From an uncultured Cohaesibacter sp. (GTDB lineage Bacteria > Pseudomonadota > Alphaproteobacteria > Rhizobiales > Cohaesibacteraceae), in the NCBI RefSeq assembly GCF_963667045.1, contig NZ_OY762934.1:2682501-2746500 (forward strand): DNA of 64,000 nt, in the 5' to 3' direction. Below the pieces are notes generated by a model, which made no database searches, was not told the DNA's origin, and was given only the letters and a program-made list of their open reading frames with translations. Within the stretch, counting starts at the first letter, position 1; the number at the start of each line of letters is the position of its first letter. The position numbers and the translations under genes were made by a program. Below are positions 1-64,000 of this stretch, piece by piece.

Positions 1-410
1 GTCAAACGCTAAAATACATTTTTATGACAACCAGTGAGGATAAAATTTGAAGCCTCTCAAAAAGGCCTGATTTCTGCGGATTTTCCACTGTGTAAAAATT
101 CAACAATTGCCCAGAGGATAAACAGGGGTGTGAATTTCTCCAACAAATATAGTGCCCATTTTCTATTCTCCAACTTTTGAGGCGCCTAGTTTTTTATCAG
201 TTTTGTGAAGGGACAAGGCCGACTTCCCGCTGAAGTCCCTCCTTCCTATGGGCTCCGCAAGCCCTCGCGGCCTCTTCCGGTCTGGCACATGCAAAAGGCG
301 TCATTTGCCCTCGCCCAAAAGCTGAAAGCGGCCCTCCTGTCGGAAGGACCGCTTTCCTGTTTTCAAATCTATGCTGGCTCGCTCTTTTTATAGAGAGGGG
401 CCCAGAGGTC
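1..410. other. Intergenic DNA downstream of katG, no gene seen
   Basis: This stretch is AT-rich at its left end and holds no open reading frame that looks like a protein family. It has a short perfect hairpin, GACTTC-N5-GAAGTC, at 221-237 and a longer hairpin at 324-356 listed separately. Any gene to the left of position 1 is outside the window. Confidence 0.6.
324..356 (-). terminator. Probable katG terminator
   Basis: The 8-bp arms GAAAGCGG (324-331) and CCGCTTTC (349-356) form a perfect stem, 55 bases past the katG stop codon. T-rich DNA lies on both sides (CTTTT on the minus strand, TTTTC on the plus strand), so it could work in either direction. Confidence 0.6.
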
Positions 411-2786
<2,376 letters not shown>

Positions 2787-3719
2787 ATGATAAACTTGTC
2801 CATGAAGCAATTGCGCTATTTCGATGCGCTCGCCCGTCACAAGCATTTCGGTCGGGCGGCTGAAGACTGCGCGGTTACACAGCCAGCCCTCTCGGTACAG
2901 ATCAAGGAGCTGGAAGCGTTGATCGGTGCGCCGCTGGTCGAGCGCAGCCCGCGCCAGATCCACTTGACCGTGCTCGGCAGTGCATTTGCAGAACGCGCCC
3001 AGCAGATTTTGCAATCGGTGAGGGAACTGGAGGATCTGGCCCGCAGCACGCACGGGCCGCTGGGCGGCCAGTTCCGCTTCGGCATCATCCCCACGATTGC
3101 CCCTTATGTCCTGTCCGGCTTCATTAACACCATGGGCGATCGCTTTCCCGGACTGGAGCTGAGCCCGAGAGAGGCCAAGACCCGACGACTAATTGCCGAT
3201 CTTCTCGATGCGCGCCTTGATGCGGCCATTGTCGCCCTGCCCATTTCCGTGCCGCAGCTGGAAGAAGTCGCCCTGTTCGAGGAAGAATTCGTTCTGCTGC
3301 GTCCCAAGGCGGATGCGCAGAAGCCGGTTCCCAATCCGGAGATGCTTCAGACGATGCGCCTGCTGTTACTGGAAGAGGGCCATTGCTTCAGAGATCAGGC
3401 CATTTCCTATTGCAACAGCAATGCCGCCTTGCCGCGCAACCTGATGGAAGGCAGCTCACTGACGACGCTGGTGCAGATGGTGGGAGCGGGGATTGGCGTC
3501 ACGCTGATCCCGGAGATGGCCGTTCGGGTGGAAACACGCTCGGCGCCGGTGTCCATCGCGCGCCTGCCTGCGCCTGCCCCGACACGGACCATCGGCATGG
3601 TCTGGCGGCGCAGTAATCCATTGCGGCAGCAGTTTGTTGAGATTGCCGAAATCTTCAAGGCGGCGGCCACCGACATCAAAAGAGCCACGATCAATGATGA
3701 AAAGGAATCGTTTGGCTGA
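2787..3719 (+). CDS. oxyR: Hydrogen peroxide-sensing regulator OxyR
   Basis: A LysR-family transcription factor that turns on peroxide defence when two cysteines form a disulfide. The N-terminal winged helix covers about residues 6-65. The redox motif EGHCFRDQAISYC places cysteines at 200 and 209, the same 9-residue spacing and almost the same numbers as Cys199/Cys208 of E. coli OxyR, which supports both the identity and the start at 2787. An alternative ATG five codons downstream cannot be excluded; neither has a strong ribosome-binding site. The protein is 310 residues, normal for OxyR. It diverges from katG, the classic arrangement in alphaproteobacteria, and converges on the GntR gene of the ytf operon. 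Confidence 0.95.
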   Translation: MINLSMKQLRYFDALARHKHFGRAAEDCAVTQPALSVQIKELEALIGAPLVERSPRQIHLTVLGSAFAERAQQILQSVRELEDLARSTHGPLGGQFRFGIIPTIAPYVLSGFINTMGDRFPGLELSPREAKTRRLIADLLDARLDAAIVALPISVPQLEEVALFEEEFVLLRPKADAQKPVPNPEMLQTMRLLLLEEGHCFRDQAISYCNSNAALPRNLMEGSSLTTLVQMVGAGIGVTLIPEMAVRVETRSAPVSIARLPAPAPTRTIGMVWRRSNPLRQQFVEIAEIFKAAATDIKRATINDEKESFG

Positions 3720-3752
3720 ACGCACCGAATGGATGCGGCGGCGATTTGAACG

Positions 3753-4478
3753 TCAGGACAGGTTTTCCCTGAACAGGACAATGGCATCGGCCATTGTTGC
3801 CTCGGCCTGTTCGACATCGCCCTTTCGGATCGCATCAACCAGTTGGCGGTAGGTATCGATCGAGGCCTGCTGCATATTGCCCGTGGCCTCAATGCGCGCC
3901 CGGTCCTGGCCAATCCGATAGACCGAGAAAAGGGCCGCCTGCACCATATCGCCCAGCGATGACAGGAACCGGTTTCTGGAGAGATGCAGGATTGAGGTGT
4001 GAAGCTCGATATTGGCAACGGCATAGGCGACATGATCGGTCGCCGCAGCCATTCGTCTGAACTGCTGGGTCAGTTGTTCGCAATCGGCTGGCGAGGCACG
4101 CCTTGCCACCATTGCGGACGCCGCTGGTTCAAAGATGAGACGAATTTCATGCAGTTCGTTGAGAAAGGGGTCCGGCTTGCGCAGGGATGCATGCCAGCGC
4201 AACACATCCGGATCGAACATGCTCCAGTCCGAGGAGGGGCGCACACGCGTCCCCACCTTGGCTTTTGATTGCAGCAGCCCCTTGCCTACCAGAGTTTTCT
4301 TCGCTTCCCGGATGACCGTGCGGGATACGCCGAACATTTCTTCCAGATCGGGATCCAGCGGGATCATCGTCTGTTCTGCGTAGTCCCCCGAAACAATAGC
4401 CATTCCGAGTTGGTCAACGACCTTAGACGTGTTGTTGAAGGCTTGTTGTGAGGTGCCTCCAGCGGACGTAAGGCTCAT
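3753..4478 (-). CDS. GntR-family (FadR subfamily) regulator of the ytf operon
   Basis: A 241-residue transcription factor with an N-terminal winged helix (about residues 15-80, including the recognition segment EEMFGVSRTVIREAKKTL) and a C-terminal all-helical FCD ligand-binding domain. The ATG at 4478 overlaps the stop codon of the upstream permease as ATGA, so the gene is translationally coupled as the last gene of the ytfQRT-yjfF operon; a longer in-frame start is rejected for this reason. The DPDVLRWHA stretch between the domains is typical of FadR-type regulators of sugar and sugar-acid operons. The likely role is autoregulation of the transporter by the imported sugar. A candidate operator with a GTA-N-TAC core lies upstream of ytfQ at 9126-9138. 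The ligand is not known. Confidence 0.9.
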   Translation of the reverse strand: MSLTSAGGTSQQAFNNTSKVVDQLGMAIVSGDYAEQTMIPLDPDLEEMFGVSRTVIREAKKTLVGKGLLQSKAKVGTRVRPSSDWSMFDPDVLRWHASLRKPDPFLNELHEIRLIFEPAASAMVARRASPADCEQLTQQFRRMAAATDHVAYAVANIELHTSILHLSRNRFLSSLGDMVQAALFSVYRIGQDRARIEATGNMQQASIDTYRQLVDAIRKGDVEQAEATMADAIVLFRENLS

Positions 4479-5467
4479 GATCGCATCGCGAATTCTGTTG
4501 CTGGTTTTCTTCTCGCTGTTGTCGCCCAAGCCAGTACCTTTTGAAGCATGATGAAGGTGAACAACAGGATGCCAATCACGATCTTGGTCCACCAGCTAGA
4601 CAGAGTGCCATCAAAGACAATGTAGGTCTGGATCAGTCCCATGATAAGGATACCGAAGAATGTTCCAGCCACGAACCCCGTGCCACCGCTGAGCAATGTG
4701 CCACCAATCACAACCGCAGCAATCGCATCCAGTTCTACACCGACTGTCGACAATGAATAGCCCGCAGACGTGTAAAGCGAATAGACGATTCCTGCAAGTC
4801 CTGCCAGTCCACCGGATGTCGCATAGATGAGGATCGTCGTGCGGGCGATGGGAACCCCCATCAGCTGAGCCGTCTGGACGCCACCGCCCAAGGCATAGAC
4901 ATTCTTGCCGAACTTCGTGCGATGCAGCACCACCATGGCCGCGATGAAGACAAGCAGCATCACGCCGCCGATCAGTCTGAACCGTCCGCCACCTGGCGCC
5001 TTCCAGTAGATCGACTGCAGTACATCATAGAATTCATGCGTGACGGGGACCGAATCCGTCGAGAGCACATAAGCGAGCCCACGCATGAGGAACATGCCGG
5101 CCAGCGTGACAATGAAGGCCGGCATCTCCAGATAGTGAACGATGGCCCCTTCTGCCGCACCGAAAGCAATCGTGATGGTTAGCACCAGACCGAAGGCAAC
5201 CAGCGGGTGAATGGACGTGTCCCGCAGGATCACGGCAATGAACACACCGGTAAAAGCAATGACCGAGCCGACGGAGAGGTCGATCCCGCCCGTCAGGATG
5301 ACGAAGGTCATGCCGACGGCCGTAATGCCAAGAAAGGCATTGTCTGTCAGAAGGTTCGCGACAACCCGGGTCGAGAACATGCTGGGGAACTCCCAGATAC
5401 AGAGCAGATAGGCGAGGAAAAAGGTCGCCATGGTCAGGTAAAGCGGCAGCCTTGGCGATTTCATCAT
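4475..5467 (-). CDS. yjfF: Sugar ABC transporter permease YjfF
   Basis: An inner-membrane permease of the RbsC/AraH family, 330 residues with eight or more hydrophobic segments. The conserved LTGGIDLSVGSV loop that contacts the ATPase is present near residue 65, and the GVELDAIAAVVIGGTLLSGG motif lies in the second half. The start overlaps the ytfT stop as ATGA, and its own stop overlaps the regulator start. With YtfT it should form the heterodimeric channel of the YtfQRT-YjfF importer, which in E. coli takes up galactofuranose. Order and sequence match the E. coli operon; the true substrate here is inferred. Confidence 0.93.
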   Translation of the reverse strand: MMKSPRLPLYLTMATFFLAYLLCIWEFPSMFSTRVVANLLTDNAFLGITAVGMTFVILTGGIDLSVGSVIAFTGVFIAVILRDTSIHPLVAFGLVLTITIAFGAAEGAIVHYLEMPAFIVTLAGMFLMRGLAYVLSTDSVPVTHEFYDVLQSIYWKAPGGGRFRLIGGVMLLVFIAAMVVLHRTKFGKNVYALGGGVQTAQLMGVPIARTTILIYATSGGLAGLAGIVYSLYTSAGYSLSTVGVELDAIAAVVIGGTLLSGGTGFVAGTFFGILIMGLIQTYIVFDGTLSSWWTKIVIGILLFTFIMLQKVLAWATTARRKPATEFAMRS

Positions 5468-6534
5468 GACAGACTCTCCCTAGCGGTCTGATTGTTCTTG
5501 TGGGATTTATCGTCGCTTTTCTCAGCTCTTTCCTCACTGGGTGCATGCGGTGGTGTGGAGGCACGGAAGAGATAGATCGCGTGCTGCACCGTCGGTGACT
5601 GGATGAACAGGATGACGATAATCAGCAGAGCCTTGATCACCAGGTTGAATTCCGGAGGCATGCCGGACAGGAGAATGACGGAGTTGACCGACTGGATGAT
5701 AAGTGCCCCGAGCAGCGAAGCGACAATCGAGAACCGCCCTCCGAGCAGTGAGTTGCCACCGATGACGACGGCGAGGATGGCGTCAAGTTCCATCCACAGC
5801 CCGGCGTTGTTGGCGTCTGCCCCCTTGATGTCGGCGGCAACGACAACGCCTGCCAGTGCAGCGCAGAAGCCGGTCACCAGATAGACCGCCACCAGCAGCA
5901 CGCGCGAGTTGATACCCGCCAACCGTGAGGAGGTCTCATTGATGCCGATAGCCTCGATGAGCATGCCCAGAGCGGTACGGCGCACCACATAGGTCACCAG
6001 ACAGCCCATGACGATCCAGATCCAGACCGGGGTCGGCACGCCAAGGATCGTACCGGCACCCAGATGAATAAGGCCGGGATTGATGAAGGTCATGATCTTG
6101 CCTTCGGTGATCAGCTGGGCGATCCCGCGCCCGGCTACCATCAGAACAAGCGTGGCGACAATCGGCTGCACCCTGAAAATGGCAACAAGAATGCCATTCC
6201 ACGACCCGCAAGCAAGCCCGGCGGCAAGAGCGGCCAGCAGGGCCGGAAACCAGCCTCCTCCTTCAGACACCACGCTCGCAGCGACCGCGCCAGAGATAGC
6301 CATGACGGCTCCTACAGACAGGTCGATGCCCTTGGTGGCGATGACCAGCGTCATGCCGGTGGCCAGCAGGGCCACTGGCGCACCACGGTTCAGCACATCG
6401 ACGATGCTGCCAAACAGGCGGCCATTCTGGAATTCAATCGAGAAGAATCCCGGAAAGACGATAAAGTTCAGCAGAATGACGATTGCCAGAATGACCAGCT
6501 GCGGCGCAATGCGCCGGAGAGTATCGCTCATCAT
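5464..6534 (-). CDS. ytfT: Sugar ABC transporter permease YtfT
   Basis: The second membrane subunit of the Ytf importer, 356 residues. The RbsC-family loop ATKGIDLSVGAVMAISG is near residue 70, and the WMELDAILAVVIGGNSLLGG motif is in the C-terminal half. The gene overlaps the ATPase gene by four bases (ATGA) and yjfF by four bases, so ytfR, ytfT and yjfF are translated as a coupled unit. The start has two consecutive Met codons; the first is given. A charged tail rich in Glu, Lys and Asp after the last membrane segment makes it slightly longer than the E. coli protein. Confidence 0.93.
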   Translation of the reverse strand: MMSDTLRRIAPQLVILAIVILLNFIVFPGFFSIEFQNGRLFGSIVDVLNRGAPVALLATGMTLVIATKGIDLSVGAVMAISGAVAASVVSEGGGWFPALLAALAAGLACGSWNGILVAIFRVQPIVATLVLMVAGRGIAQLITEGKIMTFINPGLIHLGAGTILGVPTPVWIWIVMGCLVTYVVRRTALGMLIEAIGINETSSRLAGINSRVLLVAVYLVTGFCAALAGVVVAADIKGADANNAGLWMELDAILAVVIGGNSLLGGRFSIVASLLGALIIQSVNSVILLSGMPPEFNLVIKALLIIVILFIQSPTVQHAIYLFRASTPPHAPSEERAEKSDDKSHKNNQTARESLS

Positions 6535-8042
6535 TGTTGCGCCCCTCCCTCCTCTGCGATGGATCTGACGATCGCACCAATGGAAATTTCGTCACCGCGC
6601 AATTCCCTGACCTGACGGCGATCACGCAGAACCACGATGCGGCTCGAATAGGTGATCAGCTCTTCAAGCTCGGACGAGGCAACGATCAGCGCCATGCCCT
6701 GTGCCCGCAGTGTCTGGATCAGTTCGATGATTTCGGCATGGGCACCGACATCGATGCCGCGGGTCGGTTCGTCCAGAATGAGAATATCCGGCTCGGTTGC
6801 CAGCCAGCGAGCCAGCAGCGCCTTCTGCTGGTTGCCACCCGAAAGCAGTCGGATCGGCATATCGAGACTGGCAAGACGGATGTCGAGCTTCTTGACATAG
6901 TCTTCCGCGATCTTTTCAGCCTTGGCACGGGAAATCGGGCGCATCCAGCCACGACGGGCCTGCAACGACAGGATGATATTCTCCCGCACCGAGAGGTCGC
7001 CGACGATGCCGTCCGTCTTGCGGTCTTCCGGGCAGAGGCCAAAGCCGAGATGGATAGCCGACCGGGGATTGTCGAGCTTGATCGGTTTGCCATTGAGGCT
7101 TGCTGTGCCCTGATCAGCCGGTGTAGAGCCGAAGATCACGCCCGCCGTTTCACTGCGGCCCGAACCCAGCAGCCCGGCAAGGCCAATCACCTCTCCCTTG
7201 TGCAGGATCATGTCGAACGGCTCGATGGTGCCACGACGGCCATAGCGCTTGAGTTCCAGAATGGTGTCACCAATGACAGCCTTGCCCCGTTCCTTCTTGG
7301 CTTCCTCAAGCTCGCGGCCTAGCATCATGGTCACGATTTCGGTCTGTGTCACGTCTGCCAGAACCCGCGTGCCGACGATGCGGCCGTTGCGCAGGATCGT
7401 TGCCCTGTCGGAGATCTCGAACACCTGATCGAGAAAATGCGTGATGAAGACGACAGCCAGACCGCGCTCGGTAAGCTTGCGGACGACGGAGAAGAGAAGA
7501 TCGATCTCTTCGCGGTCGAGACTGGCCGTCGGCTCGTCAAGGATCAGCACCTTGCCCGCCAGTTCCACAGCGCGCGCAATGGCGACGACCTGCTGGATGG
7601 CGATGGAATAGCTGGAAAGCAGCTGCGCGGGGTCAATATCAAGCCCGAAGCCCGACAGAATCTCCTGCGAGCGCTTGAGCATGGCCCGGTTATCGATCAT
7701 TCCGTGGCGCATGGGCTGCCAGCCAAGGAAGAGATTCTCGGCCACCGTCATGTTGGAGAGCAGGTTGACTTCCTGATAGACCGTGCCGATACCAAGAGCG
7801 AGACTGTCCTGCGGGTCGCGCGGGTTGATGTCCTGACCGGCCAGCAAGATCGTGCCTGCGTCGCGTTTGTAGGCACCTGTCAGACATTTGATGAGAGTGG
7901 ATTTTCCCGCCCCATTCTCACCCAGTAGTGCATGCACTTCACCGGGGTACAGGGAGAGAGAAACATCATCCAGCGCGATGGCGCCGGGGAAAAATTTGGA
8001 AATACCGGTCGCCTGTAGGACCGGCTCGGGGGTCATGGACAT
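6531..8042 (-). CDS. ytfR: Sugar ABC transporter ATP-binding protein YtfR
   Basis: A double ATPase of 503 residues that powers galactofuranose-type sugar import. The first cassette has a Walker A GENGAGKST near residue 45. In the second cassette Walker A is reduced to GLLGSGRSE, as is normal for RbsA/MglA/YtfR proteins, while the signature LSGGNQQKALLARWL and Walker B LILDEPTRGID are intact. The start at 8042 follows an AGGAT ribosome-binding site seven bases upstream; a longer in-frame start has no such site. It is separated from ytfQ by 93 bases that hold a perfect hairpin, and overlaps ytfT by ATGA. Confidence 0.94.
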   Translation of the reverse strand: MSMTPEPVLQATGISKFFPGAIALDDVSLSLYPGEVHALLGENGAGKSTLIKCLTGAYKRDAGTILLAGQDINPRDPQDSLALGIGTVYQEVNLLSNMTVAENLFLGWQPMRHGMIDNRAMLKRSQEILSGFGLDIDPAQLLSSYSIAIQQVVAIARAVELAGKVLILDEPTASLDREEIDLLFSVVRKLTERGLAVVFITHFLDQVFEISDRATILRNGRIVGTRVLADVTQTEIVTMMLGRELEEAKKERGKAVIGDTILELKRYGRRGTIEPFDMILHKGEVIGLAGLLGSGRSETAGVIFGSTPADQGTASLNGKPIKLDNPRSAIHLGFGLCPEDRKTDGIVGDLSVRENIILSLQARRGWMRPISRAKAEKIAEDYVKKLDIRLASLDMPIRLLSGGNQQKALLARWLATEPDILILDEPTRGIDVGAHAEIIELIQTLRAQGMALIVASSELEELITYSSRIVVLRDRRQVRELRGDEISIGAIVRSIAEEGGAQQ

Positions 8043-8094
8043 GGTTTGATCCTGAGGGCTACCAGAATAGGATGAAAAGCCGAGTGAACGTGAT

Positions 8095-8118
8095 GATGGG
8101 CAGCCAAGGCTGCCCATC
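8095..8118 (-). other. Intercistronic stem-loop between ytfQ and ytfR
   Basis: A perfect 11-bp inverted repeat, GATGGGCAGCC-AA-GGCTGCCCATC, sits 18 bases past the ytfQ stop and has no T-run. This is the usual place for a structure that protects the binding-protein mRNA or partly stops transcription, so that binding protein is made in excess over ATPase and permeases. Confidence 0.75.
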
Positions 8119-8135
8119 AAGACGAAAGTCAGAGA

Positions 8136-9089
8136 TCAGTAACCCAGGCTCTTCTTCATTTCATAGACGGCTTTGTTGTCGTCTTTCTGAGTATAGAGCT
8201 TGGATTCGGTCTGCACCCATTTTTCTGGCATAGTGCCATCTTTCCAGTAGGCGTCGAGGATATCGAATGCCGGACCAGCCATGTTCGGGGTCAGCTCAAC
8301 GGTCGCGTTTGCTTCACCGTTGGCGATGGCCAGATGCATGTCAGGAACAGCGTCGATGGCGACAACCAGAATGTCGGAGCCCGGTTTGGCACCAGCTTCC
8401 TTGATGGCCTGGATTGCACCAACGGCCATGTCGTCGTTATGAGCGTAAAGAGCGCAGATGTTGGCCGCGCCTTCAGCCTTCAGGAAGCTTTCCATGACCA
8501 CTTTACCCTGTGCGCGGGTGAAGTCGCCAGTCTGGCTACGAACGATCTTGAGGTTCGGAGCGTCGGCAATGGCCTTTTCAAAGCCCTTCTTGCGATCGAT
8601 GGCAGGAGAAGAGCCGGTGGTGCCCTGAAGCTCGACAATGCGGCAGTCCTTGCCTGCAACGGCTTCCTTGAGCCAGTTGCCAGCCACTTCGCCTTCATAG
8701 ACGGTGTCGGACGTAACGGCAGTCATGTAGAGGCTTGGGTCGGCGTCAACCTTGCGGTCGAGCAGAATGACGGGAATTTTGGCGTCCTGGGCTTCTTCCA
8801 GAACAGCGTCCCAGCCGGTAGCAACCACCGGAGCCAGGAAAATGGCGTCAACGCCTTGCGCAATGAAGCCACGCAGAGCCTTGATCTGGTTTTCCTGTTT
8901 CTGCTGAGCGTCAGCAAATTTCAGGGTCACGCCGCGTTCTTCGGCCTGCTGTTTGGTAACAGTGGTTTCAGCAGCACGCCAACCGGATTCAGAACCGATT
9001 TGCGAGAAGCCGACAGTTTTGCCAGCAGCCATAGCTGTCATTGGAGCCAGAACGAGTGCACTAGCGAGCAGAATGGAGCTAAGTTTCAT
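8136..9089 (-). CDS. ytfQ: Galactofuranose-type periplasmic sugar-binding protein YtfQ
   Basis: The periplasmic receptor of the Ytf importer, 317 residues. It begins with a signal peptide (MKLSSILLASALVLAP, cleavage after TAMAA). The mature part follows E. coli YtfQ closely from memory: VGFSQIGSESGWRAAET at the start, FIAQGVDAIFLAPVVATGW, ELQGTTGSSPAIDRKKGF, and GEANATVELTPNMAGPAFD near the end, which cover the ligand-contact loops. The ATG at 9089 has a GGAGG eight bases upstream; an upstream in-frame Met at 9125 would spoil the signal peptide. It is the first gene of the operon and is followed by a hairpin. Confidence 0.93.
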   Translation of the reverse strand: MKLSSILLASALVLAPMTAMAAGKTVGFSQIGSESGWRAAETTVTKQQAEERGVTLKFADAQQKQENQIKALRGFIAQGVDAIFLAPVVATGWDAVLEEAQDAKIPVILLDRKVDADPSLYMTAVTSDTVYEGEVAGNWLKEAVAGKDCRIVELQGTTGSSPAIDRKKGFEKAIADAPNLKIVRSQTGDFTRAQGKVVMESFLKAEGAANICALYAHNDDMAVGAIQAIKEAGAKPGSDILVVAIDAVPDMHLAIANGEANATVELTPNMAGPAFDILDAYWKDGTMPEKWVQTESKLYTQKDDNKAVYEMKKSLGY

Positions 9090-9125
9090 AGTTTCCTCCC
9101 TATCGAAAACATCTCCCAAAGCCAT

Positions 9126-9138
9126 TAAGTAATACTTA
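9126..9138. promoter_or_regulatory. Candidate FadR/GntR operator at the ytfQ promoter
   Basis: A perfect 13-base palindrome, TAAGTA-A-TACTTA, lies 37 bases upstream of the ytfQ start. Its GTA-N-TAC core fits the operator style of FadR-subfamily GntR proteins. On the minus strand it overlaps a plausible but weak promoter (TTTACG, 17-base gap, CTTAAT), so binding would block transcription. The DNA from here to 9349 shows no gene; a CAACAG-N7-CTGTTG hairpin lies near 9290-9306. Confidence 0.5.
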
Positions 9139-9349
9139 TTGAAAAGCGTAAATGGATGATCCGGCTACTTTCATGGTCTATTTTACCACTGCGTGCCTAC
9201 TAAGGTCTCAACAATCTAAAAGAGAATGGAGCAGAGGGCCATTCACACAAAAATTCATGGCTCGGAGGAAGGATCTTTGCGCCAATACCAACAGGGTCAC
9301 TCTGTTGCCCAAATAGACAATTCCGACAAAATACCGGTAAAATTGCCAG

Positions 9350-10081
9350 CTAGAGCCGCAAAATCCGGTCAAATTGATGCATATCTTCGAAACTACAAAA
9401 CTCGATGGCAGGAATGTCGATGGCGATCAGGTCGCCCCTGTAACGGGCAAACAACGTGTCGCTTTCCTCGCTGATCGAGCGGGCGGTCTCGGGATCAGTG
9501 AAGGTCAGTGGGTAGGCCACAGTTATATGGAATATATAGGTATCGTGCGCATGGTAGCGGATGGAAGTGATCGTCGACAGCTGATCCCGTATTTGCCTCA
9601 GTGCCTTCTCGTCTGTTTCGCTTGTTCCGGCCACGGAGATCGAATGGAGTGCAAACAGATCAGTTGCATCCACCTTCATCCCTTGCGGGAAGCTGTGCCC
9701 GGACAGGCTATTGACGAAAATATCCGTAACGGCGTCCCTGTCGGTCCCGGGTGACACTGCAGCGGGCCAACCCTGGGCAACGCTGGTGCAGCCGGGTGCC
9801 ACGCCCTGAAAAACGGTCATGTGCAGGCTTGCTGGCGGCAGGAAGGTGAAATAGTGCCCGTAGGGACCCGACTTGATCTCCTGTTGCAGCGCCCGCAACG
9901 CCCGATGCGCTCTGGATGCCGGGTCAATATGGCAAAGAAACGTATTGCCCGGAAAGGGAAGACACACGCCCTGAGGCGTGAATTTGCCACCACCACCTTC
10001 AGGCGTGATCGCTGCTGGTTGTGGTGTTCGGCTGAGCTGGCCAGACATATAGAGAACTGGATCGGTATGCTTGATTTTCAT
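9350..10081 (-). CDS. DUF1868 protein, 2H phosphoesterase-like
   Basis: A 243-residue cytoplasmic protein with two His-x-Thr motifs, HMTVFQG (about residue 107) and HITVAYP (about residue 204), the hallmark of the 2H phosphoesterase / RNA-ligase-like fold. The leading segment KFTPQGVCLPFPGNTFLC is typical of the DUF1868 family. Members of the superfamily act on 2',3'-cyclic phosphates or 2',5' links of RNA or nucleotides, but the substrate of this branch is not known to me. It diverges from yjbQ with 275 bases between. The ribosome-binding site ahead of the ATG is weak, so the start is likely but not certain. Confidence 0.75.
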   Translation of the reverse strand: MKIKHTDPVLYMSGQLSRTPQPAAITPEGGGGKFTPQGVCLPFPGNTFLCHIDPASRAHRALRALQQEIKSGPYGHYFTFLPPASLHMTVFQGVAPGCTSVAQGWPAAVSPGTDRDAVTDIFVNSLSGHSFPQGMKVDATDLFALHSISVAGTSETDEKALRQIRDQLSTITSIRYHAHDTYIFHITVAYPLTFTDPETARSISEESDTLFARYRGDLIAIDIPAIEFCSFEDMHQFDRILRL

Positions 10082-10356
10082 CGTCTGACTGGTCCGTCAT
10101 GCACATAAAGAAAAACAAAGAGCCTTCAAAAAAGATCGTCGCTTTTCATAGCCTGCAGGTGTGGGCAAAGCCAGCCTTTCAAGGCCACTCCCCTGCCCGC
10201 CTCGATGATCTCATCATGCGGTCTGCCCAATGGCCGATTGGCAAGGCGCGAGGCCAAGCCTTTTTGCTATTTTTCCCCATAGTATATAAGAGTGTGGCAT
10301 TTGCCGCTTTCAAGGCCCTCTGGCGCCGATCACGCTCAATCTGTCAGGACCCAATC

Positions 10357-10785
10357 ATGTTCACTGTTCTCCACGAAATCCTCTCCTTCCGAACGTCAGG
10401 AAAGAGCATGCTCACCATAACCGGTGAGGTATCTCGCTGGCTCAATGAGGCAGGTGCCGTCTCGGGAACGCTGACCGTCTTCTGCAAGCACACCTCGGCA
10501 TCGCTGACCATTCAGGAGAATTTCGATCCGACCGTACAGCAGGACCTGCTGCAGTATCTTGACGATGCCGCGCCTGAAAACCGCTATTACGAGCATTCGC
10601 TGGAAGGCCCGGACGACATGCCCGCCCACATCAAGACCATGCTGACCTCGGTTAGTCTGACCATTCCGGTTGATGCCGGGGGCATGGCTCTGGGCCAATG
10701 GCAGGGGATCTATCTGCTCGAACACAGGGCGCGGGCCCACCATCGCGAAATCCATCTGTGCTTTACCGGCCTGGCGAGAGACTAG
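10357..10785 (+). CDS. yjbQ: YjbQ/UPF0047 family protein
   Basis: A small (142 residues) single-domain protein of the UPF0047 family. The signature stretches are present: FCKHTSASLTIQEN near residue 45, YEHSLEGPDDMPAHIK in the middle, and a final GIYLLEHRARAHHREIHL. Some family members have a side activity as thiamine phosphate synthase and several are used as metal-binding enzymes of unclear role. The start at 10357 has AGGA seven bases upstream; the much longer in-frame reading from 10099 runs through intergenic DNA and is not used. The 10082-10356 region holds the divergent promoters, including a TATATAAG element near 10290. Confidence 0.88.
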   Translation: MFTVLHEILSFRTSGKSMLTITGEVSRWLNEAGAVSGTLTVFCKHTSASLTIQENFDPTVQQDLLQYLDDAAPENRYYEHSLEGPDDMPAHIKTMLTSVSLTIPVDAGGMALGQWQGIYLLEHRARAHHREIHLCFTGLARD

Positions 10786-11077
10786 GTAGCAACATTGACG
10801 CACGGTCGAAAGGTTGCTAAATCACTCCGGCTTGTGTGAAACGCCACTCCGGTTCCTCGGGCCGAAGTAAACAGGAAGAGTAAACAGGGACAATCTGTTG
10901 CTGTCCGCAAGGCGTTGTTTGCACGTTCCCCATGCTTTAGGCAATATGGGTCATGAACCGAGTCAATGCGTTTCGATTTGCCGGACGGATTTGCTTGATT
11001 GCTTGCGGGCCATGATGGCTGACATTGTTGCAGACTATAAGACCCCGTCTCCGACGATGGATAAAGGGAAATGCTGA
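10786..11077. other. Intergenic region, no gene seen
   Basis: The 292 bases between yjbQ and the phosphatase-like gene contain no convincing reading frame. A direct repeat GTAAACAGG occurs twice near 10866-10889. A weak promoter-like pair (TTGACG then TAAATC, 17 bases apart) starts at about 10795, near the end of yjbQ, and may read into the next gene. Confidence 0.4.
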
Positions 11078-11857
11078 GTGAGCTATTCACCTGACAACAT
11101 ACCGGAAACCATGAAGGCGCCTTTGTCAAAAAGGGCGCGCAAAGCCGTCTACAAACAGATCGCCCGGCTGCGAGACACCATCTCGGATTTGTCTCCGGGC
11201 TGGTTGCGCCGTTTCTTCACCCCGATCTATGACTATGCGGAAATGATCTTCGTCGATCACGGGATGTTCCGCACGCCCTATGCCAACCGGCACAAGGTTT
11301 CCGAGCGCGCCTGGCGTTCGTCCCAACCCTGGCCCCATCAGATCCGCCATTATGCGCAGGAACTCGGAATCCGCACGATCGTCAATCTGCGCGGCCCGAG
11401 AGATTGCGGCAGTGACCGGCTGGAACGCAAGGCGTGCGACGCGTATGGCATTGTCATGCGGGACGATCTGCAGGTGCGCTCACGCGGGGCACCGTCCCGT
11501 GCAACCATCCTTGGCCTGCGGGACTATTTCTCTTCGCTGCAGTATCCCATCCTTCTGCATTGCAAGGCAGGCGCGGATCGGGCGAGCCTCATCTCGGCGC
11601 TTTATCTGATCATCATGGAAGATGTGCCGGTGGAAAAGGCCCGCGAGCAGCTTTCGCTGCGGTTTGGCCATTTCAAGCAGGCCAAGACGGGTATTCTCGA
11701 CCATTTCTTCGAACAATACCTCGCCTATAAGGCCGACCACGACATCAGCTTCATGGATTGGGTCGAAACCGTCTATGACGAAGAAGGGCTGATGCGCTCA
11801 TTCCAGTCGGAACGCTGGACCAGCCTGCTCGTCGACCGGATTCTCAATCGCGAATAG
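11078..11857 (+). CDS. Tyrosine/dual-specificity phosphatase-like protein
   Basis: A 259-residue cytoplasmic protein with the cysteine phosphatase loop HCKAGADRAS (Cys-x5-Arg) near residue 165, preceded by the fold elements SSQPWPHQIRHYAQELGI and TIVNLRGPRD. This arrangement is that of the dual-specificity / polyphosphate-lipid phosphatase superfamily, as found in several alphaproteobacterial proteins of unknown target. The start is taken as GTG at 11078 with AGGG upstream; an ATG at 11111 is an alternative that would remove eleven residues without touching the domain. It stands alone, converging on a secreted unknown. Confidence 0.8.
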   Translation: MSYSPDNIPETMKAPLSKRARKAVYKQIARLRDTISDLSPGWLRRFFTPIYDYAEMIFVDHGMFRTPYANRHKVSERAWRSSQPWPHQIRHYAQELGIRTIVNLRGPRDCGSDRLERKACDAYGIVMRDDLQVRSRGAPSRATILGLRDYFSSLQYPILLHCKAGADRASLISALYLIIMEDVPVEKAREQLSLRFGHFKQAKTGILDHFFEQYLAYKADHDISFMDWVETVYDEEGLMRSFQSERWTSLLVDRILNRE

Positions 11858-11871
11858 AGCGAAGCCGGAGC

Positions 11872-12519
11872 CTATTGCTCGGCTTCCAGTGTCTGCCGCA
11901 TGACGCGATAGTCACGGCGCTCGTCTTTCAGGCTTTCAACCCTCCATCTGAGCTCATCGATCTGCTTTTCATAGTCGGCGATCTTGGCGTCCACCTCACT
12001 GATCTTCCGGTCCGCCGCGTCTTCGTTGTTGCGGATGGCGTCAACTGCTGACTGAAACAGCGCCTCGATCCGGTTGAGATAGGCACCATCCAGCACCGAG
12101 CGGGTCGCCGGGAAGCGCGTGCGCACATTGGTGACGAACCGCTTGAGGCTGATGCTCTCCCACTCGTCCCCATCTTCCTTGAGGCGGGCATTCTCGATCA
12201 CCCAGTTCACCGACTCCTCGATGTCCGGCACCATGATCGACATGCGCAGCAGGGTGAATTCCTCGTCCTGATCCAGTCCCTCATAGGCGCTGCCGAACAG
12301 CTTCTCGGCAAAGCCGCGATCCTCGCCTTTCAGACCGCAATAGCGCGTCACGAAGGTTTCCATCTTCATGTCCGACAGGCCTTTGACAAAGCGTGTGTGA
12401 ACGGCATCGCTGATCTCGGACGGAGCCGGATTTTTATCTTCCAGGCAAGCTGCCGCAGAAACGGTCATGGATGAGAGGGCAATCAGAAATGGAAAAATGG
12501 CTCTTAAGATCAGCGGCAT
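11872..12519 (-). CDS. Secreted protein of unknown function with C-terminal coiled coil
   Basis: I do not recognise this 215-residue protein. It has a signal peptide (MPLILRAIFPFLIALSS, cleavage after VSAAA) so it should be periplasmic. The first cysteine of the mature part (ACLEDK) and a second in TRYCGLKGED could form a disulfide. The last 50 residues are a heptad-like coiled coil starting at DAADRKISEVDAKIADYEKQ. The ATG at 12519 is preferred over an in-frame start at 12765 because it creates the signal peptide and because the longer form would run through two clear operator-like dyads. Confidence 0.65.
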   Translation of the reverse strand: MPLILRAIFPFLIALSSMTVSAAACLEDKNPAPSEISDAVHTRFVKGLSDMKMETFVTRYCGLKGEDRGFAEKLFGSAYEGLDQDEEFTLLRMSIMVPDIEESVNWVIENARLKEDGDEWESISLKRFVTNVRTRFPATRSVLDGAYLNRIEALFQSAVDAIRNNEDAADRKISEVDAKIADYEKQIDELRWRVESLKDERRDYRVMRQTLEAEQ

Positions 12520-12557
12520 GATGTAGATTGAGTCCAACGGCTGGTTTTCAACAGGAT

Positions 12558-12616
12558 GAGTGCACGGTGTGCACTCCTTTGTGGGCGTTCTTTCCCTTTT
12601 AATGCACGGGGTGCGC
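12558..12616. promoter_or_regulatory. Two operator-like dyads 42 bp apart
   Basis: GAGTGCAC-GGT-GTGCACTC (12558-12576) is a perfect dyad with 8-base arms. A second, imperfect copy, AATGCAC-GGG-GTGCGCTT, begins at 12601. The TGCACGG cores start at 12561 and 12603, 42 bases or about four helical turns apart, as expected for one regulator bound twice on the same DNA face. They lie 39-97 bases upstream of the secreted-protein gene. Confidence 0.55.
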
Positions 12617-12628
12617 TTTGAGAAATTT

Positions 12629-12660
12629 ATTTGTCGATTTATCTGGAAATATCGACAAAT
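12629..12660. repeat. Perfect inverted repeat upstream of pit
   Basis: ATTTGTCGAT (12629-12638) and ATCGACAAAT (12651-12660) are perfect 10-base inverted arms with a 12-base spacer, 150 bases upstream of the phosphate transporter. It may be an operator or a cruciform/terminator-like element; there is no adjacent T-run. Confidence 0.5.
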
Positions 12661-12810
12661 TTCCGCCACTCCCTTCGTGGCTGACGCCACCAGCAGCCAA
12701 CACGATAGCAGAAATTCATCTATGCAAAAGAGCGGACCTTTGCCTTCCGAGGGCCACATGGCCAAGGAGCAGCAACCGCCGGGGATGCAAAAAAGCTAAA
12801 GGCAGGCAAT

Positions 12811-14385
12811 ATGAAAGTTGGAGATTTTCTCAAGATCGAGAATGCAACTGATTTGAGCAGATCTGAAGTGGGGCGGCTGGGCACGGCCATTCTTTTCATG
12901 GTCGGTGTCATGATCTACGCCGGCACACAGTTTGCCCATGTCGAGCAATCTTTCCTCTTGATCGCGGCCGCAGTGATTGGTGCCTACATGTCGCTGAACA
13001 TCGGCGCCAACGACGTGGCCAACAACGTTGGTCCGGCGGTCGGCTCCTTCGCCATGACCCTGACCATGGCCATCGTGATTGCAGCTGTCTTCGAGGCTGG
13101 CGGGGCCATCATCGCCGGTGGTGACGTGGTTCACACCGTCAAGAAGGGTATCATTGACCCGGCCAACATCGCCGATACCGATACCTTCATCTGGGTCATG
13201 ATGGGGGCGCTCCTGGGCGCAGCAATCTGGCTCAACGCGGCAACGTGGCTTGGTGCCCCCGTGTCGACCACCCATTCGATCGTGGGTGGCGTAATGGGTG
13301 CCGGGATCGCGAGTGCCGGCTGGGATATCGTCAACTGGGACTCGATGTTCAAGATCGCATCCAGCTGGATCATCTCACCGCTTTGCGGCGGCGTCATCGC
13401 GGCACTGACACTCTATATTCTCAAGAAGCTGATCTTCTTCAAGGAAGACCCGATATCGGCGGCGCGTCGGGTGATGCCCTACATGATTTCGGTCATGGCC
13501 TGGGCTTTCACCACCTACATCTGCCTCAAGGGGATCAACCAGATCGTCAAGGTCAACTTCTCGACCGCCGTGTCGATTGGAACGGCCACTGCTGTTGCCT
13601 GCTTCTTCATTGTGCGCCCGATCATTGCCCGGGCCACGGACCGGATCGGCGATGACCGCGACGGTGTGAACAAGCTGTTCACCATCCCGCTGATCTTCGC
13701 TGCTGCTCTGCTGAGTTTTGCCCATGGTGCCAACGATGTCGCCAACGCGGTTGGTCCGCTCGCCGGGATCGTCGAGGTGCTGACGGTCGATGGCGGCAAC
13801 CACGCTCAGGTCAGCATCCCGCTTTGGGTGATGGTCATCGGAGCGCTCGGCATTTCCTTCGGCCTTGCCCTGTTCGGCCCCAAGCTCATCCACACGGTGG
13901 GGTCTGAAATCACCGAACTCGACCGGTCTCGCGCCTTCTGCATCGCCCTTGCTGCAGCAATCACCGTGATCATCGCCAGCCAGCTCGGCATGCCGATCAG
14001 TTCAACCCATGTCGCACTGGGTGCCGTTTTCGGCGTCGGTTTCCTCAGGGAGTTTCTTGAACAGCGCATGAGCAAGGTGGTCGAGGACGTGCTCTCCAAA
14101 CATGTGGGCAGCCCTTCACTTGCCAAGGTGGAAATGGTCCTGGCCGAATTCCGCAACGCTCCGGCAGACGAAAAGAAGCGCATGCTGGATGCCCTCAAGG
14201 CAATGGGGCCGGAAGCCGTGATCTCGGCCGCTCAACGCAAGAAGCTGCGCAAGGCACTCAAACGCCAGTTGGTCAAGCGCTCGACGCTGCTCAAGATCGC
14301 CTCGGCATGGATCATCACGGTCCCCGTCTCCGGCGTACTGGCTGCCCTGTTCTACTTCGCCCTCAGAGGCATGATGCTTCCTTAA
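12811..14385 (+). CDS. pit: PiT-family inorganic phosphate transporter
   Basis: A 524-residue inner-membrane carrier that couples phosphate uptake to H+ or Na+. Both copies of the family signature are clear: IGANDVANNVGPAVGSF near residue 65 and HGANDVANAVGPLAGIV near residue 310. About ten to twelve hydrophobic segments are visible, with a basic cytoplasmic loop near residues 450-490 (the KKRMLDALKAMGPEAV region). An AGGCAGG ribosome-binding site precedes the ATG. The next gene is a second, unrelated phosphate transporter 99 bases downstream on the same strand, so the two may be co-transcribed. No Pho box was recognised. Confidence 0.93.
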   Translation: MKVGDFLKIENATDLSRSEVGRLGTAILFMVGVMIYAGTQFAHVEQSFLLIAAAVIGAYMSLNIGANDVANNVGPAVGSFAMTLTMAIVIAAVFEAGGAIIAGGDVVHTVKKGIIDPANIADTDTFIWVMMGALLGAAIWLNAATWLGAPVSTTHSIVGGVMGAGIASAGWDIVNWDSMFKIASSWIISPLCGGVIAALTLYILKKLIFFKEDPISAARRVMPYMISVMAWAFTTYICLKGINQIVKVNFSTAVSIGTATAVACFFIVRPIIARATDRIGDDRDGVNKLFTIPLIFAAALLSFAHGANDVANAVGPLAGIVEVLTVDGGNHAQVSIPLWVMVIGALGISFGLALFGPKLIHTVGSEITELDRSRAFCIALAAAITVIIASQLGMPISSTHVALGAVFGVGFLREFLEQRMSKVVEDVLSKHVGSPSLAKVEMVLAEFRNAPADEKKRMLDALKAMGPEAVISAAQRKKLRKALKRQLVKRSTLLKIASAWIITVPVSGVLAALFYFALRGMMLP

Positions 14386-14484
14386 TGATTTGGGTGTACT
14401 CTGTGCGCTTATATTCCGGTTCGCAGGCTGGTCTTCCGGCCACCTGCCTGAACCGGGATAAAGGCGGACTGAGGTGACCCGTTC

Positions 14485-16323
14485 ATGAAGAAAATACTGC
14501 TGCCCATCATTCTGGTTCTCATGCTTGCCGCCTTCTGGATCAGCATGGACTTTCAGGAAATCGCCGCCGGGGTAGCCGTCTTTCTGTTCGGCATGCTGAT
14601 GCTGGAGGACGGGTTCAAGCTGTTCTCCGGCGGATTTCTCGAAAAGATACTGGCGCGGATGACAGGGTCTACGCTGCGGTCCATCAGCTTCGGCGTCCTG
14701 ACCACGTCCCTGATGCAATCCAGCTCCCTCGTCTCGGTCATCACCATTTCCTTCCTTTCTGCCGGTCTCATCTCGCTGGTCGCCGGTGTCGGCATCATTT
14801 TCGGGGCCAATATCGGCACGACGACCGGGGCCTGGCTGATTGCCGGGTTCGGGCTCAAGGTCAAGATCTCTGCCTATGCGATGCCGATGCTGGCCATTGC
14901 CATCGTGCTCGTTTTCCAGCGCAACAAATATCTGCGCGGGGCGGGCCATGTGCTGGCGGGGCTTGGTTTTCTGTTTCTGGGCATCCATTTCATGAAAGAA
15001 GGCTTTGATGCCTTCAAGGACCAGTTCGACCTCACGCGGTTTGCGCTGTCGGGGGTGCTGGGGCTCATCGTCTACACGCTTGTCGGGGCGGCGGCGACCG
15101 TAGTCATGCAATCGAGCCACGCAACGATGGTGCTCATTCTGACGGCGCTGGCCGCCGGTCAGATCTCCTATGACAACGCTCTCGCCCTTGCCATCGGGGC
15201 CAATATCGGCACCACCATCACCGCCATCATCGGCTCTCTGACCGCCAATTATCAGGGCAAGCGGCTGGCGCTGGCCCATCTGCTCTTCAATCTGGTCACG
15301 GCAAGTGTTGCGCTGGTGTTCATCAACCAGTTGCGGCAGGTGGTTGATTTCATCAGCTCCGAGGTCGGCATTGCCAGTGATGACTATGCGCTGAAGCTGG
15401 CAGTGTTCCATACCGTTTTCAACATGCTGGGAGTGATGATCATGGTGCCGCTGATGGGCCAGCTCATCGGTTTCCTCACCCGCCGCATCCCGGAACCCCG
15501 CACCGATATCTCACAGCCCAAATATCTCAATGAGGCGGTGGATGCCTTCCCGGCGACCATCGAACTGGCCCTGCGCAAGGAAGTGCTGCATCTGCAGGAG
15601 AATGCCGTCGAGCTGATCGCCCACGGGCTCAACATCCATCGCCACGAGCTTTATGCCAGCGTTGATATCGCCCAGACCGTCCGGACCAGCCGAGCGACCT
15701 TCGAGATCGATATCGACGCCCGCTATGAGGCGCGCGTCAAGACGCTTTACTCGGCCATCGTCGACTTCACCTCACGGGTCGGAGACAAGGACCTGCCGCA
15801 CATGGAACTGGAACGCGCCTACCGCTTGCGCGATGCCGCGACGGCAATGGTGCGGGCGGTCAAGGCGATCAAGCACATGCGACGCAATGCCAACCTGTTC
15901 ACCCACAAGCCGATGGGAACGGCGACAGATCTTTACAACGGGCTGCGCATCGAGATTGCCCGGATCCTTGTCGAGCTGCACAAGCTGAACCAGATGGAAG
16001 AGGCCGACCGCGACGGCGTCTGGCTGGAGGAGGAGCTGGCGACCATCAAGAAGAACAAGAGCGCCAGCACCCACATGGTCGAGGCCCATATCCGCGCTGG
16101 CGATCTGGAGATCCAGTCTGCGACCTCGTTCCTCAACGACTCGGACTATGCCTATAAGGCCATGTCGGATCTGCTCAAGGCGGCAAGGGCGATCTATGCC
16201 GAACCGGAAAGCACGGAAGAACAGGTTGAACGGGTGTTGCAGTCCGATGACACCGGCCCGAGGCTTGGCGTGCAGCCCTCTGGTGAGGATCAGCCGGACG
16301 AACTTGAAGTACATCCCGTCTAG
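14485..16323 (+). CDS. Na/Pi cotransporter family protein with PhoU-like C-terminus
   Basis: A 612-residue membrane protein of the NptA/YjbB (Na/Pi-cotransporter II) family. The repeated QSSS/QSSH signature is present twice (SLMQSSSLVSVITISFLSAG, VVMQSSHATMVLILTALAAG) together with paired GANIGTT motifs near residues 112 and 240. About nine membrane segments occupy residues 1-330, and the rest is a soluble helical PhoU-like domain, as in bacterial NptA and E. coli YjbB. YjbB in E. coli exports phosphate, so direction of transport here is open. It follows the PiT gene and is closed by a strong terminator. Confidence 0.9.
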   Translation: MKKILLPIILVLMLAAFWISMDFQEIAAGVAVFLFGMLMLEDGFKLFSGGFLEKILARMTGSTLRSISFGVLTTSLMQSSSLVSVITISFLSAGLISLVAGVGIIFGANIGTTTGAWLIAGFGLKVKISAYAMPMLAIAIVLVFQRNKYLRGAGHVLAGLGFLFLGIHFMKEGFDAFKDQFDLTRFALSGVLGLIVYTLVGAAATVVMQSSHATMVLILTALAAGQISYDNALALAIGANIGTTITAIIGSLTANYQGKRLALAHLLFNLVTASVALVFINQLRQVVDFISSEVGIASDDYALKLAVFHTVFNMLGVMIMVPLMGQLIGFLTRRIPEPRTDISQPKYLNEAVDAFPATIELALRKEVLHLQENAVELIAHGLNIHRHELYASVDIAQTVRTSRATFEIDIDARYEARVKTLYSAIVDFTSRVGDKDLPHMELERAYRLRDAATAMVRAVKAIKHMRRNANLFTHKPMGTATDLYNGLRIEIARILVELHKLNQMEEADRDGVWLEEELATIKKNKSASTHMVEAHIRAGDLEIQSATSFLNDSDYAYKAMSDLLKAARAIYAEPESTEEQVERVLQSDDTGPRLGVQPSGEDQPDELEVHPV

Positions 16324-16338
16324 GCACGCACAGCAAAA

Positions 16339-16359
16339 AGCCCCGCGCCCGGCGGGGCT
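16339..16359. terminator. Bidirectional terminator
   Basis: Perfect 8-base arms AGCCCCGC and GCGGGGCT with a 5-base loop, flanked by AAAAA on the left and ATTCATTT on the right. It sits between two convergent genes and can end both the phosphate-transporter transcript and the fghA transcript. Confidence 0.8.
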
Positions 16360-16399
16360 ATTCATTTCTCGCGGCAAGGCTGCCATCAGCCGAATTTCG

Positions 16400-17230
16400 T
16401 CAGGCCTTCAGGGCGGCAGCGTGATGGGCGATATGCTCCCCGATGAAGCTGGAGATGAAATAGTAGCTGTGATCATGGCCCTTCTGCATGCGCAGAACCA
16501 CCGGATGGCCGACCCGGTTTGCCTCTTCGACAAACAGTTCAGGCTTCAGCTGACCGGCGAGGAACTCGTCGGCGTCCCCCTGATCGATGAGGATCGGCAG
16601 GCGTTCTTCGGCTGAGGCCAGAAGCGCGGTCGCGTCATGAGCCCTCCAAGTCTCCAGATTGGCTCCGAGATAGGCTGAGAAGGCCTTTTCACCCCATGGC
16701 ACCTTGGTGGGCGCGACGATGGGCGAGAAGGCCGAGACAGCCTTGTAGACACCCGGGTGACGCAGCGCCAGCGTCAGTGCACCGTGCCCCCCCATGGAGT
16801 GCCCCATGATGGAGCGCTTGTCACTGGCAGGAAAGTTGGCCTCGATCAGGGCGGGCAGTTCCTTCGTGACATAGTCTTCCATGCGGAAATGGCTTGCCCA
16901 TGGAGCCTCGGTCGCGTTGAGGTAGAAGCCAGCCCCCTGTCCCAGATCATAGGCCTCGTCATTGGCCACATCATCGCCGCGCGGGCTGGTATCCGGCGCG
17001 ACCAGAATCACCCCATGCTCGGCGGCATAGCGCTGGGCACCGGCCTTGGTGATGAAATTCTGCTCGGTACAGGTCAGCCCGGACAACCAGTAGATGACCG
17101 GCAGACGCGCACCATCCTCATGCTCGGGGATGAAGACCGCAAACGACATGTCGCACGAAAGGGTCTGAGAGCCATGGCGATACACGCGCTGCGTACCACC
17201 GAAACTGGCGTGTTGTTCGATGCATTCCAT
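16400..17230 (-). CDS. fghA: S-formylglutathione hydrolase
   Basis: An esterase-D family serine hydrolase (276 residues) that cleaves S-formylglutathione to formate and glutathione, the last step of glutathione-dependent formaldehyde removal. The catalytic triad is visible: Ser in GHSMGGHGALT, Asp in DQGDADEFL and His in GHDHSYYF. The oxyanion segment SGLTCTEQNFITKAG near residue 50 is exactly that of the family. The ATG at 17230 has AGGAG upstream; the longer in-frame start has none. It follows adhC by 72 bases on the same strand, forming a pathway pair under FrmR. Confidence 0.95.
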   Translation of the reverse strand: MECIEQHASFGGTQRVYRHGSQTLSCDMSFAVFIPEHEDGARLPVIYWLSGLTCTEQNFITKAGAQRYAAEHGVILVAPDTSPRGDDVANDEAYDLGQGAGFYLNATEAPWASHFRMEDYVTKELPALIEANFPASDKRSIMGHSMGGHGALTLALRHPGVYKAVSAFSPIVAPTKVPWGEKAFSAYLGANLETWRAHDATALLASAEERLPILIDQGDADEFLAGQLKPELFVEEANRVGHPVVLRMQKGHDHSYYFISSFIGEHIAHHAAALKA

Positions 17231-17302
17231 GCTTTCACACTCCTGTTCTTGAAAGAAGGGCGCGGCAGAAACCGCCGCGCCGCAAGGGATGGCCCACCGC
17301 AA

Positions 17303-18469
<1,167 letters not shown>

Positions 18470-18643
18470 TCAGGCCAGAAGCAGGAGCGCAATGATCTGC
18501 CCTGATCTGGATTGCAAGACCCTTCAGACAATCCATCCCGTAGAGTGTCTGAACCAGCGAGACCGCATCCGGTTTCTTGGATTTGCAACAAGACCGACGT
18601 CTGCACGCCGGGCTTTCTTCAGCGCGCCATGATGGCACGCGAT

Positions 18644-18910
18644 CTATTTGAGATAATTCCGAACAAGATGGAGCAACTCCTGCGTCTTCTTGCCGCCAGG
18701 ATCGTCGGGGAAGATGAATTCTTCCCGGATGTGACCCTCCATCACTTCCACCATCAGCCCATTGACCGCACCGCGAACCGCAGCGATCTGCTGCAGGATC
18801 GGTGTGCAGTCCGTACCGGCTTCTATGGCCCGCTCCAGCGCTTCGCACTGGCCTTTGATCCGGCGCACGCGGGTCAGCGCGCGTTTCTTGTCCTCGGGAC
18901 TCTTGGGCAT
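18644..18910 (-). CDS. frmR: Formaldehyde-responsive repressor FrmR
   Basis: An 88-residue all-helical repressor of the CsoR/RcnR/FrmR family. It matches E. coli FrmR closely from memory, including LTRVRRIKGQCEALERAI and the ILQQIAAVRGAVNGLM helix. The reactive cysteine of the family is in GTDCTPIL near residue 35. FrmR forms a crosslink with formaldehyde and leaves its operator, freeing adhC-fghA expression. The start is the ATG at 18910 (MPKSPEDKK, as in other FrmR); a GTG three codons upstream is possible. A clear candidate operator lies 16 bases upstream of the start. The gene reads toward adhC, with 231 bases of gene-free DNA in between. Confidence 0.92.
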   Translation of the reverse strand: MPKSPEDKKRALTRVRRIKGQCEALERAIEAGTDCTPILQQIAAVRGAVNGLMVEVMEGHIREEFIFPDDPGGKKTQELLHLVRNYLK

Positions 18911-18925
18911 CCTGTTCACCTTATC

Positions 18926-18941
18926 CTATACTGGGGTATAG
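18926..18941. promoter_or_regulatory. Candidate FrmR operator
   Basis: CTATAC-TGGG-GTATAG is a perfect dyad flanking a G-tract, directly in the promoter of frmR. The layout (A/T-rich inverted arms around a run of G or C) is that of RcnR/FrmR-family operators. The TATACT-like elements inside it could also be the -10 box. Confidence 0.7.
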
Positions 18942-19031
18942 TATATGAAGGTACGTAAATATACAAGCCCCCCAGTCCGTGACAAGACGGAAATTTCCTA
19001 TCGGGGAAAAGTCTGCGGCCACATCAAAAAA

Positions 19032-19061
19032 ACGGGCGGATCCTTTGAGGGATCCACCCGT
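19032..19061 (-). terminator. Terminator of the TRAP operon
   Basis: Arms ACGGGCGGATCC (19032-19043) and GGATCCACCCGT (19050-19061) pair with one mismatch around a 6-base loop. On the minus strand the stem is followed by seven T, just past the stop codon of the dctM gene. Confidence 0.85.
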
Positions 19062-19087
19062 TGCATGTCGTCTTTCTTCGGGGAATG

Positions 19088-20392
19088 TCAGAGCATTCCG
19101 GCATAGTGCGGAAGCCAGAGCACCAGCTGCGGGAAGAAGGTCAGCAGCAGCAGCAGCACAATCAGCAACCCGAGGAACAACCAGGATTCGCGGATCATTT
19201 CACCGAGCGGAATACCGTTGAGAGCCTTGATGATGAACAGCAGGATACCGTAGGGCGGGGTCACCAGACCGATCATCATGTTGAACACCAGCACGATGCC
19301 AAGGTGATGCAGATCGATGCCGAGGGCCAGAGCAGTCGGGATGAATAGCGGGGTCACCACCAGCATGATCGTCGAGCAATCGAGAACACAGCCAAGCACG
19401 AGGAACAGGGCGTTGAGGATCAGCAGGAACTGCACGCGATTGAGGTCCATCGCATCAAAGAAGGCGAAGACCTGCTGCGGAACCTGTTCCACCGTGACGA
19501 TATAGTTGAAGATATAGGCGCCACACAGCACGATCGTGACGACAGCGGTTGTCTTGACGGTTTCCTTGACCACGGCAATGAAGGACCAGAAGCCGAGAAC
19601 CCGATAGGCAAAGGCGGCCAACAGCAGGGCGTAGAAGGCGGAAACGGCCGCCGCTTCGGTCGGCGTGAAGGCCCCCGAGTAGATACCACCCAGAAGGATG
19701 ACCGGCATCAACAGGGCTGGCAGCGCACGAATGAGGATCAGCGGAAACGCCTTGAGCGGAATAGCCTCTTCAACCGGGAAGCCGCGCACCTTGGCCATAA
19801 TATAAACCGCGATACCCAGCGTGGTGCAGACCATGAGGGCCGGGATCACCCCACCGAGGAACAGAACGCCTACCGACGTGGAGGAGATGAGGGCGTAGAA
19901 GATGACCGGAATGGACGGGGGAAAGATCGGCCCGACCACGGCAGATACCGCGGTGATCGCCCCTGCAAAACCGCGCGGATAGCGGTCTTCCTTGATCATC
20001 ATGTCCGTCAGGACCTTGCCAACGCCGGCAACGTCAGAGATGGCCGAGCCACTCATGCCGGAGAAGATAAGGGAGGTCATGATGTTGACCTGAGCCAGAC
20101 CACCGGGCACACGACCGACCAGCGCCAGGGCAAAGGTGAGGATCCGGTCGGATACCTTTCCGGCATTCATGATATTGGCGGCAAAAATGAACAGGGGCAC
20201 AGCCAGCGCAACGAAGTTGCCGAACACACCGTTCAGCACATTCTCGGCAGCAAGCCCGACATCCTGCCCGGAGAAAAACAGATAGAAGATACTCGCGACA
20301 ATCATCGAGATGCCCATGGGCAGCCCGGTAACCGTGATGCCAATCATGATGATCAGCATCAGACTGAGAGCGTGATCTGCGAAGAAGGTCAT
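19088..20392 (-). CDS. dctM: TRAP transporter large permease DctM
   Basis: The large membrane subunit (434 residues, about twelve hydrophobic segments) of a tripartite ATP-independent periplasmic transporter, which uses the Na+ gradient to import organic acids. Family hallmarks include ITGLPMGISM-type N-terminus (TVTGLPMGISMIVASI), the GMSGSAISDVAGVGKVLTDMM loop region near residue 120, the PPSIPVIFYALISSTSVG segment and EAAAVSAFYALLL. It follows dctQ by 15 bases, with dctP first, in the standard PQM order. The neighbouring divergent aldolase and rhamnosidase genes suggest a carboxylated sugar or sugar-acid ligand; this is inference. Confidence 0.93.
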   Translation of the reverse strand: MTFFADHALSLMLIIMIGITVTGLPMGISMIVASIFYLFFSGQDVGLAAENVLNGVFGNFVALAVPLFIFAANIMNAGKVSDRILTFALALVGRVPGGLAQVNIMTSLIFSGMSGSAISDVAGVGKVLTDMMIKEDRYPRGFAGAITAVSAVVGPIFPPSIPVIFYALISSTSVGVLFLGGVIPALMVCTTLGIAVYIMAKVRGFPVEEAIPLKAFPLILIRALPALLMPVILLGGIYSGAFTPTEAAAVSAFYALLLAAFAYRVLGFWSFIAVVKETVKTTAVVTIVLCGAYIFNYIVTVEQVPQQVFAFFDAMDLNRVQFLLILNALFLVLGCVLDCSTIMLVVTPLFIPTALALGIDLHHLGIVLVFNMMIGLVTPPYGILLFIIKALNGIPLGEMIRESWLFLGLLIVLLLLLTFFPQLVLWLPHYAGML

Positions 20393-20407
20393 TCTAACCC
20401 AACCTTT

Positions 20408-20914
20408 TTAGATGAATTTTTCCCACTTCTTGCCCAACAGGCCATACAAACGATAGGCCGCCTGAACGATGAACCCGAGAATGAACAGCATGTAGCAGCC
20501 GTAGATCCAGTACATGGGCAAACGCAGGACAGAGCTTTTCTTGCGCGTGAGGAATTGGAGATAATCCCAGGTCGCCGGCACCAGCAGCACGAATGCAACA
20601 AACAGTGCCACCATGGAAATGATGCTGAAGATCCGGCGGGTGTTGGGCCTGACGACGTCATAGACCACATCGAAGGACACGTGGGACTGGACTGGCGTCA
20701 TGAAGGCTGCGGCCCAGAATACAGTCCAAATGAATGCGATCATCGTGATTTCTTCCGTCCACAACAGGGGCGCATTCATCACATAGCGATAGAAGATCTG
20801 TACGATGAATCCGCCAAAGGCGAACAGGAAGAGCAGGACGCCGATCGCGTCGGCCGCCTTTTTCAAAAGGCGACCGGTTGCGAGCAGCATATCCTTTGAA
20901 AGGATACCAGCCAT
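20408..20914 (-). CDS. dctQ: TRAP transporter small permease DctQ
   Basis: The small membrane subunit (168 residues, four hydrophobic segments) that bridges binding protein and large permease. The pattern IVQIFYRYVMNAPLLWTEEI after the first segment is the DctQ signature (YRYVxxxxxxWxEE). It lies 15 bases after dctP and 15 bases before dctM, so the three are one transcript. The start at 20914 has AAGGAG somewhat far upstream (11 bases). Confidence 0.9.
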   Translation of the reverse strand: MAGILSKDMLLATGRLLKKAADAIGVLLFLFAFGGFIVQIFYRYVMNAPLLWTEEITMIAFIWTVFWAAAFMTPVQSHVSFDVVYDVVRPNTRRIFSIISMVALFVAFVLLVPATWDYLQFLTRKKSSVLRLPMYWIYGCYMLFILGFIVQAAYRLYGLLGKKWEKFI

Positions 20915-20929
20915 GGCAGCAAATGCTCC

Positions 20930-21919
20930 TTATTCGGCCATTGCGTTGATCTTCTCAACCCAGCCTTCCGGCCAGTTCTTGGAACGATCAGAGTTGAAGT
21001 AGAAGTCCTGCACGTGCTTGCGGAAGGCAGCAACGTCAGGCGTCGTGACCTTCAGGCCCTTTTCCTTGAAGAAGTCGATGAGGCGAGCCTCTTCCTTATA
21101 GCGGTTTTCGTTGTTCCAGTCGCAGGAAGCCTGGGCGGCTTCGGTCATGGCAGTCTTTTCGCTGTCGCTGAGCTTTTCCCAGGTCTTGTTGTTGACTGCA
21201 ATGTTGAGACCATCAACCAGGTGATCGGTCAGGGTGATCTGCTTGGTCACTTCATAGAACTTAGCAGCTTCAACCGTTGGCAGCGGGTTGTCCTGAGCGT
21301 CGATGGTACCGGTTTGCAGGCCAAGATAGACTTCGCCGAACGGCAGCGGCGTCGGGCTGGCACCCAAAGCCTGACCAAGGAACAGCCATGCATCCGAACC
21401 CGGCATGCGCAGCTTGACACCTTTGAGATCGTCAGGGGTGTTGACTTCCTTCTCGGTGCGCAGGTTCAGCTCGCGAGTACCCAGATAGCAGGTATCGAGC
21501 AACTGGACATCCATATCGCTGGACACGGCTTCTTTCAGCTCGGCACCCAGATCTGAGTTGAGGAAGGTGCGATAGTGCTTGGCATTCTGGAACAGATAGC
21601 CAGCGGTCAGAACGCTATACTGCGGAAGGTTGTCGGCGATCAGCTGGAATGACAGATAGGTCATTTCGGCGTTGCCGCGCTGCAGGGCATCAAGGTCTGC
21701 GCCTTGCGCAAACAGGGTGCCGGAATCATAAAGCTGTACGTCGAAGCGGCCAGGAACTTTCTTTTCCAGCTCTTCCTTGAAGACATGCATTGCCTTGGTA
21801 TGCAGGTCCGAAGGAACCGAAGCAGTGGTGTATTTGATGGTGATCTTGTCTTGAGCCGCTGCAGGAACAGCAAGGAATGTGCAGCAGAGGAGAGCGGCTG
21901 CGATACCACGAGACATCAT
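20930..21919 (-). CDS. dctP: TRAP transporter substrate-binding protein DctP
   Basis: The periplasmic receptor (329 residues) of the TRAP system. The signal peptide runs to VPAAAQ, and the mature domain has the DctP features HTKAMHVFKEELEKKVPGRF, LKGVKLRMPGSD (with the arginine that usually binds the ligand carboxylate) and GLQTGTIDAQDNPL. The start at 21919 follows GGGAGGACAAAC; a longer in-frame start would run through the divergent promoter. Binding-protein Arg conservation points to a ligand with a carboxylate group. Confidence 0.92.
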   Translation of the reverse strand: MMSRGIAAALLCCTFLAVPAAAQDKITIKYTTASVPSDLHTKAMHVFKEELEKKVPGRFDVQLYDSGTLFAQGADLDALQRGNAEMTYLSFQLIADNLPQYSVLTAGYLFQNAKHYRTFLNSDLGAELKEAVSSDMDVQLLDTCYLGTRELNLRTEKEVNTPDDLKGVKLRMPGSDAWLFLGQALGASPTPLPFGEVYLGLQTGTIDAQDNPLPTVEAAKFYEVTKQITLTDHLVDGLNIAVNNKTWEKLSDSEKTAMTEAAQASCDWNNENRYKEEARLIDFFKEKGLKVTTPDVAAFRKHVQDFYFNSDRSKNWPEGWVEKINAMAE

Positions 21920-22025
21920 GTTTGTCCTCCCGAACATAGATTGATCATGCACCAGAACCCTCCAGCCCTGGCGTATTGGATTAGCTCCAAGGGGCAGATT
22001 ACCCCGCGAAAAATTGTTTGACCAG

Positions 22026-22069
22026 TTGATATTAACACTTATTGTATCAGTTATCAAATTGAGTATACT
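22026..22069. promoter_or_regulatory. Divergent promoters of the TRAP and aldolase operons
   Basis: On the minus strand TTGATA (22057-22052), a 17-base gap and TAATAT (22034-22029) form a plausible promoter toward dctP. On the plus strand TATACT (22064-22069) is a good -10 box 37 bases before the aldolase start. TTGATA...TATCAA arms (22026-22031, 22052-22057) and the palindrome AGTATACT (22062-22069) overlap these boxes and are candidate sites for the GntR protein encoded at 23032. Confidence 0.45.
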
Positions 22070-22105
22070 ACATCCAATCAAAATGTTGATGGGAGGCATC
22101 ACCTA

Positions 22106-23002
22106 ATGTTGGAATCTTCCGACCTCAAAGGTGTCGTCGGTGCGGCCATTACGCCATTCACCGAAGATCATGAAATCGAAATCGCACAGCTCAAAAGGCA
22201 CTGTGATGCCCTGCTCGAAGCAGGCTGTGCATACACGTCCGTATTCGGAACCACCGGTGAAGGCCCTTCGCTCTCGGTTCGGCAGAAACTGGACGCTCTG
22301 CGCGCCATGGCCGACATGGGCATGGACATGTCCCGGCAGATTCCGGGCATCATGACATCGTCTCTGGACGATGCTGTCGCCATGTATACCGAGGCGCACA
22401 AGCTGGGTTGCCGCGCAGCCCTTATCATTCCGCCTTTCTATTACCGCAGCGTCGGTGTGGAAGGGGTTGCAGACTATTATGAAGCCCTTGTTGAAAAAGC
22501 CGGCAATCCGGGTCTCGACATCGTGCTCTACAACTTCCCGCACTTCAGCGGCATTCCTTTCAGCGTTGAACAGGTCAAGGCCGTTCAGAAGCGCATCGGT
22601 TCGCTGGTTGTCGGCATCAAGGATTCCACCGGCTATCTGCCCGGCGGGCTTGAACTGATCAAGGCATTCCCCGAGCTGTCCATCTTTACCGGCAGCGATG
22701 CCATCCTGCGTGACATGGTCGATGCCGGTGGCGCCGGGATGATCGGCGGCATGACGAACCCGTTTGCAAAGGACTGCGTGCAGTTGTATCGTGGCGGTGT
22801 TTCGGAAGGCTTCGTGAAACGCGCCACCCTGCGCATCGAAACGGTCGATGGCAACGGTGGTTTGAATGTGCTCAAGGCTCTGATGGCCAAAGTCTATGAC
22901 AATCCCGCTTTTGCACGCACCATGCCCCCTATGGAGCCTCTGTCTTCCGAGAAGCTGGCTGCAATTGAAGCTGCCTTGGCGGAAGCTGAAAAGGCTCTCT
23001 GA
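22106..23002 (+). CDS. Dihydrodipicolinate synthase / N-acetylneuraminate lyase family aldolase
   Basis: A class I aldolase of 298 residues with a TIM barrel. The Schiff-base lysine is in VVGIKDSTGY near residue 172, the catalytic tyrosine in IVLYNFPHFSG near residue 143, and the 2-oxo-acid carboxylate loop is FGTTGEGPSL near residue 50. The family includes DapA, NanA and several 2-keto-3-deoxy-sugar-acid aldolases; the GTTGEG loop alone does not decide the substrate. The context (TRAP uptake, rhamnosidase, sugar kinase and isomerase, not lysine genes) favours a sugar-acid aldolase. GGAGG lies nine bases before the ATG. It is the first gene of a five-gene operon. Confidence 0.88.
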   Translation: MLESSDLKGVVGAAITPFTEDHEIEIAQLKRHCDALLEAGCAYTSVFGTTGEGPSLSVRQKLDALRAMADMGMDMSRQIPGIMTSSLDDAVAMYTEAHKLGCRAALIIPPFYYRSVGVEGVADYYEALVEKAGNPGLDIVLYNFPHFSGIPFSVEQVKAVQKRIGSLVVGIKDSTGYLPGGLELIKAFPELSIFTGSDAILRDMVDAGGAGMIGGMTNPFAKDCVQLYRGGVSEGFVKRATLRIETVDGNGGLNVLKALMAKVYDNPAFARTMPPMEPLSSEKLAAIEAALAEAEKAL

Positions 23003-23031
23003 AAGTGTCAAGGTGAAAGGGAAGTAAAGTG

Positions 23032-23709
23032 ATGGCAGGTCGCGCAATGACGAAATCCGCAGATAGCTCTCGCAGCGTCAAGGAGACGGCGTATGAGCTG
23101 TTTCAGGCTGCCCTTTTCGAGGGTGCCCTGAAGTCAGGCCAACTCGTCAGCCAGAGGGATCTCGTCAATTTGCTGAACCTGTCCATCGGGGCTCTGCGCG
23201 AACTTCTGCCGCGTCTGGAATCGGAAGGACTGATCACGGTCGTTCCCCAGCGCGGCATCCAGATCACGGCAATTGACCTGCCGATGATCCGCGACGCCTT
23301 CCAGATGCGTGCTGCACTGGAACGCGAGGCAGTCATTCACGCGGTCAAGAACATGCCGGACAGTGTTCTGGAAGAGCTGCGCCAGCGCCATCTCGATATT
23401 GTAGCCGCCGTGGAAAGCGGCCTGACGGAAGAGATTCTCAAGCGTGGCCAGCAGATCGACACGGATTTCCACAACGTGCTGATCCGTCTGACCAACAACG
23501 AAATCCTCATTCAGGCCTACAATATCAACGCCATCCGCATCAAGCTGATCCGCCATGATCGCATCAGCCTGACGGAACTCTTACTGCCCCACACCTTCAC
23601 CGACCATCTGGCTATCATCGACGCCATCGCCAAGCGCGACACCGTTGCGGCAATCGAGGCGATGGATATCCACATCTCTCATGCTCGACAGAGGGCAACG
23701 GAGCTTTAG
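23032..23709 (+). CDS. GntR-family (FadR subfamily) regulator
   Basis: A transcription factor of about 225 residues with an N-terminal winged helix (LVSQRDLVNLLNLSIGALRE, recognition helix near residue 50) and a C-terminal FCD domain (EREAVIHAVKNMPDSVLEEL onward). The first ATG with an upstream GGGAAG is at 23032; a GTG at 23029 is an equal alternative. It sits 29 bases after the aldolase gene and its stop codon directly touches the start of the rhamnosidase gene, so it is inside the operon that it probably controls, together with the divergent TRAP operon. The natural ligand is probably the transported sugar acid or a breakdown product. Confidence 0.9.
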   Translation: MAGRAMTKSADSSRSVKETAYELFQAALFEGALKSGQLVSQRDLVNLLNLSIGALRELLPRLESEGLITVVPQRGIQITAIDLPMIRDAFQMRAALEREAVIHAVKNMPDSVLEELRQRHLDIVAAVESGLTEEILKRGQQIDTDFHNVLIRLTNNEILIQAYNINAIRIKLIRHDRISLTELLLPHTFTDHLAIIDAIAKRDTVAAIEAMDIHISHARQRATEL

Positions 23710-26400
23710 GTGACACCAACGAATATCGGGCAAGTCGGGGCAATCCTTGCGAAAGGCCTGAAATGCCAGCATCTTGCGCGCGTTCAGGGGCTGAATGATC
23801 GCAGGCCCTTCTTTAGCTGGGCGCTGGAGGAAAGCAGCTTTGCAACACGCAATGCCTGCCAGACCGCATGGCGTCTTGTCATCGGGGCGACCAGAGAGTC
23901 GGTGCTGGGCGGACAGGGCGCGATCTGGGATTCGGGCAAACGCGCCGGAGACGGCAATTTCACCTATCTTGACGAAGGCCTGACACTGCCGCGCGACCGC
24001 CATCTATGGTGGAGCATCCAGGTCTGGGACGGGGAAGACAAGCCCTCGCAGATGGCCGAACCGGCCGAGATCTTCACAGGTCTTGCGGCGGACGCCTTCA
24101 CGGCAAGCTGGATCGGGCGCTATTTCGTGCTGCCCGCAGGCCGCGATGTGCCTCAGGACAATCTCTACGACAACCGCTTTCAGGCACGGCCAGCCGATTA
24201 TCTGCGCCGCGAGATCAGGCTCGACGAGGCACCCGTCCGTGCGACCGCCTATCTTTCCGCATTGGGGCTTTATGAATTCTACATCAACGGCAAGCGAATC
24301 GGTACCGATGTCATGGCACCGGGCTGGACCGATTACCACACCCGCGTGGAATACCAGACCCATGATGTGACCGATCATCTGGCCGCAGGCGACCTCTGCC
24401 TTGGCGCCATTATTGGCGAAGGCTGGTATTCGGGCCGAATCGGCCACAACCAGCGCCGCGCCGGCAACCATTATGGTGGCCGCCCCGCTTTCCTGTGCCA
24501 GTTGCATCTGGAATACGCCGACGGCCGGATCGAGACCATTCTCTCGGACGGCAACTGGATGACCCGACAGGGGCCGATCTGCTATTCCGATTTCCTCGCC
24601 GGAGAAATGGTGGATGCCCGCCTCTCCCTCGGCGACTGGTGCCAGTGCGGCATCGACACCACCTATTGGCAGCCGGTGGAAGAAATCATCCCCGAGCCAC
24701 GTCTACCGCAGATTGACGCCTCCCGCTGCCAGCCTGCCCGCGAAGTGGCACGCCTTGCGCCCAAATCAGTGTTCATTCAGGACGCCAGCACCACCATCTA
24801 CGACTTCGGCCAGAATCTCTCCGGCTATGTGGAAATGACGGTAAGGGCCCGCGAAGGCACGCGCTTCCTGTTGCGCCATGGCGAAATGCTGGACACGGAT
24901 GGCAGGCTCTATACAGAAAACCTGCGCTATGCGGTGTCGGAGGACATCTATATCGCCAGCGGTCAAGGCGCGGAAGTTTTCCACCCGCGTTTCACTTTCC
25001 ACGGCTTCCAATATGTGGAGCTGACCATAGAAGGGGAAACCGAGGCCGAACCGGAGCTGATGGCCATCGCCATCCAGACCGATACGCCGGTCACCGGCCA
25101 TATGAAGACCGGCCACCCCATGGTCAACCAGCTGCTGTCGAACATCTTCTGGAGTCAGCGGGACAATTTCCTTTCCGTGCCCACCGACTGTCCACAACGG
25201 GACGAACGCTATGGCTGGGCGGCCGATGCTCAGGTCTTCTGGCGCACGGCAGGCTATTTCATGGATATCTCGGCCTTCCTGACCAAATGGATGGAAGACC
25301 TGATCGACGGCCAGTCCGCCGAGGGCGTTTTCCCCGATGTGGCGCCGACCAAACCGCTCAACCCCTATCGCCTGACGCCGCAACCGGGCGCTCCGGCATG
25401 GGGCGATGCGCCGATCATCATGGGCTGGATGCATTATCAGCGCTATGGTGACAAGGATCTGCTCGACCGGTGCTGGCATCCCTTTGTTGGCTGGATGACT
25501 TATATCGAGCGACACAACCCCGACGGCATCCGGCGCAGGGAAGTGCACAACAACTATGGCGACTGGCTCAGCATCGGACCGGCAACGGACCGCGACCTGG
25601 TCAACACTGCCTACTGGATCTATATCGCCGATCTGATGATCGATATCGCCAACGCTCTGGGCAAGGAACCCCTGCCATGGCGCACTCTTGCCGACCGGCT
25701 GCGCAAGGCCTTTATCAAGGCCTTCGTGACGGAAGACGGCAGATTGAGAGGCGATACCCAGACAGCCTATCTGCTGGCGCTCGATTTCAACATCCTGCCT
25801 GAAGCGCTGCACGGAGCCGCGGCGCGGCGGCTTGTCGACCTGATCGAAGCGGCAGGCGGGCATCTGCAGACGGGCTTTCTGGGAGTTCGCCACCTCTGTC
25901 CGGTGCTCAGCGACATTGGCGCGGAAGACCTTGCCGTATCCCTGTTGCTCAAGGACACCTACCCCAGTTGGGGCTTTTCCATCAAGCATGGCGCCACCTC
26001 CATCTGGGAGCGCTGGGACGGCTGGACCGAGGAGAAGGGTTTCCAGAGCAAGGCCATGAACAGCTTCAACCACTATGCCTATGGCTCGGTGGGGGAATGG
26101 ATCTGGTCACGGCTGGCGGGCATCGACTGGGACGTGGAGGCACCGGGTTACCGCGCCCTCGTCATGCGGCCGATATTCGACAAGCGCATCGGCTTTGTGG
26201 AAGCCGTTTACGACGCCCACACCGGGCGCATCGAGAGCCATTGGCATTTCAGGGAGAGTGATGTCGAATGGGCCATCGCCTTGCCACCGGGGGTTAGCGC
26301 CTCGGTAAGGCTTCCCGAGGCCATGACATCGGATCGCGGCAGCCAGTTTACGTTGAAGTCCGGTCATCATGTGGTCACGGTCTATCCGATCACAGCATAA
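23710..26400 (+). CDS. Cytoplasmic alpha-L-rhamnosidase (GH78)
   Basis: An 896-residue glycoside hydrolase that releases terminal alpha-L-rhamnose. Domains run in the family order: beta-sandwich (residues 1-150), rhamnosidase N-terminal domain with AYLSALGLYEFYINGKRIG (about 180-330), concanavalin-like domain, (alpha/alpha)6 barrel (about 460-800) and C-terminal beta domain. Catalytic-site motifs are TDCPQRDERYGWAADAQ near residue 494 and ATSIWERWDGW near residue 763, which hold the acidic residues used for catalysis. There is no signal peptide, so rhamnosides must be imported intact. The GTG start at 23710 follows the GntR stop immediately, with GGAG inside the GntR gene. Confidence 0.92.
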   Translation: MTPTNIGQVGAILAKGLKCQHLARVQGLNDRRPFFSWALEESSFATRNACQTAWRLVIGATRESVLGGQGAIWDSGKRAGDGNFTYLDEGLTLPRDRHLWWSIQVWDGEDKPSQMAEPAEIFTGLAADAFTASWIGRYFVLPAGRDVPQDNLYDNRFQARPADYLRREIRLDEAPVRATAYLSALGLYEFYINGKRIGTDVMAPGWTDYHTRVEYQTHDVTDHLAAGDLCLGAIIGEGWYSGRIGHNQRRAGNHYGGRPAFLCQLHLEYADGRIETILSDGNWMTRQGPICYSDFLAGEMVDARLSLGDWCQCGIDTTYWQPVEEIIPEPRLPQIDASRCQPAREVARLAPKSVFIQDASTTIYDFGQNLSGYVEMTVRAREGTRFLLRHGEMLDTDGRLYTENLRYAVSEDIYIASGQGAEVFHPRFTFHGFQYVELTIEGETEAEPELMAIAIQTDTPVTGHMKTGHPMVNQLLSNIFWSQRDNFLSVPTDCPQRDERYGWAADAQVFWRTAGYFMDISAFLTKWMEDLIDGQSAEGVFPDVAPTKPLNPYRLTPQPGAPAWGDAPIIMGWMHYQRYGDKDLLDRCWHPFVGWMTYIERHNPDGIRRREVHNNYGDWLSIGPATDRDLVNTAYWIYIADLMIDIANALGKEPLPWRTLADRLRKAFIKAFVTEDGRLRGDTQTAYLLALDFNILPEALHGAAARRLVDLIEAAGGHLQTGFLGVRHLCPVLSDIGAEDLAVSLLLKDTYPSWGFSIKHGATSIWERWDGWTEEKGFQSKAMNSFNHYAYGSVGEWIWSRLAGIDWDVEAPGYRALVMRPIFDKRIGFVEAVYDAHTGRIESHWHFRESDVEWAIALPPGVSASVRLPEAMTSDRGSQFTLKSGHHVVTVYPITA

Positions 26401-26460
26401 ACCAGCAAGAACGATCCCGTCCGAGCCGGTTGGCGAGGCGGGATCCGGGAGGAAAAAAAT

Positions 26461-28041
26461 ATGTACTACATCGGCATTGATGTCGGGTCTGCCAGTACGC
26501 GGACCGGGGTCTATGATGCAGGCGGCACCCGCCTTGCCTTTGCGACCCGCGCCATCAAACAGTTTCACCCCAGGACCAATTTCGTCGAGCAGTCTTCTGC
26601 CGACATCTGGGGAATGATCTGCGAAGCAACGAAAGAGGCCGTTGAAAAGGCCGGGATCGATCCCGCCCAGATCCGCTCCATCGGCTTTGATGCCACCTGC
26701 TCTCTGGTTGCCGTCACCGAGGACGGATCGTCCATTTCGGTGTCTGAAAGCGGCTCTGCCGAGCAGGACATCATCATGTGGATGGACCATCGCGCGGACG
26801 CGGAAACGGCGGCCATCAACGCCACCGGCCACGATGCCCTGAAATATGTCGGCGGCGAGGTTTCCATCGAGATGGAACTGCCCAAGATCCTTTGGCTGAA
26901 AAAGAATTTTCCGGATCGCTATGCTGCCGTCTGGCGCTTCTTCGACCTTGCCGACTATCTGGTCTGGCGCTGCACCGAGGGCGACACGGCAAGCACCTGC
27001 ACGCTCACCTGCAAATGGAACTATCTGGCCCATGAAGGCCGCTTCCCGACCGACATGCTCGATGCCGTCGGGCTCAATGACCTGACGACGAAGGTTCCGG
27101 CCAAGGTCCTGCCGCTGGGCGATTCCGCCGGTGTCCTCGGCAAGGCGGCGGCTGCCCAGCTCGGCCTTCCGGAAGGCATCACCATCGCCGCAGGCATCAT
27201 CGATGCCCATGCCGGTGGGCTGGCGCTGATCGGTGCTAAGCCGGACGGTGGACTGGCGCTCATTTCTGGCACCTCCAACTGCCACATGATCGTCAACCAG
27301 AACCCTGTCATGGTTCCCGGCGTATGGGGCCCCTATTTCGGCGCCATGTTACCCGGCTTCTGGCTGGGTGAAGGCGGCCAGAGCGCGGCCGGATCGCTGG
27401 TCGAATGGACCATCCACCAGTGCGAGGCATGGCCTCAGCTGCAGGAAGAGGCCAAGGCGACGGGCAAGCATCCGATTGCCCTGCTCAACGCGTGGGTTGC
27501 CGATCTGGAAAGCCGCGAAGCCAATCCCACGGCTGCCCTGCATGTGTTGGGTGATCATCATGGCAATCGCTCTCCGCGCGCCAATCCCCATGCCCGTGGC
27601 GTGGTTTCCGGCCTGACACTGGAAACTGGCCGCGACCAGTTGGCCCGGCTCTATCTGGCCACCCTGCAGGCCGTTGCCTATGGCACGCGCCATATCATCG
27701 AGGAAATGAGCAAGGCGGGCCATTCCATCAAGACACTCTATGTCTGTGGTGGCGCAACCAAGAACCCGCTCTGGCTGAGAGAATATGCCAACATCACCGG
27801 TCGTGACATTCAAATGGCCAGTGAGGAGGATGTTGTCACCCTCGGCGCGGCGATCCTCGGCGCCGTGGCTTCGGGCGACTTCGCAAGCATTCCGGCCGCC
27901 AGTGCCGCTCTTGTCCAGCCGGGCGACAGCGTCAAGGCCGACCCATCAACCGCTGCCTTCCATGCAGCAAAATATCAAGTCTATCTCAATCTCTATGACA
28001 ACCGCGAACATCACAATGCGCTGATGGCTCCGGTCCTCTGA
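26461..28041 (+). CDS. FGGY-family carbohydrate kinase (ribulokinase-like)
   Basis: A 526-residue sugar kinase with the actin-like two-domain fold. The N-terminal phosphate loop is YIGIDVGSASTRTGVYD, the segment IIMWMDHRA near residue 100 is typical of the D-ribulose/ribulokinase branch, and the second ATP motif is LYVCGGATKNPLW near residue 430. The branch differs from classic L-rhamnulokinase, so it may phosphorylate the keto-sugar formed by the next gene product. GGGAGG lies just before the ATG. It is 60 bases after the rhamnosidase and 24 before the isomerase gene. Confidence 0.88.
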   Translation: MYYIGIDVGSASTRTGVYDAGGTRLAFATRAIKQFHPRTNFVEQSSADIWGMICEATKEAVEKAGIDPAQIRSIGFDATCSLVAVTEDGSSISVSESGSAEQDIIMWMDHRADAETAAINATGHDALKYVGGEVSIEMELPKILWLKKNFPDRYAAVWRFFDLADYLVWRCTEGDTASTCTLTCKWNYLAHEGRFPTDMLDAVGLNDLTTKVPAKVLPLGDSAGVLGKAAAAQLGLPEGITIAAGIIDAHAGGLALIGAKPDGGLALISGTSNCHMIVNQNPVMVPGVWGPYFGAMLPGFWLGEGGQSAAGSLVEWTIHQCEAWPQLQEEAKATGKHPIALLNAWVADLESREANPTAALHVLGDHHGNRSPRANPHARGVVSGLTLETGRDQLARLYLATLQAVAYGTRHIIEEMSKAGHSIKTLYVCGGATKNPLWLREYANITGRDIQMASEEDVVTLGAAILGAVASGDFASIPAASAALVQPGDSVKADPSTAAFHAAKYQVYLNLYDNREHHNALMAPVL

Positions 28042-28065
28042 TTTGCAATATTCGGGAGTTGAACC

Positions 28066-29706
28066 ATGTTGAAATTGCCTGAACCGGCCGAGCTGATCAC
28101 AGCTGGCGACAAGGAAATCCTGGTCGTTACCAACGCCGACCTGCGCGAAAGCGCCAACGTGCCTTGCTGGCCAGTTTACCAGAGCTTCTCCGAAGCGCTG
28201 GAAAAGGAACTGAATGCGCAGGGCTACAAAATGAAGCGCACTCACCCTTATCATGAAGACCGCAAACACGGCTTCATTTCGTCCCAAAAGGAAGGCTCCG
28301 AGCTGTTTTCACGCATCGATCCGGACGCTCCGCTGATCGTGCTGCTGACCGCCTGGCAGTATTCCCACCATATCGCGCCGTCGCTTGCCAAGCATCGCGG
28401 CCCGATCCTCTTGATGGCAAACTTCGATGGCACCTGGCCGGGGCTCGTCGGTATGCTCTGCATGGCCGGCACGCTCACCTCGCTCGGGGTGTCCTATTCC
28501 CGCCTGTGGTCGGAAAAATGCGAAGACGACTTCTTCAAGCAGGGTCTGGCCACATGGTTGAAAGACGGCAAGCTCGAGCAGGACACCAGCTATCTCAGCG
28601 ACGTGACCGCCGATCATCCGCTGATGAAAAGCGATGCCGGGCAGGATGGCGTCAAGGTTGGCGAATATATCCTCAAGCACAAGGCCATTCTCGGCCTGCA
28701 TGACACCTTCTGCATGGGCATGATGAACGGCTTCTTCCCGGTCAAGGCCCTCACTGACATCGGCATGCCGCTTGAATCCCTTTCCCAGTCGGCCCTGCTG
28801 GTCGAAATGGCAAAGGTTCCCGCCGAGCTGCGCGAAGCCTGCCTCAAATTCTATGAAGACCGCGGCATGCAGTTCCAGTGGGGCAGCGACAGCGCAACCG
28901 AGCTGACCCGCGAACAGGTGCTTGAACAGTGCGCCATGATGATTGCCATGGCCCGCATCACCACCCGCTTCGGCCTCACCGCCGTTGGCGTGCAGTATCA
29001 GCAGGGCCTCAAGGACTGCTGTGCCGCCTCCGACTTTGCCGAAGGCGCCATCGGTTCCACCGAACGCTTCCCGATCCCGGACGAAGACGGCTCCATCATC
29101 GCCGAAGGCAAGCCGATCCCGTGCATCAACGAAGTGGACATGGGCACCGCCATTCCGCAGGCCATGCTGTTCCGTCTGCTCGACGCCATGGGACTACCGT
29201 CCGAGACGACCCTGCATGACGTGCGCTGGGGCAGCGAATATGAAGGCACCTTCTACTGGGATTTCGAAATCTCCGGTGCCGTTCCGTTCGAACACATCAA
29301 GGGTGGCATCAAGGGCGCCAAGGGCTTCCGTCAGCCAGCCATGTTCTTCCCCAAGGGCGGTTCTACCATTTCCGGCCAGTGCAAGGCAGGCACCTTCATC
29401 TGGGCGCGCGCCCACTATGAGGGCACCGAAGTGATCATGCACATCGGTACCGGCATGGGCCATGAGCTTCCGGAAGCCGAATTCACCCGTCGTCTTCTGG
29501 CCACCAACAAGGAATGGCCATTGATGAACGCCACCCTCGACGGCTTGGGCCGCGATGATCTGATGGCCGGACACCAGTCCAACCACATCACCATCGCCTA
29601 TGTGCCAGAAGACAAGCTGGCCTATGTGCTGAAAGCCTTCGTGGCTCAGGCTCTGACCCAGGGCATCAAGGTGAAGATTGCCGGTACGGCAAAAGACATG
29701 CTCTAG
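28066..29706 (+). CDS. L-fucose isomerase-like protein
   Basis: A 546-residue protein of the L-fucose/L-arabinose isomerase superfamily. Recognisable parts are a Rossmann-like N-terminal half (APLIVLLTAWQYSHHIAPSL, ILLMANFDGTWPGLVGML) and a C-terminal half with CINEVDMGTAIPQAMLFRLL and HIGTGMGHELPEAEF. In true FucI a Glu, an Asp and a His bind Mn2+; the Glu in NEVDMG and His in QSNHITIAYV are candidates. The likely reaction is aldose to ketose, followed by the FGGY kinase. The sugar may be L-rhamnose, L-fucose or a pentose; classic RhaI/RhaA is absent here. It ends the operon, with a strong terminator 25 bases downstream. Confidence 0.8.
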   Translation: MLKLPEPAELITAGDKEILVVTNADLRESANVPCWPVYQSFSEALEKELNAQGYKMKRTHPYHEDRKHGFISSQKEGSELFSRIDPDAPLIVLLTAWQYSHHIAPSLAKHRGPILLMANFDGTWPGLVGMLCMAGTLTSLGVSYSRLWSEKCEDDFFKQGLATWLKDGKLEQDTSYLSDVTADHPLMKSDAGQDGVKVGEYILKHKAILGLHDTFCMGMMNGFFPVKALTDIGMPLESLSQSALLVEMAKVPAELREACLKFYEDRGMQFQWGSDSATELTREQVLEQCAMMIAMARITTRFGLTAVGVQYQQGLKDCCAASDFAEGAIGSTERFPIPDEDGSIIAEGKPIPCINEVDMGTAIPQAMLFRLLDAMGLPSETTLHDVRWGSEYEGTFYWDFEISGAVPFEHIKGGIKGAKGFRQPAMFFPKGGSTISGQCKAGTFIWARAHYEGTEVIMHIGTGMGHELPEAEFTRRLLATNKEWPLMNATLDGLGRDDLMAGHQSNHITIAYVPEDKLAYVLKAFVAQALTQGIKVKIAGTAKDML

Positions 29707-29730
29707 GCTCTCTGGGGTTGAAAAGACAAG

Positions 29731-29760
29731 GGGGATGCGGAACACCGCATCCCCTTTTTT
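29731..29760 (+). terminator. Terminator of the rhamnoside operon
   Basis: Perfect 10-base arms GGGGATGCGG and CCGCATCCCC with an AACA loop, followed by six T. It ends the aldolase-to-isomerase operon. Confidence 0.93.
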
Positions 29761-29777
29761 GCGCCCCCGACAAACAG

Positions 29778-29809
29778 AAGGCCCGACAGACATCCATCTG
29801 CCGGGCCTT
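29778..29809 (-). terminator. Terminator of the LacI/ABC operon
   Basis: Arms AAGGCCCGaCAGA and TCTGcCGGGCCTT pair with one mismatch. It lies 27 bases past the stop codon of the Gfo/Idh gene on the minus strand, and also has TTTT on the plus side, so it backs up the preceding terminator. Confidence 0.75.
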
Positions 29810-29836
29810 TTCATTTCCGATCGGATCGTCGCCGTA

Positions 29837-31006
29837 TCAGACCTTGTCCTTGAGGGAAACCCAGACGCCGCCCTTTGCCGAAGATTCAAGGCTTGCGGTA
29901 ACAAAGGCCAGACCGCTGACACCATCATCGGCATTCGGCACGAGGGCTGCCGCCTCGTTCTTCTCGATGGCATCTGCCGCATCGCGGTAGATGTTGGCAA
30001 AGGCTTCCAGATAGCCTTCCGGATGGGCGGCCGGAATACGGCTGCCAGCCACGGCTGCCGGGGTATTCTCCGCCCCGTTGCGGCGGAGCAGGCGACGCGG
30101 TTCACCAAGCGGGGTGTACCACAGCTCTTCCGGCTTTTCCTGCCACCATTCAAGGCCACCCTTGGCGCCATAGATGCGCAGGGAGAGATTGTTGCCATTG
30201 CCAGCAACCACCTGACTGGCCCAGATCGAGCCGCGGGCGCCATTGGCATAGCGCAGCAGCACGCAGGCATCATCATCAACCTTGCGGCCCGGCACCAGCG
30301 CCGTCAGCTCGGCCAGAATCTCGGTCGGCTCGACGCCTGCCACGAAGGCAGCCAGATTGTAGGCGTGGGTGCCGATGTCACCGATGGCTCCGCCCTGCCC
30401 GGCCTTCTTTGGGTCATTGCGCCAGTTGGCCCCTGCCGCTTCCGGGTCTTCGTCCGGCGCAGCAAGCCAGTCCTGGGCATATTCGACCTGAACCCGGCGC
30501 AACTCGCCAATGGCACCACTGGCAACCATTTCGCGCGCCTGACGCACCATCGGATAGCCGGTGTAGGTGTGGGTCAGAAACAGGGTCTTGCCGGTTTTCC
30601 TGACGGTCTCGGCCAGAATCTTTGCGTCTTCAAGCGACGTGGTCATCGGCTTTTCGCAAATCACGTGAAAGCCAGCCTCCAGAGCGGCCTTGGCCACCGG
30701 GAAATGCAGGAAGTTCGGCGTCACGATGGCGATCACGTCAGGCCGGTCTTGCCGCCCGGCTTCCGCCTTGATCATTTCCTCGTAATTGTCATAGGCACGG
30801 TCCGGCGCAATGCCGATGGCGACGGCAAAGGCCTTGCCGCGTTCGGGATCATTGTCCAGTGCTCCGGCGACCAGCGCGTAGCGGTCGTCAATGCGCGATG
30901 CGATCCGGTGAACCCCGCCAATGAAGGCGGTGACACCGCCCCCCACCATGCCCAGCTTGAGCTTGCGGTGGCTTTTGATTTGCATATTGGTATCGTTGAG
31001 GGCCAT
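29837..31006 (-). CDS. Gfo/Idh/MocA-family oxidoreductase
   Basis: A 389-residue NAD(P)-dependent sugar dehydrogenase or related oxidoreductase. The dinucleotide fold begins KLGMVGGGVTAFIGG, the family catalytic motif is VICEKPMTTS near residue 110, and GAIGDIGTHAYNLAAF near residue 200 holds the conserved Asp and His. The ATG at 31006 (AAAAGGAC upstream) lies four bases after the stop of the epimerase gene, so the long in-frame extension to 31081 is rejected. It is the last gene of the seven-gene LacI/ABC operon. The pairing with an epimerase and a RbsC-type ABC system is common in rhizobia for inositol-like, glucoside or rare-sugar use. Confidence 0.9.
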   Translation of the reverse strand: MALNDTNMQIKSHRKLKLGMVGGGVTAFIGGVHRIASRIDDRYALVAGALDNDPERGKAFAVAIGIAPDRAYDNYEEMIKAEAGRQDRPDVIAIVTPNFLHFPVAKAALEAGFHVICEKPMTTSLEDAKILAETVRKTGKTLFLTHTYTGYPMVRQAREMVASGAIGELRRVQVEYAQDWLAAPDEDPEAAGANWRNDPKKAGQGGAIGDIGTHAYNLAAFVAGVEPTEILAELTALVPGRKVDDDACVLLRYANGARGSIWASQVVAGNGNNLSLRIYGAKGGLEWWQEKPEELWYTPLGEPRRLLRRNGAENTPAAVAGSRIPAAHPEGYLEAFANIYRDAADAIEKNEAAALVPNADDGVSGLAFVTASLESSAKGGVWVSLKDKV

Positions 31007-31010
31007 GGGA

Positions 31011-32069
31011 TCAGTCCTTTTCAAGGCCAAGCAGACGGCGGTTTGTGGCCTGGTCCACCCCGGAGCTGGCAAAGTCGTCAAATGCGTGGTCGGTCACGCG
31101 GATGATGTGATCGGCAATGAAGCTCGCCCCTTCGCGGGCACCGTCCTCAGGATGCTTGAGAGCGCATTCCCATTCCAGAACCGCCCAGCCGGGGAAGTCA
31201 TACTGAGCCATTTTTGAAAAGATGGCCTTGAAGTCGACGGAACCGTCGCCCAGCGAGCGGAAACGGCCCGGACGGTCAACCCACGACTGATAGCCGCCAT
31301 AAACGCCGGAGCGGCCGCTATATTGCAGTTCGGCGTCCTTCACATGGAAGGCCTTGATGCGATCATGATAGATGTCGATGAAGGCCAGATAGTCCAGCGC
31401 CTGCAGCACGAAATGGGACGGATCATAAAGAATGTTGGCGCGGCAGTGGCCGCCCAGCTCCTCAAGGAAACGCTCGAAGGTCACCCCGTCGTGCAGGTCC
31501 TCGCCCGGATGCAGTTCATAGGCGACATCGACGCCGATCTCCTCGTGATAGTCCAGAATCGGCTTCCAGCGTCTGGCCAGTTCGGAAAAGGCTTCTTCCA
31601 CCAGACCACCCGGGCGCTGTGGCCATGGATAAACGTAAGGCCATGCGAGGGCTCCGGAAAAGCTGACCTGGGTCGCAAGACCGAGATTCTTCGAAACGAG
31701 GCCGACCTTCTTGACATGATCAACGGCCCAATCCTGCCGTGCCTTGGGGTTGCCACGCACGGCGGCTGGAGCAAAGGCATCGAACAGCGCGTCATAGGCC
31801 GGATGCACGGCGACCAGCTGCCCCTGAATGTGGGTTGACAGTTCGGTGATCTGCACGCCGATTTCAGCCAGCTTGCCCTTCAGTTCGTCGCAATAGTCGG
31901 TGGATGTGGTGGCCAGATCCAGATCGAACAGATTGTCGCCGGTCGGAATCTGCAAACCCTTGTAACCCAGATCGGCAGCCCAGCGGGCAATGGCGAAAAG
32001 ATCATTGAACGGGGGTTTGTCTCCGACGAACTGGGCCAGAAACAGCCCGGGGCCTTTCAGTGTTTTCAT
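31011..32069 (-). CDS. Sugar phosphate isomerase/epimerase (xylose isomerase-like TIM barrel)
   Basis: A 352-residue protein of the AP endonuclease family 2 fold, a metal-dependent TIM barrel. Metal ligand candidates are in VAYELHPGEDLHDG (Glu, near residue 210), ILYDPSHFVLQ (Asp and His), FHVKDAEL and VLEWECAL (Glu near the end). These are the positions used by inosose, psicose or hydroxypyruvate isomerases. The ATG at 32069 has GGAG nine bases upstream and lies just past the LacI stop; the longer reading is rejected. It works between the ABC importer and the Gfo/Idh enzyme, but the sugar is not known. Confidence 0.88.
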   Translation of the reverse strand: MKTLKGPGLFLAQFVGDKPPFNDLFAIARWAADLGYKGLQIPTGDNLFDLDLATTSTDYCDELKGKLAEIGVQITELSTHIQGQLVAVHPAYDALFDAFAPAAVRGNPKARQDWAVDHVKKVGLVSKNLGLATQVSFSGALAWPYVYPWPQRPGGLVEEAFSELARRWKPILDYHEEIGVDVAYELHPGEDLHDGVTFERFLEELGGHCRANILYDPSHFVLQALDYLAFIDIYHDRIKAFHVKDAELQYSGRSGVYGGYQSWVDRPGRFRSLGDGSVDFKAIFSKMAQYDFPGWAVLEWECALKHPEDGAREGASFIADHIIRVTDHAFDDFASSGVDQATNRRLLGLEKD

Positions 32070-32073
32070 AGGG

Positions 32074-33132
32074 TCAATCTCCTTGTTTCGTCCCCGGTCT
32101 TGCGTCGTCGAAAGGCGCAACCGAATTTCGGGTAATGAGCTCGGTTGAAAATTGCTGATCCTCTAGCACTTCATTCAGGGCCAGCGGGTCTGCGGCCTGA
32201 GAGGAAAGCTTGCGAATCATCATCGCCATGGCAGCGCGCCCGATTTCGCGCCGAGGCTGATGAACCGTTGTCAGGGGTGGGTAGAAGATGGAGGCAATCA
32301 GCGTGTCATCGAAGCCGACGAGGGATACGTCTTCCGGAATCGAAAGCCCTCTTTCTCTCAGGGCACTGGCGGCACCAATGGCCATCTGGTCACTGGACGC
32401 AAAGATGGCACTGAACTGCACTCCATCTGCCAGCAGACGGGCGGTCTGGTCATAGCCTGCGTTGAGGCTGAAGTCTCCCGGCATGACCAGGCTTTCGTCC
32501 ACGGGCAGCCCAGCCTTTTGCAGAGCCTGCCGATAGCCTTGCAGACGGGCCTTGCCCAGATATTCGTTGAGCGGGCCGGTCAGATGCACGATGCGCTTGT
32601 GCCCCTTGGCAATCAGATGGGCAACGGCCCCTTCGGCGGCGGCCACATTGTCCACCCGCACGGTCGGGGCCTTGAGACCATCGATTTCCTCAAGGGCCAC
32701 GACAATCGGCGGCAACCGGTCCGTCTGTTCAAGCAGCTTTTGCGGAAAGCTGCCGATCATCAGGATGAGGCCATCGGCATGGCACTCGCGAACTGCCTCG
32801 ATATAGTGGGTGATGCGTTCGTCATCTTCACGCGCATCGCCCATCAGCACCTTGTAGCCAGCCGCAAACGCCGCCTCTTCAACCCCCTTGTAGATATCAA
32901 GATAGAATGGGTTGGAGATATCGCGTACCAGAAGAATGACGGTATTGCTCTTGCGTGAGCGGAACATGCTCGCCTGGCGATTGGGAACAAAACCGGTCTT
33001 CTCTACCGCATCCATCACCTTCTGGAAGGTCGCCTCACGCACCTTGTCCGGCTGGGCAAGGGCGCGGGAAACCGTGGCCGTGGAAACGCCTGCGGCCTTG
33101 GCAACATCGCGGATATTGGGCTGGTCAACCAT
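32074..33132 (-). CDS. LacI-family regulator of the ABC sugar operon
   Basis: A 352-residue repressor. The DNA-binding helix-turn-helix is NIRDVAKAAGVSTATVSRAL at residues 6-25, with a hinge helix ending near residue 60, and the rest is a periplasmic-binding-like sugar domain (VILLVRDISNPFYLDIYKG onward). It is inside the operon, six bases after a permease and four before the epimerase gene. Two identical 20-base palindromes upstream of the first gene of the operon (37760-37779 and 37826-37845) are the obvious targets, making this an autoregulated unit. The inducer is probably the imported sugar. Confidence 0.95.
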   Translation of the reverse strand: MVDQPNIRDVAKAAGVSTATVSRALAQPDKVREATFQKVMDAVEKTGFVPNRQASMFRSRKSNTVILLVRDISNPFYLDIYKGVEEAAFAAGYKVLMGDAREDDERITHYIEAVRECHADGLILMIGSFPQKLLEQTDRLPPIVVALEEIDGLKAPTVRVDNVAAAEGAVAHLIAKGHKRIVHLTGPLNEYLGKARLQGYRQALQKAGLPVDESLVMPGDFSLNAGYDQTARLLADGVQFSAIFASSDQMAIGAASALRERGLSIPEDVSLVGFDDTLIASIFYPPLTTVHQPRREIGRAAMAMMIRKLSSQAADPLALNEVLEDQQFSTELITRNSVAPFDDARPGTKQGD

Positions 33133-33137
33133 GGTGA

Positions 33138-34133
33138 TTAGATCCGTGCACTTTTCTGACGTCCGTAGAACATGAGCAGCAGAAGCAGGGTGCCGCCGAA
33201 GATCAGCTGACGGCCCCAGAATTCCAGATGCAGCGTGGTCAGAACGCTCTGCAGCAGAATCAAGGCAATTGCCCCCGCAACCGTTCCAATATAACCACCA
33301 GATCCACCGGCAAGGGAAGTGCCGCCTATGACAACCGCGATAATAGACGGCAACATATACTGGTCCCCTACACTAATGAATGAGTTGCCTGTGTAACCGA
33401 TAACAAAAACCCCGGTCAGACCGGCAAGCGCACCAGAAAGGCCAAACACGATGGTGCGGATGGCCTTGACCGGCAACCCGACCAGACGGGCGGCCTGCGG
33501 GTTGGCCCCGACAGCATAGATGGACAGGCCGAACGCCGTGGCGCGCAGCATGAAGACCATGCCGATGATCAGCACCAGCCAGATGAACAGGATGCCCGGA
33601 ATGCCGAAAACAACCGGCTGGTTGATGAAGTTCATCAGGGCCGGAGCAGCGTTGCCCGACGGAATGCCGCGCGAGAAGACCACAAGTCCGCCCTGAATGA
33701 CCGAGGTCATGCCAAGGGTCATGACAAGGGGTGGAATGCGGATCAGGTTGACGCCCAGTCCGTTGACCATGCCGATAAGGAAGGTGACACCGCTGGCGAC
33801 GATGACCGCCGGAATGATGCCGCCGTTGCTGCCGTCCATGACGTTGCCAGCGATGACCGCGCCAAGCGAGATCATGGCGCCGACCGACAGATCGATGCCT
33901 TCGCCACCGGCCAGCACCACCAGATTCTGACCCGCTGCGGCAAAGCCCAAGAGGGCCGCAACCGTCAGCAGCTTGATGATCTGATCCCCACGGGCAAAGC
34001 CGGGAGAGACCGCTTCGCCGATGCCCAGCAGAATGATGATGGCGAACAGGGCCAACACCACGGGTTCGCGCAGAATGGCGGCAAGACGCAGGCGAGCACC
34101 TTCAGAGGTCATGTTGCTTGAAGCTTCGGACAT
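33138..34133 (-). CDS. Sugar ABC transporter permease (RbsC family)
   Basis: A 331-residue inner-membrane permease with about ten hydrophobic segments. The coupling-loop motif is LAGGEGIDLSVGAMISLG near residue 75, and MLPSIIAVVIGGTSLAGGSG lies near residue 260. The ATG at 34133 follows GGGAGG and almost touches the stop codon of the upstream permease (34135-34137), so a longer in-frame start is rejected. It pairs with the next upstream permease as a heterodimer, as in the Ytf system, rather than the homodimer of RbsC. Confidence 0.92.
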   Translation of the reverse strand: MSEASSNMTSEGARLRLAAILREPVVLALFAIIILLGIGEAVSPGFARGDQIIKLLTVAALLGFAAAGQNLVVLAGGEGIDLSVGAMISLGAVIAGNVMDGSNGGIIPAVIVASGVTFLIGMVNGLGVNLIRIPPLVMTLGMTSVIQGGLVVFSRGIPSGNAAPALMNFINQPVVFGIPGILFIWLVLIIGMVFMLRATAFGLSIYAVGANPQAARLVGLPVKAIRTIVFGLSGALAGLTGVFVIGYTGNSFISVGDQYMLPSIIAVVIGGTSLAGGSGGYIGTVAGAIALILLQSVLTTLHLEFWGRQLIFGGTLLLLLMFYGRQKSARI

Positions 34134-34134
34134 T

Positions 34135-35112
34135 TCATTCTCCTCCCTTGCGCGCCACGAGAACGCCACCAGCCAGCGCGGCCAAGACGATCAGGCCCTG
34201 CACCAGCGTCTGATATTCGAAAGGCAGTCCGGCAAAGAAGATCACGTTGCCGATCATGCCAAGCAGCAAAGCCCCAAAGATGGAGCCAACGGCTCCGCCG
34301 ACGCCACCCGACAGCATGGTGCCGCCCAGAACCACGGCCGAGATCGAGCCCATGGCCAGACTCTGACCGAGCAGCGGGTCGCCACTGGCCGTCTCACCCG
34401 TCAGACAGAGGGCGGCAAAGCCGGAAAAGAGGCCACAAAGGACGAAGGACAAAAGACGGATGAAGCTCATGTCGATGCCGCTCTGGAACGCCCCGGCGCG
34501 GTTGCCTCCGACAGCCTTCAAATGGCTTTCAAACGGACGACGCTTCATGATGAACACAAAGACGAAGCCAGCCAACAGAACCCAGAGTACCGTCGGCATG
34601 CCCAGAATGGTGCCGCCATAGGTCATCCAGTAGACATCGGGCACGGCAAGACCCGCCTGCGGCAGGATCCACAGGGCCAGAGCCGAGAAGATGATGCCGG
34701 TACCGAAGGTGGCGACCATCGGCTGCAGACGCAGGTAGCTGATCAGCAGGCCGTTGAAGACGCCACACAGCACCGCCACGACCAGCCCGGCCAACAGGCC
34801 GATGGGCACGCTGGCGCTGTCGCCACCAGTCATGGCAATCACGCTCACCGTGACCACGTTGACCAGCGCCGCAATGGAGCCGACGGACAGATCGATGTCT
34901 CCGCCCATGATAACGAAGGTCTGGCCGATCGCCACCAGAATGAGCGGCAGGAAGGTGGTCAGGTTGGAATGCAGCACCATGCCGTCAAAGAAGGAAGGCT
35001 GCAGATACCAGTTGATGAGGATCAGAACCACAAGAAAGCCAAAGGCTACGAACCAGGCAGGCTTCTTGAGCGAGCCCGAGGCCGGTTTGGCTGCGGAAAG
35101 GGTGTTTTTCAT
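34135..35112 (-). CDS. Sugar ABC transporter permease (RbsC family)
   Basis: The second membrane subunit of the LacI-controlled importer, 325 residues. The coupling motif IMGGDIDLSVGSIAALV is near residue 70 and SAVVLGGTMLSGGVGG near residue 250. The start shares the last base of the ATPase stop codon (TGATG), giving tight translational coupling, with GGAG inside the ATPase gene as ribosome-binding site. The longer in-frame reading into the ATPase gene is discarded. Confidence 0.92.
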   Translation of the reverse strand: MKNTLSAAKPASGSLKKPAWFVAFGFLVVLILINWYLQPSFFDGMVLHSNLTTFLPLILVAIGQTFVIMGGDIDLSVGSIAALVNVVTVSVIAMTGGDSASVPIGLLAGLVVAVLCGVFNGLLISYLRLQPMVATFGTGIIFSALALWILPQAGLAVPDVYWMTYGGTILGMPTVLWVLLAGFVFVFIMKRRPFESHLKAVGGNRAGAFQSGIDMSFIRLLSFVLCGLFSGFAALCLTGETASGDPLLGQSLAMGSISAVVLGGTMLSGGVGGAVGSIFGALLLGMIGNVIFFAGLPFEYQTLVQGLIVLAALAGGVLVARKGGE

Positions 35113-36608
35113 CAGGCCTCTCCATAGGCTGCGCGGGTCAGATGGAAACTGTCCATCTCGGCGCCGGAAAGTTCGGTGACAATTGCCCCGTCGTTGAACA
35201 CGGCAATTCGGTCGCAATTGTCGAGCAGTTCGGATTCCTCGCTGGAATAGAGCAGAACGGCAACGCCGGAATCGGCCAGCCCGCGAATGAGGGCGAACAG
35301 GTCGGCCTTGGCCGCAAGGTCGATGCCCTTGGTCGGGTCATCGAGCAGGATCAGCTGCGGATTGGTGGCCAGCCAGCGGGCAATGAAGATCTTCTGCTGG
35401 TTGCCGCCCGAAAGGGTGCCGATGGCATCGGTCAGGCGGGCATATTTGGTCTTGAAGGCGGAGGCAACCTCGGCCAGTTGCGGCTGCAACTCCTTGGCAC
35501 GCACCAGCTTGCGGCGCTCGCTGACCAGAATGGCAGCCGCCAGGTTTTCAAAGATCGAGCGCCCGGGAAGCGCTGCGTCCGGGCCACGGTCACCGGAGAC
35601 ATAGGCGATCTTGCGATGCACGGCGTCGGCCGGTTTGCGAATGGACACAGGCTCGTTGTTCAACAGCACCTCACCCGATGAGATCGGCAGGGCACCGAAC
35701 AGACTGCGCAACAGGGTCGATTGCCCCTGTCCCTGCAGACCACCAAGACCGACGATCTCGCCGGGCGCCACGCAGAGGGAGACATTGTCAAGCTGAGCAC
35801 TGCCAACCGCCTCGAGCTTGAGCAGGGGCGCCTTGCCCTCCTCATACCGGAGCTGTCGTTTGGGGGCTTTCTTCACATCCCCTACCATCATGTGCACGAC
35901 GTCTTCTGGTGTGGTGTCGGCAATGGCGGTTTCGGCGACGACAGCACCGTTTCGCATGATGGTCGCGTGGTCGCAGATCTCGAACACTTCATCAAGGCGA
36001 TGAGAAATGAAAATGGTGGAGACGCCTTCCTCGCGCTTCTTGCGCAGAATATCAAAGAAGACCTTCACCTGTCGGCCATCAAGCGCAGCGGTTGCCTCGT
36101 CCATGATGACGATGCGCGGCTCCTTGGCATAGACTTTCAGGATTTCCACGATCTGGCGTTGACCGGGCGTCAGGTCTGCCACCAATGCATCGGGGCGGAT
36201 GTCGTCGCCAACCGCATCCTTGAACATCGCCAGCAGCTCGAGCGTCTCGGCCCGCATCCTGTCGCGGTCGATGAAGCCCAGACCATTGCGCGGTTCGCGC
36301 CTCAGAAAGATGTTGGCTTCAACGGACATTTTCGGGATGAGGCTCAATTCCTGATAGAACAGGGCAATTCCCATCTGTTCTGCATCGCGCGGGCTGTGGA
36401 AGGACACTTCCTTGCCGTCGATGAGCACCGTCCCGGAGGTGGGCGCATAGGCCCCGGCGACAATCTTGGACAGGGTGCTCTTGCCGCATCCATTGGCACC
36501 AAGCAGTGCGTGGATTTCCCCACGGCCAACAGTCAGGCGACCATCGGTCAGCGCATGAACCTTGTCGAACCGCTTGGTGAGATCGCGCACCGTAATTGCT
36601 GGAGACAT
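35112..36608 (-). CDS. Sugar ABC transporter ATP-binding protein (RbsA family)
   Basis: A 498-residue double ATPase. The first cassette has Walker A LLGANGCGKSTLSKIV near residue 40 and a signature region LTPGQRQIVEILK; the second has the usual weak Walker A GLQGQGQSTLLRS and a full signature LSGGNQQKIFIARWL with Walker B LILLDDPTKGIDL. The start at 36608 has GAGGA five bases upstream. It follows the binding-protein gene by 102 bases containing a perfect hairpin. Confidence 0.93.
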   Translation of the reverse strand: MSPAITVRDLTKRFDKVHALTDGRLTVGRGEIHALLGANGCGKSTLSKIVAGAYAPTSGTVLIDGKEVSFHSPRDAEQMGIALFYQELSLIPKMSVEANIFLRREPRNGLGFIDRDRMRAETLELLAMFKDAVGDDIRPDALVADLTPGQRQIVEILKVYAKEPRIVIMDEATAALDGRQVKVFFDILRKKREEGVSTIFISHRLDEVFEICDHATIMRNGAVVAETAIADTTPEDVVHMMVGDVKKAPKRQLRYEEGKAPLLKLEAVGSAQLDNVSLCVAPGEIVGLGGLQGQGQSTLLRSLFGALPISSGEVLLNNEPVSIRKPADAVHRKIAYVSGDRGPDAALPGRSIFENLAAAILVSERRKLVRAKELQPQLAEVASAFKTKYARLTDAIGTLSGGNQQKIFIARWLATNPQLILLDDPTKGIDLAAKADLFALIRGLADSGVAVLLYSSEESELLDNCDRIAVFNDGAIVTELSGAEMDSFHLTRAAYGEA

Positions 36609-36645
36609 GACAATCCTCGGATTTTGCAAAGTCTGGACACCCGCT

Positions 36646-36662
36646 CGCGATCAAGAATCGCG
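36646..36662 (-). other. Intercistronic stem-loop after the sugar-binding protein gene
   Basis: CGCGAT-CAAGA-ATCGCG is a perfect 6-bp stem between the binding-protein and ATPase genes, with no T-run. It is in the same place as the ytfQ-ytfR and livK-livH hairpins and may set the excess of binding protein. Confidence 0.5.
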
Positions 36663-36710
36663 GAACCTTGAAATCCCTAGATGATGGGAGCAAGCGGGCG
36701 CCTGGTTCAT

Positions 36711-37736
36711 TTATTTGAAGAATGCTTCGGCTTCTTCCGGCGTCACAACGGCGCTCACAGACCAGTAGCCGGGCTTGTCTTTGGCTTCGGCGAGCTTTTC
36801 ATCAAGGTTTGAGTTGTCGATGAACGGGATCGGAATATAGATCGCGTTGCCATAGACACCTGAAAAGATGCCATCCTTGAATTCCTTGCCCTGCAGCTTC
36901 AACACAGCGACATTGAGTGCGGAGGCCATCACGCCGGGAGGGTTGACAGAAGCAGCAGAGTTCAGCCCCTGTTCCTTCCATGTCACCATGAAGTCCTTGC
37001 GGATTTCGCCGGTTGCAGCAATGCTGTCAGCCTTGTTGGCAGCCATGATGGAGCGCCATGCACCGGCAGCCATACCATCCTGTACCCATACGCCCTGAAT
37101 GTCAGGATAGGTTGCGAGCAGGTTCTGCATGGCCTGCTGGCCCTGAGCCTGATCCCAGTTGGCGTTGGCTTCGTTCAACACCTTGATGTCGGGATGAGCG
37201 GCGAAAGCTTCCTTGTAGCCTGCAACGCGCATTTCGTTGGCCGGGTTGCCTGCCACACCGTTGATGGTGACTACGTTGCCCTTGCCTTTGAGGGTTTCAG
37301 CCAGCCATTTGGCAGACTGGAAGGCCCACTGCTTTTGGTCGATGCCGACATAGATGGCATCCTTGGAAGAAACCTCGGCATCCGTTGCGATTACGGTGAT
37401 GCCACGTGCCTTGGCCTGGGCGAACACAGGGTTGAACGCAGACGGGCTGTTCGGGTTGATGATGATTGCATCAACGCCCTGGTTTATAAAGTTGCGCACC
37501 TGGCCGACCTGACCCTGTGCATCCACGTTGCCACTCTGGACAACGACTTCAACGTCTACACCCTTGGCTTTCCATGCCTCGGCTGCGGCCTGTGCCTCTT
37601 CAATCATCTGGGTGCGCCATTCGCTGCCAACCCAGCCATTGGACAGTCCGATCTTGAAGCTTTCTGCATTCGCTACGGACGCAGAGACCCCTGCCGCAAC
37701 CAGCATGGTTGCAGCCAAAAACCATTTCTTCATCAT
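36711..37736 (-). CDS. Periplasmic sugar-binding protein (RbsB-type)
   Basis: The receptor of the LacI-controlled ABC importer, 341 residues. The signal peptide is MMKKWFLAATMLVAAG with cleavage after SVANA. The mature protein has the type I periplasmic-binding fold of the Peripla_BP_4 group: KIGLSNGWVGSEWRTQMIEE, FINQGVDAIIINPNSPSAFN, and TINGVAGNPANEMRVAGYK. The ATG at 37736 follows GGAGGAAATCGAT; a longer in-frame start would include the operators. It is the first gene of the operon. The ligand cannot be read from sequence. Confidence 0.92.
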   Translation of the reverse strand: MMKKWFLAATMLVAAGVSASVANAESFKIGLSNGWVGSEWRTQMIEEAQAAAEAWKAKGVDVEVVVQSGNVDAQGQVGQVRNFINQGVDAIIINPNSPSAFNPVFAQAKARGITVIATDAEVSSKDAIYVGIDQKQWAFQSAKWLAETLKGKGNVVTINGVAGNPANEMRVAGYKEAFAAHPDIKVLNEANANWDQAQGQQAMQNLLATYPDIQGVWVQDGMAAGAWRSIMAANKADSIAATGEIRKDFMVTWKEQGLNSAASVNPPGVMASALNVAVLKLQGKEFKDGIFSGVYGNAIYIPIPFIDNSNLDEKLAEAKDKPGYWSVSAVVTPEEAEAFFK

Positions 37737-37759
37737 ATCGATTTCCTCCAACCAAACAA

Positions 37760-37779
37760 AAATGTAACCGATTACATTT
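37760..37779. promoter_or_regulatory. LacI-type operator, proximal copy
   Basis: The palindrome AAATGTAACCGATTACATTT has a central CG and A/T-rich arms, the classic LacI-family operator form. It is 24 bases upstream of the binding-protein start. Confidence 0.85.
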
Positions 37780-37825
37780 TTGTTTCCATTTCCAGGGCAC
37801 ACAGGCCGTGGTTGAAATACATCAA

Positions 37826-37845
37826 TAATGTAATCGGTTACATTT
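37826..37845. promoter_or_regulatory. LacI-type operator, distal copy
   Basis: ATGTAATCGGTTACAT (37828-37843) is the exact reverse complement of the core of the proximal operator, with centres 66 bases apart. Two such sites allow looping or two-dimer repression by the LacI protein encoded in the operon. Confidence 0.85.
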
Positions 37846-37963
37846 GTCAATATCCCTAAAATTGATCGTTTTGAGGAAAAATGACCGTAATTTCAATCCC
37901 ATCCCCCTTTCGGGCGAAAAACCGGACCTAAGCAAGCCGCACCCCGGAACCGAGATGGAGGCC

Positions 37964-38647
37964 TCAGGATAAGCTCTCGATTTCCTTGTGGTAGAGACGA
38001 AGCGCCTGCATGTGGAAGGACGCCTGTTCCGGGGCGAGCTGATAGTTCTTGCCCACCGGGCAGGCACGACGGGCAAGGCAGCCGTTTGTCATGCAGTCCT
38101 CCGAATCCGGACCCGCAAGATGGCCGGCGCAGAGCTTGATTTCCAGCCCCTTGGCAGAAAAGGCGCCAACAGGACAAGCCCCAAGACACGGCATGTCAAC
38201 GCAGCTTTTGCAGGGATGGAGCGTCTTTTCATGTTCGGGCAATTCCAGACGCTCTGCGAACAGAAGCGCTCCGCGAGTGGCGTGCCAGAGGCCATAGACG
38301 GGATGGATCTCGATGCGCAGGGGCGACTTGAAGCAGGTCCCGGTCCGCTTGTCCCAGCGCTGGAAGGGATAATAGGGCCGATCGAACGGAAAGACCGGAT
38401 GCGCGCCGAATTGTCTGGCGATGACCTTCAGCCTGCGCTCGGTCCACTCATCCAGCGGGTCAGGGCAGTCGGCCCGCTCCTTCTGAAATTCCCGCCACAT
38501 GCGCGGGCCAACGCTGCCAACGACAAGCACAGTGGCTACCGCCTGCCCATCGGGCAACAGGGGGACATCATCAGCCGCCTCGGGATAAAAACCCCCACGC
38601 AGAAAAAAGCCGCACTGCTCCAGTGCATTTTCAAGCGCTGATTTCAT
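37964..38647 (-). CDS. Ferredoxin-like 4Fe-4S protein of unknown role
   Basis: A 227-residue cytoplasmic protein. The N-terminal part resembles the early segment of QueG-like reductases (LPDGQAVATVLVVGSVGPRM), and residues 135-205 hold a ferredoxin-type cluster region: PCKSCVDMPCLGACP (Cys-x2-Cys-x4-Cys-x3-Cys) followed by further cysteines in KLCAGHLAG, EDCMTNGCLARRACP. This fits one or two 4Fe-4S clusters. It lacks the catalytic half of epoxyqueuosine reductase. It is alone, reading toward the ABC operon from which it is separated by the operators. Its partner and substrate are unknown to me. Confidence 0.7.
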   Translation of the reverse strand: MKSALENALEQCGFFLRGGFYPEAADDVPLLPDGQAVATVLVVGSVGPRMWREFQKERADCPDPLDEWTERRLKVIARQFGAHPVFPFDRPYYPFQRWDKRTGTCFKSPLRIEIHPVYGLWHATRGALLFAERLELPEHEKTLHPCKSCVDMPCLGACPVGAFSAKGLEIKLCAGHLAGPDSEDCMTNGCLARRACPVGKNYQLAPEQASFHMQALRLYHKEIESLS

Positions 38648-38884
38648 TTTCTTCTCCGTGGTCCTGATTGGCGCTGAAACAAACCCGGCGCCATGCCTTG
38701 TTCATTCCGCCGATGCCTTTGGCGCCGCTACCCTAATCCCCACTGTCGTTGGATGGCAAGACGCAACCATAGGAAAGCCACCATGATGGACCCATGCGGT
38801 GTTCTCTTTTGACCCATTGATCGATCTTGATCGATTGGAATTTTCCCATATGCTCGTCATTCGGGATAAGATGAGGACAGTTCG
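38648..38884. promoter_or_regulatory. Intergenic region with a 9-bp direct repeat upstream of the aldo/keto reductase
   Basis: This 237-base divergent region has no gene. TTGATCGAT occurs twice (38817-38825 and 38827-38835), exactly 10 bases apart, one helical turn, and 50 bases ahead of the reductase start. It is a candidate binding site. A TAAGAT -10-like box follows near 38867. Confidence 0.4.
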
Positions 38885-39943
38885 ATGAAATACAATTATC
38901 TGGGCCGGTCAGGCCTCAAGGTGTCGGCCCTGCAACTGGGCACAATGACCTTTGGTGGTGAAGGCTTCTTTGCCAAGGCAGGCAGCACCGGGCTCGAAGG
39001 CGCGCGCCGCCAGATTGCCATGGTGCTCGACGCCGGGGTCAACATGCTGGACACCTCCAACGTCTATTCGGATGGCCTTTCGGAAGAAATCATCGGCGCG
39101 GCAATCGAGGGGCGGCGCAACGAGCTGTTGCTGGCAACCAAGGTGCGCTTCCCAACCGGAGCAGGTCCCAATGACCGCGGCCTGTCGCGCCACCACATCA
39201 TTGAGGCCTGCGAAGCGAGCCTCAAGCGGCTGAAGACCGATCACATCGACCTCTACTGGTGTCACGAATGGGACGGCCAGACACCGGTTGAAGAAACCCT
39301 GCGGGCCATGGATGATCTGATGCAGGCTGGCAAGATCCGCTATCTGGGCGTTTCCAACTTTTCCGGCTGGCACATCATGAAATATCTCGGAGCCGCTGAG
39401 CGAGACCGTCTGGTGCGTCCCATCGCCCAGCAGATCCATTATACGCTTCAGGCGCGCGAAGCCGAACAGGAGCTTCTGCCCGTGGGGATCGATCAGAGCC
39501 TCGGTGCGGTTATCTGGTCGCCTCTCGCCTGCGGCCTGTTGACCGGCAAATATCGCCGCGGCCATCCGGACCCGGAAGGCACCCGCCGCGTCCTTGGCTG
39601 GACGGAACCGCCGGTTTATGACATCGAGACGCTCTATGACATTGTGGAAGTCCTGCTTGAGGTCGCCAATGCCTATGAAGGGGCGACGCCTGCACAGGTG
39701 GCTCTTGCCTGGCTGATAAGCCGACCTGGCGTTGCCAGCGCCATTGTCGGCGCACGGTCCGATGAACAGTTGGCGGACAATCTCAAGGCCGTTGATCTCA
39801 CGCTCGATACCGAGGCTTTGGACAAGCTTGAAAAGGTCAGCCGCAAGCCGCTCGCCTATCCCTATTGGCACCAGCGGACCACAGCCTCGGACCGCCTGTC
39901 GGAAGCCGATCTGTCGCTGATCGCCCCACATCTTGACGACTAG
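38885..39943 (+). CDS. Aldo/keto reductase
   Basis: A 352-residue NADPH-dependent reductase with the TIM barrel of the family. The catalytic tetrad is visible: Asp and Tyr in LDTSNVYSDGLSEE (about residue 57), Lys in LLATKVRFPTG (about residue 86) and His in YWCHEWDGQTPVEE. The C-terminal cofactor segment is SAIVGARSDEQLADNL. The protein starts MKYNYLGRSGLKVSALQLG, as in YghZ/YajO-type members that reduce methylglyoxal and other small carbonyls. AGGA lies seven bases before the ATG. It is a single-gene unit closed by a terminator. Confidence 0.9.
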   Translation: MKYNYLGRSGLKVSALQLGTMTFGGEGFFAKAGSTGLEGARRQIAMVLDAGVNMLDTSNVYSDGLSEEIIGAAIEGRRNELLLATKVRFPTGAGPNDRGLSRHHIIEACEASLKRLKTDHIDLYWCHEWDGQTPVEETLRAMDDLMQAGKIRYLGVSNFSGWHIMKYLGAAERDRLVRPIAQQIHYTLQAREAEQELLPVGIDQSLGAVIWSPLACGLLTGKYRRGHPDPEGTRRVLGWTEPPVYDIETLYDIVEVLLEVANAYEGATPAQVALAWLISRPGVASAIVGARSDEQLADNLKAVDLTLDTEALDKLEKVSRKPLAYPYWHQRTTASDRLSEADLSLIAPHLDD

Positions 39944-39986
39944 AGCTTCGGCTGTATTCGTCACTGGACACGCCAGAAAAAGGCAA

Positions 39987-40016
39987 AGCCCTTCGGGGTC
40001 TCCCGAGGGGCATTTT
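39987..40016 (+). terminator. Terminator of the aldo/keto reductase gene
   Basis: Arms GCCCTTCGGG and CCCGAGGGGC with a GTCT loop (one G-T wobble), followed by ATTTTTG. It lies between convergent genes. Confidence 0.88.
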
Positions 40017-40082
40017 TGTATTCCTGTCTCGCCAGACAGCGTCGGCATCAGTCGATGCCGACGGTCCTGCTGCGCCGCTCCA

Positions 40083-41141
40083 TCATGACAGCCACCCCTG
40101 AAACAGCAGACCGGCGAGAAAGGAGCCCAAAAGGGCCAGACTGATATAGAGCAGGAACACCGGCGGGCGGACCAGCGCCCAGACTGCAATCGCGGCAGGC
40201 AGAGAACTGGCACCACCGGCGACAAGGAAGGCCAGCGCGGCTCCCCCGGCCATGCCCTGTTCCATCAGGCCATGAACCAGCGGCAGCGCCGCATAGCCGT
40301 TAAGATAGGCGGGGACGCCCACCAGCGCCGACATGGCGATGATGCCGATGCCATCACCGCCAAGGGTCCGGGCGACCATTTCACCTGGAACATAGGCGAT
40401 CATCAGACTTTCAAGCACAAAGGCCAGCGACAACCACTTGAGCAGGAAGACTGTCGTCTCGACAAACCGTCGCCTGAACATCTGTCTCCGGTCGCTGTCC
40501 TGCCAGAAGGCCCAGGCCACCGGTTCGGCTTCCCGCCCCTTCTTCCAGCTACCGCAACACCCGCCGCAACCGCTTGTCTTGCGCAATGGAGACGACAGCA
40601 GACCGGCTCTCTCGGCGGCAAAGGTTACCCCGCCACCCAGCAGACCCAGCCCGATGGCTGCCAGCGTCTTGGCAATGGCGAATTGCCAGCCCATCACACC
40701 GGCTGTCAGCATGAACATCGACGGGTCCATCACCGGGGAGGCGAGCCAGAAGGCCATGACGGCGGAAACGGAAACCCCTGCCCCGAGCAACGCCGCGACC
40801 AGAGGGATCACGCCGCAGGAGCAGAAGGGCGACAATGCCCCCACCAGCGCGGCCATGACGATCATGACGGCGGGTGATCCGGCAAAGGCCCTTGCGATCA
40901 GGGCGTCGGCGCCTGAAGCTGCGGCATAGGCACTGAGCAGGATCGACAGGACGAGAAATGGCCCGGTCTCTGTGAGGGAGGATGCCACCAGGGTCAGCGT
41001 TGCCCGGCCCTGATCCGGAACCCAGATCAGCAAGGCTAGAATGATCGCGGCAGACAACAGCCAGACCTGCTGCTTTCTGGCGATGGCACCCAGATAGCCA
41101 AACAGGCTGCCCGGGGTGGAGGAAGCATAGGAGTCAGACAA
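40083..41141 (-). CDS. arsP: ArsP-type permease (organoarsenical or metal efflux)
   Basis: A 352-residue membrane protein of the DUF318/UPF0718 permease family, about eight to ten membrane segments. The family cysteine motif SPFCSCGVIPLVAALLG is near residue 105, the repeat-half motif GVPAYLNGYAALPLVHGLM near 285, and a cytoplasmic cysteine cluster CGGCCGSW near residue 193 could bind the metalloid. ArsP exports trivalent methyl- or aromatic arsenicals; other members have been linked to Cu/Zn. The ArsR-family gene just upstream on the same strand and the shared operator support metalloid control. Confidence 0.85.
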   Translation of the reverse strand: MSDSYASSTPGSLFGYLGAIARKQQVWLLSAAIILALLIWVPDQGRATLTLVASSLTETGPFLVLSILLSAYAAASGADALIARAFAGSPAVMIVMAALVGALSPFCSCGVIPLVAALLGAGVSVSAVMAFWLASPVMDPSMFMLTAGVMGWQFAIAKTLAAIGLGLLGGGVTFAAERAGLLSSPLRKTSGCGGCCGSWKKGREAEPVAWAFWQDSDRRQMFRRRFVETTVFLLKWLSLAFVLESLMIAYVPGEMVARTLGGDGIGIIAMSALVGVPAYLNGYAALPLVHGLMEQGMAGGAALAFLVAGGASSLPAAIAVWALVRPPVFLLYISLALLGSFLAGLLFQGWLS

Positions 41142-41143
41142 AA

Positions 41144-41165
41144 CTATATCTCCGGTTTTCTAGTT
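41144..41165. promoter_or_regulatory. Operator copy upstream of arsP
   Basis: CTATATCTCCGGTTTTCTAGTT matches the sequence upstream of arsR in 18 of 22 positions, keeping the core CCGGTTTT and TAGTT. It lies in the 48-base gap between arsR and arsP, directly ahead of the arsP start. Confidence 0.6.
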
Positions 41166-41189
41166 TTATAAAGCCAAAGAAAAGAGGCC

Positions 41190-41510
41190 TCAGATGGCCT
41201 CTTCCCTGTTTTCCAGTGTCACGCCAGTGCAGCATTCCGACGTCAGAAAGCCGATCGTCTGGCGGACCGCATCGAAATCGACGCGGCTCCTGACCTCACG
41301 ACCATCACGCTCCTGAACGATCAGCCCCGCGCTGACGAGCGTCTTCAGATGATGTGCCAAGGTCGATGCAGGCAACCCCGTGGCGGAAATCAGCTCTCCC
41401 ACGATCAGTCCGTCGTCCCCTGCACGGACGAGCAGACGGAAGATGCAAAGCCTTGCATCGTGACCAAGGGCTGAAAGAGCCGAGGCATAGGACTCGAGTG
41501 TATGCTTCAT
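41190..41510 (-). CDS. arsR: ArsR-family metalloid-responsive repressor
   Basis: A 106-residue winged-helix repressor. The DNA-binding segment is GELISATGLPASTLAHHLKT (residues 36-55) and the wing follows near SAGLIVQERDGREVRSRV. A C-terminal Cys pair in LTSECCTGVT (about residues 92-93) resembles ArsR proteins that sense arsenic through C-terminal cysteines. It precedes arsP by 48 bases. Its own promoter overlaps the operator at 41516-41537, so it probably represses itself and arsP. Confidence 0.88.
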   Translation of the reverse strand: MKHTLESYASALSALGHDARLCIFRLLVRAGDDGLIVGELISATGLPASTLAHHLKTLVSAGLIVQERDGREVRSRVDFDAVRQTIGFLTSECCTGVTLENREEAI

Positions 41511-41515
41511 AAGCG

Positions 41516-41537
41516 CAATATAACCGGTTTTATAGTT
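41516..41537. promoter_or_regulatory. ArsR operator upstream of arsR
   Basis: CAATATAACCGGTTTTATAGTT has an AACCGGTT palindrome at its centre with A/T-rich near-symmetrical flanks, six bases ahead of the arsR start. A second copy lies upstream of arsP. Confidence 0.65.
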
Positions 41538-41644
41538 CTATCAAGCAAAAAGTTTGGAAGCCGGGTTCGTCAGCCGCCAACCTGCGCCGCAGGGCATGGC
41601 GAAAACCCAATGCAATCAAGGGAGAATACCCGAGGAAACACAGG

Positions 41645-42493
41645 CTAGTTGAAGCTGTCGAACTCTTCCTTGATGCTGTCGACAATCTCCGCCCGCTGCT
41701 GGGCGGACTTGCCTGCATGCGCCGCATAGGTCAGGGCCAGCAGGCGCACTGCGCTGCTCACAGCGGTGAGAGATGCCCCGAGGGCAAAGCTTGTCACGTG
41801 ACAGGGCAGCACAACCTTGGAGGCACGCTGCATTTCGAAAAGCGACGTCCGGTCGGTGATGGTCACGACATTGAGGCGGCTGGTCTTGGCGTAACTCAGG
41901 ATCGATTTGAGCAGCGGCGGGTGCGGCGGCAAAGTTATCAACAGCAACACGTCCTTTGGGCCAGTCATCGCCAGATCTTCCGCCCACGACCCCTGATTGA
42001 TACCCAGCAGCATGACACTGTGGCGCAGCCGCGAAAACAGCAGGCGCACATAACGAGCAATTCCTTCTTCTGCCCCCAACCCTAGCACCCAGACGCGCGG
42101 AGCCTTGTCGATCAGTTCGGCGGCTTCCCGTATCTTGTCGGAGCGCATTTCCTCGAAAGTGCGCGTCAGATTCTTCAGTTCCAGCTCCAGATGCGCGCCA
42201 ATGGCCCGCCCCATGGCCATTTGATCGGAATTGGTCACTGACAATTCATAGGGTTCGGCCTGGTTGCGCTCCTCGCGGGCCTGAAGCTTCACTTCGTTGA
42301 AGTCGGCATAACCCAGATGCTGGAAGAAACGGGCCGCCGTTGCCTTGGAAACCCCGGCCATTTCAGCAATTTCGGTCGCCGAATGCGTGAGAATATCGTC
42401 CTGACGATCGAGGATCAGCTGCGCGAGCTTCTTCTCCCCAGCGGTCAGCTTGGCGTATCTCTCCTGAATTCTCAGCACAAGGCGCGATGCCAT
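41645..42493 (-). CDS. RpiR/MurR-family regulator
   Basis: A 282-residue transcription factor. The N-terminal helix-turn-helix is SATEIAEMAGVSKATAARFF (about residues 38-57) and the C-terminal SIS domain (VWVLGLGAEEGIARYVRLLF onward) normally binds a phosphorylated sugar. The ATG at 42493 is preceded by GGAGG; a longer in-frame start would cross the operator. It diverges from the cyclo-ligase-like operon, and the intergenic region carries three ATGAAAC-type half-sites, the usual form of RpiR operators. It is thus the likely controller of the 42.6-47.5 kb operon. Confidence 0.9.
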   Translation of the reverse strand: MASRLVLRIQERYAKLTAGEKKLAQLILDRQDDILTHSATEIAEMAGVSKATAARFFQHLGYADFNEVKLQAREERNQAEPYELSVTNSDQMAMGRAIGAHLELELKNLTRTFEEMRSDKIREAAELIDKAPRVWVLGLGAEEGIARYVRLLFSRLRHSVMLLGINQGSWAEDLAMTGPKDVLLLITLPPHPPLLKSILSYAKTSRLNVVTITDRTSLFEMQRASKVVLPCHVTSFALGASLTAVSSAVRLLALTYAAHAGKSAQQRAEIVDSIKEEFDSFN

Positions 42494-42550
42494 CAGCTCC
42501 TCCGATTCTTTGCAGTAGCATAAAAAAACACTAGCAGCCCTCTTGCAATA

Positions 42551-42579
42551 ATGAAACAACAGTTTCATGATTATGAAAC
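42551..42579. promoter_or_regulatory. Candidate RpiR operator, three half-sites
   Basis: ATGAAAC (42551-42557), GTTTCAT (42562-42568) and ATGAAAC (42573-42579) are separated by exactly four bases each. The first two form a perfect dyad and the third repeats one arm 22 bases on. The array lies 21-49 bases before the first cyclo-ligase-like gene. Confidence 0.75.
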
Positions 42580-42599
42580 AGAGAAACGAGAGGGCTGCA

Positions 42600-43337
42600 A
42601 TGAGTCATTCACGGCTGATACGCAAGGGCATATGGCAGCGACTGAAAGATGTCGCCCGGGCCGATGTGCGCTTTCATCTCGATTTCTCCGAAGTCATTCC
42701 CGATTTTGACGGCTCCGATGTCGCCACTGATCGCGTTCTGGCGCTGGATGCCTTCAAAGGCTGCCAGCTTGCCTTCGTGACACCGGACAATTCCCTCACG
42801 CTGCTGCGCCAGAAGATGATCGAGGCAGGCATTCCGCTGGTCATGTCCACCTATAACATCCGCCGCGGCTTCCTCTATCTGGAGCCGGGAGTCGTGCCCA
42901 GGGGGGCCGAGCTCTATGCTTCGTGGCTGGAAGGAATGGAGCATTTCGCAAAACCCGTGTCGCTGGAAGAGATCGCACGCAAGGGACGGTTCGACTTTGC
43001 TGCGACCGGCGCTTCTGCCGTTTCCTCCCGGGGCATCCGCTTTGGCAAGGGACATGTCTATTTCGATCTCGAATGGGGCATGTTCACGGATCTGGGTCTC
43101 ATGGAGGAAAAGACGCCAGTCGTTTCCATCGTGCATGATGTGCAGGTGACCGACGAGAATGTCATCGCCAGCGATCTCGACATTGCCATCGACATGATTG
43201 CAACCCCGGAGAAGCTGATCCGGGTCGAGCGAACCGAACGACGCCCACGCGGCATTCGCTGGAATCTTTTGAGCAAAGACCAAATTCTGGACATTCCGCC
43301 TCTGGCCGAGCTGGCCCGGATCAGGGGCGTTTTATAG
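42600..43337 (+). CDS. 5-formyltetrahydrofolate cyclo-ligase-like protein (COG0212 paralog 1)
   Basis: A 245-residue protein of the 5-FCL superfamily but longer than the usual 180-200 residues of the true enzyme. Visible family features are LAFVTPDNSLTLLRQKMIEAG (residues 59-79), GASAVSSRGIRFGKGHVYFD (about 141-160), which aligns with the GxGxGYYD loop of the enzyme, and VSIVHDVQV. The loop keeps Gly-Lys-Gly and Asp but not the exact enzyme pattern. COG0212 paralogs have been linked by gene context to thiamin metabolism rather than to folate; that is remembered knowledge, not tested here. It is the first gene of a five-gene operon and has a paralog at 46738. Confidence 0.82.
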   Translation: MSHSRLIRKGIWQRLKDVARADVRFHLDFSEVIPDFDGSDVATDRVLALDAFKGCQLAFVTPDNSLTLLRQKMIEAGIPLVMSTYNIRRGFLYLEPGVVPRGAELYASWLEGMEHFAKPVSLEEIARKGRFDFAATGASAVSSRGIRFGKGHVYFDLEWGMFTDLGLMEEKTPVVSIVHDVQVTDENVIASDLDIAIDMIATPEKLIRVERTERRPRGIRWNLLSKDQILDIPPLAELARIRGVL

Positions 43338-43376
43338 CAACAACCACTCTTCCCGAGACAAATGGAGACACTGAAC

Positions 43377-44351
43377 ATGAGACTTGCTCTGGACAGACGC
43401 CGATTTCTTTCCCTGATGGCTGCATCTGCCGCTCTTCCGACCATGGGCCGCTTTGCAAGCGCTGCATCGCCCTTCGCCTTTCAGGCTTCCTGGATCAACG
43501 ATGCCGAATTTACCGGCTATTTCGTTGCCATGGACAAGGGCTACTACGCCGAGGAAGGTCTTGACCTTTCCTATGCATCCGGCGGCCCGGACGTCATTCC
43601 GGAAAGCACCATCATCGCTGGCAAGGCCGACCTCACGCTGACCACACCGGACACCACCATCAAGGCGATTACCGAGCAGGGCGCACCGTTCAAGATCATC
43701 GGCACCCAGTATCAGAAGAACCCGATCGGCATCATTTCTCTGGCCTCCAACCCGATCAAGACCCCTCAAGACCTCATCGGCAAGACCCTTGCCGTGCCGC
43801 CGGTCAACGTGATTTCCGTTGAAGCCATGCTTAAGATTTCCGGTGTCGATCGCTCCAAGATCAACATCGTGCCCTATGCCTATGATCCGACCCCGCTGAT
43901 CAAGGGTGAAATCGACGCATCCCTCGACTTCACCACCAACGTGCCGTTCACCATCAAGCAGGCTGGCGCCGACGCAACCTCCTTCCTGCTCTATGATTTC
44001 GGCTTCACCATCTTCAACGACACCGTCGTCGTTACCGAAGAGACCCTGAAGACCAAGCGCAAGGAACTGGTTTCCTTCCTCAGGGCCTCGCGCAAGGGCT
44101 GGGAAGAAAACTTCAAGGATCCGGCCGCCTACCCGCCCAAATTTGCCGACAGCTGGTTCAAGGGCACCGGTCGTTCCATCGACAATGAGCTCTATTTCAA
44201 CAACGCACAGAAGCCACTGATCGAAGCCGCAGGTGGCATTTTCTCGATGAGCGAAGAGGCCATCGAAGCCAACATCAAGGCGCTTGCCGAAGTGGGCATC
44301 TCCGCCAAACGGGAGCATTTCGACACTACACTGCTGGAAGAAATTGCATGA
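43377..44351 (+). CDS. ABC transporter substrate-binding protein (NMT1/THI5-like), Tat-type signal
   Basis: A 324-residue periplasmic receptor of the SsuA/THI5-like fold. The start has LDRRRFLSLMAASAALP, a twin-arginine type signal, so it may be exported folded. The mature part starts FAFQASWINDAEFTGYFVAM and has the pocket-forming segments GLDLSYASGGPDV and AVPPVNVISVEAML, as in proteins that bind thiamin pyrimidine precursors, sulfonates or similar small molecules. The ATG at 43377 has GGAG nine bases upstream; one at 43362 is possible. Its stop overlaps the ATPase start as ATGA. Confidence 0.88.
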   Translation: MRLALDRRRFLSLMAASAALPTMGRFASAASPFAFQASWINDAEFTGYFVAMDKGYYAEEGLDLSYASGGPDVIPESTIIAGKADLTLTTPDTTIKAITEQGAPFKIIGTQYQKNPIGIISLASNPIKTPQDLIGKTLAVPPVNVISVEAMLKISGVDRSKINIVPYAYDPTPLIKGEIDASLDFTTNVPFTIKQAGADATSFLLYDFGFTIFNDTVVVTEETLKTKRKELVSFLRASRKGWEENFKDPAAYPPKFADSWFKGTGRSIDNELYFNNAQKPLIEAAGGIFSMSEEAIEANIKALAEVGISAKREHFDTTLLEEIA

Positions 44352-45118
44352 GTGCCGAACACGGTATCACCATCAATCACGTGTCGCGATCCTTCAAGGG
44401 TCGCGGCGCGGTCGTTCAGGCCCTGAGCGATGTGTCCCTCGCCTGTCCGGAAGGCTCCTTCACCGCCCTGATCGGGCCGTCGGGCTGTGGCAAGTCGACC
44501 ATCCTGCGGCTGGCGCTGGGGCTTGATGCTCCGGACACCGGCGATGTGATGATCAGCGGCATGACCCCATTCAAGGCGGCCAGAAGCGGCAAGACGGGTG
44601 TTGCCTTCCAGGATGCGGCACTGATGCCATGGCGCACCGTGGAAGACAATATCATGCTGCCTCTCGACGTGCTCGGCCACAAGCGGGGCGACTATCTGGC
44701 CGAGGTAGCCAAGCTGGTCGATCTGGTGGGGCTCAACGGTTTCGAAAAGGCGCTGCCCGGCGAGCTGTCCGGCGGCATGCGCCAGCGCGCAGCCATCGCC
44801 CGCGCCCTCATCACCCGCCCGGAAATTCTCTTTCTGGATGAACCCTTTGGCGCGCTCGACCAGATCCTGCGCCGCCAGATGAACATCGAGCTGCAGCGCA
44901 TCTGGATGGAAAGCCGGGCAACCACCCTGCTGGTCACCCATGGCATCGACGAGGCGATCTTCCTTGCCGACCGCGTGGTGGTCATGCAGAGCAAGCCGGG
45001 GCGGATCAGCCGCGTCATCGATGTGCCGTTCGACCGGCCGCGCAAGCCCGACCTGTTTTCCGATCCTCGCTTCCACGCCCTCGAGAAGGACATCGCGGAG
45101 GCGCTGGATGGCCAGTAA
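44348..45118 (+). CDS. ABC transporter ATP-binding protein (SsuB/ThiZ-type)
   Basis: A 256-residue ATPase with Walker A GPSGCGKSTILRLALG near residue 45, signature LSGGMRQRAAIARALI near residue 140 and Walker B ILFLDEPFGALD. The closing His region is LLVTHGIDEA. These are the marks of the nitrate/sulfonate/taurine/thiamin-precursor type. It overlaps both neighbours: ATGA with the receptor and 11 bases with the permease. Confidence 0.93.
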   Translation: MSAEHGITINHVSRSFKGRGAVVQALSDVSLACPEGSFTALIGPSGCGKSTILRLALGLDAPDTGDVMISGMTPFKAARSGKTGVAFQDAALMPWRTVEDNIMLPLDVLGHKRGDYLAEVAKLVDLVGLNGFEKALPGELSGGMRQRAAIARALITRPEILFLDEPFGALDQILRRQMNIELQRIWMESRATTLLVTHGIDEAIFLADRVVVMQSKPGRISRVIDVPFDRPRKPDLFSDPRFHALEKDIAEALDGQ

Positions 45119-46718
45119 CAGGACCGCTTCAGAGAGGTCCGACGCCCTCTCCCCGATCCGCAAGCTGCTGCGCTCGTCCACCTTGCGCAACTGGCTCTTG
45201 CTGTTGATCGTCTGGGAGATCATCGGTCAGTTGCGACTGGTTGCCGACGGAGCCCTGCCTGCGCCATCCGCCATTCTGGCGCGGCTGTGGGTCGACTGGT
45301 CCGACTATCCGCCGCATATTCTGGCGACACTGGAAGGGGCAAGCGCCGGCTTCCTCATCGGCAATGCCCTGGCGATTGCTGCAGGGGTGCTGTTCGCCAT
45401 CTTCCCGATCACCCAGCGACTGGCACGCGGGGTCAATGTGGCGCTGTTCGCCCTGCCGCCGATTGCCGTTTCGCCAATCCTTGTCATCACCTTTTCGGGC
45501 ATGACGCCCCGCATCATTCTGGCGGCCATCGGCTGCTATTTTGTTACCATGAGCGCCACCGTAACCGGCATCCAGCAGACCGACCGGCGCGTTGTCGATG
45601 TGGTCCGGGCCTATGGCGGTCGCCAGTGGAAGACGCTTGTTCACGCGCAAATGCGCAGCGCCATCCCATCCATATTGGCGGGTCTCAGGATTGCGGCCCC
45701 CAATGCGGTTCTTGGCTCCATTCTAGCGGAGTTCGGCGGCGGCGGTCGGTATGGACTGGGGGTCTATCTGATCGGTTCGCTTGGCCGGGGCGAGCCCGAC
45801 CGACTGTGGGGAATCGGTCTATCGGCAACTGTGATTGCAGGGCTCGCCTATCTCCTCTTTTCCCTTCTGGCGACCCGCCTCACAGGAGCATCCAAGGCCG
45901 TTACTGTGCCAGCCAGTCCGCCGGCAACCAAGGCCGAGAAAAATCCTCTGATTGAAGCGGCTCTGATCACGGTGTCCTTTGCCTTGCCATTCCTGTTATG
46001 GGGGCTGTTGCTCTCGATCATGGGCACCCCGGCAATGATCGCCAAGACGCCGCTTGGCGTGTTTGACTATCTGTTCATGATGCCCAACAGCCCGGCGAGC
46101 CTTGGCAAGCTGGCAATGGCCCTCACAGAAACCCTGCCGATGACGATGATCGGCATGGCCATGGGGCTGTTCTTCGCCTTTGCGCTGGCGCTCTGTTCGG
46201 TGCTCTATCCGGCCATCATCCGCGGCTTCATGCCTGTGGCGCTGGTCACCCAGACCATGCCGCTGGTCGCCCTGACGCCGCTATTGGTGCTGATCCTCGG
46301 GCGCGGCCCTTCGGTCATCCTGTGGATCACGGTGTCGGTCACCTTCTTTCCCGCCTTCGTCACCATGGCACAGGGTCTGTCCATGGTGTCGCGCGCGGCC
46401 ATCGAGGTGCCCAAGGCCTATGGTGCCGGACCGGTCAAGCAGCTCTGGCTGGTCTCCATTCCGGCTTCCCTGCCCTATCTGTTTGCCGCAACCCGGCTTG
46501 CGGTTCCCCGGGCGCTGCTGGGTGTGATGATTGCCGAGTGGCTCGCCACCGGCAAGGGCCTTGGCAATCTGCTCAACCAGTCCCGCGGTTATCTCGACTA
46601 TGGCATGATCTGGTCAGTCGCAGTGGTTTCGGTGCTGATATCCGTCCTTTTCTATCAAATCGTGGTCGCCATCGAACATCGCGTGCTTACCAAGCGCGGC
46701 ATGGCACCTGCACAATAA
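45108..46718 (+). CDS. Fused double ABC permease
   Basis: A 536-residue membrane protein with two complete permease domains in one chain, residues about 20-260 and 290-530. Each has the EAA-like coupling loop: VVDVVRAYGGRQWKTLVHAQ in the first half and AIEVPKAYGAGPVKQLWLVS in the second. Ordinary SsuC/ThiX permeases are about 260 residues and act as homodimers, so here a single chain supplies both halves. The ATG at 45108 lies inside the ATPase gene; the longer in-frame reading is the other frame of that gene and is discarded. The gene is 19 bases before the second cyclo-ligase-like gene. Confidence 0.9.
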   Translation: MASNRTASERSDALSPIRKLLRSSTLRNWLLLLIVWEIIGQLRLVADGALPAPSAILARLWVDWSDYPPHILATLEGASAGFLIGNALAIAAGVLFAIFPITQRLARGVNVALFALPPIAVSPILVITFSGMTPRIILAAIGCYFVTMSATVTGIQQTDRRVVDVVRAYGGRQWKTLVHAQMRSAIPSILAGLRIAAPNAVLGSILAEFGGGGRYGLGVYLIGSLGRGEPDRLWGIGLSATVIAGLAYLLFSLLATRLTGASKAVTVPASPPATKAEKNPLIEAALITVSFALPFLLWGLLLSIMGTPAMIAKTPLGVFDYLFMMPNSPASLGKLAMALTETLPMTMIGMAMGLFFAFALALCSVLYPAIIRGFMPVALVTQTMPLVALTPLLVLILGRGPSVILWITVSVTFFPAFVTMAQGLSMVSRAAIEVPKAYGAGPVKQLWLVSIPASLPYLFAATRLAVPRALLGVMIAEWLATGKGLGNLLNQSRGYLDYGMIWSVAVVSVLISVLFYQIVVAIEHRVLTKRGMAPAQ

Positions 46719-46737
46719 GACATCACGGAGTTTCACC

Positions 46738-47478
46738 ATGGATATTGTTGATCACAAGATCAAAGTCCGCGAACGCGTTTGGCGCGCGTTGCGCAAGGTC
46801 GCTGTGCCTGACAGCCGCTTTCACTTCGATTTTGGCGAATTCATCGCCGATTTCGAAGGCGGCGAGGCGGCGGTTCAGCGGCTGGTTGACCACGAATACT
46901 ACCAGAAATCGAACTATATCTTCATCACGCCGGACAACTGCCTCGACCGCCTGCGCCTCAAGGCGCTGGAAGATGGCAAGACGGTGCTGATGACGACCTA
47001 TTCGATCAAGCGCGGCTTCTGGCTGCTCGATCCGAAGACGATCGCCCCGGAGCTCTATCTCTATGCCTCGACACTGGACGGCATGGAACGGGTTGGCCGT
47101 CCGGTCAGCCTCAAGGATCTCGCCGAGATGCCAAAGGTCGACTATATGGTCACCGGCACCGGCGCCATCAACACCAAGGGCATCCGCTTCGGCAAGGGCC
47201 ACGGCTTCTTCGACAGCGAATGGGGCATGCTCTATCAGATCGGCCGGATATCGACCGAAACCCCGTCAGCCGCGGTGGTGCATGATTGCCAGCTGCTGGA
47301 AGAGGAACTGACGCCGGATGTCTATGACACCGTTGCCGATGCCATCTTCACGCCGACCCGGACCATTCTGGTCGATGGTCCGCACAAGCCGACCTGCGGC
47401 ATCCTGTGGGACCGTCTCGATCCGGTGATGTTCGAGACCATTCCGCCGCTGCAGGAACTCAAGGCCATGGGCCTGTGA
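46738..47478 (+). CDS. 5-formyltetrahydrofolate cyclo-ligase-like protein (COG0212 paralog 2)
   Basis: A 246-residue relative of the protein at 42600; by eye they share about 40 per cent identity along their length. The matching blocks are SRFHFDFGEFIADFEGG, YIFITPDNCLDRLRLKALED, GAINTKGIRFGKGHGFFD and FETIPPLQEL. Both replace the GYGGGYYD loop of the true enzyme with FGKGHxxFD. It ends the operon and is followed by a terminator 124 bases downstream. The two copies in one operon suggest either different substrates or a heteromer. Confidence 0.82.
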   Translation: MDIVDHKIKVRERVWRALRKVAVPDSRFHFDFGEFIADFEGGEAAVQRLVDHEYYQKSNYIFITPDNCLDRLRLKALEDGKTVLMTTYSIKRGFWLLDPKTIAPELYLYASTLDGMERVGRPVSLKDLAEMPKVDYMVTGTGAINTKGIRFGKGHGFFDSEWGMLYQIGRISTETPSAAVVHDCQLLEEELTPDVYDTVADAIFTPTRTILVDGPHKPTCGILWDRLDPVMFETIPPLQELKAMGL

Positions 47479-47601
47479 GCTGACCGAAGGTGCATCGGGC
47501 CAAATACCCGCATCCCCGGCAGGGTTGCGTTTCGGCGCTGTATTCTGCCTTGCCACATCCGTTTCGTGAAGGGTCCCCGCAGGTCTCCTGACACCAAAGG
47601 G

Positions 47602-47633
47602 AAGGCCCGTGTGACCCCTCTCGCACGGGCCTT
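47602..47633 (+). terminator. Terminator of the COG0212/ABC operon
   Basis: Perfect 10-base arms AAGGCCCGTG and CACGGGCCTT with a 12-base loop, followed by TTCTCATTTTC. Confidence 0.85.
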
Positions 47634-47695
47634 TTCTCATTTTCAGACCTATCGCGCATTCTGATGCGATGCTTTTGCGAACGGCCTCACGCCTC

Positions 47696-47731
47696 GCCCT
47701 TGCCCTTGCCCTAGCCCTAGCCCTAGCCCAT
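47696..47731. repeat. Hexanucleotide tandem repeat at the LysR stop codon
   Basis: Six units of a 6-base repeat: GCCCTT twice, GCCCTA three times, then GCCCAT. On the minus strand it reads GGC-TAG repeated in frame straight after the last sense codon of the LysR gene, giving three tandem stop codons. Confidence 0.8.
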
Positions 47732-48640
47732 GAGGGGAATGATCGAGCCATCAACGGCACACTCGACCACCCGCTCGCGCAGCATCTCGGTCAGGCGCAG
47801 AACCAGCGGGTCGGGATCATCATTGCGATGGCGAATTACCCCGAATGTCACCCAGCGGGTCGGCGACAGGGGACGGGTGGTGATCAACCGGTCGTCCATG
47901 GCCAGCACGCTTAGCCGATCGATGATCGTCACGCCAGCGCCGTTGGCGACAAGATACTGGGCCATCTGCGAAGACCCGGCCAGCACCTCCTGCTCGATCC
48001 GCACGTCATGGGCATCGAACAGGGCGTCGGTCTGGCGTCGCAGCAACATGCCCGGAAATTGCTGCACCAGCGGCACGGTCGCCAGATCCTGAAGGGTCAC
48101 CACTTGCTTTTTCGCAAACGGATGGTCGATGGGCATCAGCACCTCCAGCACCGCCTGGCCGATCGGCGTGCTTTCCGCCGCCCAGTGGGTGATGGGCACA
48201 TTGCCGAACCCCAGATCATACTCCCGCCCGTTGATCCAGCTTTCGATGTCCCGATGCGACCGGATGTCGAGAGACAGCTTGACGTCGGGATTCTCGCGCG
48301 TGAACCGGGCAACGACGGGGGCCACCACCGACAGGGCGGCACGCGGCATGGTCACCATCCGCAGACGCTTGAGCCGATGGGCGCGGATTTCCTCGGCGAT
48401 CCGCGGAATTTCGCTGATGCCAGCCAGGATCCGCCGAGCCTCGCGGTTGAAGGCCTGCCCCTCCTCGGTAAGATAGAGCCGCTGCTTTTCGCGCCGGAAC
48501 AGGGAGATATGCAACTCGCTTTCCAGCAGCATGATCAGGCGGCTGACTGCGGGTTGGCTCAGGTTCATCACCCGCGCAGCACCGCTGACTGTTCCTTCCT
48601 GAACGACAGCGGTGAAGGCTTGCAGCTCCTTGATATTCAT
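47723..48640 (-). CDS. LysR-family regulator
   Basis: A 305-residue regulator with an N-terminal winged helix (VSGAARVMNLSQPAVSRLIM, residues 18-37) and a LysR effector domain with two half-lobes. It diverges from the alpha/beta hydrolase gene with 118 bases between, so it should control the hydrolase, DcuC-type carrier and peptidase genes. A palindrome ATGCAT-T-ATGCAT in the gap is a possible site. Its 3' end runs into a hexanucleotide repeat with three tandem in-frame TAG codons. Confidence 0.92.
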   Translation of the reverse strand: MNIKELQAFTAVVQEGTVSGAARVMNLSQPAVSRLIMLLESELHISLFRREKQRLYLTEEGQAFNREARRILAGISEIPRIAEEIRAHRLKRLRMVTMPRAALSVVAPVVARFTRENPDVKLSLDIRSHRDIESWINGREYDLGFGNVPITHWAAESTPIGQAVLEVLMPIDHPFAKKQVVTLQDLATVPLVQQFPGMLLRRQTDALFDAHDVRIEQEVLAGSSQMAQYLVANGAGVTIIDRLSVLAMDDRLITTRPLSPTRWVTFGVIRHRNDDPDPLVLRLTEMLRERVVECAVDGSIIPLMG

Positions 48641-48687
48641 GGCGCACCCGATACTTCATCAGCAAATTTTATAATCTTATCGACACC

Positions 48688-48700
48688 ATGCATTATGCAT
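48688..48700. promoter_or_regulatory. Candidate LysR-regulator site
   Basis: ATGCAT-T-ATGCAT is a perfect dyad with a one-base centre in the divergent promoter region between the LysR gene and the hydrolase gene, 58 bases before the hydrolase start. Confidence 0.4.
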
Positions 48701-48758
48701 ATGGGCAGCCTGTCTTTACAGTGAAATCATCAAGACACCCCAAGAAACGAGGTACAGC

Positions 48759-49625
48759 ATGTCCTCACAAGAACCATCACCCTGGTCGGCTCCGCTGATG
48801 GATCTGGTCCGGGCCCTGCCCGCTCGGCAGAGCGTGGAGGTCAACGGGCTGCCGATATCCTACCGCACCATGGGCGAAGGCAGGCCCATTCTCTTTTTGC
48901 ACGGCCTTTTGGGCAGCGCAGACAGCTGGCTGTTTCAGCTGCACGACCTGTCATCCCGCTACCGGGTCATCTCGTGGGACGCGCCCGGCTATGGGCAATC
49001 CGCCGAGGTCGAACCGGACATCGAGGCCTTTGCCGAGCAGTTGCGCGGCTTCATCGCCAAACTGGCGCTGCCATCCCTGACCGTTGTCGGCCATTCCATG
49101 GGCGGAACACTGGCCGCCCGGGTTGCCGCCGACCCTGAGCCGCAGATCTGGCGGGTGATCCTCTCCTGCACGCACCCAGGCTATGGCGAGCCTCTGGATA
49201 CGCCACCAACCGCCAAGCTTGTCGACCGGATTCGCGCACTCAAGGAAGAAGGTGGCGAGGCCTACGGCCGGGAACGGGCCACCAACATGGTCGCCCATCC
49301 TGTGGATCCCTTCGCCCTCGAAACGGCCGCCTATGTCGCCTCAGGCACCAAGGCTGACGGCCTCTTCTCGGCAACGCGGATGCTGCAATTTGCCGATCTA
49401 CGCTCCTTCTACGAGAAGATCACGATCCCGATGCTGGTGCTTTTCGCTCAGAAGGACCCGGTCGTCCGGCCCGAACTTTCCGCCGAACTCAGGGCTCTGA
49501 CCCCACAGGCGACACAAAAGACATTGCCCAACGTGGGCCATGCGCCCTATCTGGAGGACAAGGAAAACTATGAACAGGTCATCACATCTTTCATCGCACA
49601 TTCCTCCAGCCACTCCGAGCCATGA
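48759..49625 (+). CDS. Alpha/beta hydrolase
   Basis: A 288-residue cytoplasmic hydrolase. The nucleophile elbow is VVGHSMGGTLAARV (about residue 113), the oxyanion segment ILFLHGLLGSADSW near residue 46, and the catalytic Asp and His are probably in LFAQKDPVVRPE and NVGHAPYLED. The fold fits esterases, lactonases and C-C bond hydrolases; the substrate is not evident. It is the first gene of the LysR-controlled operon with a DcuC-family carrier and a CPG2-like peptidase. Confidence 0.88.
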   Translation: MSSQEPSPWSAPLMDLVRALPARQSVEVNGLPISYRTMGEGRPILFLHGLLGSADSWLFQLHDLSSRYRVISWDAPGYGQSAEVEPDIEAFAEQLRGFIAKLALPSLTVVGHSMGGTLAARVAADPEPQIWRVILSCTHPGYGEPLDTPPTAKLVDRIRALKEEGGEAYGRERATNMVAHPVDPFALETAAYVASGTKADGLFSATRMLQFADLRSFYEKITIPMLVLFAQKDPVVRPELSAELRALTPQATQKTLPNVGHAPYLEDKENYEQVITSFIAHSSSHSEP

Positions 49626-49680
49626 GTGCCCGGATCCGTCAGTCACACCGAGACCTGCTTAAAATCTGGGAGGAAAAAGT

Positions 49681-51057
49681 ATGTTAGGTTTTCTCATTGG
49701 CCTTGTCGTCACGATAGTCGTGGCATGGCTCATCATCAAGAAATACCAGTCACACACCGTGCTGCTGCTGGCTGGTCTGCTGCTTCTTGCGCTGACGCTC
49801 GTTGTCGCGCCTGAAAGCTCGATCCTGTTCAAGAAGGCCACGTCGACGGGCCTGTCGCTGTTTGACATCTTCGACTATGTGCGCGGTTCGCTGGCCTATC
49901 GGGCAGCAGGACTTGGCATGATCATAATGACCGCCGGTGGCTTTGCCAAATACATGGACTATATCGGGGCCACAGATGCCATGGTCGATGTCGCCATTCG
50001 CCCGCTCAAGCTGCTGAACGCACCTTACGTGGTTCTGGCGCTCGGCTATGCCGTGGGGCAGGTGCTCAACATCTTCATCCCTAGCGCCGCCGGCCTTGCC
50101 ATGCTGCTGCTGGTCACCTTCTACCCGACCCTTGTCCGGCTGGGTGTCAGCCGTGCAGCTGCGGCTGCCATGATCGGCACCACCGCCGTGCTTGACCTTG
50201 GTCCGGCGTCCGGTGCCTCCAACCTCGCGGCCAAGACCGCCGAGCTCGATGTCGCGGTCTATTTTGCCCAGCATCAGCTGCCGGTCGGCATTGCCGCCAT
50301 CATCGTCATCACCATCCTGACCTATGTCAGCGCCCGCTATTTCGACAAGAAAGAAGGGCATGTGGTCGAGGCAGAGACACACGCCGTGGATCCGGCAAAG
50401 GCCGATGGCAAGAAGTCCGCGCCAGCTTTCTATGCCCTGCTACCGATGCTGCCGCTGGCCCTTATCCTCGTCTTTTCCAAGCTGCTCATCAGCTCGGTAA
50501 AGCTTGATGTCGTCACTGCCATGCTGATCGGAGCGCTCGTCGGTCTGGTTTGCGAAGCCCTCCGCCATCGCAATGGCAAGGCTGTCACCAAAGGCTTCAT
50601 GGCCTTCTTTGACGGCATGGGTCAGATGTTTGCCCGCATCGTTTCCCTGATCGTCTGTGCCGAGGTATTTGCCGCCGGTCTGACGACCATCGGCATGGTC
50701 GACTTCCTGATCAACGCGGCACAGGGGTCCGGTTTCGGTGTCACGGCCATGACCATCGTCATGTGCGCCATGGTCACGGTCATCGCCGTCATCACCGGCT
50801 CCGGCAATGCGGCCTTCTTCTCCTTCGGCCATCTTGCACCCAATATTGCATCGAGCTTCGGGGCTGCCTCGGTCTCCATGCTGCTGCCGATGCAGCTGAC
50901 CGCCGGTCTTGCCCGGTCCATGTCGCCGGTTGCCGGTGTCATCATCGCCGTCAGCGATGCCGGCCAGTGCTCTCCGATCGACATCGTCCGTCGCACCGCC
51001 CTGCCTGTAGCAGGCGGCATCCTGACCGTCGTTCTGTTCGGGATCATCTTTGCCTGA
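49681..51057 (+). CDS. C4-dicarboxylate transporter, DcuC family
   Basis: A 458-residue membrane carrier with about twelve hydrophobic segments. Family features include the MIIMTAGGFAKYMDYIGATD loop near residue 80, VGQVLNIFIPSAAGLAMLLL near 122, and SGNAAFFSFGHLAPNIA near residue 375. DcuC-type carriers exchange or export C4-dicarboxylates, and some relatives carry other acids. GGGAGG precedes the ATG. It follows the hydrolase by 55 bases, and the peptidase gene follows 120 bases later. Confidence 0.87.
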   Translation: MLGFLIGLVVTIVVAWLIIKKYQSHTVLLLAGLLLLALTLVVAPESSILFKKATSTGLSLFDIFDYVRGSLAYRAAGLGMIIMTAGGFAKYMDYIGATDAMVDVAIRPLKLLNAPYVVLALGYAVGQVLNIFIPSAAGLAMLLLVTFYPTLVRLGVSRAAAAAMIGTTAVLDLGPASGASNLAAKTAELDVAVYFAQHQLPVGIAAIIVITILTYVSARYFDKKEGHVVEAETHAVDPAKADGKKSAPAFYALLPMLPLALILVFSKLLISSVKLDVVTAMLIGALVGLVCEALRHRNGKAVTKGFMAFFDGMGQMFARIVSLIVCAEVFAAGLTTIGMVDFLINAAQGSGFGVTAMTIVMCAMVTVIAVITGSGNAAFFSFGHLAPNIASSFGAASVSMLLPMQLTAGLARSMSPVAGVIIAVSDAGQCSPIDIVRRTALPVAGGILTVVLFGIIFA

Positions 51058-51177
51058 AGACTGGTCAAAGACGCTTTGGGGCAGTAGAGTGACGGTCCTC
51101 ACCGGAGCCCTACTCCCCCGACCCTTTCTCAAACGATCAACGGCGACACCTGATGCCGCCCGCAAAGAGGCATGACG

Positions 51178-52311
51178 ATGAACCCTGCTGAGCTGGACCT
51201 CGATAGTTTTCTCAAGGATCTCGAATTTCTGGTCAATATCGATAGTGGCAGTGGCGACCTTGACGGCGTCAGTGCCGTGGCCGCCTTTTTCGAAGAGGAG
51301 TTTACCAAGCTTGGCTGGCAGGTCATCCGGCGCGACGTCGGTTCCGACGTTGGCCCATGCCTTGAAATCCTGAGCCCGGGAAACAGGAACGACCATGACA
51401 TCCTGCTGCTCGGCCATATGGACACCGTCTTTCCAAAGGGAACCGCAGCCGAACGGCCGTTTCATATCGAAGGCAACCGGGCCTATGGCCCCGGTGTCAT
51501 GGACATGAAATCGGGCGATCTCTTTGCCCTCTACCTCGCGCGGTTGTTTCACAAGACAGGAGAGGCCACGCCATCCATCTGCCTCGCCCTCAACAGTCAC
51601 GAGGAAATCGGCTCCGAGCTGTCACGCGGCTGGATCGAGGATCTGGCCCGGCGCAGTCACCATGCCTTCATCCTCGAACCGGGCCGCGCCAATGGCGATC
51701 TGGTCTTTGAACGCAAGGGCACCGGTCGCTATTGCCTCAAGTTTCATGGCAAGGCAGCCCATTCCGGGGTTGACCCGCAGAACGGCGCCAGCGCCATCAA
51801 CGAACTGGCCTGCTGGGTAACCGAACTGCACAAGCTGACGGATTTCGAAACCGGCCTGACGCTCAATGTCGGGCTCATTTCGGGCGGCACATCGGTCAAT
51901 GCCATCGCCGAATTCGCCGAGGCCGAGGTCGATCTGCGTTTTGTCTCGCAAGACCAGGCCGACCTGGTCGAAGCTCGCATTCGCGAAATGGCCCAGAATG
52001 TCTTCACCCCGAATGTCACCGTCTCCGTTACCGGCGGCGTTTCCCGCCCGCCAATGAATGCCTCCGATGATGCGCTGACGCTCTGCCGCAAGGTGGATGC
52101 CATCGCCGCAGACCTTGGCGTCAAAATCGGCTGGCAGAAGACCGGTGGTGGCTCGGACGGCAACTTCACCGCCGATGTCGGCATCCCGACCATCGACGGC
52201 ATGGGGCCGGTTGGTGGCCGAGCACACAGCCGGGAGGAATATCTCGAAGTTGACAGCATCAGCGAGCGCTTTGCCCTGCTTGCAGGCATCGTGCGGGCCT
52301 TGAAGGCATGA
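51178..52311 (+). CDS. M20 peptidase, glutamate carboxypeptidase (CPG2)-like
   Basis: A zinc-dependent exopeptidase of 377 residues. Metal ligands and catalytic residues are in order: LLGHMDTVFPKGTA (His, Asp), GPGVMDMKSGD (bridging Asp), LNSHEEIGSELSR (Glu pair), FILEPGRANGD, and TGGGSDGNFTA (His-site region). The layout with a dimerisation domain starting at GKAAHSGVDPQNG is that of Pseudomonas CPG2, which removes C-terminal glutamate from folates and other N-acyl-glutamates. The second ATG (51178) is favoured because AGAGG is seven bases upstream; the first (51172) is too close. No signal peptide is visible. Confidence 0.88.
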   Translation: MNPAELDLDSFLKDLEFLVNIDSGSGDLDGVSAVAAFFEEEFTKLGWQVIRRDVGSDVGPCLEILSPGNRNDHDILLLGHMDTVFPKGTAAERPFHIEGNRAYGPGVMDMKSGDLFALYLARLFHKTGEATPSICLALNSHEEIGSELSRGWIEDLARRSHHAFILEPGRANGDLVFERKGTGRYCLKFHGKAAHSGVDPQNGASAINELACWVTELHKLTDFETGLTLNVGLISGGTSVNAIAEFAEAEVDLRFVSQDQADLVEARIREMAQNVFTPNVTVSVTGGVSRPPMNASDDALTLCRKVDAIAADLGVKIGWQKTGGGSDGNFTADVGIPTIDGMGPVGGRAHSREEYLEVDSISERFALLAGIVRALKA

Positions 52312-52457
52312 CGATCGGTCTTCCCCCTCAAGACGATCGCCAGCCTTCAGCCCTGCTGTCAGCCCCATCGGACCGAGGAGTCATTTGACCCCTTGGCCCC
52401 TTGTCCAGGCATCGTCAAACAGGATCCGGTCTTTATGGCCGAACACGGGAGGAAACC

Positions 52458-53240
52458 ATGATCCGAATACTGACTGCACCCCTTGCCCTCGCAGCAGCGG
52501 CAGCCCTTGCCTCATCTTCGCTGGCGGCCGACACGGTGCTTGCCCCGTCGCCGGAAGCGACCATGGGCGAACATGCCAGGGTGATTGCCCTCTATGGCAA
52601 CTCCTACACGCACTATAACAACAATCTCAACACCCGCCTCAGAGACCTCACCCGCTCGCTGCTGCCCGACAATGCCAAGGGCTACAGTTTCCGCGGCATC
52701 ACGATTTCCAGCGCGCCCCTCGGCTGGCATCTGCCCAATCTGGAATTCCAGAATAGCCTCAAGCATTGGGACGCCGTGATTTTTCAGGGCAACTCCACCG
52801 AGCCGATCAGCAACAAGGAAGCGGTTCGACAGGCTTTTGCTGCTTCAGCCACGAAAATGGCCAAGATTGCCCATGATGCCGGGTCCAGAGTGGTCTATTT
52901 CATGACATGGGCCGCACAGGACAAACCGGAGCAGACCGAAAAGCTCGAAAAGGCTTATTACAACATCGCCGCAAAGACCGGGGGATACATGGCGCCCGTT
53001 GGGCTGGCCTTTGCCAATGCCCGGGCGGAGCACCCCGAGATTGAGCTCTATTTCGTCGACGGCAAGCATCCCTCACTAGCGGGCACCTATCTGGCCGCTT
53101 GCGTGTTCTTCGCGACCCTTTATGACCAGTCGCCGGTTGGCGGCGCCATTCCGATCGGCTCCGACATGAGCGCGGATACCGCGCAAGCCCTGCAGACCGT
53201 AGCCTGGGAAACCGTAAAGGCTTTCAGAAAGCAGCCGTAA
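52458..53240 (+). CDS. Secreted SGNH-hydrolase-like protein
   Basis: A 260-residue protein with a signal peptide (MIRILTAPLALAAAAALASS, cleavage after SSLAA). The mature part has a GNS block, ALYGNSYTHYNNN, in place of the usual GDS, an asparagine block VIFQGNSTEP, and a DGKHPSLAGTYLAACVF block V with Asp and His, so it looks like an SGNH/GDSL-type esterase with all catalytic blocks present. The target may be an acyl or acetyl group on a periplasmic sugar. GGGAGG lies before the ATG at 52458; the longer frame is rejected. It is probably the last gene of the LysR-linked operon. Confidence 0.78.
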   Translation: MIRILTAPLALAAAAALASSSLAADTVLAPSPEATMGEHARVIALYGNSYTHYNNNLNTRLRDLTRSLLPDNAKGYSFRGITISSAPLGWHLPNLEFQNSLKHWDAVIFQGNSTEPISNKEAVRQAFAASATKMAKIAHDAGSRVVYFMTWAAQDKPEQTEKLEKAYYNIAAKTGGYMAPVGLAFANARAEHPEIELYFVDGKHPSLAGTYLAACVFFATLYDQSPVGGAIPIGSDMSADTAQALQTVAWETVKAFRKQP

Positions 53241-53336
53241 CCGAAGAGCAGGTACCAGCAAGGATCGCCAGTTGCCATTGAGGGCTGGCGGCCTTGTCCG
53301 TTCACCTGAAAAGCGCCTCATTCACCAGCAGGCATG

Positions 53337-53645
53337 TCAGTAGAGCGGTTTGGGCGGTATTCGGCAGGGGCCAAGGATCAGCGGCGCTGTCTGGACATTA
53401 TAGCGGTCGCCGGGCAGCAGTTTACCGGAATAGCGGATCTCCATGCCCTCATAGGGCGACAGATCCACGGCGCTGCCGTACGCCCGGACTTTGATATGAT
53501 ATCCCCTGCGGCTGATGAATTTGCCTTGCAGCACACAGCCTTCAATCACGCGCTTCACCGGCGCCGAAGCCTCGCTCACCTGCACCGTAAGGCATAGACC
53601 GGCAGCCATTGCCAGCAGGACTGCAATCAACGACAATCTGGACAC
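53337..53645 (-). CDS. Small secreted protein of unknown function
   Basis: A 102-residue protein with a signal peptide (SRLSLIAVLLAMAAGLCL, cleavage after VSEA). The mature part has two cysteines, in IEGCVLQGKF and LGPCRIPP, which could form a disulfide. GTG at 53645 is chosen as start because AGGAGGGGAAACT lies directly upstream; a longer in-frame ATG has no such site. The fold is not recognised. It converges on the SGNH-like gene. Confidence 0.6.
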   Translation of the reverse strand: MSRLSLIAVLLAMAAGLCLTVQVSEASAPVKRVIEGCVLQGKFISRRGYHIKVRAYGSAVDLSPYEGMEIRYSGKLLPGDRYNVQTAPLILGPCRIPPKPLY

Positions 53646-53992
53646 AGTTTCCCCTCCTGCGTCTGAAATTCCCCCCAAATCTTGCAGAAAAACGGTCCGG
53701 ATTGCCATTATCTCTTCGCATGAATTCTTTGAAATTTTGAACGCATGACTAATGAAAATCCCATGCAAATTTGCATAACTCCATTAATGCATTGAAACAA
53801 TGGAGTATTTTTAAAAAAATCGACCTCCAGATACCTGTACCATTGCCCCTATCGGGATACGAAAAGCCTAATCATGCATCAAATGCATGACTGTCTTGAG
53901 ATATCTGTTCTTTTCAGATAGCTCGAAGAGGAGCATAGTTTGGGTATAAGAAAGAAATAAAGAAACAAGCCAGACAGTTGAAAGGAAATAAA
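53646..53992. promoter_or_regulatory. Palindrome-rich leader region upstream of a 44-codon gene
   Basis: This 347-base region has no larger gene. It has three TGCA-centred palindromes: ATGCAAATTTGCAT (53763-53776), AATGCATT (53786-53793) and TCATGCAT-CAA-ATGCATGA (53872-53890). A hairpin ATCTG...CAGAT follows near 53902-53919, and a TATAAG box lies at 53945-53950, just ahead of the small gene. Confidence 0.45.
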
Positions 53993-54127
53993 ATGAACTT
54001 CTTTAACCGCGCATTCGAAAAAGTTGTATCTGCTCGTGAAGCACAGGCTCAGCGTTTTGTAGACGAATACATTTCCGCAAACGGCATTGACGCAATGCTT
54101 GGTTCAATCTCTGATCCTCGTGACTAA
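53993..54127 (+). CDS. 44-residue small protein
   Basis: A short ORF with an excellent ribosome-binding site (AAAGGAAATAAA before ATG) and a terminator 125 bases downstream. The protein begins MNFFNRAFEKVVSAREAQAQ and ends with SISDPRD. An amphipathic helix with the AREAQAQRFVDEY pattern recalls small DUF1127-like proteins of alphaproteobacteria, but the second half does not fit that family. I cannot name it. The short length, good start signal and helix make it a likely real gene. Confidence 0.65.
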   Translation: MNFFNRAFEKVVSAREAQAQRFVDEYISANGIDAMLGSISDPRD

Positions 54128-54252
54128 TAGCCACGAGGCTTCTCGAAGCGAATTGAAGATGTAATACTGAAAAGTATTTCTCATTGCTTCAGAGAAACGT
54201 CCGGGCGGGAAGAAATCGCCGCTCCCCCCCCAAAAACCGACAAGAAGCATGC

Positions 54253-54277
54253 AAGTGGGTTCAGCCCGCTTTTTTTG
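54253..54277 (+). terminator. Terminator of the small-protein gene
   Basis: Arms AAGTGGG and CCCGCTT (one G-T wobble) with a TTCAG loop, ending in seven T. Confidence 0.75.
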
Positions 54278-54515
54278 TGTCCGCACCTCAGGTCACACGG
54301 CATTTGGCCGTGAAGCACCAAGCATGATCTTCTGCCCGTCGCTCTCCCGAACGCCATGTCTTATCAGCCCTCGCCCTGAGAGGTTTCAATCCAGGTCTGT
54401 CTGAGCCGGTGCGCTTCCCAATCCTCCCGAAGTAAAAGCCGACCAGAAGGAAGCCCTTCCGACCGGCTCATATTTCGCAGCGGGCAGTTCACCATGATGC
54501 AAGCCTTGGCTAAGG

Positions 54516-55682
54516 CTAGAGCGGCAACCTGTCCCGCACCAGCTGGGCCCAGTAGGAACAGCCCCACTTGATCACCTCGTCATTGAAGTCAAATTTCGGG
54601 TGATGCAGCTGGGCGGAGGGGCCATTGCCGACATGGATCATCGCACCCGGCACGGCATTCAGCATGAAGGCGAAGTCCTCGCCGCCGAGGGTTGGCGGCA
54701 TGTCGATGCGGACAGCATCGTCGCCTGAAACCGCACGGGCGGCCTTGGCCGCATGCTCGGTTGCCTCGTCATGATTGACCATCACCGGATAGAGACGGCG
54801 GTAATCCAGTTTCCCGACGCAATTGTTGCCTTCGGCAATCTGCGCCACGATCTTGCCAAGGCGTGCCTCGACATGATCACGCACAGCCTCATTGAGGGTA
54901 CGGACGGTACCCTTGATGTTGATCTCTTCGGGGATGACGTTGTAGCTGTCGTTACTGGTGATACCGCACAAAGAAACCACGTGGGACTCCAGCGGATTGA
55001 CGGTGCGAGCACTCATGCCGTTGATAGCCTGGATGATGGCAGCGACAGCCGGGAACGGGTCGATGGCATTGTGCGGCTGGGCCGCATGGCCACCCCGACC
55101 AGTCACCTTGATGTCAAACATGTCAACGGCCCCCATGCTGGGCCCCTTGCCGGTTACGAAATGGCCGACCGGCACATCGGGGATGTTGTGCATGCCATAG
55201 ACTTCATCGCAAGGCCAACGCTCGAACAGGCCGTCATCGATCATCGCCTGTGCGCCAGCGCCGCCTTCTTCGGCGGGCTGGAAGATCACCAGCACCGTGC
55301 CGTCAAAGGCGCGGCTTTCGACAAAATGCCTTGCAGCGCCCAGCAGCATGGTGGTGTGGCCATCATGGCCGCAGGCATGCATCTTGCCCGGAACCTTCGA
55401 GGCGTGAGGCAGTCCGGTGGCTTCGACGATCGGCAGGGCATCCATATCGGCACGCAGGCCGATGGTGCGGCCGGATTTGTTGCTCTGGCCATGGATGACA
55501 CCGACAACACCGGTCTTGCCCAGCCCTTCAACCACCTCGTCGACACCCGCAGCGCGCAGCGCTTCGGCCACTTTCTTCGAGGTGCGCGCAAGGTCGTAAA
55601 GCAGTTCGGGATTCTCGTGCAAATCCCGCCGGAAAGCGGTCAGGTCATCGATTTCACGCGAGACCCAATTATCAACTGCCAT
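54516..55682 (-). CDS. M20D amidohydrolase (N-acyl amino acid hydrolase / hippurate hydrolase type)
   Basis: A 388-residue metal-dependent amidohydrolase. Motifs of the M20D family run in order: ACGHDGHTTMLLGAARHF (residues 103-120), FQPAEEGGAGAQAMIDDG, YGMHNIPDVPVG and TLGGEDFAFM near the end, which hold the His, Glu and Asp ligands. Members cleave N-acyl, N-carbamoyl or amide bonds of small acids, including hippurate, indole-3-acetyl amino acids and S- or N-carbamoyl amino acids. It follows the ATC-hydrolase-family gene by 18 bases on the same strand, which suggests it cuts the product of that enzyme. Confidence 0.92.
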   Translation of the reverse strand: MAVDNWVSREIDDLTAFRRDLHENPELLYDLARTSKKVAEALRAAGVDEVVEGLGKTGVVGVIHGQSNKSGRTIGLRADMDALPIVEATGLPHASKVPGKMHACGHDGHTTMLLGAARHFVESRAFDGTVLVIFQPAEEGGAGAQAMIDDGLFERWPCDEVYGMHNIPDVPVGHFVTGKGPSMGAVDMFDIKVTGRGGHAAQPHNAIDPFPAVAAIIQAINGMSARTVNPLESHVVSLCGITSNDSYNVIPEEINIKGTVRTLNEAVRDHVEARLGKIVAQIAEGNNCVGKLDYRRLYPVMVNHDEATEHAAKAARAVSGDDAVRIDMPPTLGGEDFAFMLNAVPGAMIHVGNGPSAQLHHPKFDFNDEVIKWGCSYWAQLVRDRLPL

Positions 55683-55700
55683 ATCCTGTTCTTCCTTTTC

Positions 55701-56162
55701 TCACTTCATCTTGTATCTGAAATCACAATGGGAAGCGCCCTTCATGATTGTCTGGGTGCGCTCCAGTCTGATCTCGGGGTTATAGCCGACGCAGAAGTCG
55801 CCATCACGGTTGCAGGACAGGAGATGGCCAATATCGCCAAGCCCCATTTCCTTGTACATTTCGGCGTAGCGGCACCGGGTGACATTGAAGTCCATCTGGT
55901 CCGGCTCGGTCACCAGCGTTTCGATCTGGAGCGCATCTTCCTTGGTCCAGTTGGGCAGAATGTCGGCAAAATCGGAAAGGGTCGGGGCGTGGTCGAGCCC
56001 TTCTGCCATGGCCTTGCCCTGCTCGATGGCCGAGCGGGAGCAGGTTTCGCCGATCACGGCTTCGGCTTCGGCGCGGCCGCTGCGTTCGGTGATCACATCC
56101 AGCACATGCTTCAAGATCATTGCCTCGATGCGGCGGCGTTCCAGAATGGGTATATCGTTCAT
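55701..56162 (-). CDS. L-2-amino-thiazoline-4-carboxylic acid (ATC) hydrolase-family protein
   Basis: A 153-residue protein that carries the family block FNVTRCRYAEMYKEMGL (residues 92-108) and LLSCNRDGDFCVGYNP followed by ERTQTIMKGASHCDFRY. These cysteine-rich segments are those of the enzyme that opens the thiazoline ring in Pseudomonas cysteine synthesis from ATC. The fit is strong in the C-terminal 70 residues. It lies between an FAD oxidase and an M20D amidohydrolase in a likely operon. Substrate identity in this genome is inferred only from the family. Confidence 0.82.
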   Translation of the reverse strand: MNDIPILERRRIEAMILKHVLDVITERSGRAEAEAVIGETCSRSAIEQGKAMAEGLDHAPTLSDFADILPNWTKEDALQIETLVTEPDQMDFNVTRCRYAEMYKEMGLGDIGHLLSCNRDGDFCVGYNPEIRLERTQTIMKGASHCDFRYKMK

Positions 56163-56174
56163 GGTCAGGTCCTG

Positions 56175-57485
56175 TCAGCTTTTGTATTCCCGGCGGTCCT
56201 TGAATTTGTACCAGGCAAGATAGTAAGGCGCTATGGCGCGGCCGATGGCGTGGAACGGCAGGCTATGGGGCTCGGTCGTTGGCAGAGCCAACGAGGCGAG
56301 ATCTTCGCCATTCGTGGCGCGAGCCATCTCCCGCCCCAGTGAATAGCCGAGCGCAACACCGCGACCATTGCAGCCAATCCAGGTCCAGCCATTCGGGCCA
56401 AGGCTGTGAACGCGCGGGAAGCGGTCCCAGTTCATGGAAAGAAAGCCTTCCCAGACATGGGTCATCTTTGGCGGGGCAAGCTGTGGGAAGCTGTCGGCCA
56501 GATTGTTGGCGGCCTTGCGAGCCATGCGGGCGGCGAGATCGCCGAAGCCCATGATGGCGCCACCGGTGATCAGGCGGTTATCGCGGTCATAATGGAAGAA
56601 GCGCAGGTCGCCGCGGGTATCGGACACGGCCTGACGTCCCGGCAGGATCGTTGCGCGCAGCTCATCGCTCAGCGGTTCGGTTGACATCTGCCAGGAGGAA
56701 ACCGGCACGATGGAATGGGCAAGACGGCGGTTGAGCTTTGGTACCACTTCGCCGGTGTAGGCGTTGGTGGCAAGGATCAGCGCCCGCGCCTTGACCGAAC
56801 CCCGGTCGGTCTTGACGACCCACTGAGTGCCATCATGGGCATAGGATACGACCGGTGTGGCCTCATGGATGGTGCCTCCGGCCCTTTCTAAGGCCAGTGC
56901 CAATCCACGGGCCAGACCAAGCGGGTTGATATGGCCTCCGGATGGCGCGAGCATGCCGCCATACCAATGGTCGGTGCCGAGCAGTTCCGTGGTCGCCTTG
57001 CGATCAAGATAACGGGCATCAAGGCCAAACCGCTGCCATGCCTCGACACGCTTCTGGCTCAGTTTCGTGCGTCCCGGGGTGTGGGCCGGCTGGAACCAGC
57101 CGGTCTGTTCGGCATCGGCATGAGAGACGATGTCTTCTTCCCGGATCGCGTCAAACAGGACATTGGCAGACGCGCCAATCATCTGGGCAAAGAGGCGGCC
57201 GGTCTCGCCGTAGCGCTGAACCCACATGTCCGGTTCGGCAGCGGTAAGGGTTGGAATGACCTGCCCGTTGTTGCGCCCGGAAGCGCCCCAGCCGATCGCC
57301 TTGCCTTCCAGCAAAACCACCTCACGCCCGGCCTTGGCCAGATGCAGGGCGGCGCCCAGTCCGGTGAAGCCGCCGCCGATCACCACCGTATCGGTTTCAA
57401 TCGCTTCGGTGAGCGGAGCTGCCTCGGGGCGGGCCGGTGCGGTGACGGCCCAGATGGAGGGAGGGAATGTGACTGGATTGCTCAT
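56175..57485 (-). CDS. FAD-dependent amine oxidase/dehydrogenase (PuuB/OrdL type)
   Basis: A 436-residue flavoprotein. The FAD-binding fold starts DTVVIGGGFTGLGAALHLAK near residue 33, followed by the ATG-type substrate domain VIGWGASGRNNGQV-like segment (AIGWGASGRNNGQVIP) and the second FAD segment RLITGGAIMGFGDL. The C-terminal motif is WIGCNGRGVALGYSLG. The closest families are gamma-glutamylputrescine oxidase and other D-amino acid or amine oxidases. The ATG at 57485 fits the family start. It heads a gene set with the ATC-type hydrolase and M20D amidohydrolase, 144 bases from the Liv operon end. Confidence 0.9.
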   Translation of the reverse strand: MSNPVTFPPSIWAVTAPARPEAAPLTEAIETDTVVIGGGFTGLGAALHLAKAGREVVLLEGKAIGWGASGRNNGQVIPTLTAAEPDMWVQRYGETGRLFAQMIGASANVLFDAIREEDIVSHADAEQTGWFQPAHTPGRTKLSQKRVEAWQRFGLDARYLDRKATTELLGTDHWYGGMLAPSGGHINPLGLARGLALALERAGGTIHEATPVVSYAHDGTQWVVKTDRGSVKARALILATNAYTGEVVPKLNRRLAHSIVPVSSWQMSTEPLSDELRATILPGRQAVSDTRGDLRFFHYDRDNRLITGGAIMGFGDLAARMARKAANNLADSFPQLAPPKMTHVWEGFLSMNWDRFPRVHSLGPNGWTWIGCNGRGVALGYSLGREMARATNGEDLASLALPTTEPHSLPFHAIGRAIAPYYLAWYKFKDRREYKS

Positions 57486-57549
57486 GTCTTTTCTTTCACT
57501 GTTTAGACTGATCAAACGGCGTCGATTATCTGTCGAATTCTAAAATACC

Positions 57550-57616
57550 AGAGGGTCTGGCCCCTCTGCAAAGGTGCATAACGAGGAAAATCCCGGCATG
57601 AGAGACACGCCGGGAT
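57550..57616 (-). terminator. Terminators at the end of the Liv operon
   Basis: The stem ATCCCGGC (57590-57597) and GCCGGGAT (57609-57616) is perfect, and on the minus strand is followed by TTTTCC. A second smaller stem, AGAGGG-N6-CCCTCT, lies at 57550-57567. They end the Liv transcript at least in part before the FAD oxidase gene. Confidence 0.8.
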
Positions 57617-57629
57617 GATTGGCAGAGCC

Positions 57630-58346
57630 TCAGGCCTCTTCGTGAACATGGCCGCCCAGATAGGCATCGGCCACGCGCTTGTCGCTCATCAGCGCATGGG
57701 CATCGCCCTCGATGACGATCTTGCCATGCTCGATGACATAGGCCCGATCGGAGATGCGCAGCGCTGCCTTGACATTCTGCTCAACGAGCAGAATCGCATA
57801 GCCTTCCTCGCGGATCCTGGTGACCAGCTCACAGATGAAGCCCACAAGACGTGGCGCAAGGCCAAGCGATGGTTCGTCCAGCAACAGGACCTTTGGCTTG
57901 CGCATCAGGGCGCGGCCGATGCAGAGCATCTGCTGCTCACCACCGGACATGGAGCCTGCCTGCTGCTTGAGGCGTTCCTTGAGCACCGGAAACAGGGTCA
58001 GAACATGATCCAGTTCCTGCCGACCAAGCGGCCCGGCCCCGAGAATGAGATTCTCCAGCACGGTCATGGTGGAGAAGATCTGCCGCCCTTCCGGCGCCTG
58101 CATGACGCCGCGATCGACGATTTCGTGGCTCTTGAGCTTGGAGATGTCCTGCCCATCGAGCAGAATCTCGCCACCGGTGGCATGATAGATGCCCGAGATG
58201 CAGCGCATCAGCGAGGTCTTGCCGACCCCGTTGGCACCCAGAACAGAGACAATGCCCTTTTCCGGAACGGCCACGGTGATGTCATGCAGGATTTCCTGAA
58301 TGCCGATCTTGAGAGACAGGTTGTTGATTTCGAGACTATTGCTCAT
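57630..58346 (-). CDS. livF: Branched-chain amino acid-type ABC ATPase LivF
   Basis: A 238-residue ATPase with Walker A LGANGVGKTSLMRC near residue 37, signature MSGGEQQMLCIGRALM near residue 134 and Walker B VLLLDEPSLGLAP. The start overlaps the LivG stop as TGATG. It is the last gene of the Liv unit. The Liv family moves branched-chain and other hydrophobic amino acids, amides and short peptides, so the substrate is open. Confidence 0.94.
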   Translation of the reverse strand: MSNSLEINNLSLKIGIQEILHDITVAVPEKGIVSVLGANGVGKTSLMRCISGIYHATGGEILLDGQDISKLKSHEIVDRGVMQAPEGRQIFSTMTVLENLILGAGPLGRQELDHVLTLFPVLKERLKQQAGSMSGGEQQMLCIGRALMRKPKVLLLDEPSLGLAPRLVGFICELVTRIREEGYAILLVEQNVKAALRISDRAYVIEHGKIVIEGDAHALMSDKRVADAYLGGHVHEEA

Positions 58347-59101
58347 CAGTCATCACCTCCCAGATAGGCTTCCAGAACGGCAGGGTTCTGACGCACCTTG
58401 GCCGGCACGTCATCGGCAATTTTTCTGCCCGAGGCAAGCACGACGAGGCGCTGACAAATGCCCATCACCAACCCCATGTCATGCTCGACCAGCATGATCG
58501 TGAGGCCGGTCTTATTGAGATCGGTGATGAACTGGGCCAGTTCGGCTGTCTCGGAATCATTCATCCCGGCGGCAGGTTCATCAAGGATCAGCAGATCCGG
58601 CTTCATGGCCAGAGCACGCGCGATTTCAAGATATTTGCGCTTGCCGTAGGACAGGTTGGCCGCCAGATCGTGAGCATGTTCCTTGAGGCCGACCTTTTCG
58701 AGCATTTCCCAGCTGCGCTCGGAAATTTCCTTTGCCTTGGCCCGACCGCCCCAGAGTGCGGAGAAGGGGCTGACCCCGATCATGCCCAGTGCGCCGACGG
58801 AGATATTGTCGAAGACGGTCATGTTGGGGAAGACACGCAGGTTCTGGAAGGTACGGGACATGCCCCGGTGTGCGATCTTGTGCACCGGCAGCCCCGTGAT
58901 GCTCTTGCCCTTGAAGCGGACATCGCCCGAAGACGGCGGCGTGAAGCCGGAGATCAGGTTGAACAGGGTGGTCTTGCCAGCCCCGTTCGGTCCGATCAGG
59001 CCGAACAGCTCGCCTTCGGAGACTTTGGTGGAGACATCATCGACAGCCCTCAGGCCACCGAAGACGCGGGTCAGGGAATCAAGTTCAAGTATGGTCGTCA
59101 T
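58346..59101 (-). CDS. livG: Branched-chain amino acid-type ABC ATPase LivG
   Basis: A 251-residue ATPase with Walker A IGPNGAGKTTLFNLI near residue 38, the LivG-type signature LSYGKRKYLEIARALA and Walker B LLILDEPAAGMND. It forms the ATPase pair with LivF, overlaps the LivM stop as ATGA and LivF start as TGATG, so the genes are translationally coupled. Confidence 0.94.
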   Translation of the reverse strand: MTTILELDSLTRVFGGLRAVDDVSTKVSEGELFGLIGPNGAGKTTLFNLISGFTPPSSGDVRFKGKSITGLPVHKIAHRGMSRTFQNLRVFPNMTVFDNISVGALGMIGVSPFSALWGGRAKAKEISERSWEMLEKVGLKEHAHDLAANLSYGKRKYLEIARALAMKPDLLILDEPAAGMNDSETAELAQFITDLNKTGLTIMLVEHDMGLVMGICQRLVVLASGRKIADDVPAKVRQNPAVLEAYLGGDD

Positions 59102-60096
59102 TTCCAGCCGATCCCCTTCTCAGAATTGTCTTCCGACCAGGCCGAGCCGAGAATCCTGCGCGCAAAGTTGAGCGCATTGACTTCGCCGAACAGGCCCTTT
59201 GGCAGGAACAGGATCGCCCCGAACATCAGAAGGCCGACGATGATGTTGCGGATGTCGCCGAAGTAACGCAGCACTTCCGGCAGCAGGATCAGCAACAGGG
59301 CACCGATCAGCACGCCCGGCAGAGAGCCCAGCCCCCCCACAACGACCATCGTCAGGATGAGGATCGACTGGGAGAAGTTGAAGTCGTTGGGCGAAATGTA
59401 GCCCGTGGTGTAGGCCCAGAGCGCCCCGGCGATGCCTGCGAAGAAGGCAGAAATCACGAAGGCCTGAATCTTCATCACGGTGACGTTGATGCCCATGGCC
59501 GCCGTGCACTGGTCGTCTTCACGCAGTGACCGCAGGGCATTGCCATAATAGGAATGGCTGAGACGGTTGAGAATGAGGATCGAGACGGCCGCAACAACGG
59601 CCACCACATAATAGATCCCCAGTTCACTGTTGATGGCATAGCCGAACAGATCGATGCCATCGAAAAGCATCACCCCGTTGGGACCATTGGTGACATCGAC
59701 CCAGTTCTGGAAGACCAGAAACAGCATCTGGCCGATGCCAAGCGTCGCGACGGCGAAATAGATCGACATCAGGCGCATGGTTGGCAGCGCCACCAGGAAG
59801 GCGACAAAGGCAGCGCCGATACCGGCCAGCGGCAGGCCATAAGTGAAGCCGATGCCATATTTGGAGCCGAGCAACGCGGCCACATAGGCACCGACGCCGT
59901 AGAGGGAAGCATGCCCCAGATGCAACAGCCCTGCCACGCCGGTGACCAGATGCAGGGAGGCGGCCAACAGCATGAAGACGAAGGCCAGAGTGGCGATCTG
60001 GTAATAGTAGCCCTTGCCGAGACCTTCGAGCGCGAACGGAACCACGGCGAAGACGATAACCAGCAGCAGCAGCTTGATGAGCAATGGTTTAGACAC
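59098..60096 (-). CDS. livM: Branched-chain amino acid-type ABC permease LivM
   Basis: A 332-residue permease with about nine membrane segments. The LivM motifs GHASLYGVGAYVAALLG near residue 78 and GGLGSLPGVLIGALLLILLP near residue 255 are present. The start is GTG at 60096 with a strong AGGAGGG upstream, overlapping livH by 8 bases. It pairs with LivH. Confidence 0.93.
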   Translation of the reverse strand: MSKPLLIKLLLLVIVFAVVPFALEGLGKGYYYQIATLAFVFMLLAASLHLVTGVAGLLHLGHASLYGVGAYVAALLGSKYGIGFTYGLPLAGIGAAFVAFLVALPTMRLMSIYFAVATLGIGQMLFLVFQNWVDVTNGPNGVMLFDGIDLFGYAINSELGIYYVVAVVAAVSILILNRLSHSYYGNALRSLREDDQCTAAMGINVTVMKIQAFVISAFFAGIAGALWAYTTGYISPNDFNFSQSILILTMVVVGGLGSLPGVLIGALLLILLPEVLRYFGDIRNIIVGLLMFGAILFLPKGLFGEVNALNFARRILGSAWSEDNSEKGIGWK

Positions 60097-61003
60097 GTTC
60101 CCTCCTTGCTCCGAAGAGGCCTTGCGGGAAGAAGATCAGCGTGGCGAGCAGGAAGGCATAGGCAACCATGTCAGACCATACCGATGGCATGAAGCTGGTG
60201 GAAATGCTCTCGGCAAGCCCGAGGATCATGGCAGAGACGACCGCGCCCGGAATGGAGCTGAGGCCACCCATGACCATGGCAACAAAGGCCTTGATGCCCG
60301 GCGTGAAACCCATGGCGGGGAAGATTGCGCCATAATAGAGCCCGACGAGAATGCCGGCGAGTGCGCCCATGCCCGAGCCGATGATAAAGGTGAAAATGAT
60401 CGTCCGGTCGGTGTTGATGCCGCAGTATTTGGCACCCAGTGCATTGTTGGACACCGCGCGGATGGACATGCCGATCGGGCTTTTCTTGAGCAGCCACTGC
60501 AGACCGCCCAGCATGATCAGCGTTATGGCCAGAATGATCAGGTCACCATTGACGATGGTGATCGGGCCGATCTCGATCGGCTTGTTAATCAGGTAGGCCA
60601 GATCGATGGACTGGAACTGCGAGCCGAAGATCAGTTCCATGGCTTCGCGGGCGATGATCGACATGGCCAGGGAAGACATCAGGGTCGCTTCACGCATGGC
60701 GCGGGATTTCAGCGAGGCTTCGTCGGAGAATCGGCGGAACGGACGGAAGGCAAGACGTTCAAGCCCGAAACCGGCAAAAGCACCCGCAGCCAGAGCAATG
60801 AACAGAACCACCAGAAGCGGCGGCGCAAAAGCCGTGATGGCCATCAGACCGGCAAAGGCACCAATCGTGTAAACCTCGCCATGGGCAAAGTTCACCACAT
60901 TGAGCACGCCGAAGATCAGCGTGAAGCCGATCGCCATCAGCGCATAAATCATACCCAGCGAAACGCCAATGGCGAGCTGTTGCAAAAAATAAGGATCGAA
61001 CAC
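60089..61003 (-). CDS. livH: Branched-chain amino acid-type ABC permease LivH
   Basis: A 304-residue permease with eight membrane segments. The LivH sequence marks are GVLNVVNFAHGEVYTIGAF near residue 31 and FVAMVMGGLSSIPGAVVSA near residue 241. It follows the binding-protein gene after 68 bases with a perfect-type hairpin, and overlaps livM. Confidence 0.93.
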   Translation of the reverse strand: MFDPYFLQQLAIGVSLGMIYALMAIGFTLIFGVLNVVNFAHGEVYTIGAFAGLMAITAFAPPLLVVLFIALAAGAFAGFGLERLAFRPFRRFSDEASLKSRAMREATLMSSLAMSIIAREAMELIFGSQFQSIDLAYLINKPIEIGPITIVNGDLIILAITLIMLGGLQWLLKKSPIGMSIRAVSNNALGAKYCGINTDRTIIFTFIIGSGMGALAGILVGLYYGAIFPAMGFTPGIKAFVAMVMGGLSSIPGAVVSAMILGLAESISTSFMPSVWSDMVAYAFLLATLIFFPQGLFGARRERV

Positions 61004-61030
61004 GAAGGTCCCCCTTTTCTCTTATTGCCA

Positions 61031-61058
61031 CCCGCCCGAAGGCCGAGCTCCGGACGGG
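61031..61058 (-). other. Intercistronic stem-loop between livK and livH
   Basis: Arms CCCGCCCG (61031-61038) and CGGACGGG (61051-61058) pair over 8 bp with one G-T wobble and a 12-base loop, between the binding-protein gene and the permease gene. Confidence 0.6.
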
Positions 61059-61071
61059 ATGGGGGATTGGG

Positions 61072-62184
61072 TTACTTCACTTCAACGAAGACGCCATCCT
61101 TGACGGTGGCCTTGGTGAGTTCCTTGAGAGGCTCGCCATTTTCGTCAAAGGAGGTGTTGCCGGTGACACCCGGGAAATCCTTGGTCGCAGCCACGGCGTC
61201 GCGCAGGCTCTGACGGGTTACATCCGGATAGGCCTTGACGACAGCAGCCAGCATGATGTTGACGGCATCATAGGCCTGCGCAGGGAACTGACCCGGCGCA
61301 TTGTCATGGGTCTTTTTCCATTCGGTCACGAATTCCGTCACGTTGGCATCGGCACGGGTCGGCAGGAAGGTCGCGGTCAGTTTGAGGCCATTCGCAGCAT
61401 CACCGGCAAGCTCGATCAGCTTGTCGTTATAGGCCGCCGAGGTGGAGTAGACAGGGATGCCGGCATTGAGCTGGGCAACCTGTTTGAGAAACTGGGCACC
61501 GTCTTCATAGAAGAAACCGGTGTAGATGGCTTCCGGCTTCTTCTCTTCCAGCTTGGTGATGATGGAACGGAAATCAGCCAGACCGCGATTGAAGAATTCG
61601 GTGTAGACGACTTCGCCGCCCATTTCCTTGTAGGGATCGACAAAGCCCTTGACCACGGACTGGCCCCAGTCGGTCTGCTCGGCAATCACGGCGACCTTCT
61701 TGATGCCCTGATCGATCATCCACTTGGCGTTGACAGCGCCTTCCTGATTCTGGGTGGTGATGTTGCGGAATTGCCATTCGGAGATCTTGGCGAAGTCCGG
61801 GTGGGATGCGGTCTGAGACAGCTGGACCATGCCGGAGCGCTTGTAGACCTGAGCGGCTGCCATGGAGACTGTGGAGGTGAAGTCACCGAGAACGCCGACG
61901 ATTTCCTTGTCGTCAACGAACTTGCGGGCGATGGTTACACCTTCCTTGGCATCGGAGCGGGAGTCTTCATAGACGATTTCTACGGGCACCGGAATCTGGC
62001 CGGATGCGTTGAACTTGGCAAGAGCGATTTCTGCAGCGTCCTTGAAGTCCTGGCCGTACTGGGCAGTGTTGCCAGTGAGGGGCAGCTGGTAGCCGATCTT
62101 GATACTATCGGCAGCCTGCGAGGCTGCTGGCAGCATGACTGAAGCGACAGTGAGTGCCAAAAGCGTTCTGCGAGAAAGTTTCAT
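61072..62184 (-). CDS. livK: Liv-type periplasmic binding protein
   Basis: A 370-residue receptor of the Peripla_BP_6 family. It has a signal peptide beginning MKLSRRTLLALTVASVMLPA, which includes an SRRTLL twin-arginine-like motif, with cleavage after SQAA. Mature motifs include KIGYQLPLTGNTAQYGQDF and VIAEQTDWGQSVVKGF. LivK-type proteins bind branched-chain amino acids, amides, urea or aromatic acids. The context of an ATC-hydrolase-like protein on both sides of the locus suggests a nitrogen or sulfur heterocycle or N-acyl amino acid. Confidence 0.9.
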   Translation of the reverse strand: MKLSRRTLLALTVASVMLPAASQAADSIKIGYQLPLTGNTAQYGQDFKDAAEIALAKFNASGQIPVPVEIVYEDSRSDAKEGVTIARKFVDDKEIVGVLGDFTSTVSMAAAQVYKRSGMVQLSQTASHPDFAKISEWQFRNITTQNQEGAVNAKWMIDQGIKKVAVIAEQTDWGQSVVKGFVDPYKEMGGEVVYTEFFNRGLADFRSIITKLEEKKPEAIYTGFFYEDGAQFLKQVAQLNAGIPVYSTSAAYNDKLIELAGDAANGLKLTATFLPTRADANVTEFVTEWKKTHDNAPGQFPAQAYDAVNIMLAAVVKAYPDVTRQSLRDAVAATKDFPGVTGNTSFDENGEPLKELTKATVKDGVFVEVK

Positions 62185-62255
62185 AGCGAGAGTTCCCCAA
62201 TGGGTTGGTAATCGGTGTACTAAGCGCCTGAAAAGTCAGGCCGAGGGAGGTGACG

Positions 62256-62323
62256 CCCGTTTTAACGGGTCTGTTTCAAGTCCGGTATTCCGGATCCTGC
62301 ATTTCGACGTCCGGTTTGCCGGA
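62256..62323. repeat. Three consecutive small hairpins between the ATC-like gene and livK
   Basis: CCCGTT-TT-AACGGG (62256-62269), TCCGG-TATT-CCGGA (62281-62294) and TCCGG-TTTG-CCGGA (62310-62323) are perfect mini-hairpins in the 166-base gap. The last two are near-identical copies 29 bases apart. Confidence 0.6.
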
Positions 62324-62350
62324 TCTGTCTGTATTGTAAAAAGATGTTCT

Positions 62351-62863
62351 TCAAACGGCTTCCGCTTCAGAACCAGGTTTCACGATCAGGCGGCAGCAAC
62401 CGGTATCGCCGATCTTCCATGTTTCGCCTTCGAAGGTGAAGCCGGCCTTGGTGAACATGCCTGCGTCAATGGCCCCTGCGGCCTTGCACAGCAGCTCCAG
62501 GGCTTCACCCTTGCGGCCTGCTGCAACCCAGTTGTCCTTCAGCGGGCACTTGTGGAATTTGATTTCCATGCCTTCATGGTCGCATTTGCGCAGTTCCGGA
62601 CCAAACAGGTGATCGCGGCAAGGGATGCCCTGCAGAAACTGTTCGGTCAGTCCTTCGATATTGGCAGGGCCATGGGCCTGAAGCTTTTCGCCCATTTCTT
62701 CGCCAAGGCGATAGGTCGCCGCACTCATCAGCTCGACGGCTTTGTCGTTGCCAAAATTCTCGACCAGAACATCAAACATGAACATGTAGAATTTGGCGCG
62801 CATCGCATAGGCGCCAGAAAGCTGCTCAAAGGTGATTTCCGGGGTTTTGGTCTCTTCTGTCAT
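62351..62863 (-). CDS. ATC-hydrolase-like protein, first gene before the Liv operon
   Basis: A 170-residue cytoplasmic protein. Segments resembling the ATC-hydrolase family are KFHKCPLKDNWVAAG near residue 95 and ELLCKAAGAIDAGMF near residue 115, then GDTGCCRLIVKPG near the end, with cysteines in the places where metal or substrate might be bound. The similarity to the protein at 55701 is in layout rather than in simple identity. The start at 62863 has GGAG six bases upstream; a longer in-frame start is rejected. It reads into the livK gene over a 166-base gap with hairpins. Confidence 0.65.
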   Translation of the reverse strand: MTEETKTPEITFEQLSGAYAMRAKFYMFMFDVLVENFGNDKAVELMSAATYRLGEEMGEKLQAHGPANIEGLTEQFLQGIPCRDHLFGPELRKCDHEGMEIKFHKCPLKDNWVAAGRKGEALELLCKAAGAIDAGMFTKAGFTFEGETWKIGDTGCCRLIVKPGSEAEAV

Positions 62864-63818
62864 TGGTCTCTCCAAATCTGGTCCTGAGGTTTGGCCCTTC
62901 TGGCTCTGATTGTTGGTGGCCAAGTGTGGCCGGTATGACGGTCCGTTACGGGTGCAACGGAAAAGATCCGAAAACGGATGCAAATGCTTGATCGGATTCA
63001 TTCCAAAAATGAAACGCGTCTGCCGGTTCGGGATCGCTTGATCAACGGCACACCCGCTGCTTCGAACTCAATTAAGAACAATTTGCAACAATAGAATTCA
63101 ATCTCCAACTCCATGAACACGCCTTCTCGGTCGCTCACGCAAGAGAAAATGCCTTAAAATTAGACTTGCTTAAAATTTACTCATACAAACCTGAAAAGCG
63201 CAATTGAAACATTGTTTTCCAAACAAACTACAGCAATTTTTCCAAACAACAGCTTCGCGACGACTTTCGCTAAAAATTGAATAATTAGTTTTATTTCAAC
63301 AAGATAAAAGGAATATCTCAGCCAACATAAGGTCATTGATGCCCATACAAGTTTGGGAGTTGGTGAACGGAAAGCCATTTTCCTCCGCAAGCTGCTCGAC
63401 ACCTCAGATTGCAGGGCCTGGGCGGCACTCCCGCGTTGGGTGGTATGGCGCCCCACAGACTAGAGCATTGAGTCTCGTGGGTCCTCCTTGTTGCAAGACA
63501 AGGCAGCCAACCGCTTGTTCTGTCGAACTATATTTTGGAAAGGTCAAGAATTCAACCGCACGCCAGCTCGAGTCAGCATCCCCAGGCTCCACTGACGCTC
63601 AGGACAGCGGGATGCAACAAAGAAGCCCCCAGCGAGCCAGGCAACCGGCGTGCAACGCCCGAGCACGATCAACGAAGATTGGATCCATAAAGCCAACAGC
63701 AGCCCCAAGGGAGAGCCTGAGGCGCTTGTGTTCGCCACCGATCACCAAGACAGAGAAAGCGAGCCACGTCGGGAACGGCAGTCCAGCCTGTCGTTCCCGG
63801 AGACGATGAGGCCTGAGG
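62864..63818. other. Intergenic region with an AT-rich core, no convincing gene
   Basis: The 955 bases hold the promoter of the ATC-like gene and then DNA without a recognisable gene. Dyads TCCGTT-N8-AACGGA (62942-62961) and ATCCG-AAAA-CGGAT (62966-62979) lie 79-116 bases ahead of that gene. From about 63060 to 63330 the DNA is markedly AT-rich; after that GC rises. Reading frames in 63336-63809 (plus) and 63544-63738 (minus) have low-complexity translations that match no family I know. Confidence 0.5.
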
Positions 63819-64000
63819 TCAGCCCTGATGGCTCAGCGCGTCGGTCATCGCCTGAAGAATGACATGGGCCGATTCTGCGCCCGGATCGACATGACCGACA
63901 GACCGGGCGCCCAGCTTCTTGGAACGGCCCCGGCGGCTTTCCATGTCGCGCGTCGCATCGGCTCCACGTCTAGCGCCAGCGGCAGCGGCAGCGATCACCG
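63819..64000 (-). CDS. DhaL-like (dihydroxyacetone kinase L subunit) protein, 3' end only
   Basis: Only the last 60 codons are inside the window. The translated end contains GRSKKLGARSVGHVDPGAES, which matches the C-terminal signature of the Dak2/DhaL ATP-binding subunit (GRASYLG then ERSIGHxDPGA). DhaL phosphorylates dihydroxyacetone or related ketoses with DhaK. The 5' part, and its partner, are past the right edge. Confidence 0.75.
   Translation of the reverse strand, partial: VIAAAAAGARRGADATRDMESRRGRSKKLGARSVGHVDPGAESAHVILQAMTDALSHQG

Follow-up and report, generated by a model that had tools for sequence, protein, structure and literature searches.

Which compound would be taken up and broken down by a locus that joins a Liv-type importer to an FAD oxidase, an M20D amidohydrolase and two proteins of the ATC hydrolase family (PF14196)? 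The question is raised by the window considered here, a stretch of 64,000 nucleotides from an uncultured marine Cohaesibacter sp., in which a minus-strand run of nine genes in the order ATC2-LivKHMGF-FAD-ATC1-M20D forms one cluster (54516 to 62863). Judging from the encoded proteins, there is in our estimate an even chance that the cluster represents a catabolic unit for thiazolidine-4-carboxylates that would release cysteine; we infer the substrate, the order of the reactions and the products.

Organization of the cluster and its importer

The genes named by the first-pass annotation were each located as open frames in the places it had assigned to them. From ATC2 to M20D, the same-strand intergenic gaps measure 166, 68, -8, -4, -1, 144, 12 and 18 nt. 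A putative terminator-like hairpin, detected by pattern scan only, lies between LivF and FAD (57549 to 57568, minus strand), so that the cluster may consist of two transcription units; in four roseobacter genera (L083 to L087), a divergent Lrp/AsnC gene occupies the LivF-FAD gap. ATC proteins had also been described at both ends of the Liv genes, an arrangement literally present in Azospirillum brasilense, whereas in Cohaesibacter ATC1 follows the FAD gene.

The presence of a complete Liv-type importer, with a binding protein, two permeases and two ATPases, was confirmed. The periplasmic substrate-binding protein LivK (61072 to 62184), of the HAAT family, matches PF13458 with 196.4 bits; the permeases LivH (60089 to 61003) and LivM (59098 to 60096) match PF02653 with 138.6 and 145.8 bits; the ATPases are LivG (58346 to 59101; PF00005 and PF12399) and LivF (57630 to 58346; PF00005, with LivF as its best NCBIfam model), all on the minus strand. 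On the NCBIfam models for branched-chain amino acid importers, all scores fall below the cut-offs, with 224.7 against 441 bits for LivF, 257.3 against 362 for LivG, 177.5 against 379 for LivH, 199.2 against 366 for LivM and 144.1 against 477 for the binding protein. The closest solved sequences of LivK belong to the 3hut and 3ip5 group. Residues F102, S104, S123, S127, W173 and S249 are identical in 65 of 65 matches above 300 bits, near-copies included; the residues aligned to the pocket are invariant, and a Ser stands at the position of Asp226 of the 3ip5 protein.

The FAD oxidase and the M20D amidohydrolase

The FAD gene (56175 to 57485, minus strand) encodes a DAO-family protein, predicted to be a cyclic amine oxidase, which scores 207 bits on PF01266 (gathering cut-off, 27.9). 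Its top model among 71 from NCBIfam is the L-pipecolate oxidase AmaA (NF050086), of which it is a relative rather than a member (229.6 bits against a cut-off of 600), and its closest solved sequences are dimethylglycine dehydrogenase (52.1 bits) and NikD (45.6 bits). In the tree, the oxidase belongs to a group tied to PF14196 genes, which occur within 8 kb in 21 of the 22 plasmid records matching it with at least 42.8% identity. In the remaining record, and in both of those examined among 13 more distant ones, the oxidase relative adjoins HyuA/HyuB ring-opening genes of the oxoprolinase type, which suggests that the wider oxidase group is not restricted to sulfur rings. As for the cluster itself, the role of the oxidase suggests that the substrate is a thiazolidine still saturated on arrival.

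The last gene of the cluster (54516 to 55682, minus strand) encodes an M20D amidohydrolase of the aminoacylase type (TIGR01891, 329.8 bits against a cut-off of 153.75). The protein carries the motifs CGHDGH, PAEE, MHN and HHP, which we take to be those of the metal site, and its relatives in the PDB are YxeP, IAA-amino acid hydrolase and N-acyl-glutamine aminoacylase. Assignment as a carbamoylase was rejected (TIGR01879, 28.4 bits against 204), as were those to the ectoine deacetylase DoeB2 (NF038260, 305.7 bits) and to the carboxypeptidase CpsA (NF040868, 345.9 bits), the latter being the top-scoring model, because the equivalog cut-offs lie at 550 and 500, respectively.

The two PF14196 proteins

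ATC1 (55701 to 56162, minus strand), a predicted ring-opening hydrolase, matches PF14196 over profile positions 1 to 145 with 125.5 bits (E 3.8e-36), and ATC2 (62351 to 62863, minus strand), the first gene of the cluster, over positions 4 to 130 with 45.6 bits (E 1.6e-11), both above the gathering cut-off of 28.1 bits. The ATC2 start at 62863 agrees with those of its relatives; the longer frame from 63001 does not. ATC2 matches the ATC1 profile with 97.3% probability, and subfamily alignments place it in a distinct PF14196 subfamily, in line with the divergence already noted in the first-pass annotation. The 5.24 Mb Cohaesibacter genome holds two PF14196 copies, both within the cluster.

Three Cys are aligned between the two proteins, C97, C117 and C146 of ATC1 with C106, C126 and C157 of ATC2. 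The former are invariant in 43 of 43 alignment rows; C106 and C157 are likewise invariant across 43 rows, and C126 occurs in at least 90%. The alignments give ATC2 a set of invariant residues different from that of ATC1. Moreover, FAD-linked (56), carbamoylase-linked (7) and partnerless (39) ATC1 sequences share 13 invariant core positions, which makes the same ring-opening chemistry plausible for FAD-linked and carbamoylase-linked proteins. Structure prediction, which had been proposed as a check, gave a MopR/Bet3-like fold for ATC1 (pLDDT 94.5) and a Bet3/V4R-like fold for ATC2 (pLDDT 95.4), and a profile search of the window's proteins found no second domain in either.

We infer that both PF14196 proteins are catalytic. 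A quite improbable alternative reverses the order of events: N-acyl amino acids would be taken up, deacylated by M20D and then oxidised by the FAD enzyme, and the PF14196 proteins would serve to sense or carry a ligand. The predicted resemblance of both models to phenol-sensor domains, the existence of general aminoacylases among M20D enzymes and the different invariant residues of ATC2 are consistent with this order; it is opposed by the 13 core positions common to carbamoylase-linked relatives, by the single-domain build of both proteins and by the published ring-opening activity of PF14196, cited in a passage of PMC5847659.

Recurrence of the gene set and exchange of partners

Among 80 ATC2 loci in named genomes, Liv genes are present in 64, the FAD oxidase in 60, ATC1 in 44 and the whole set in 34, spread over about ten genera. 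Since both proteins match the PF14196 profile and other genomes conserve the set, nothing of what the first-pass annotation had named as counter-evidence was found. Within the genus, the distribution is patchy, with ATC1 present in three of the five other Cohaesibacter genomes examined and absent from two.

Genome searches yielded 60 ATC1 copies, 14 of them with an FAD oxidase; nine of these 14 also have M20D and none has a carbamoylase, and the 46 copies devoid of FAD are accompanied by M20D once and by a carbamoylase six times. The association of FAD with M20D gave a Fisher p of 1.2e-6 by copy and 0.0007 by genus; the exclusion between FAD and carbamoylase did not reach significance in these 60 copies by themselves (p 0.32; 0.57 by genus). 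With the addition of 44 copies from ATC2-found loci, FAD-positive copies number 58, of which 43 have M20D and none has a carbamoylase in reach; five of the 14 FAD-positive copies from the genome searches lack a neighbouring M20D, as do 10 of the 44 added ones. The carbamoylase loci L168 and L171 do contain distant FAD-like genes, at 30 and 32% identity, which were left out of the oxidase counts. The carbamoylase of canonical ATC loci is swapped here for an M20D aminoacylase and an FAD oxidase. Furthermore, 39 of the 60 ATC1 copies have no FAD, M20D or carbamoylase partner, 20 of the 80 ATC2 loci lack the FAD oxidase, and the ATC2 locus L063 has M20D without it, so that the PF14196 family may serve other roles.

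It is highly improbable that the cluster follows the canonical ATC route, in which 2-aminothiazoline-4-carboxylate would be imported and opened by PF14196; the M20 enzyme would then remove the carbamoyl group, and the oxidase would be incidental. The family is named after ATC hydrolysis, L168 and L171 carry Lrp, racemase, ATC1 and carbamoylase genes, ATC1 and carbamoylase occur with Liv genes (L195) or a LivK-like gene (L197, L198), and a Pantoea plasmid combines Liv genes, ATC and, by annotation name only, a 'Zn-dependent hydrolase'. However, the M20 enzyme is of the TIGR01891 type, a carbamoylase adjoins 0 of 58 FAD-positive ATC1 copies, and the oxidase recurs in three quarters of the ATC2 loci. 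Of the import-and-open route first put forward for thiazolines or other N/S heterocycles, or for N-acyl/N-carbamoyl amino acids, the heterocycle half is the best reading; the N-carbamoyl half is supported neither by the type of the M20 enzyme nor by these same 58 copies.

Variant loci and accessory genes

In variant loci, the set is extended by cysteine-desulfhydrase-like (Cds1), desulfurase-like, Rid and racemase genes. The Cds1-like neighbours, with Cds1 by far their top model, score 535.4 bits (L076) and 561.7 bits (L075), under the equivalog cut-off of 600 (NF052478), and are close relatives rather than members; a SufS-like class V neighbour scores 143.9 bits (cut-off, 475.1). Cds1- and SufS-like genes are limited to some variant loci: the cluster in the window lacks any gene for cysteine degradation, and the Cohaesibacter genome encodes only remote relatives of Cds1 and of the class-V enzyme, at 27% and 30% identity. 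The unit is accompanied in several relatives by an Asp/Glu-type racemase and an Lrp regulator. The predicted functions of accessory genes from independent families converge on cysteine.

The same neighbours bear on an unlikely alternative, in which the logic of oxidation, opening and deacylation would apply to another ring (oxazolidine, imidazolidine, pyrrolidine or an ectoine-like cyclic amidine carboxylate) and deacylation would yield serine, diaminopropionate or diaminobutyrate. Lrp regulators and PLP enzymes, which occur in ectoine loci, accompany the unit; the DoeB2 score of M20D and the oxoprolinase-type genes beside oxidase relatives also agree with such a ring. On the other hand, that score lies below the DoeB2 cut-off, the PALP-type PLP neighbours match Cds1 and reach only about 30 on hydroxyectoine EutB models, and the published PF14196 reaction, according to a passage of PMC5847659, acts on a thiazoline.

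An Agrobacterium variant adjoins siderophore-uptake genes and a Martelella variant an NRPS gene. It is very unlikely that preformed 2-aryl or 2-alkyl thiazolines, such as siderophore or natural-product fragments, are opened to N-acylcysteine while the oxidase handles a side product. These neighbours would suit that origin, as would the IAA-amino acid and N-acyl-glutamine hydrolases among the M20D relatives, but each neighbour was seen in one locus, and the oxidase, superfluous for such substrates, is nearly as frequent in ATC2 loci as the Liv genes and is retained where the importer is of the Dpp type.

Proposed pathway

In the thiazolidine reading, a cyclic amino acid (thiazolidine-4-carboxylate) would be imported by LivKHMGF, and the FAD enzyme would oxidise the ring C2-N bond, which is the one farther from the carboxylate, like the bond oxidised in pipecolate, to give a 2-thiazoline-4-carboxylate. 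ATC1 and/or ATC2 would then hydrate C2 and open the ring to an N-acylcysteine, N-formyl when C2 bore only H, from which M20D would cleave the acyl group to leave free cysteine. In some relatives' loci only, sulfur would be removed by a Cds1-like desulfhydrase with Rid or by a class-V desulfurase-like enzyme. More broadly, and with a confidence just short of even, we propose a recurrent, as yet unassigned pathway by which alphaproteobacteria import aldehyde-cysteine adducts and, through oxidation by a dedicated FAD enzyme and PF14196 opening at a C2 bearing H or alkyl (not NH2), obtain cysteine and a carboxylic acid. An ATC2 subfamily with its own substrate would be part of this pathway; some betaproteobacterial bins carry ATC2 with the oxidase.

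If so, the gene set would be assigned to an oxidative route for salvage or detoxification which, to our knowledge, is known solely from side activities of other enzymes. Adduct chemistry would become a source of sulfur, nitrogen and carbon and explain cysteine recovery by environmental bacteria, PF14196 would widen from one named reaction to a thiazoline-opening family on a V4R-type fold, and enzymes would be at hand for producing cysteine from substituted thiazolidines.

Thioproline is the adduct with formaldehyde, and 2-alkyl thiazolidines come from other aldehydes. Thiazolidine-4-carboxylate arises spontaneously from cysteine and formaldehyde, as stated in a section of PMC9814826. Excerpts of PMC13131673 report that added thioproline slows bacterial growth and that it is not the driver of formaldehyde toxicity in Methylobacterium extorquens. 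Thioproline is oxidised by ProC of E. coli (excerpt of PMC12899673), and the references of PMC9814826 include titles that ascribe this oxidation to the proline dehydrogenase and ProC of E. coli, so that an FAD enzyme devoted to it is not indispensable. That bacteria convert thiazolidine-4-carboxylate to N-formylcysteine is already published, with oxidases and no hydrolase named in the passages concerned.

Comparison with known systems

The Pseudomonas pathway from ATC to L-cysteine comprises an ATC racemase, an L-ATC hydrolase and a carbamoylcysteine amidohydrolase (excerpt of PMC10821248). In both systems a PF14196 protein, here a ring-opening hydrolase as predicted at the family level, adjoins an M20 hydrolase, cysteine is the likely product, and several relatives' loci share the Asp/Glu-type racemase and Lrp regulator. 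Different from Pseudomonas, the cluster, in which no TIGR01879-type carbamoyl amidohydrolase was found, has an M20D aminoacylase in place of the carbamoylase, an FAD oxidase, a second PF14196 protein and its own importer, of the Liv or, elsewhere, the Dpp type. The oxidation of thioproline to N-formylcysteine (Mackenzie and Harris 1957; Deutch 1992; Deutch 2001; titles cited in PMC9814826) shares the proposed substrate and intermediate; instead of the proline dehydrogenase and ProC of E. coli, the cluster has a DAO-family FAD protein with an adjoining hydrolase, deacylase and importer.

Both PF14196 models probably resemble the V4R/MopR/PoxR/DmpR sensor domain in fold, and the proteins carry a set of three conserved Cys as that domain does; passages of PMC5847659 already remark on this kinship and on the Cys common to PF14196 and V4R domains. 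The PF14196 proteins differ in being free-standing, ATC1 and ATC2 having no regulator domains, and in a Cys spacing unlike that of DmpR. The FAD-HyuA-HyuB clusters on plasmids of Agrobacterium, Shinella and Roseomonas (L203 to L205) likewise combine a related FAD oxidase with a ring-opening enzyme and an ABC importer, but the opening genes are HyuAB of the oxoprolinase type, the importer is of another type, and no PF14196 gene is annotated in these stretches. In ectoine degradation, DoeA opens the ring and DoeB deacetylates. The cluster departs from it in its ring-opening family and in an M20D protein under the DoeB2 cut-off, and would resemble it in opening a cyclic C=N carboxylate, with subsequent deacylation of the N-acyl amino acid that results.

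Structure of the gene cluster and its surroundings

The cluster is very probably a conserved catabolic unit for a nitrogen-containing ring acid, which would proceed by oxidation, ring opening and deacylation. It comprises nine open reading frames at positions 54516 to 62863 of the window, all on the minus strand, which follow one another in the direction of transcription as ATC2 (62863 to 62351), LivK, LivH, LivM, LivG, LivF, the FAD oxidase, ATC1 and the M20D amidohydrolase (ending at 54516), with intergenic gaps, from ATC2 to M20D, of 166, 68, -8, -4, -1, 144, 12 and 18 nt. The first-pass annotation had placed both short proteins in the ATC-hydrolase family, and the Pfam search confirmed this assignment, with PF14196 scores of 125.5 bits for ATC1 and 45.6 bits for ATC2 against a cut-off of 28.1. 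A genome search found no third PF14196 copy in the host, and neither protein had a PDB sequence match up to an E value of 10. The host is a Cohaesibacter, its ATC2 sharing 99% identity with the C. haloalkalitolerans protein.

The frames outside either end of the cluster look unrelated to it: a dihydroxyacetone-kinase-like and a sugar-regulator-like frame upstream (named by eye, without a profile), and an SGNH-like frame (by eye) and a glutamate-carboxypeptidase-like M20 enzyme downstream. At 49681 to 52311 of the window, a DcuC-like permease frame (by eye) followed by the glutamate-carboxypeptidase-like M20 enzyme (278.6 of 349 on the PRK06133 model) is a transporter-peptidase pair separate from the cluster. 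The promoter scan returned 3 matches, with 3.4 expected, and terminator-like patterns numbered 22, with 9.5 expected.

Distribution and conservation of the gene set

PF14196 is uncommon, being present in 56 of 385 sampled alphaproteobacterial genomes, and within the genus ATC1 occurs in three of five other genomes and is absent from two. When named genomes were scanned with the ATC2 alignment and the best 80 of 210 relatives were taken as loci, Liv permease genes or both Liv ATPases were near ATC2 in 64 of these 80, a permease closely resembling that of the window in 53, the FAD oxidase in 60, ATC1 in 44, M20D in 35 and a carbamoylase in none. The earlier question of whether the gene set is conserved outside the host genome can thus be answered in the affirmative, as the whole set occurs in 34 of these 80 loci, in about ten genera including Cohaesibacter; none of these partners was found in 11 of the 80. 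The complete sets belong to Azospirillum (22), Cohaesibacter (3), Celeribacter (2), Pacificibacter, Tropicimonas, Siculibacillus, Pinisolibacter, Aquabacter, Prosthecomicrobium and one Phyllobacteriaceae bin, and these figures count loci rather than independent events, some Azospirillum strains being represented twice. As a rough background, none of 31 long loci (19 kb or more) surrounding partnerless ATC1 genes contained a LivH or LivM match; this group was picked for the absence of FAD and M20 partners and excludes shorter loci such as L186 (14.3 kb). The latter (L186:3670-10204) carries a partnerless ATC1 near a Liv set, without FAD or M20 genes, its LivK and LivH being 32% and 53% identical to those of the window.

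The plasmids of Azospirillum brasilense hold the full set in two versions, M20D-FAD-ATC2-LivKHMGF-ATC1 and Lrp-Rid-PLP-ATC2-LivKHMGF-ATC1-M20D-FAD. The loci L076 and L072 of this species are diverged versions of the unit on different plasmids, one of them with Lrp, Rid and a Cds1-like desulfhydrase. In Sagittula, Pseudosulfitobacter and Agrobacterium, FAD-ATC1-M20D is retained on plasmids together with a Dpp-type importer, and no ATC2 lies within the stretch; it follows that the importer type and either PF14196 gene are exchangeable.

Partners of ATC1 and their bearing on the substrate

In the canonical Pseudomonas pathway (PMC10821248), a racemase acts on DL-ATC and L-ATC hydrolase then forms a carbamoylcysteine, from which cysteine is released. 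Two loci of this type combine Lrp, racemase, ATC1 and a carbamoylase (L168, L171), and in four more, outside the class, ATC1 and a carbamoylase are accompanied by Liv genes (L195) or a LivK-like gene (L197, L198) or lie on a short contig (L196); in a Sinorhizobium plasmid locus (L079), also canonical, the hydrolase scored 462.8 versus 204 on TIGR01879. The FAD oxidase, at an identity threshold of 38%, is absent from all of these loci, the FAD-like genes of L168 and L171 being 30 and 32% identical. The M20 subfamily and the oxidase rule out the canonical ATC route as the best reading of the window cluster.

Neighbors were assigned by best tblastn hit within about 10.5 kb, with at least 38% identity for FAD and M20 in addition to score limits, and six FAD-like matches at 27 to 32% were left out of the oxidase count. 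The ATC1 regions fetched, a subset of the rows, were 19 besides the window's own and 20 weaker ones, followed by 35 of 50 and 5 of 13 further matches. The genome searches gave 60 ATC1 copies, of which 14 were FAD-positive (M20D in 9, carbamoylase in 0) and 46 FAD-negative (M20D in 1, carbamoylase in 6, none of the three partners in 39). The association of FAD with M20D was significant by copy (Fisher p = 1.2e-6) and by genus (p = 0.0007), the latter from 9 FAD-positive and 34 FAD-negative genera counted by hand from the tables, with only the test computed. The mutual exclusion of FAD and carbamoylase was not significant in the 60-copy set (p = 0.32; 0.57 by genus), and with 44 copies from ATC2 loci added it reached p = 0.006 (carbamoylase in 0 of 58 FAD-positive versus 6 of 46 FAD-negative copies), although the copies are not independent. 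On the ATC1 tree, the labels FAD with M20D, FAD without M20D and carbamoylase changed 8, 7 and 2 times, respectively, and thus the gene contexts do not each go back to a single founder event.

Where an aminoacylase replaces the carbamoylase, the opened ring would bear an N-acyl rather than an N-carbamoyl group; we thus read the substrate as one whose ring C2 bears H or carbon rather than NH2. In the comparison of FAD-linked with carbamoylase-linked ATC1 proteins (105 sequences, minus two with M20D only and one of odd length), N-terminal positions 8, 17 and 20 differed consistently and no position in the conserved core did, so that the substrate is not readable from the sequence alone.

The partnerless ATC1 genes (39 of 60 sampled; L033 to L051 and others) have no conserved neighbor: when frames of at least 120 aa within 7 kb of the 39 copies were clustered, the only clusters spanning five or more loci were those of ATC1 and of an antisense frame overlapping it.

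FAD oxidase and importer ligand

The best curated relative of the FAD oxidase, a DAO-family protein, is the L-pipecolate oxidase AmaA, far under the cut-off of the model, and the nearest solved sequences are dimethylglycine dehydrogenase (52.1 bits) and NikD (45.6 bits). In pipecolate oxidation, the bond attacked is the C-N bond distal to the carboxylate. It is possible to hypothesize that the FAD enzyme oxidizes the counterpart bond, C2-N3, of thiazolidine-4-carboxylate, which would give the ring type that PF14196 opens. We put the chance of a thiazolidine as the ring, with cysteine as the product, at about even.

Among 35 plasmid records matching the oxidase, 22 did so at 42.8% identity or more, and in 21 of these 22 a PF14196 gene lies no more than 8 kb away; in the remaining one, from Roseomonas marmotae, the oxidase accompanies HyuA/HyuB oxoprolinase-type genes, as it does in both of the two records opened from the 13 below that identity. 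In an oxidase tree of 84 sequences, 77 close PF14196-associated ones (support 87/82) and three HyuAB-linked ones (100/95) formed groups and four hits at 28 to 32% fell far off; the tree rows were mostly found via PF14196, a bias that affects everything here except the plasmid count. The three loci with a related FAD oxidase, HyuA/HyuB and another ABC importer (L203:2200-10224, L204:485-9281 and L205:475-9278; VOC protein in two of three) probably represent another oxidize-then-open route for a cyclic amine. In L182, ATC1 and a HyuA-like gene occur together with the FAD oxidase, a combination that may bridge the two ring-opening systems.

The solved sequences nearest to LivK are 3hut (323.9 bits) and then the 3ip5 group (Agrobacterium amino acid binder); 3ip5 corresponds to Atu2422, a binder of GABA and proline. 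At the positions aligned with the 3ip5 pocket, all 65 LivK matches above 300 bits, near-copies counted, carry identical residues, and Ser249 of LivK occupies the position of Asp226, which presumably holds the ligand amine in 3ip5. The invariant pocket and this replacement suggest, from the alignment, a single class of ligands that lack a free primary amine; a ring amino acid would match this description, which is no proof of it.

Accessory genes and cysteine as product

The accessory families of the variant loci fit cysteine as the product. In particular, the best model for the PLP enzyme is L-cysteine desulfhydrase Cds1 (535.4 bits in Azospirillum and 561.7 in Agrobacterium; cut-off 600), with a Rid gene beside the Azospirillum gene, and a class-V PLP gene of the cysteine-desulfurase kind (143.9 of 475.1 on the SufS model, for the L073 protein) adjoins ATC2 in four roseobacter genera and three other Cohaesibacter genomes. 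An Asp/Glu-family racemase occurs in canonical as well as oxidative loci (in L077, 222.3 versus 93.1 on TIGR00035 and 93.1 of 190 on the cysteate racemase model). Cds1-like, class-V PLP, Rid and racemase genes are absent from the window's own cluster, and no close Cds1 or class-V relative was found elsewhere in its genome. An ectoine-type route, prompted by the DoeB2 score, is not favored by the NCBIfam scores of the M20D and PLP neighbors.

The L073 class-V protein (L073:8985-10607; 540 aa) extends about 150 residues beyond the matched Pfam domain (29 to 391), and this tail had no Pfam match at E 1e-5. The Martelella locus (L077:7360-20052) combines LivKHMGF, ATC1, the racemase and a different FAD protein with adjoining NRPS and phosphopantetheinyl transferase genes, which may tie the route to the making of a thiazoline natural product.

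Relation to known systems

In the accessible parts of the thioproline literature, ProC is described as oxidizing thioproline (PMC12899673), thioproline serves as a growth-slowing stressor (PMC13131673), and no hydrolase for the thiazolidine ring is named. No title or abstract opening among those listed from the open-access literature described the gene set; subscription journals lay mostly outside this scope, so that it may be described elsewhere. Compared with known systems, neither the family that opens the ring nor the overall logic is new; what appears new, as we found it nowhere described, is an oxidative variant that yields an acyl product and has a dedicated importer and a second PF14196 protein.
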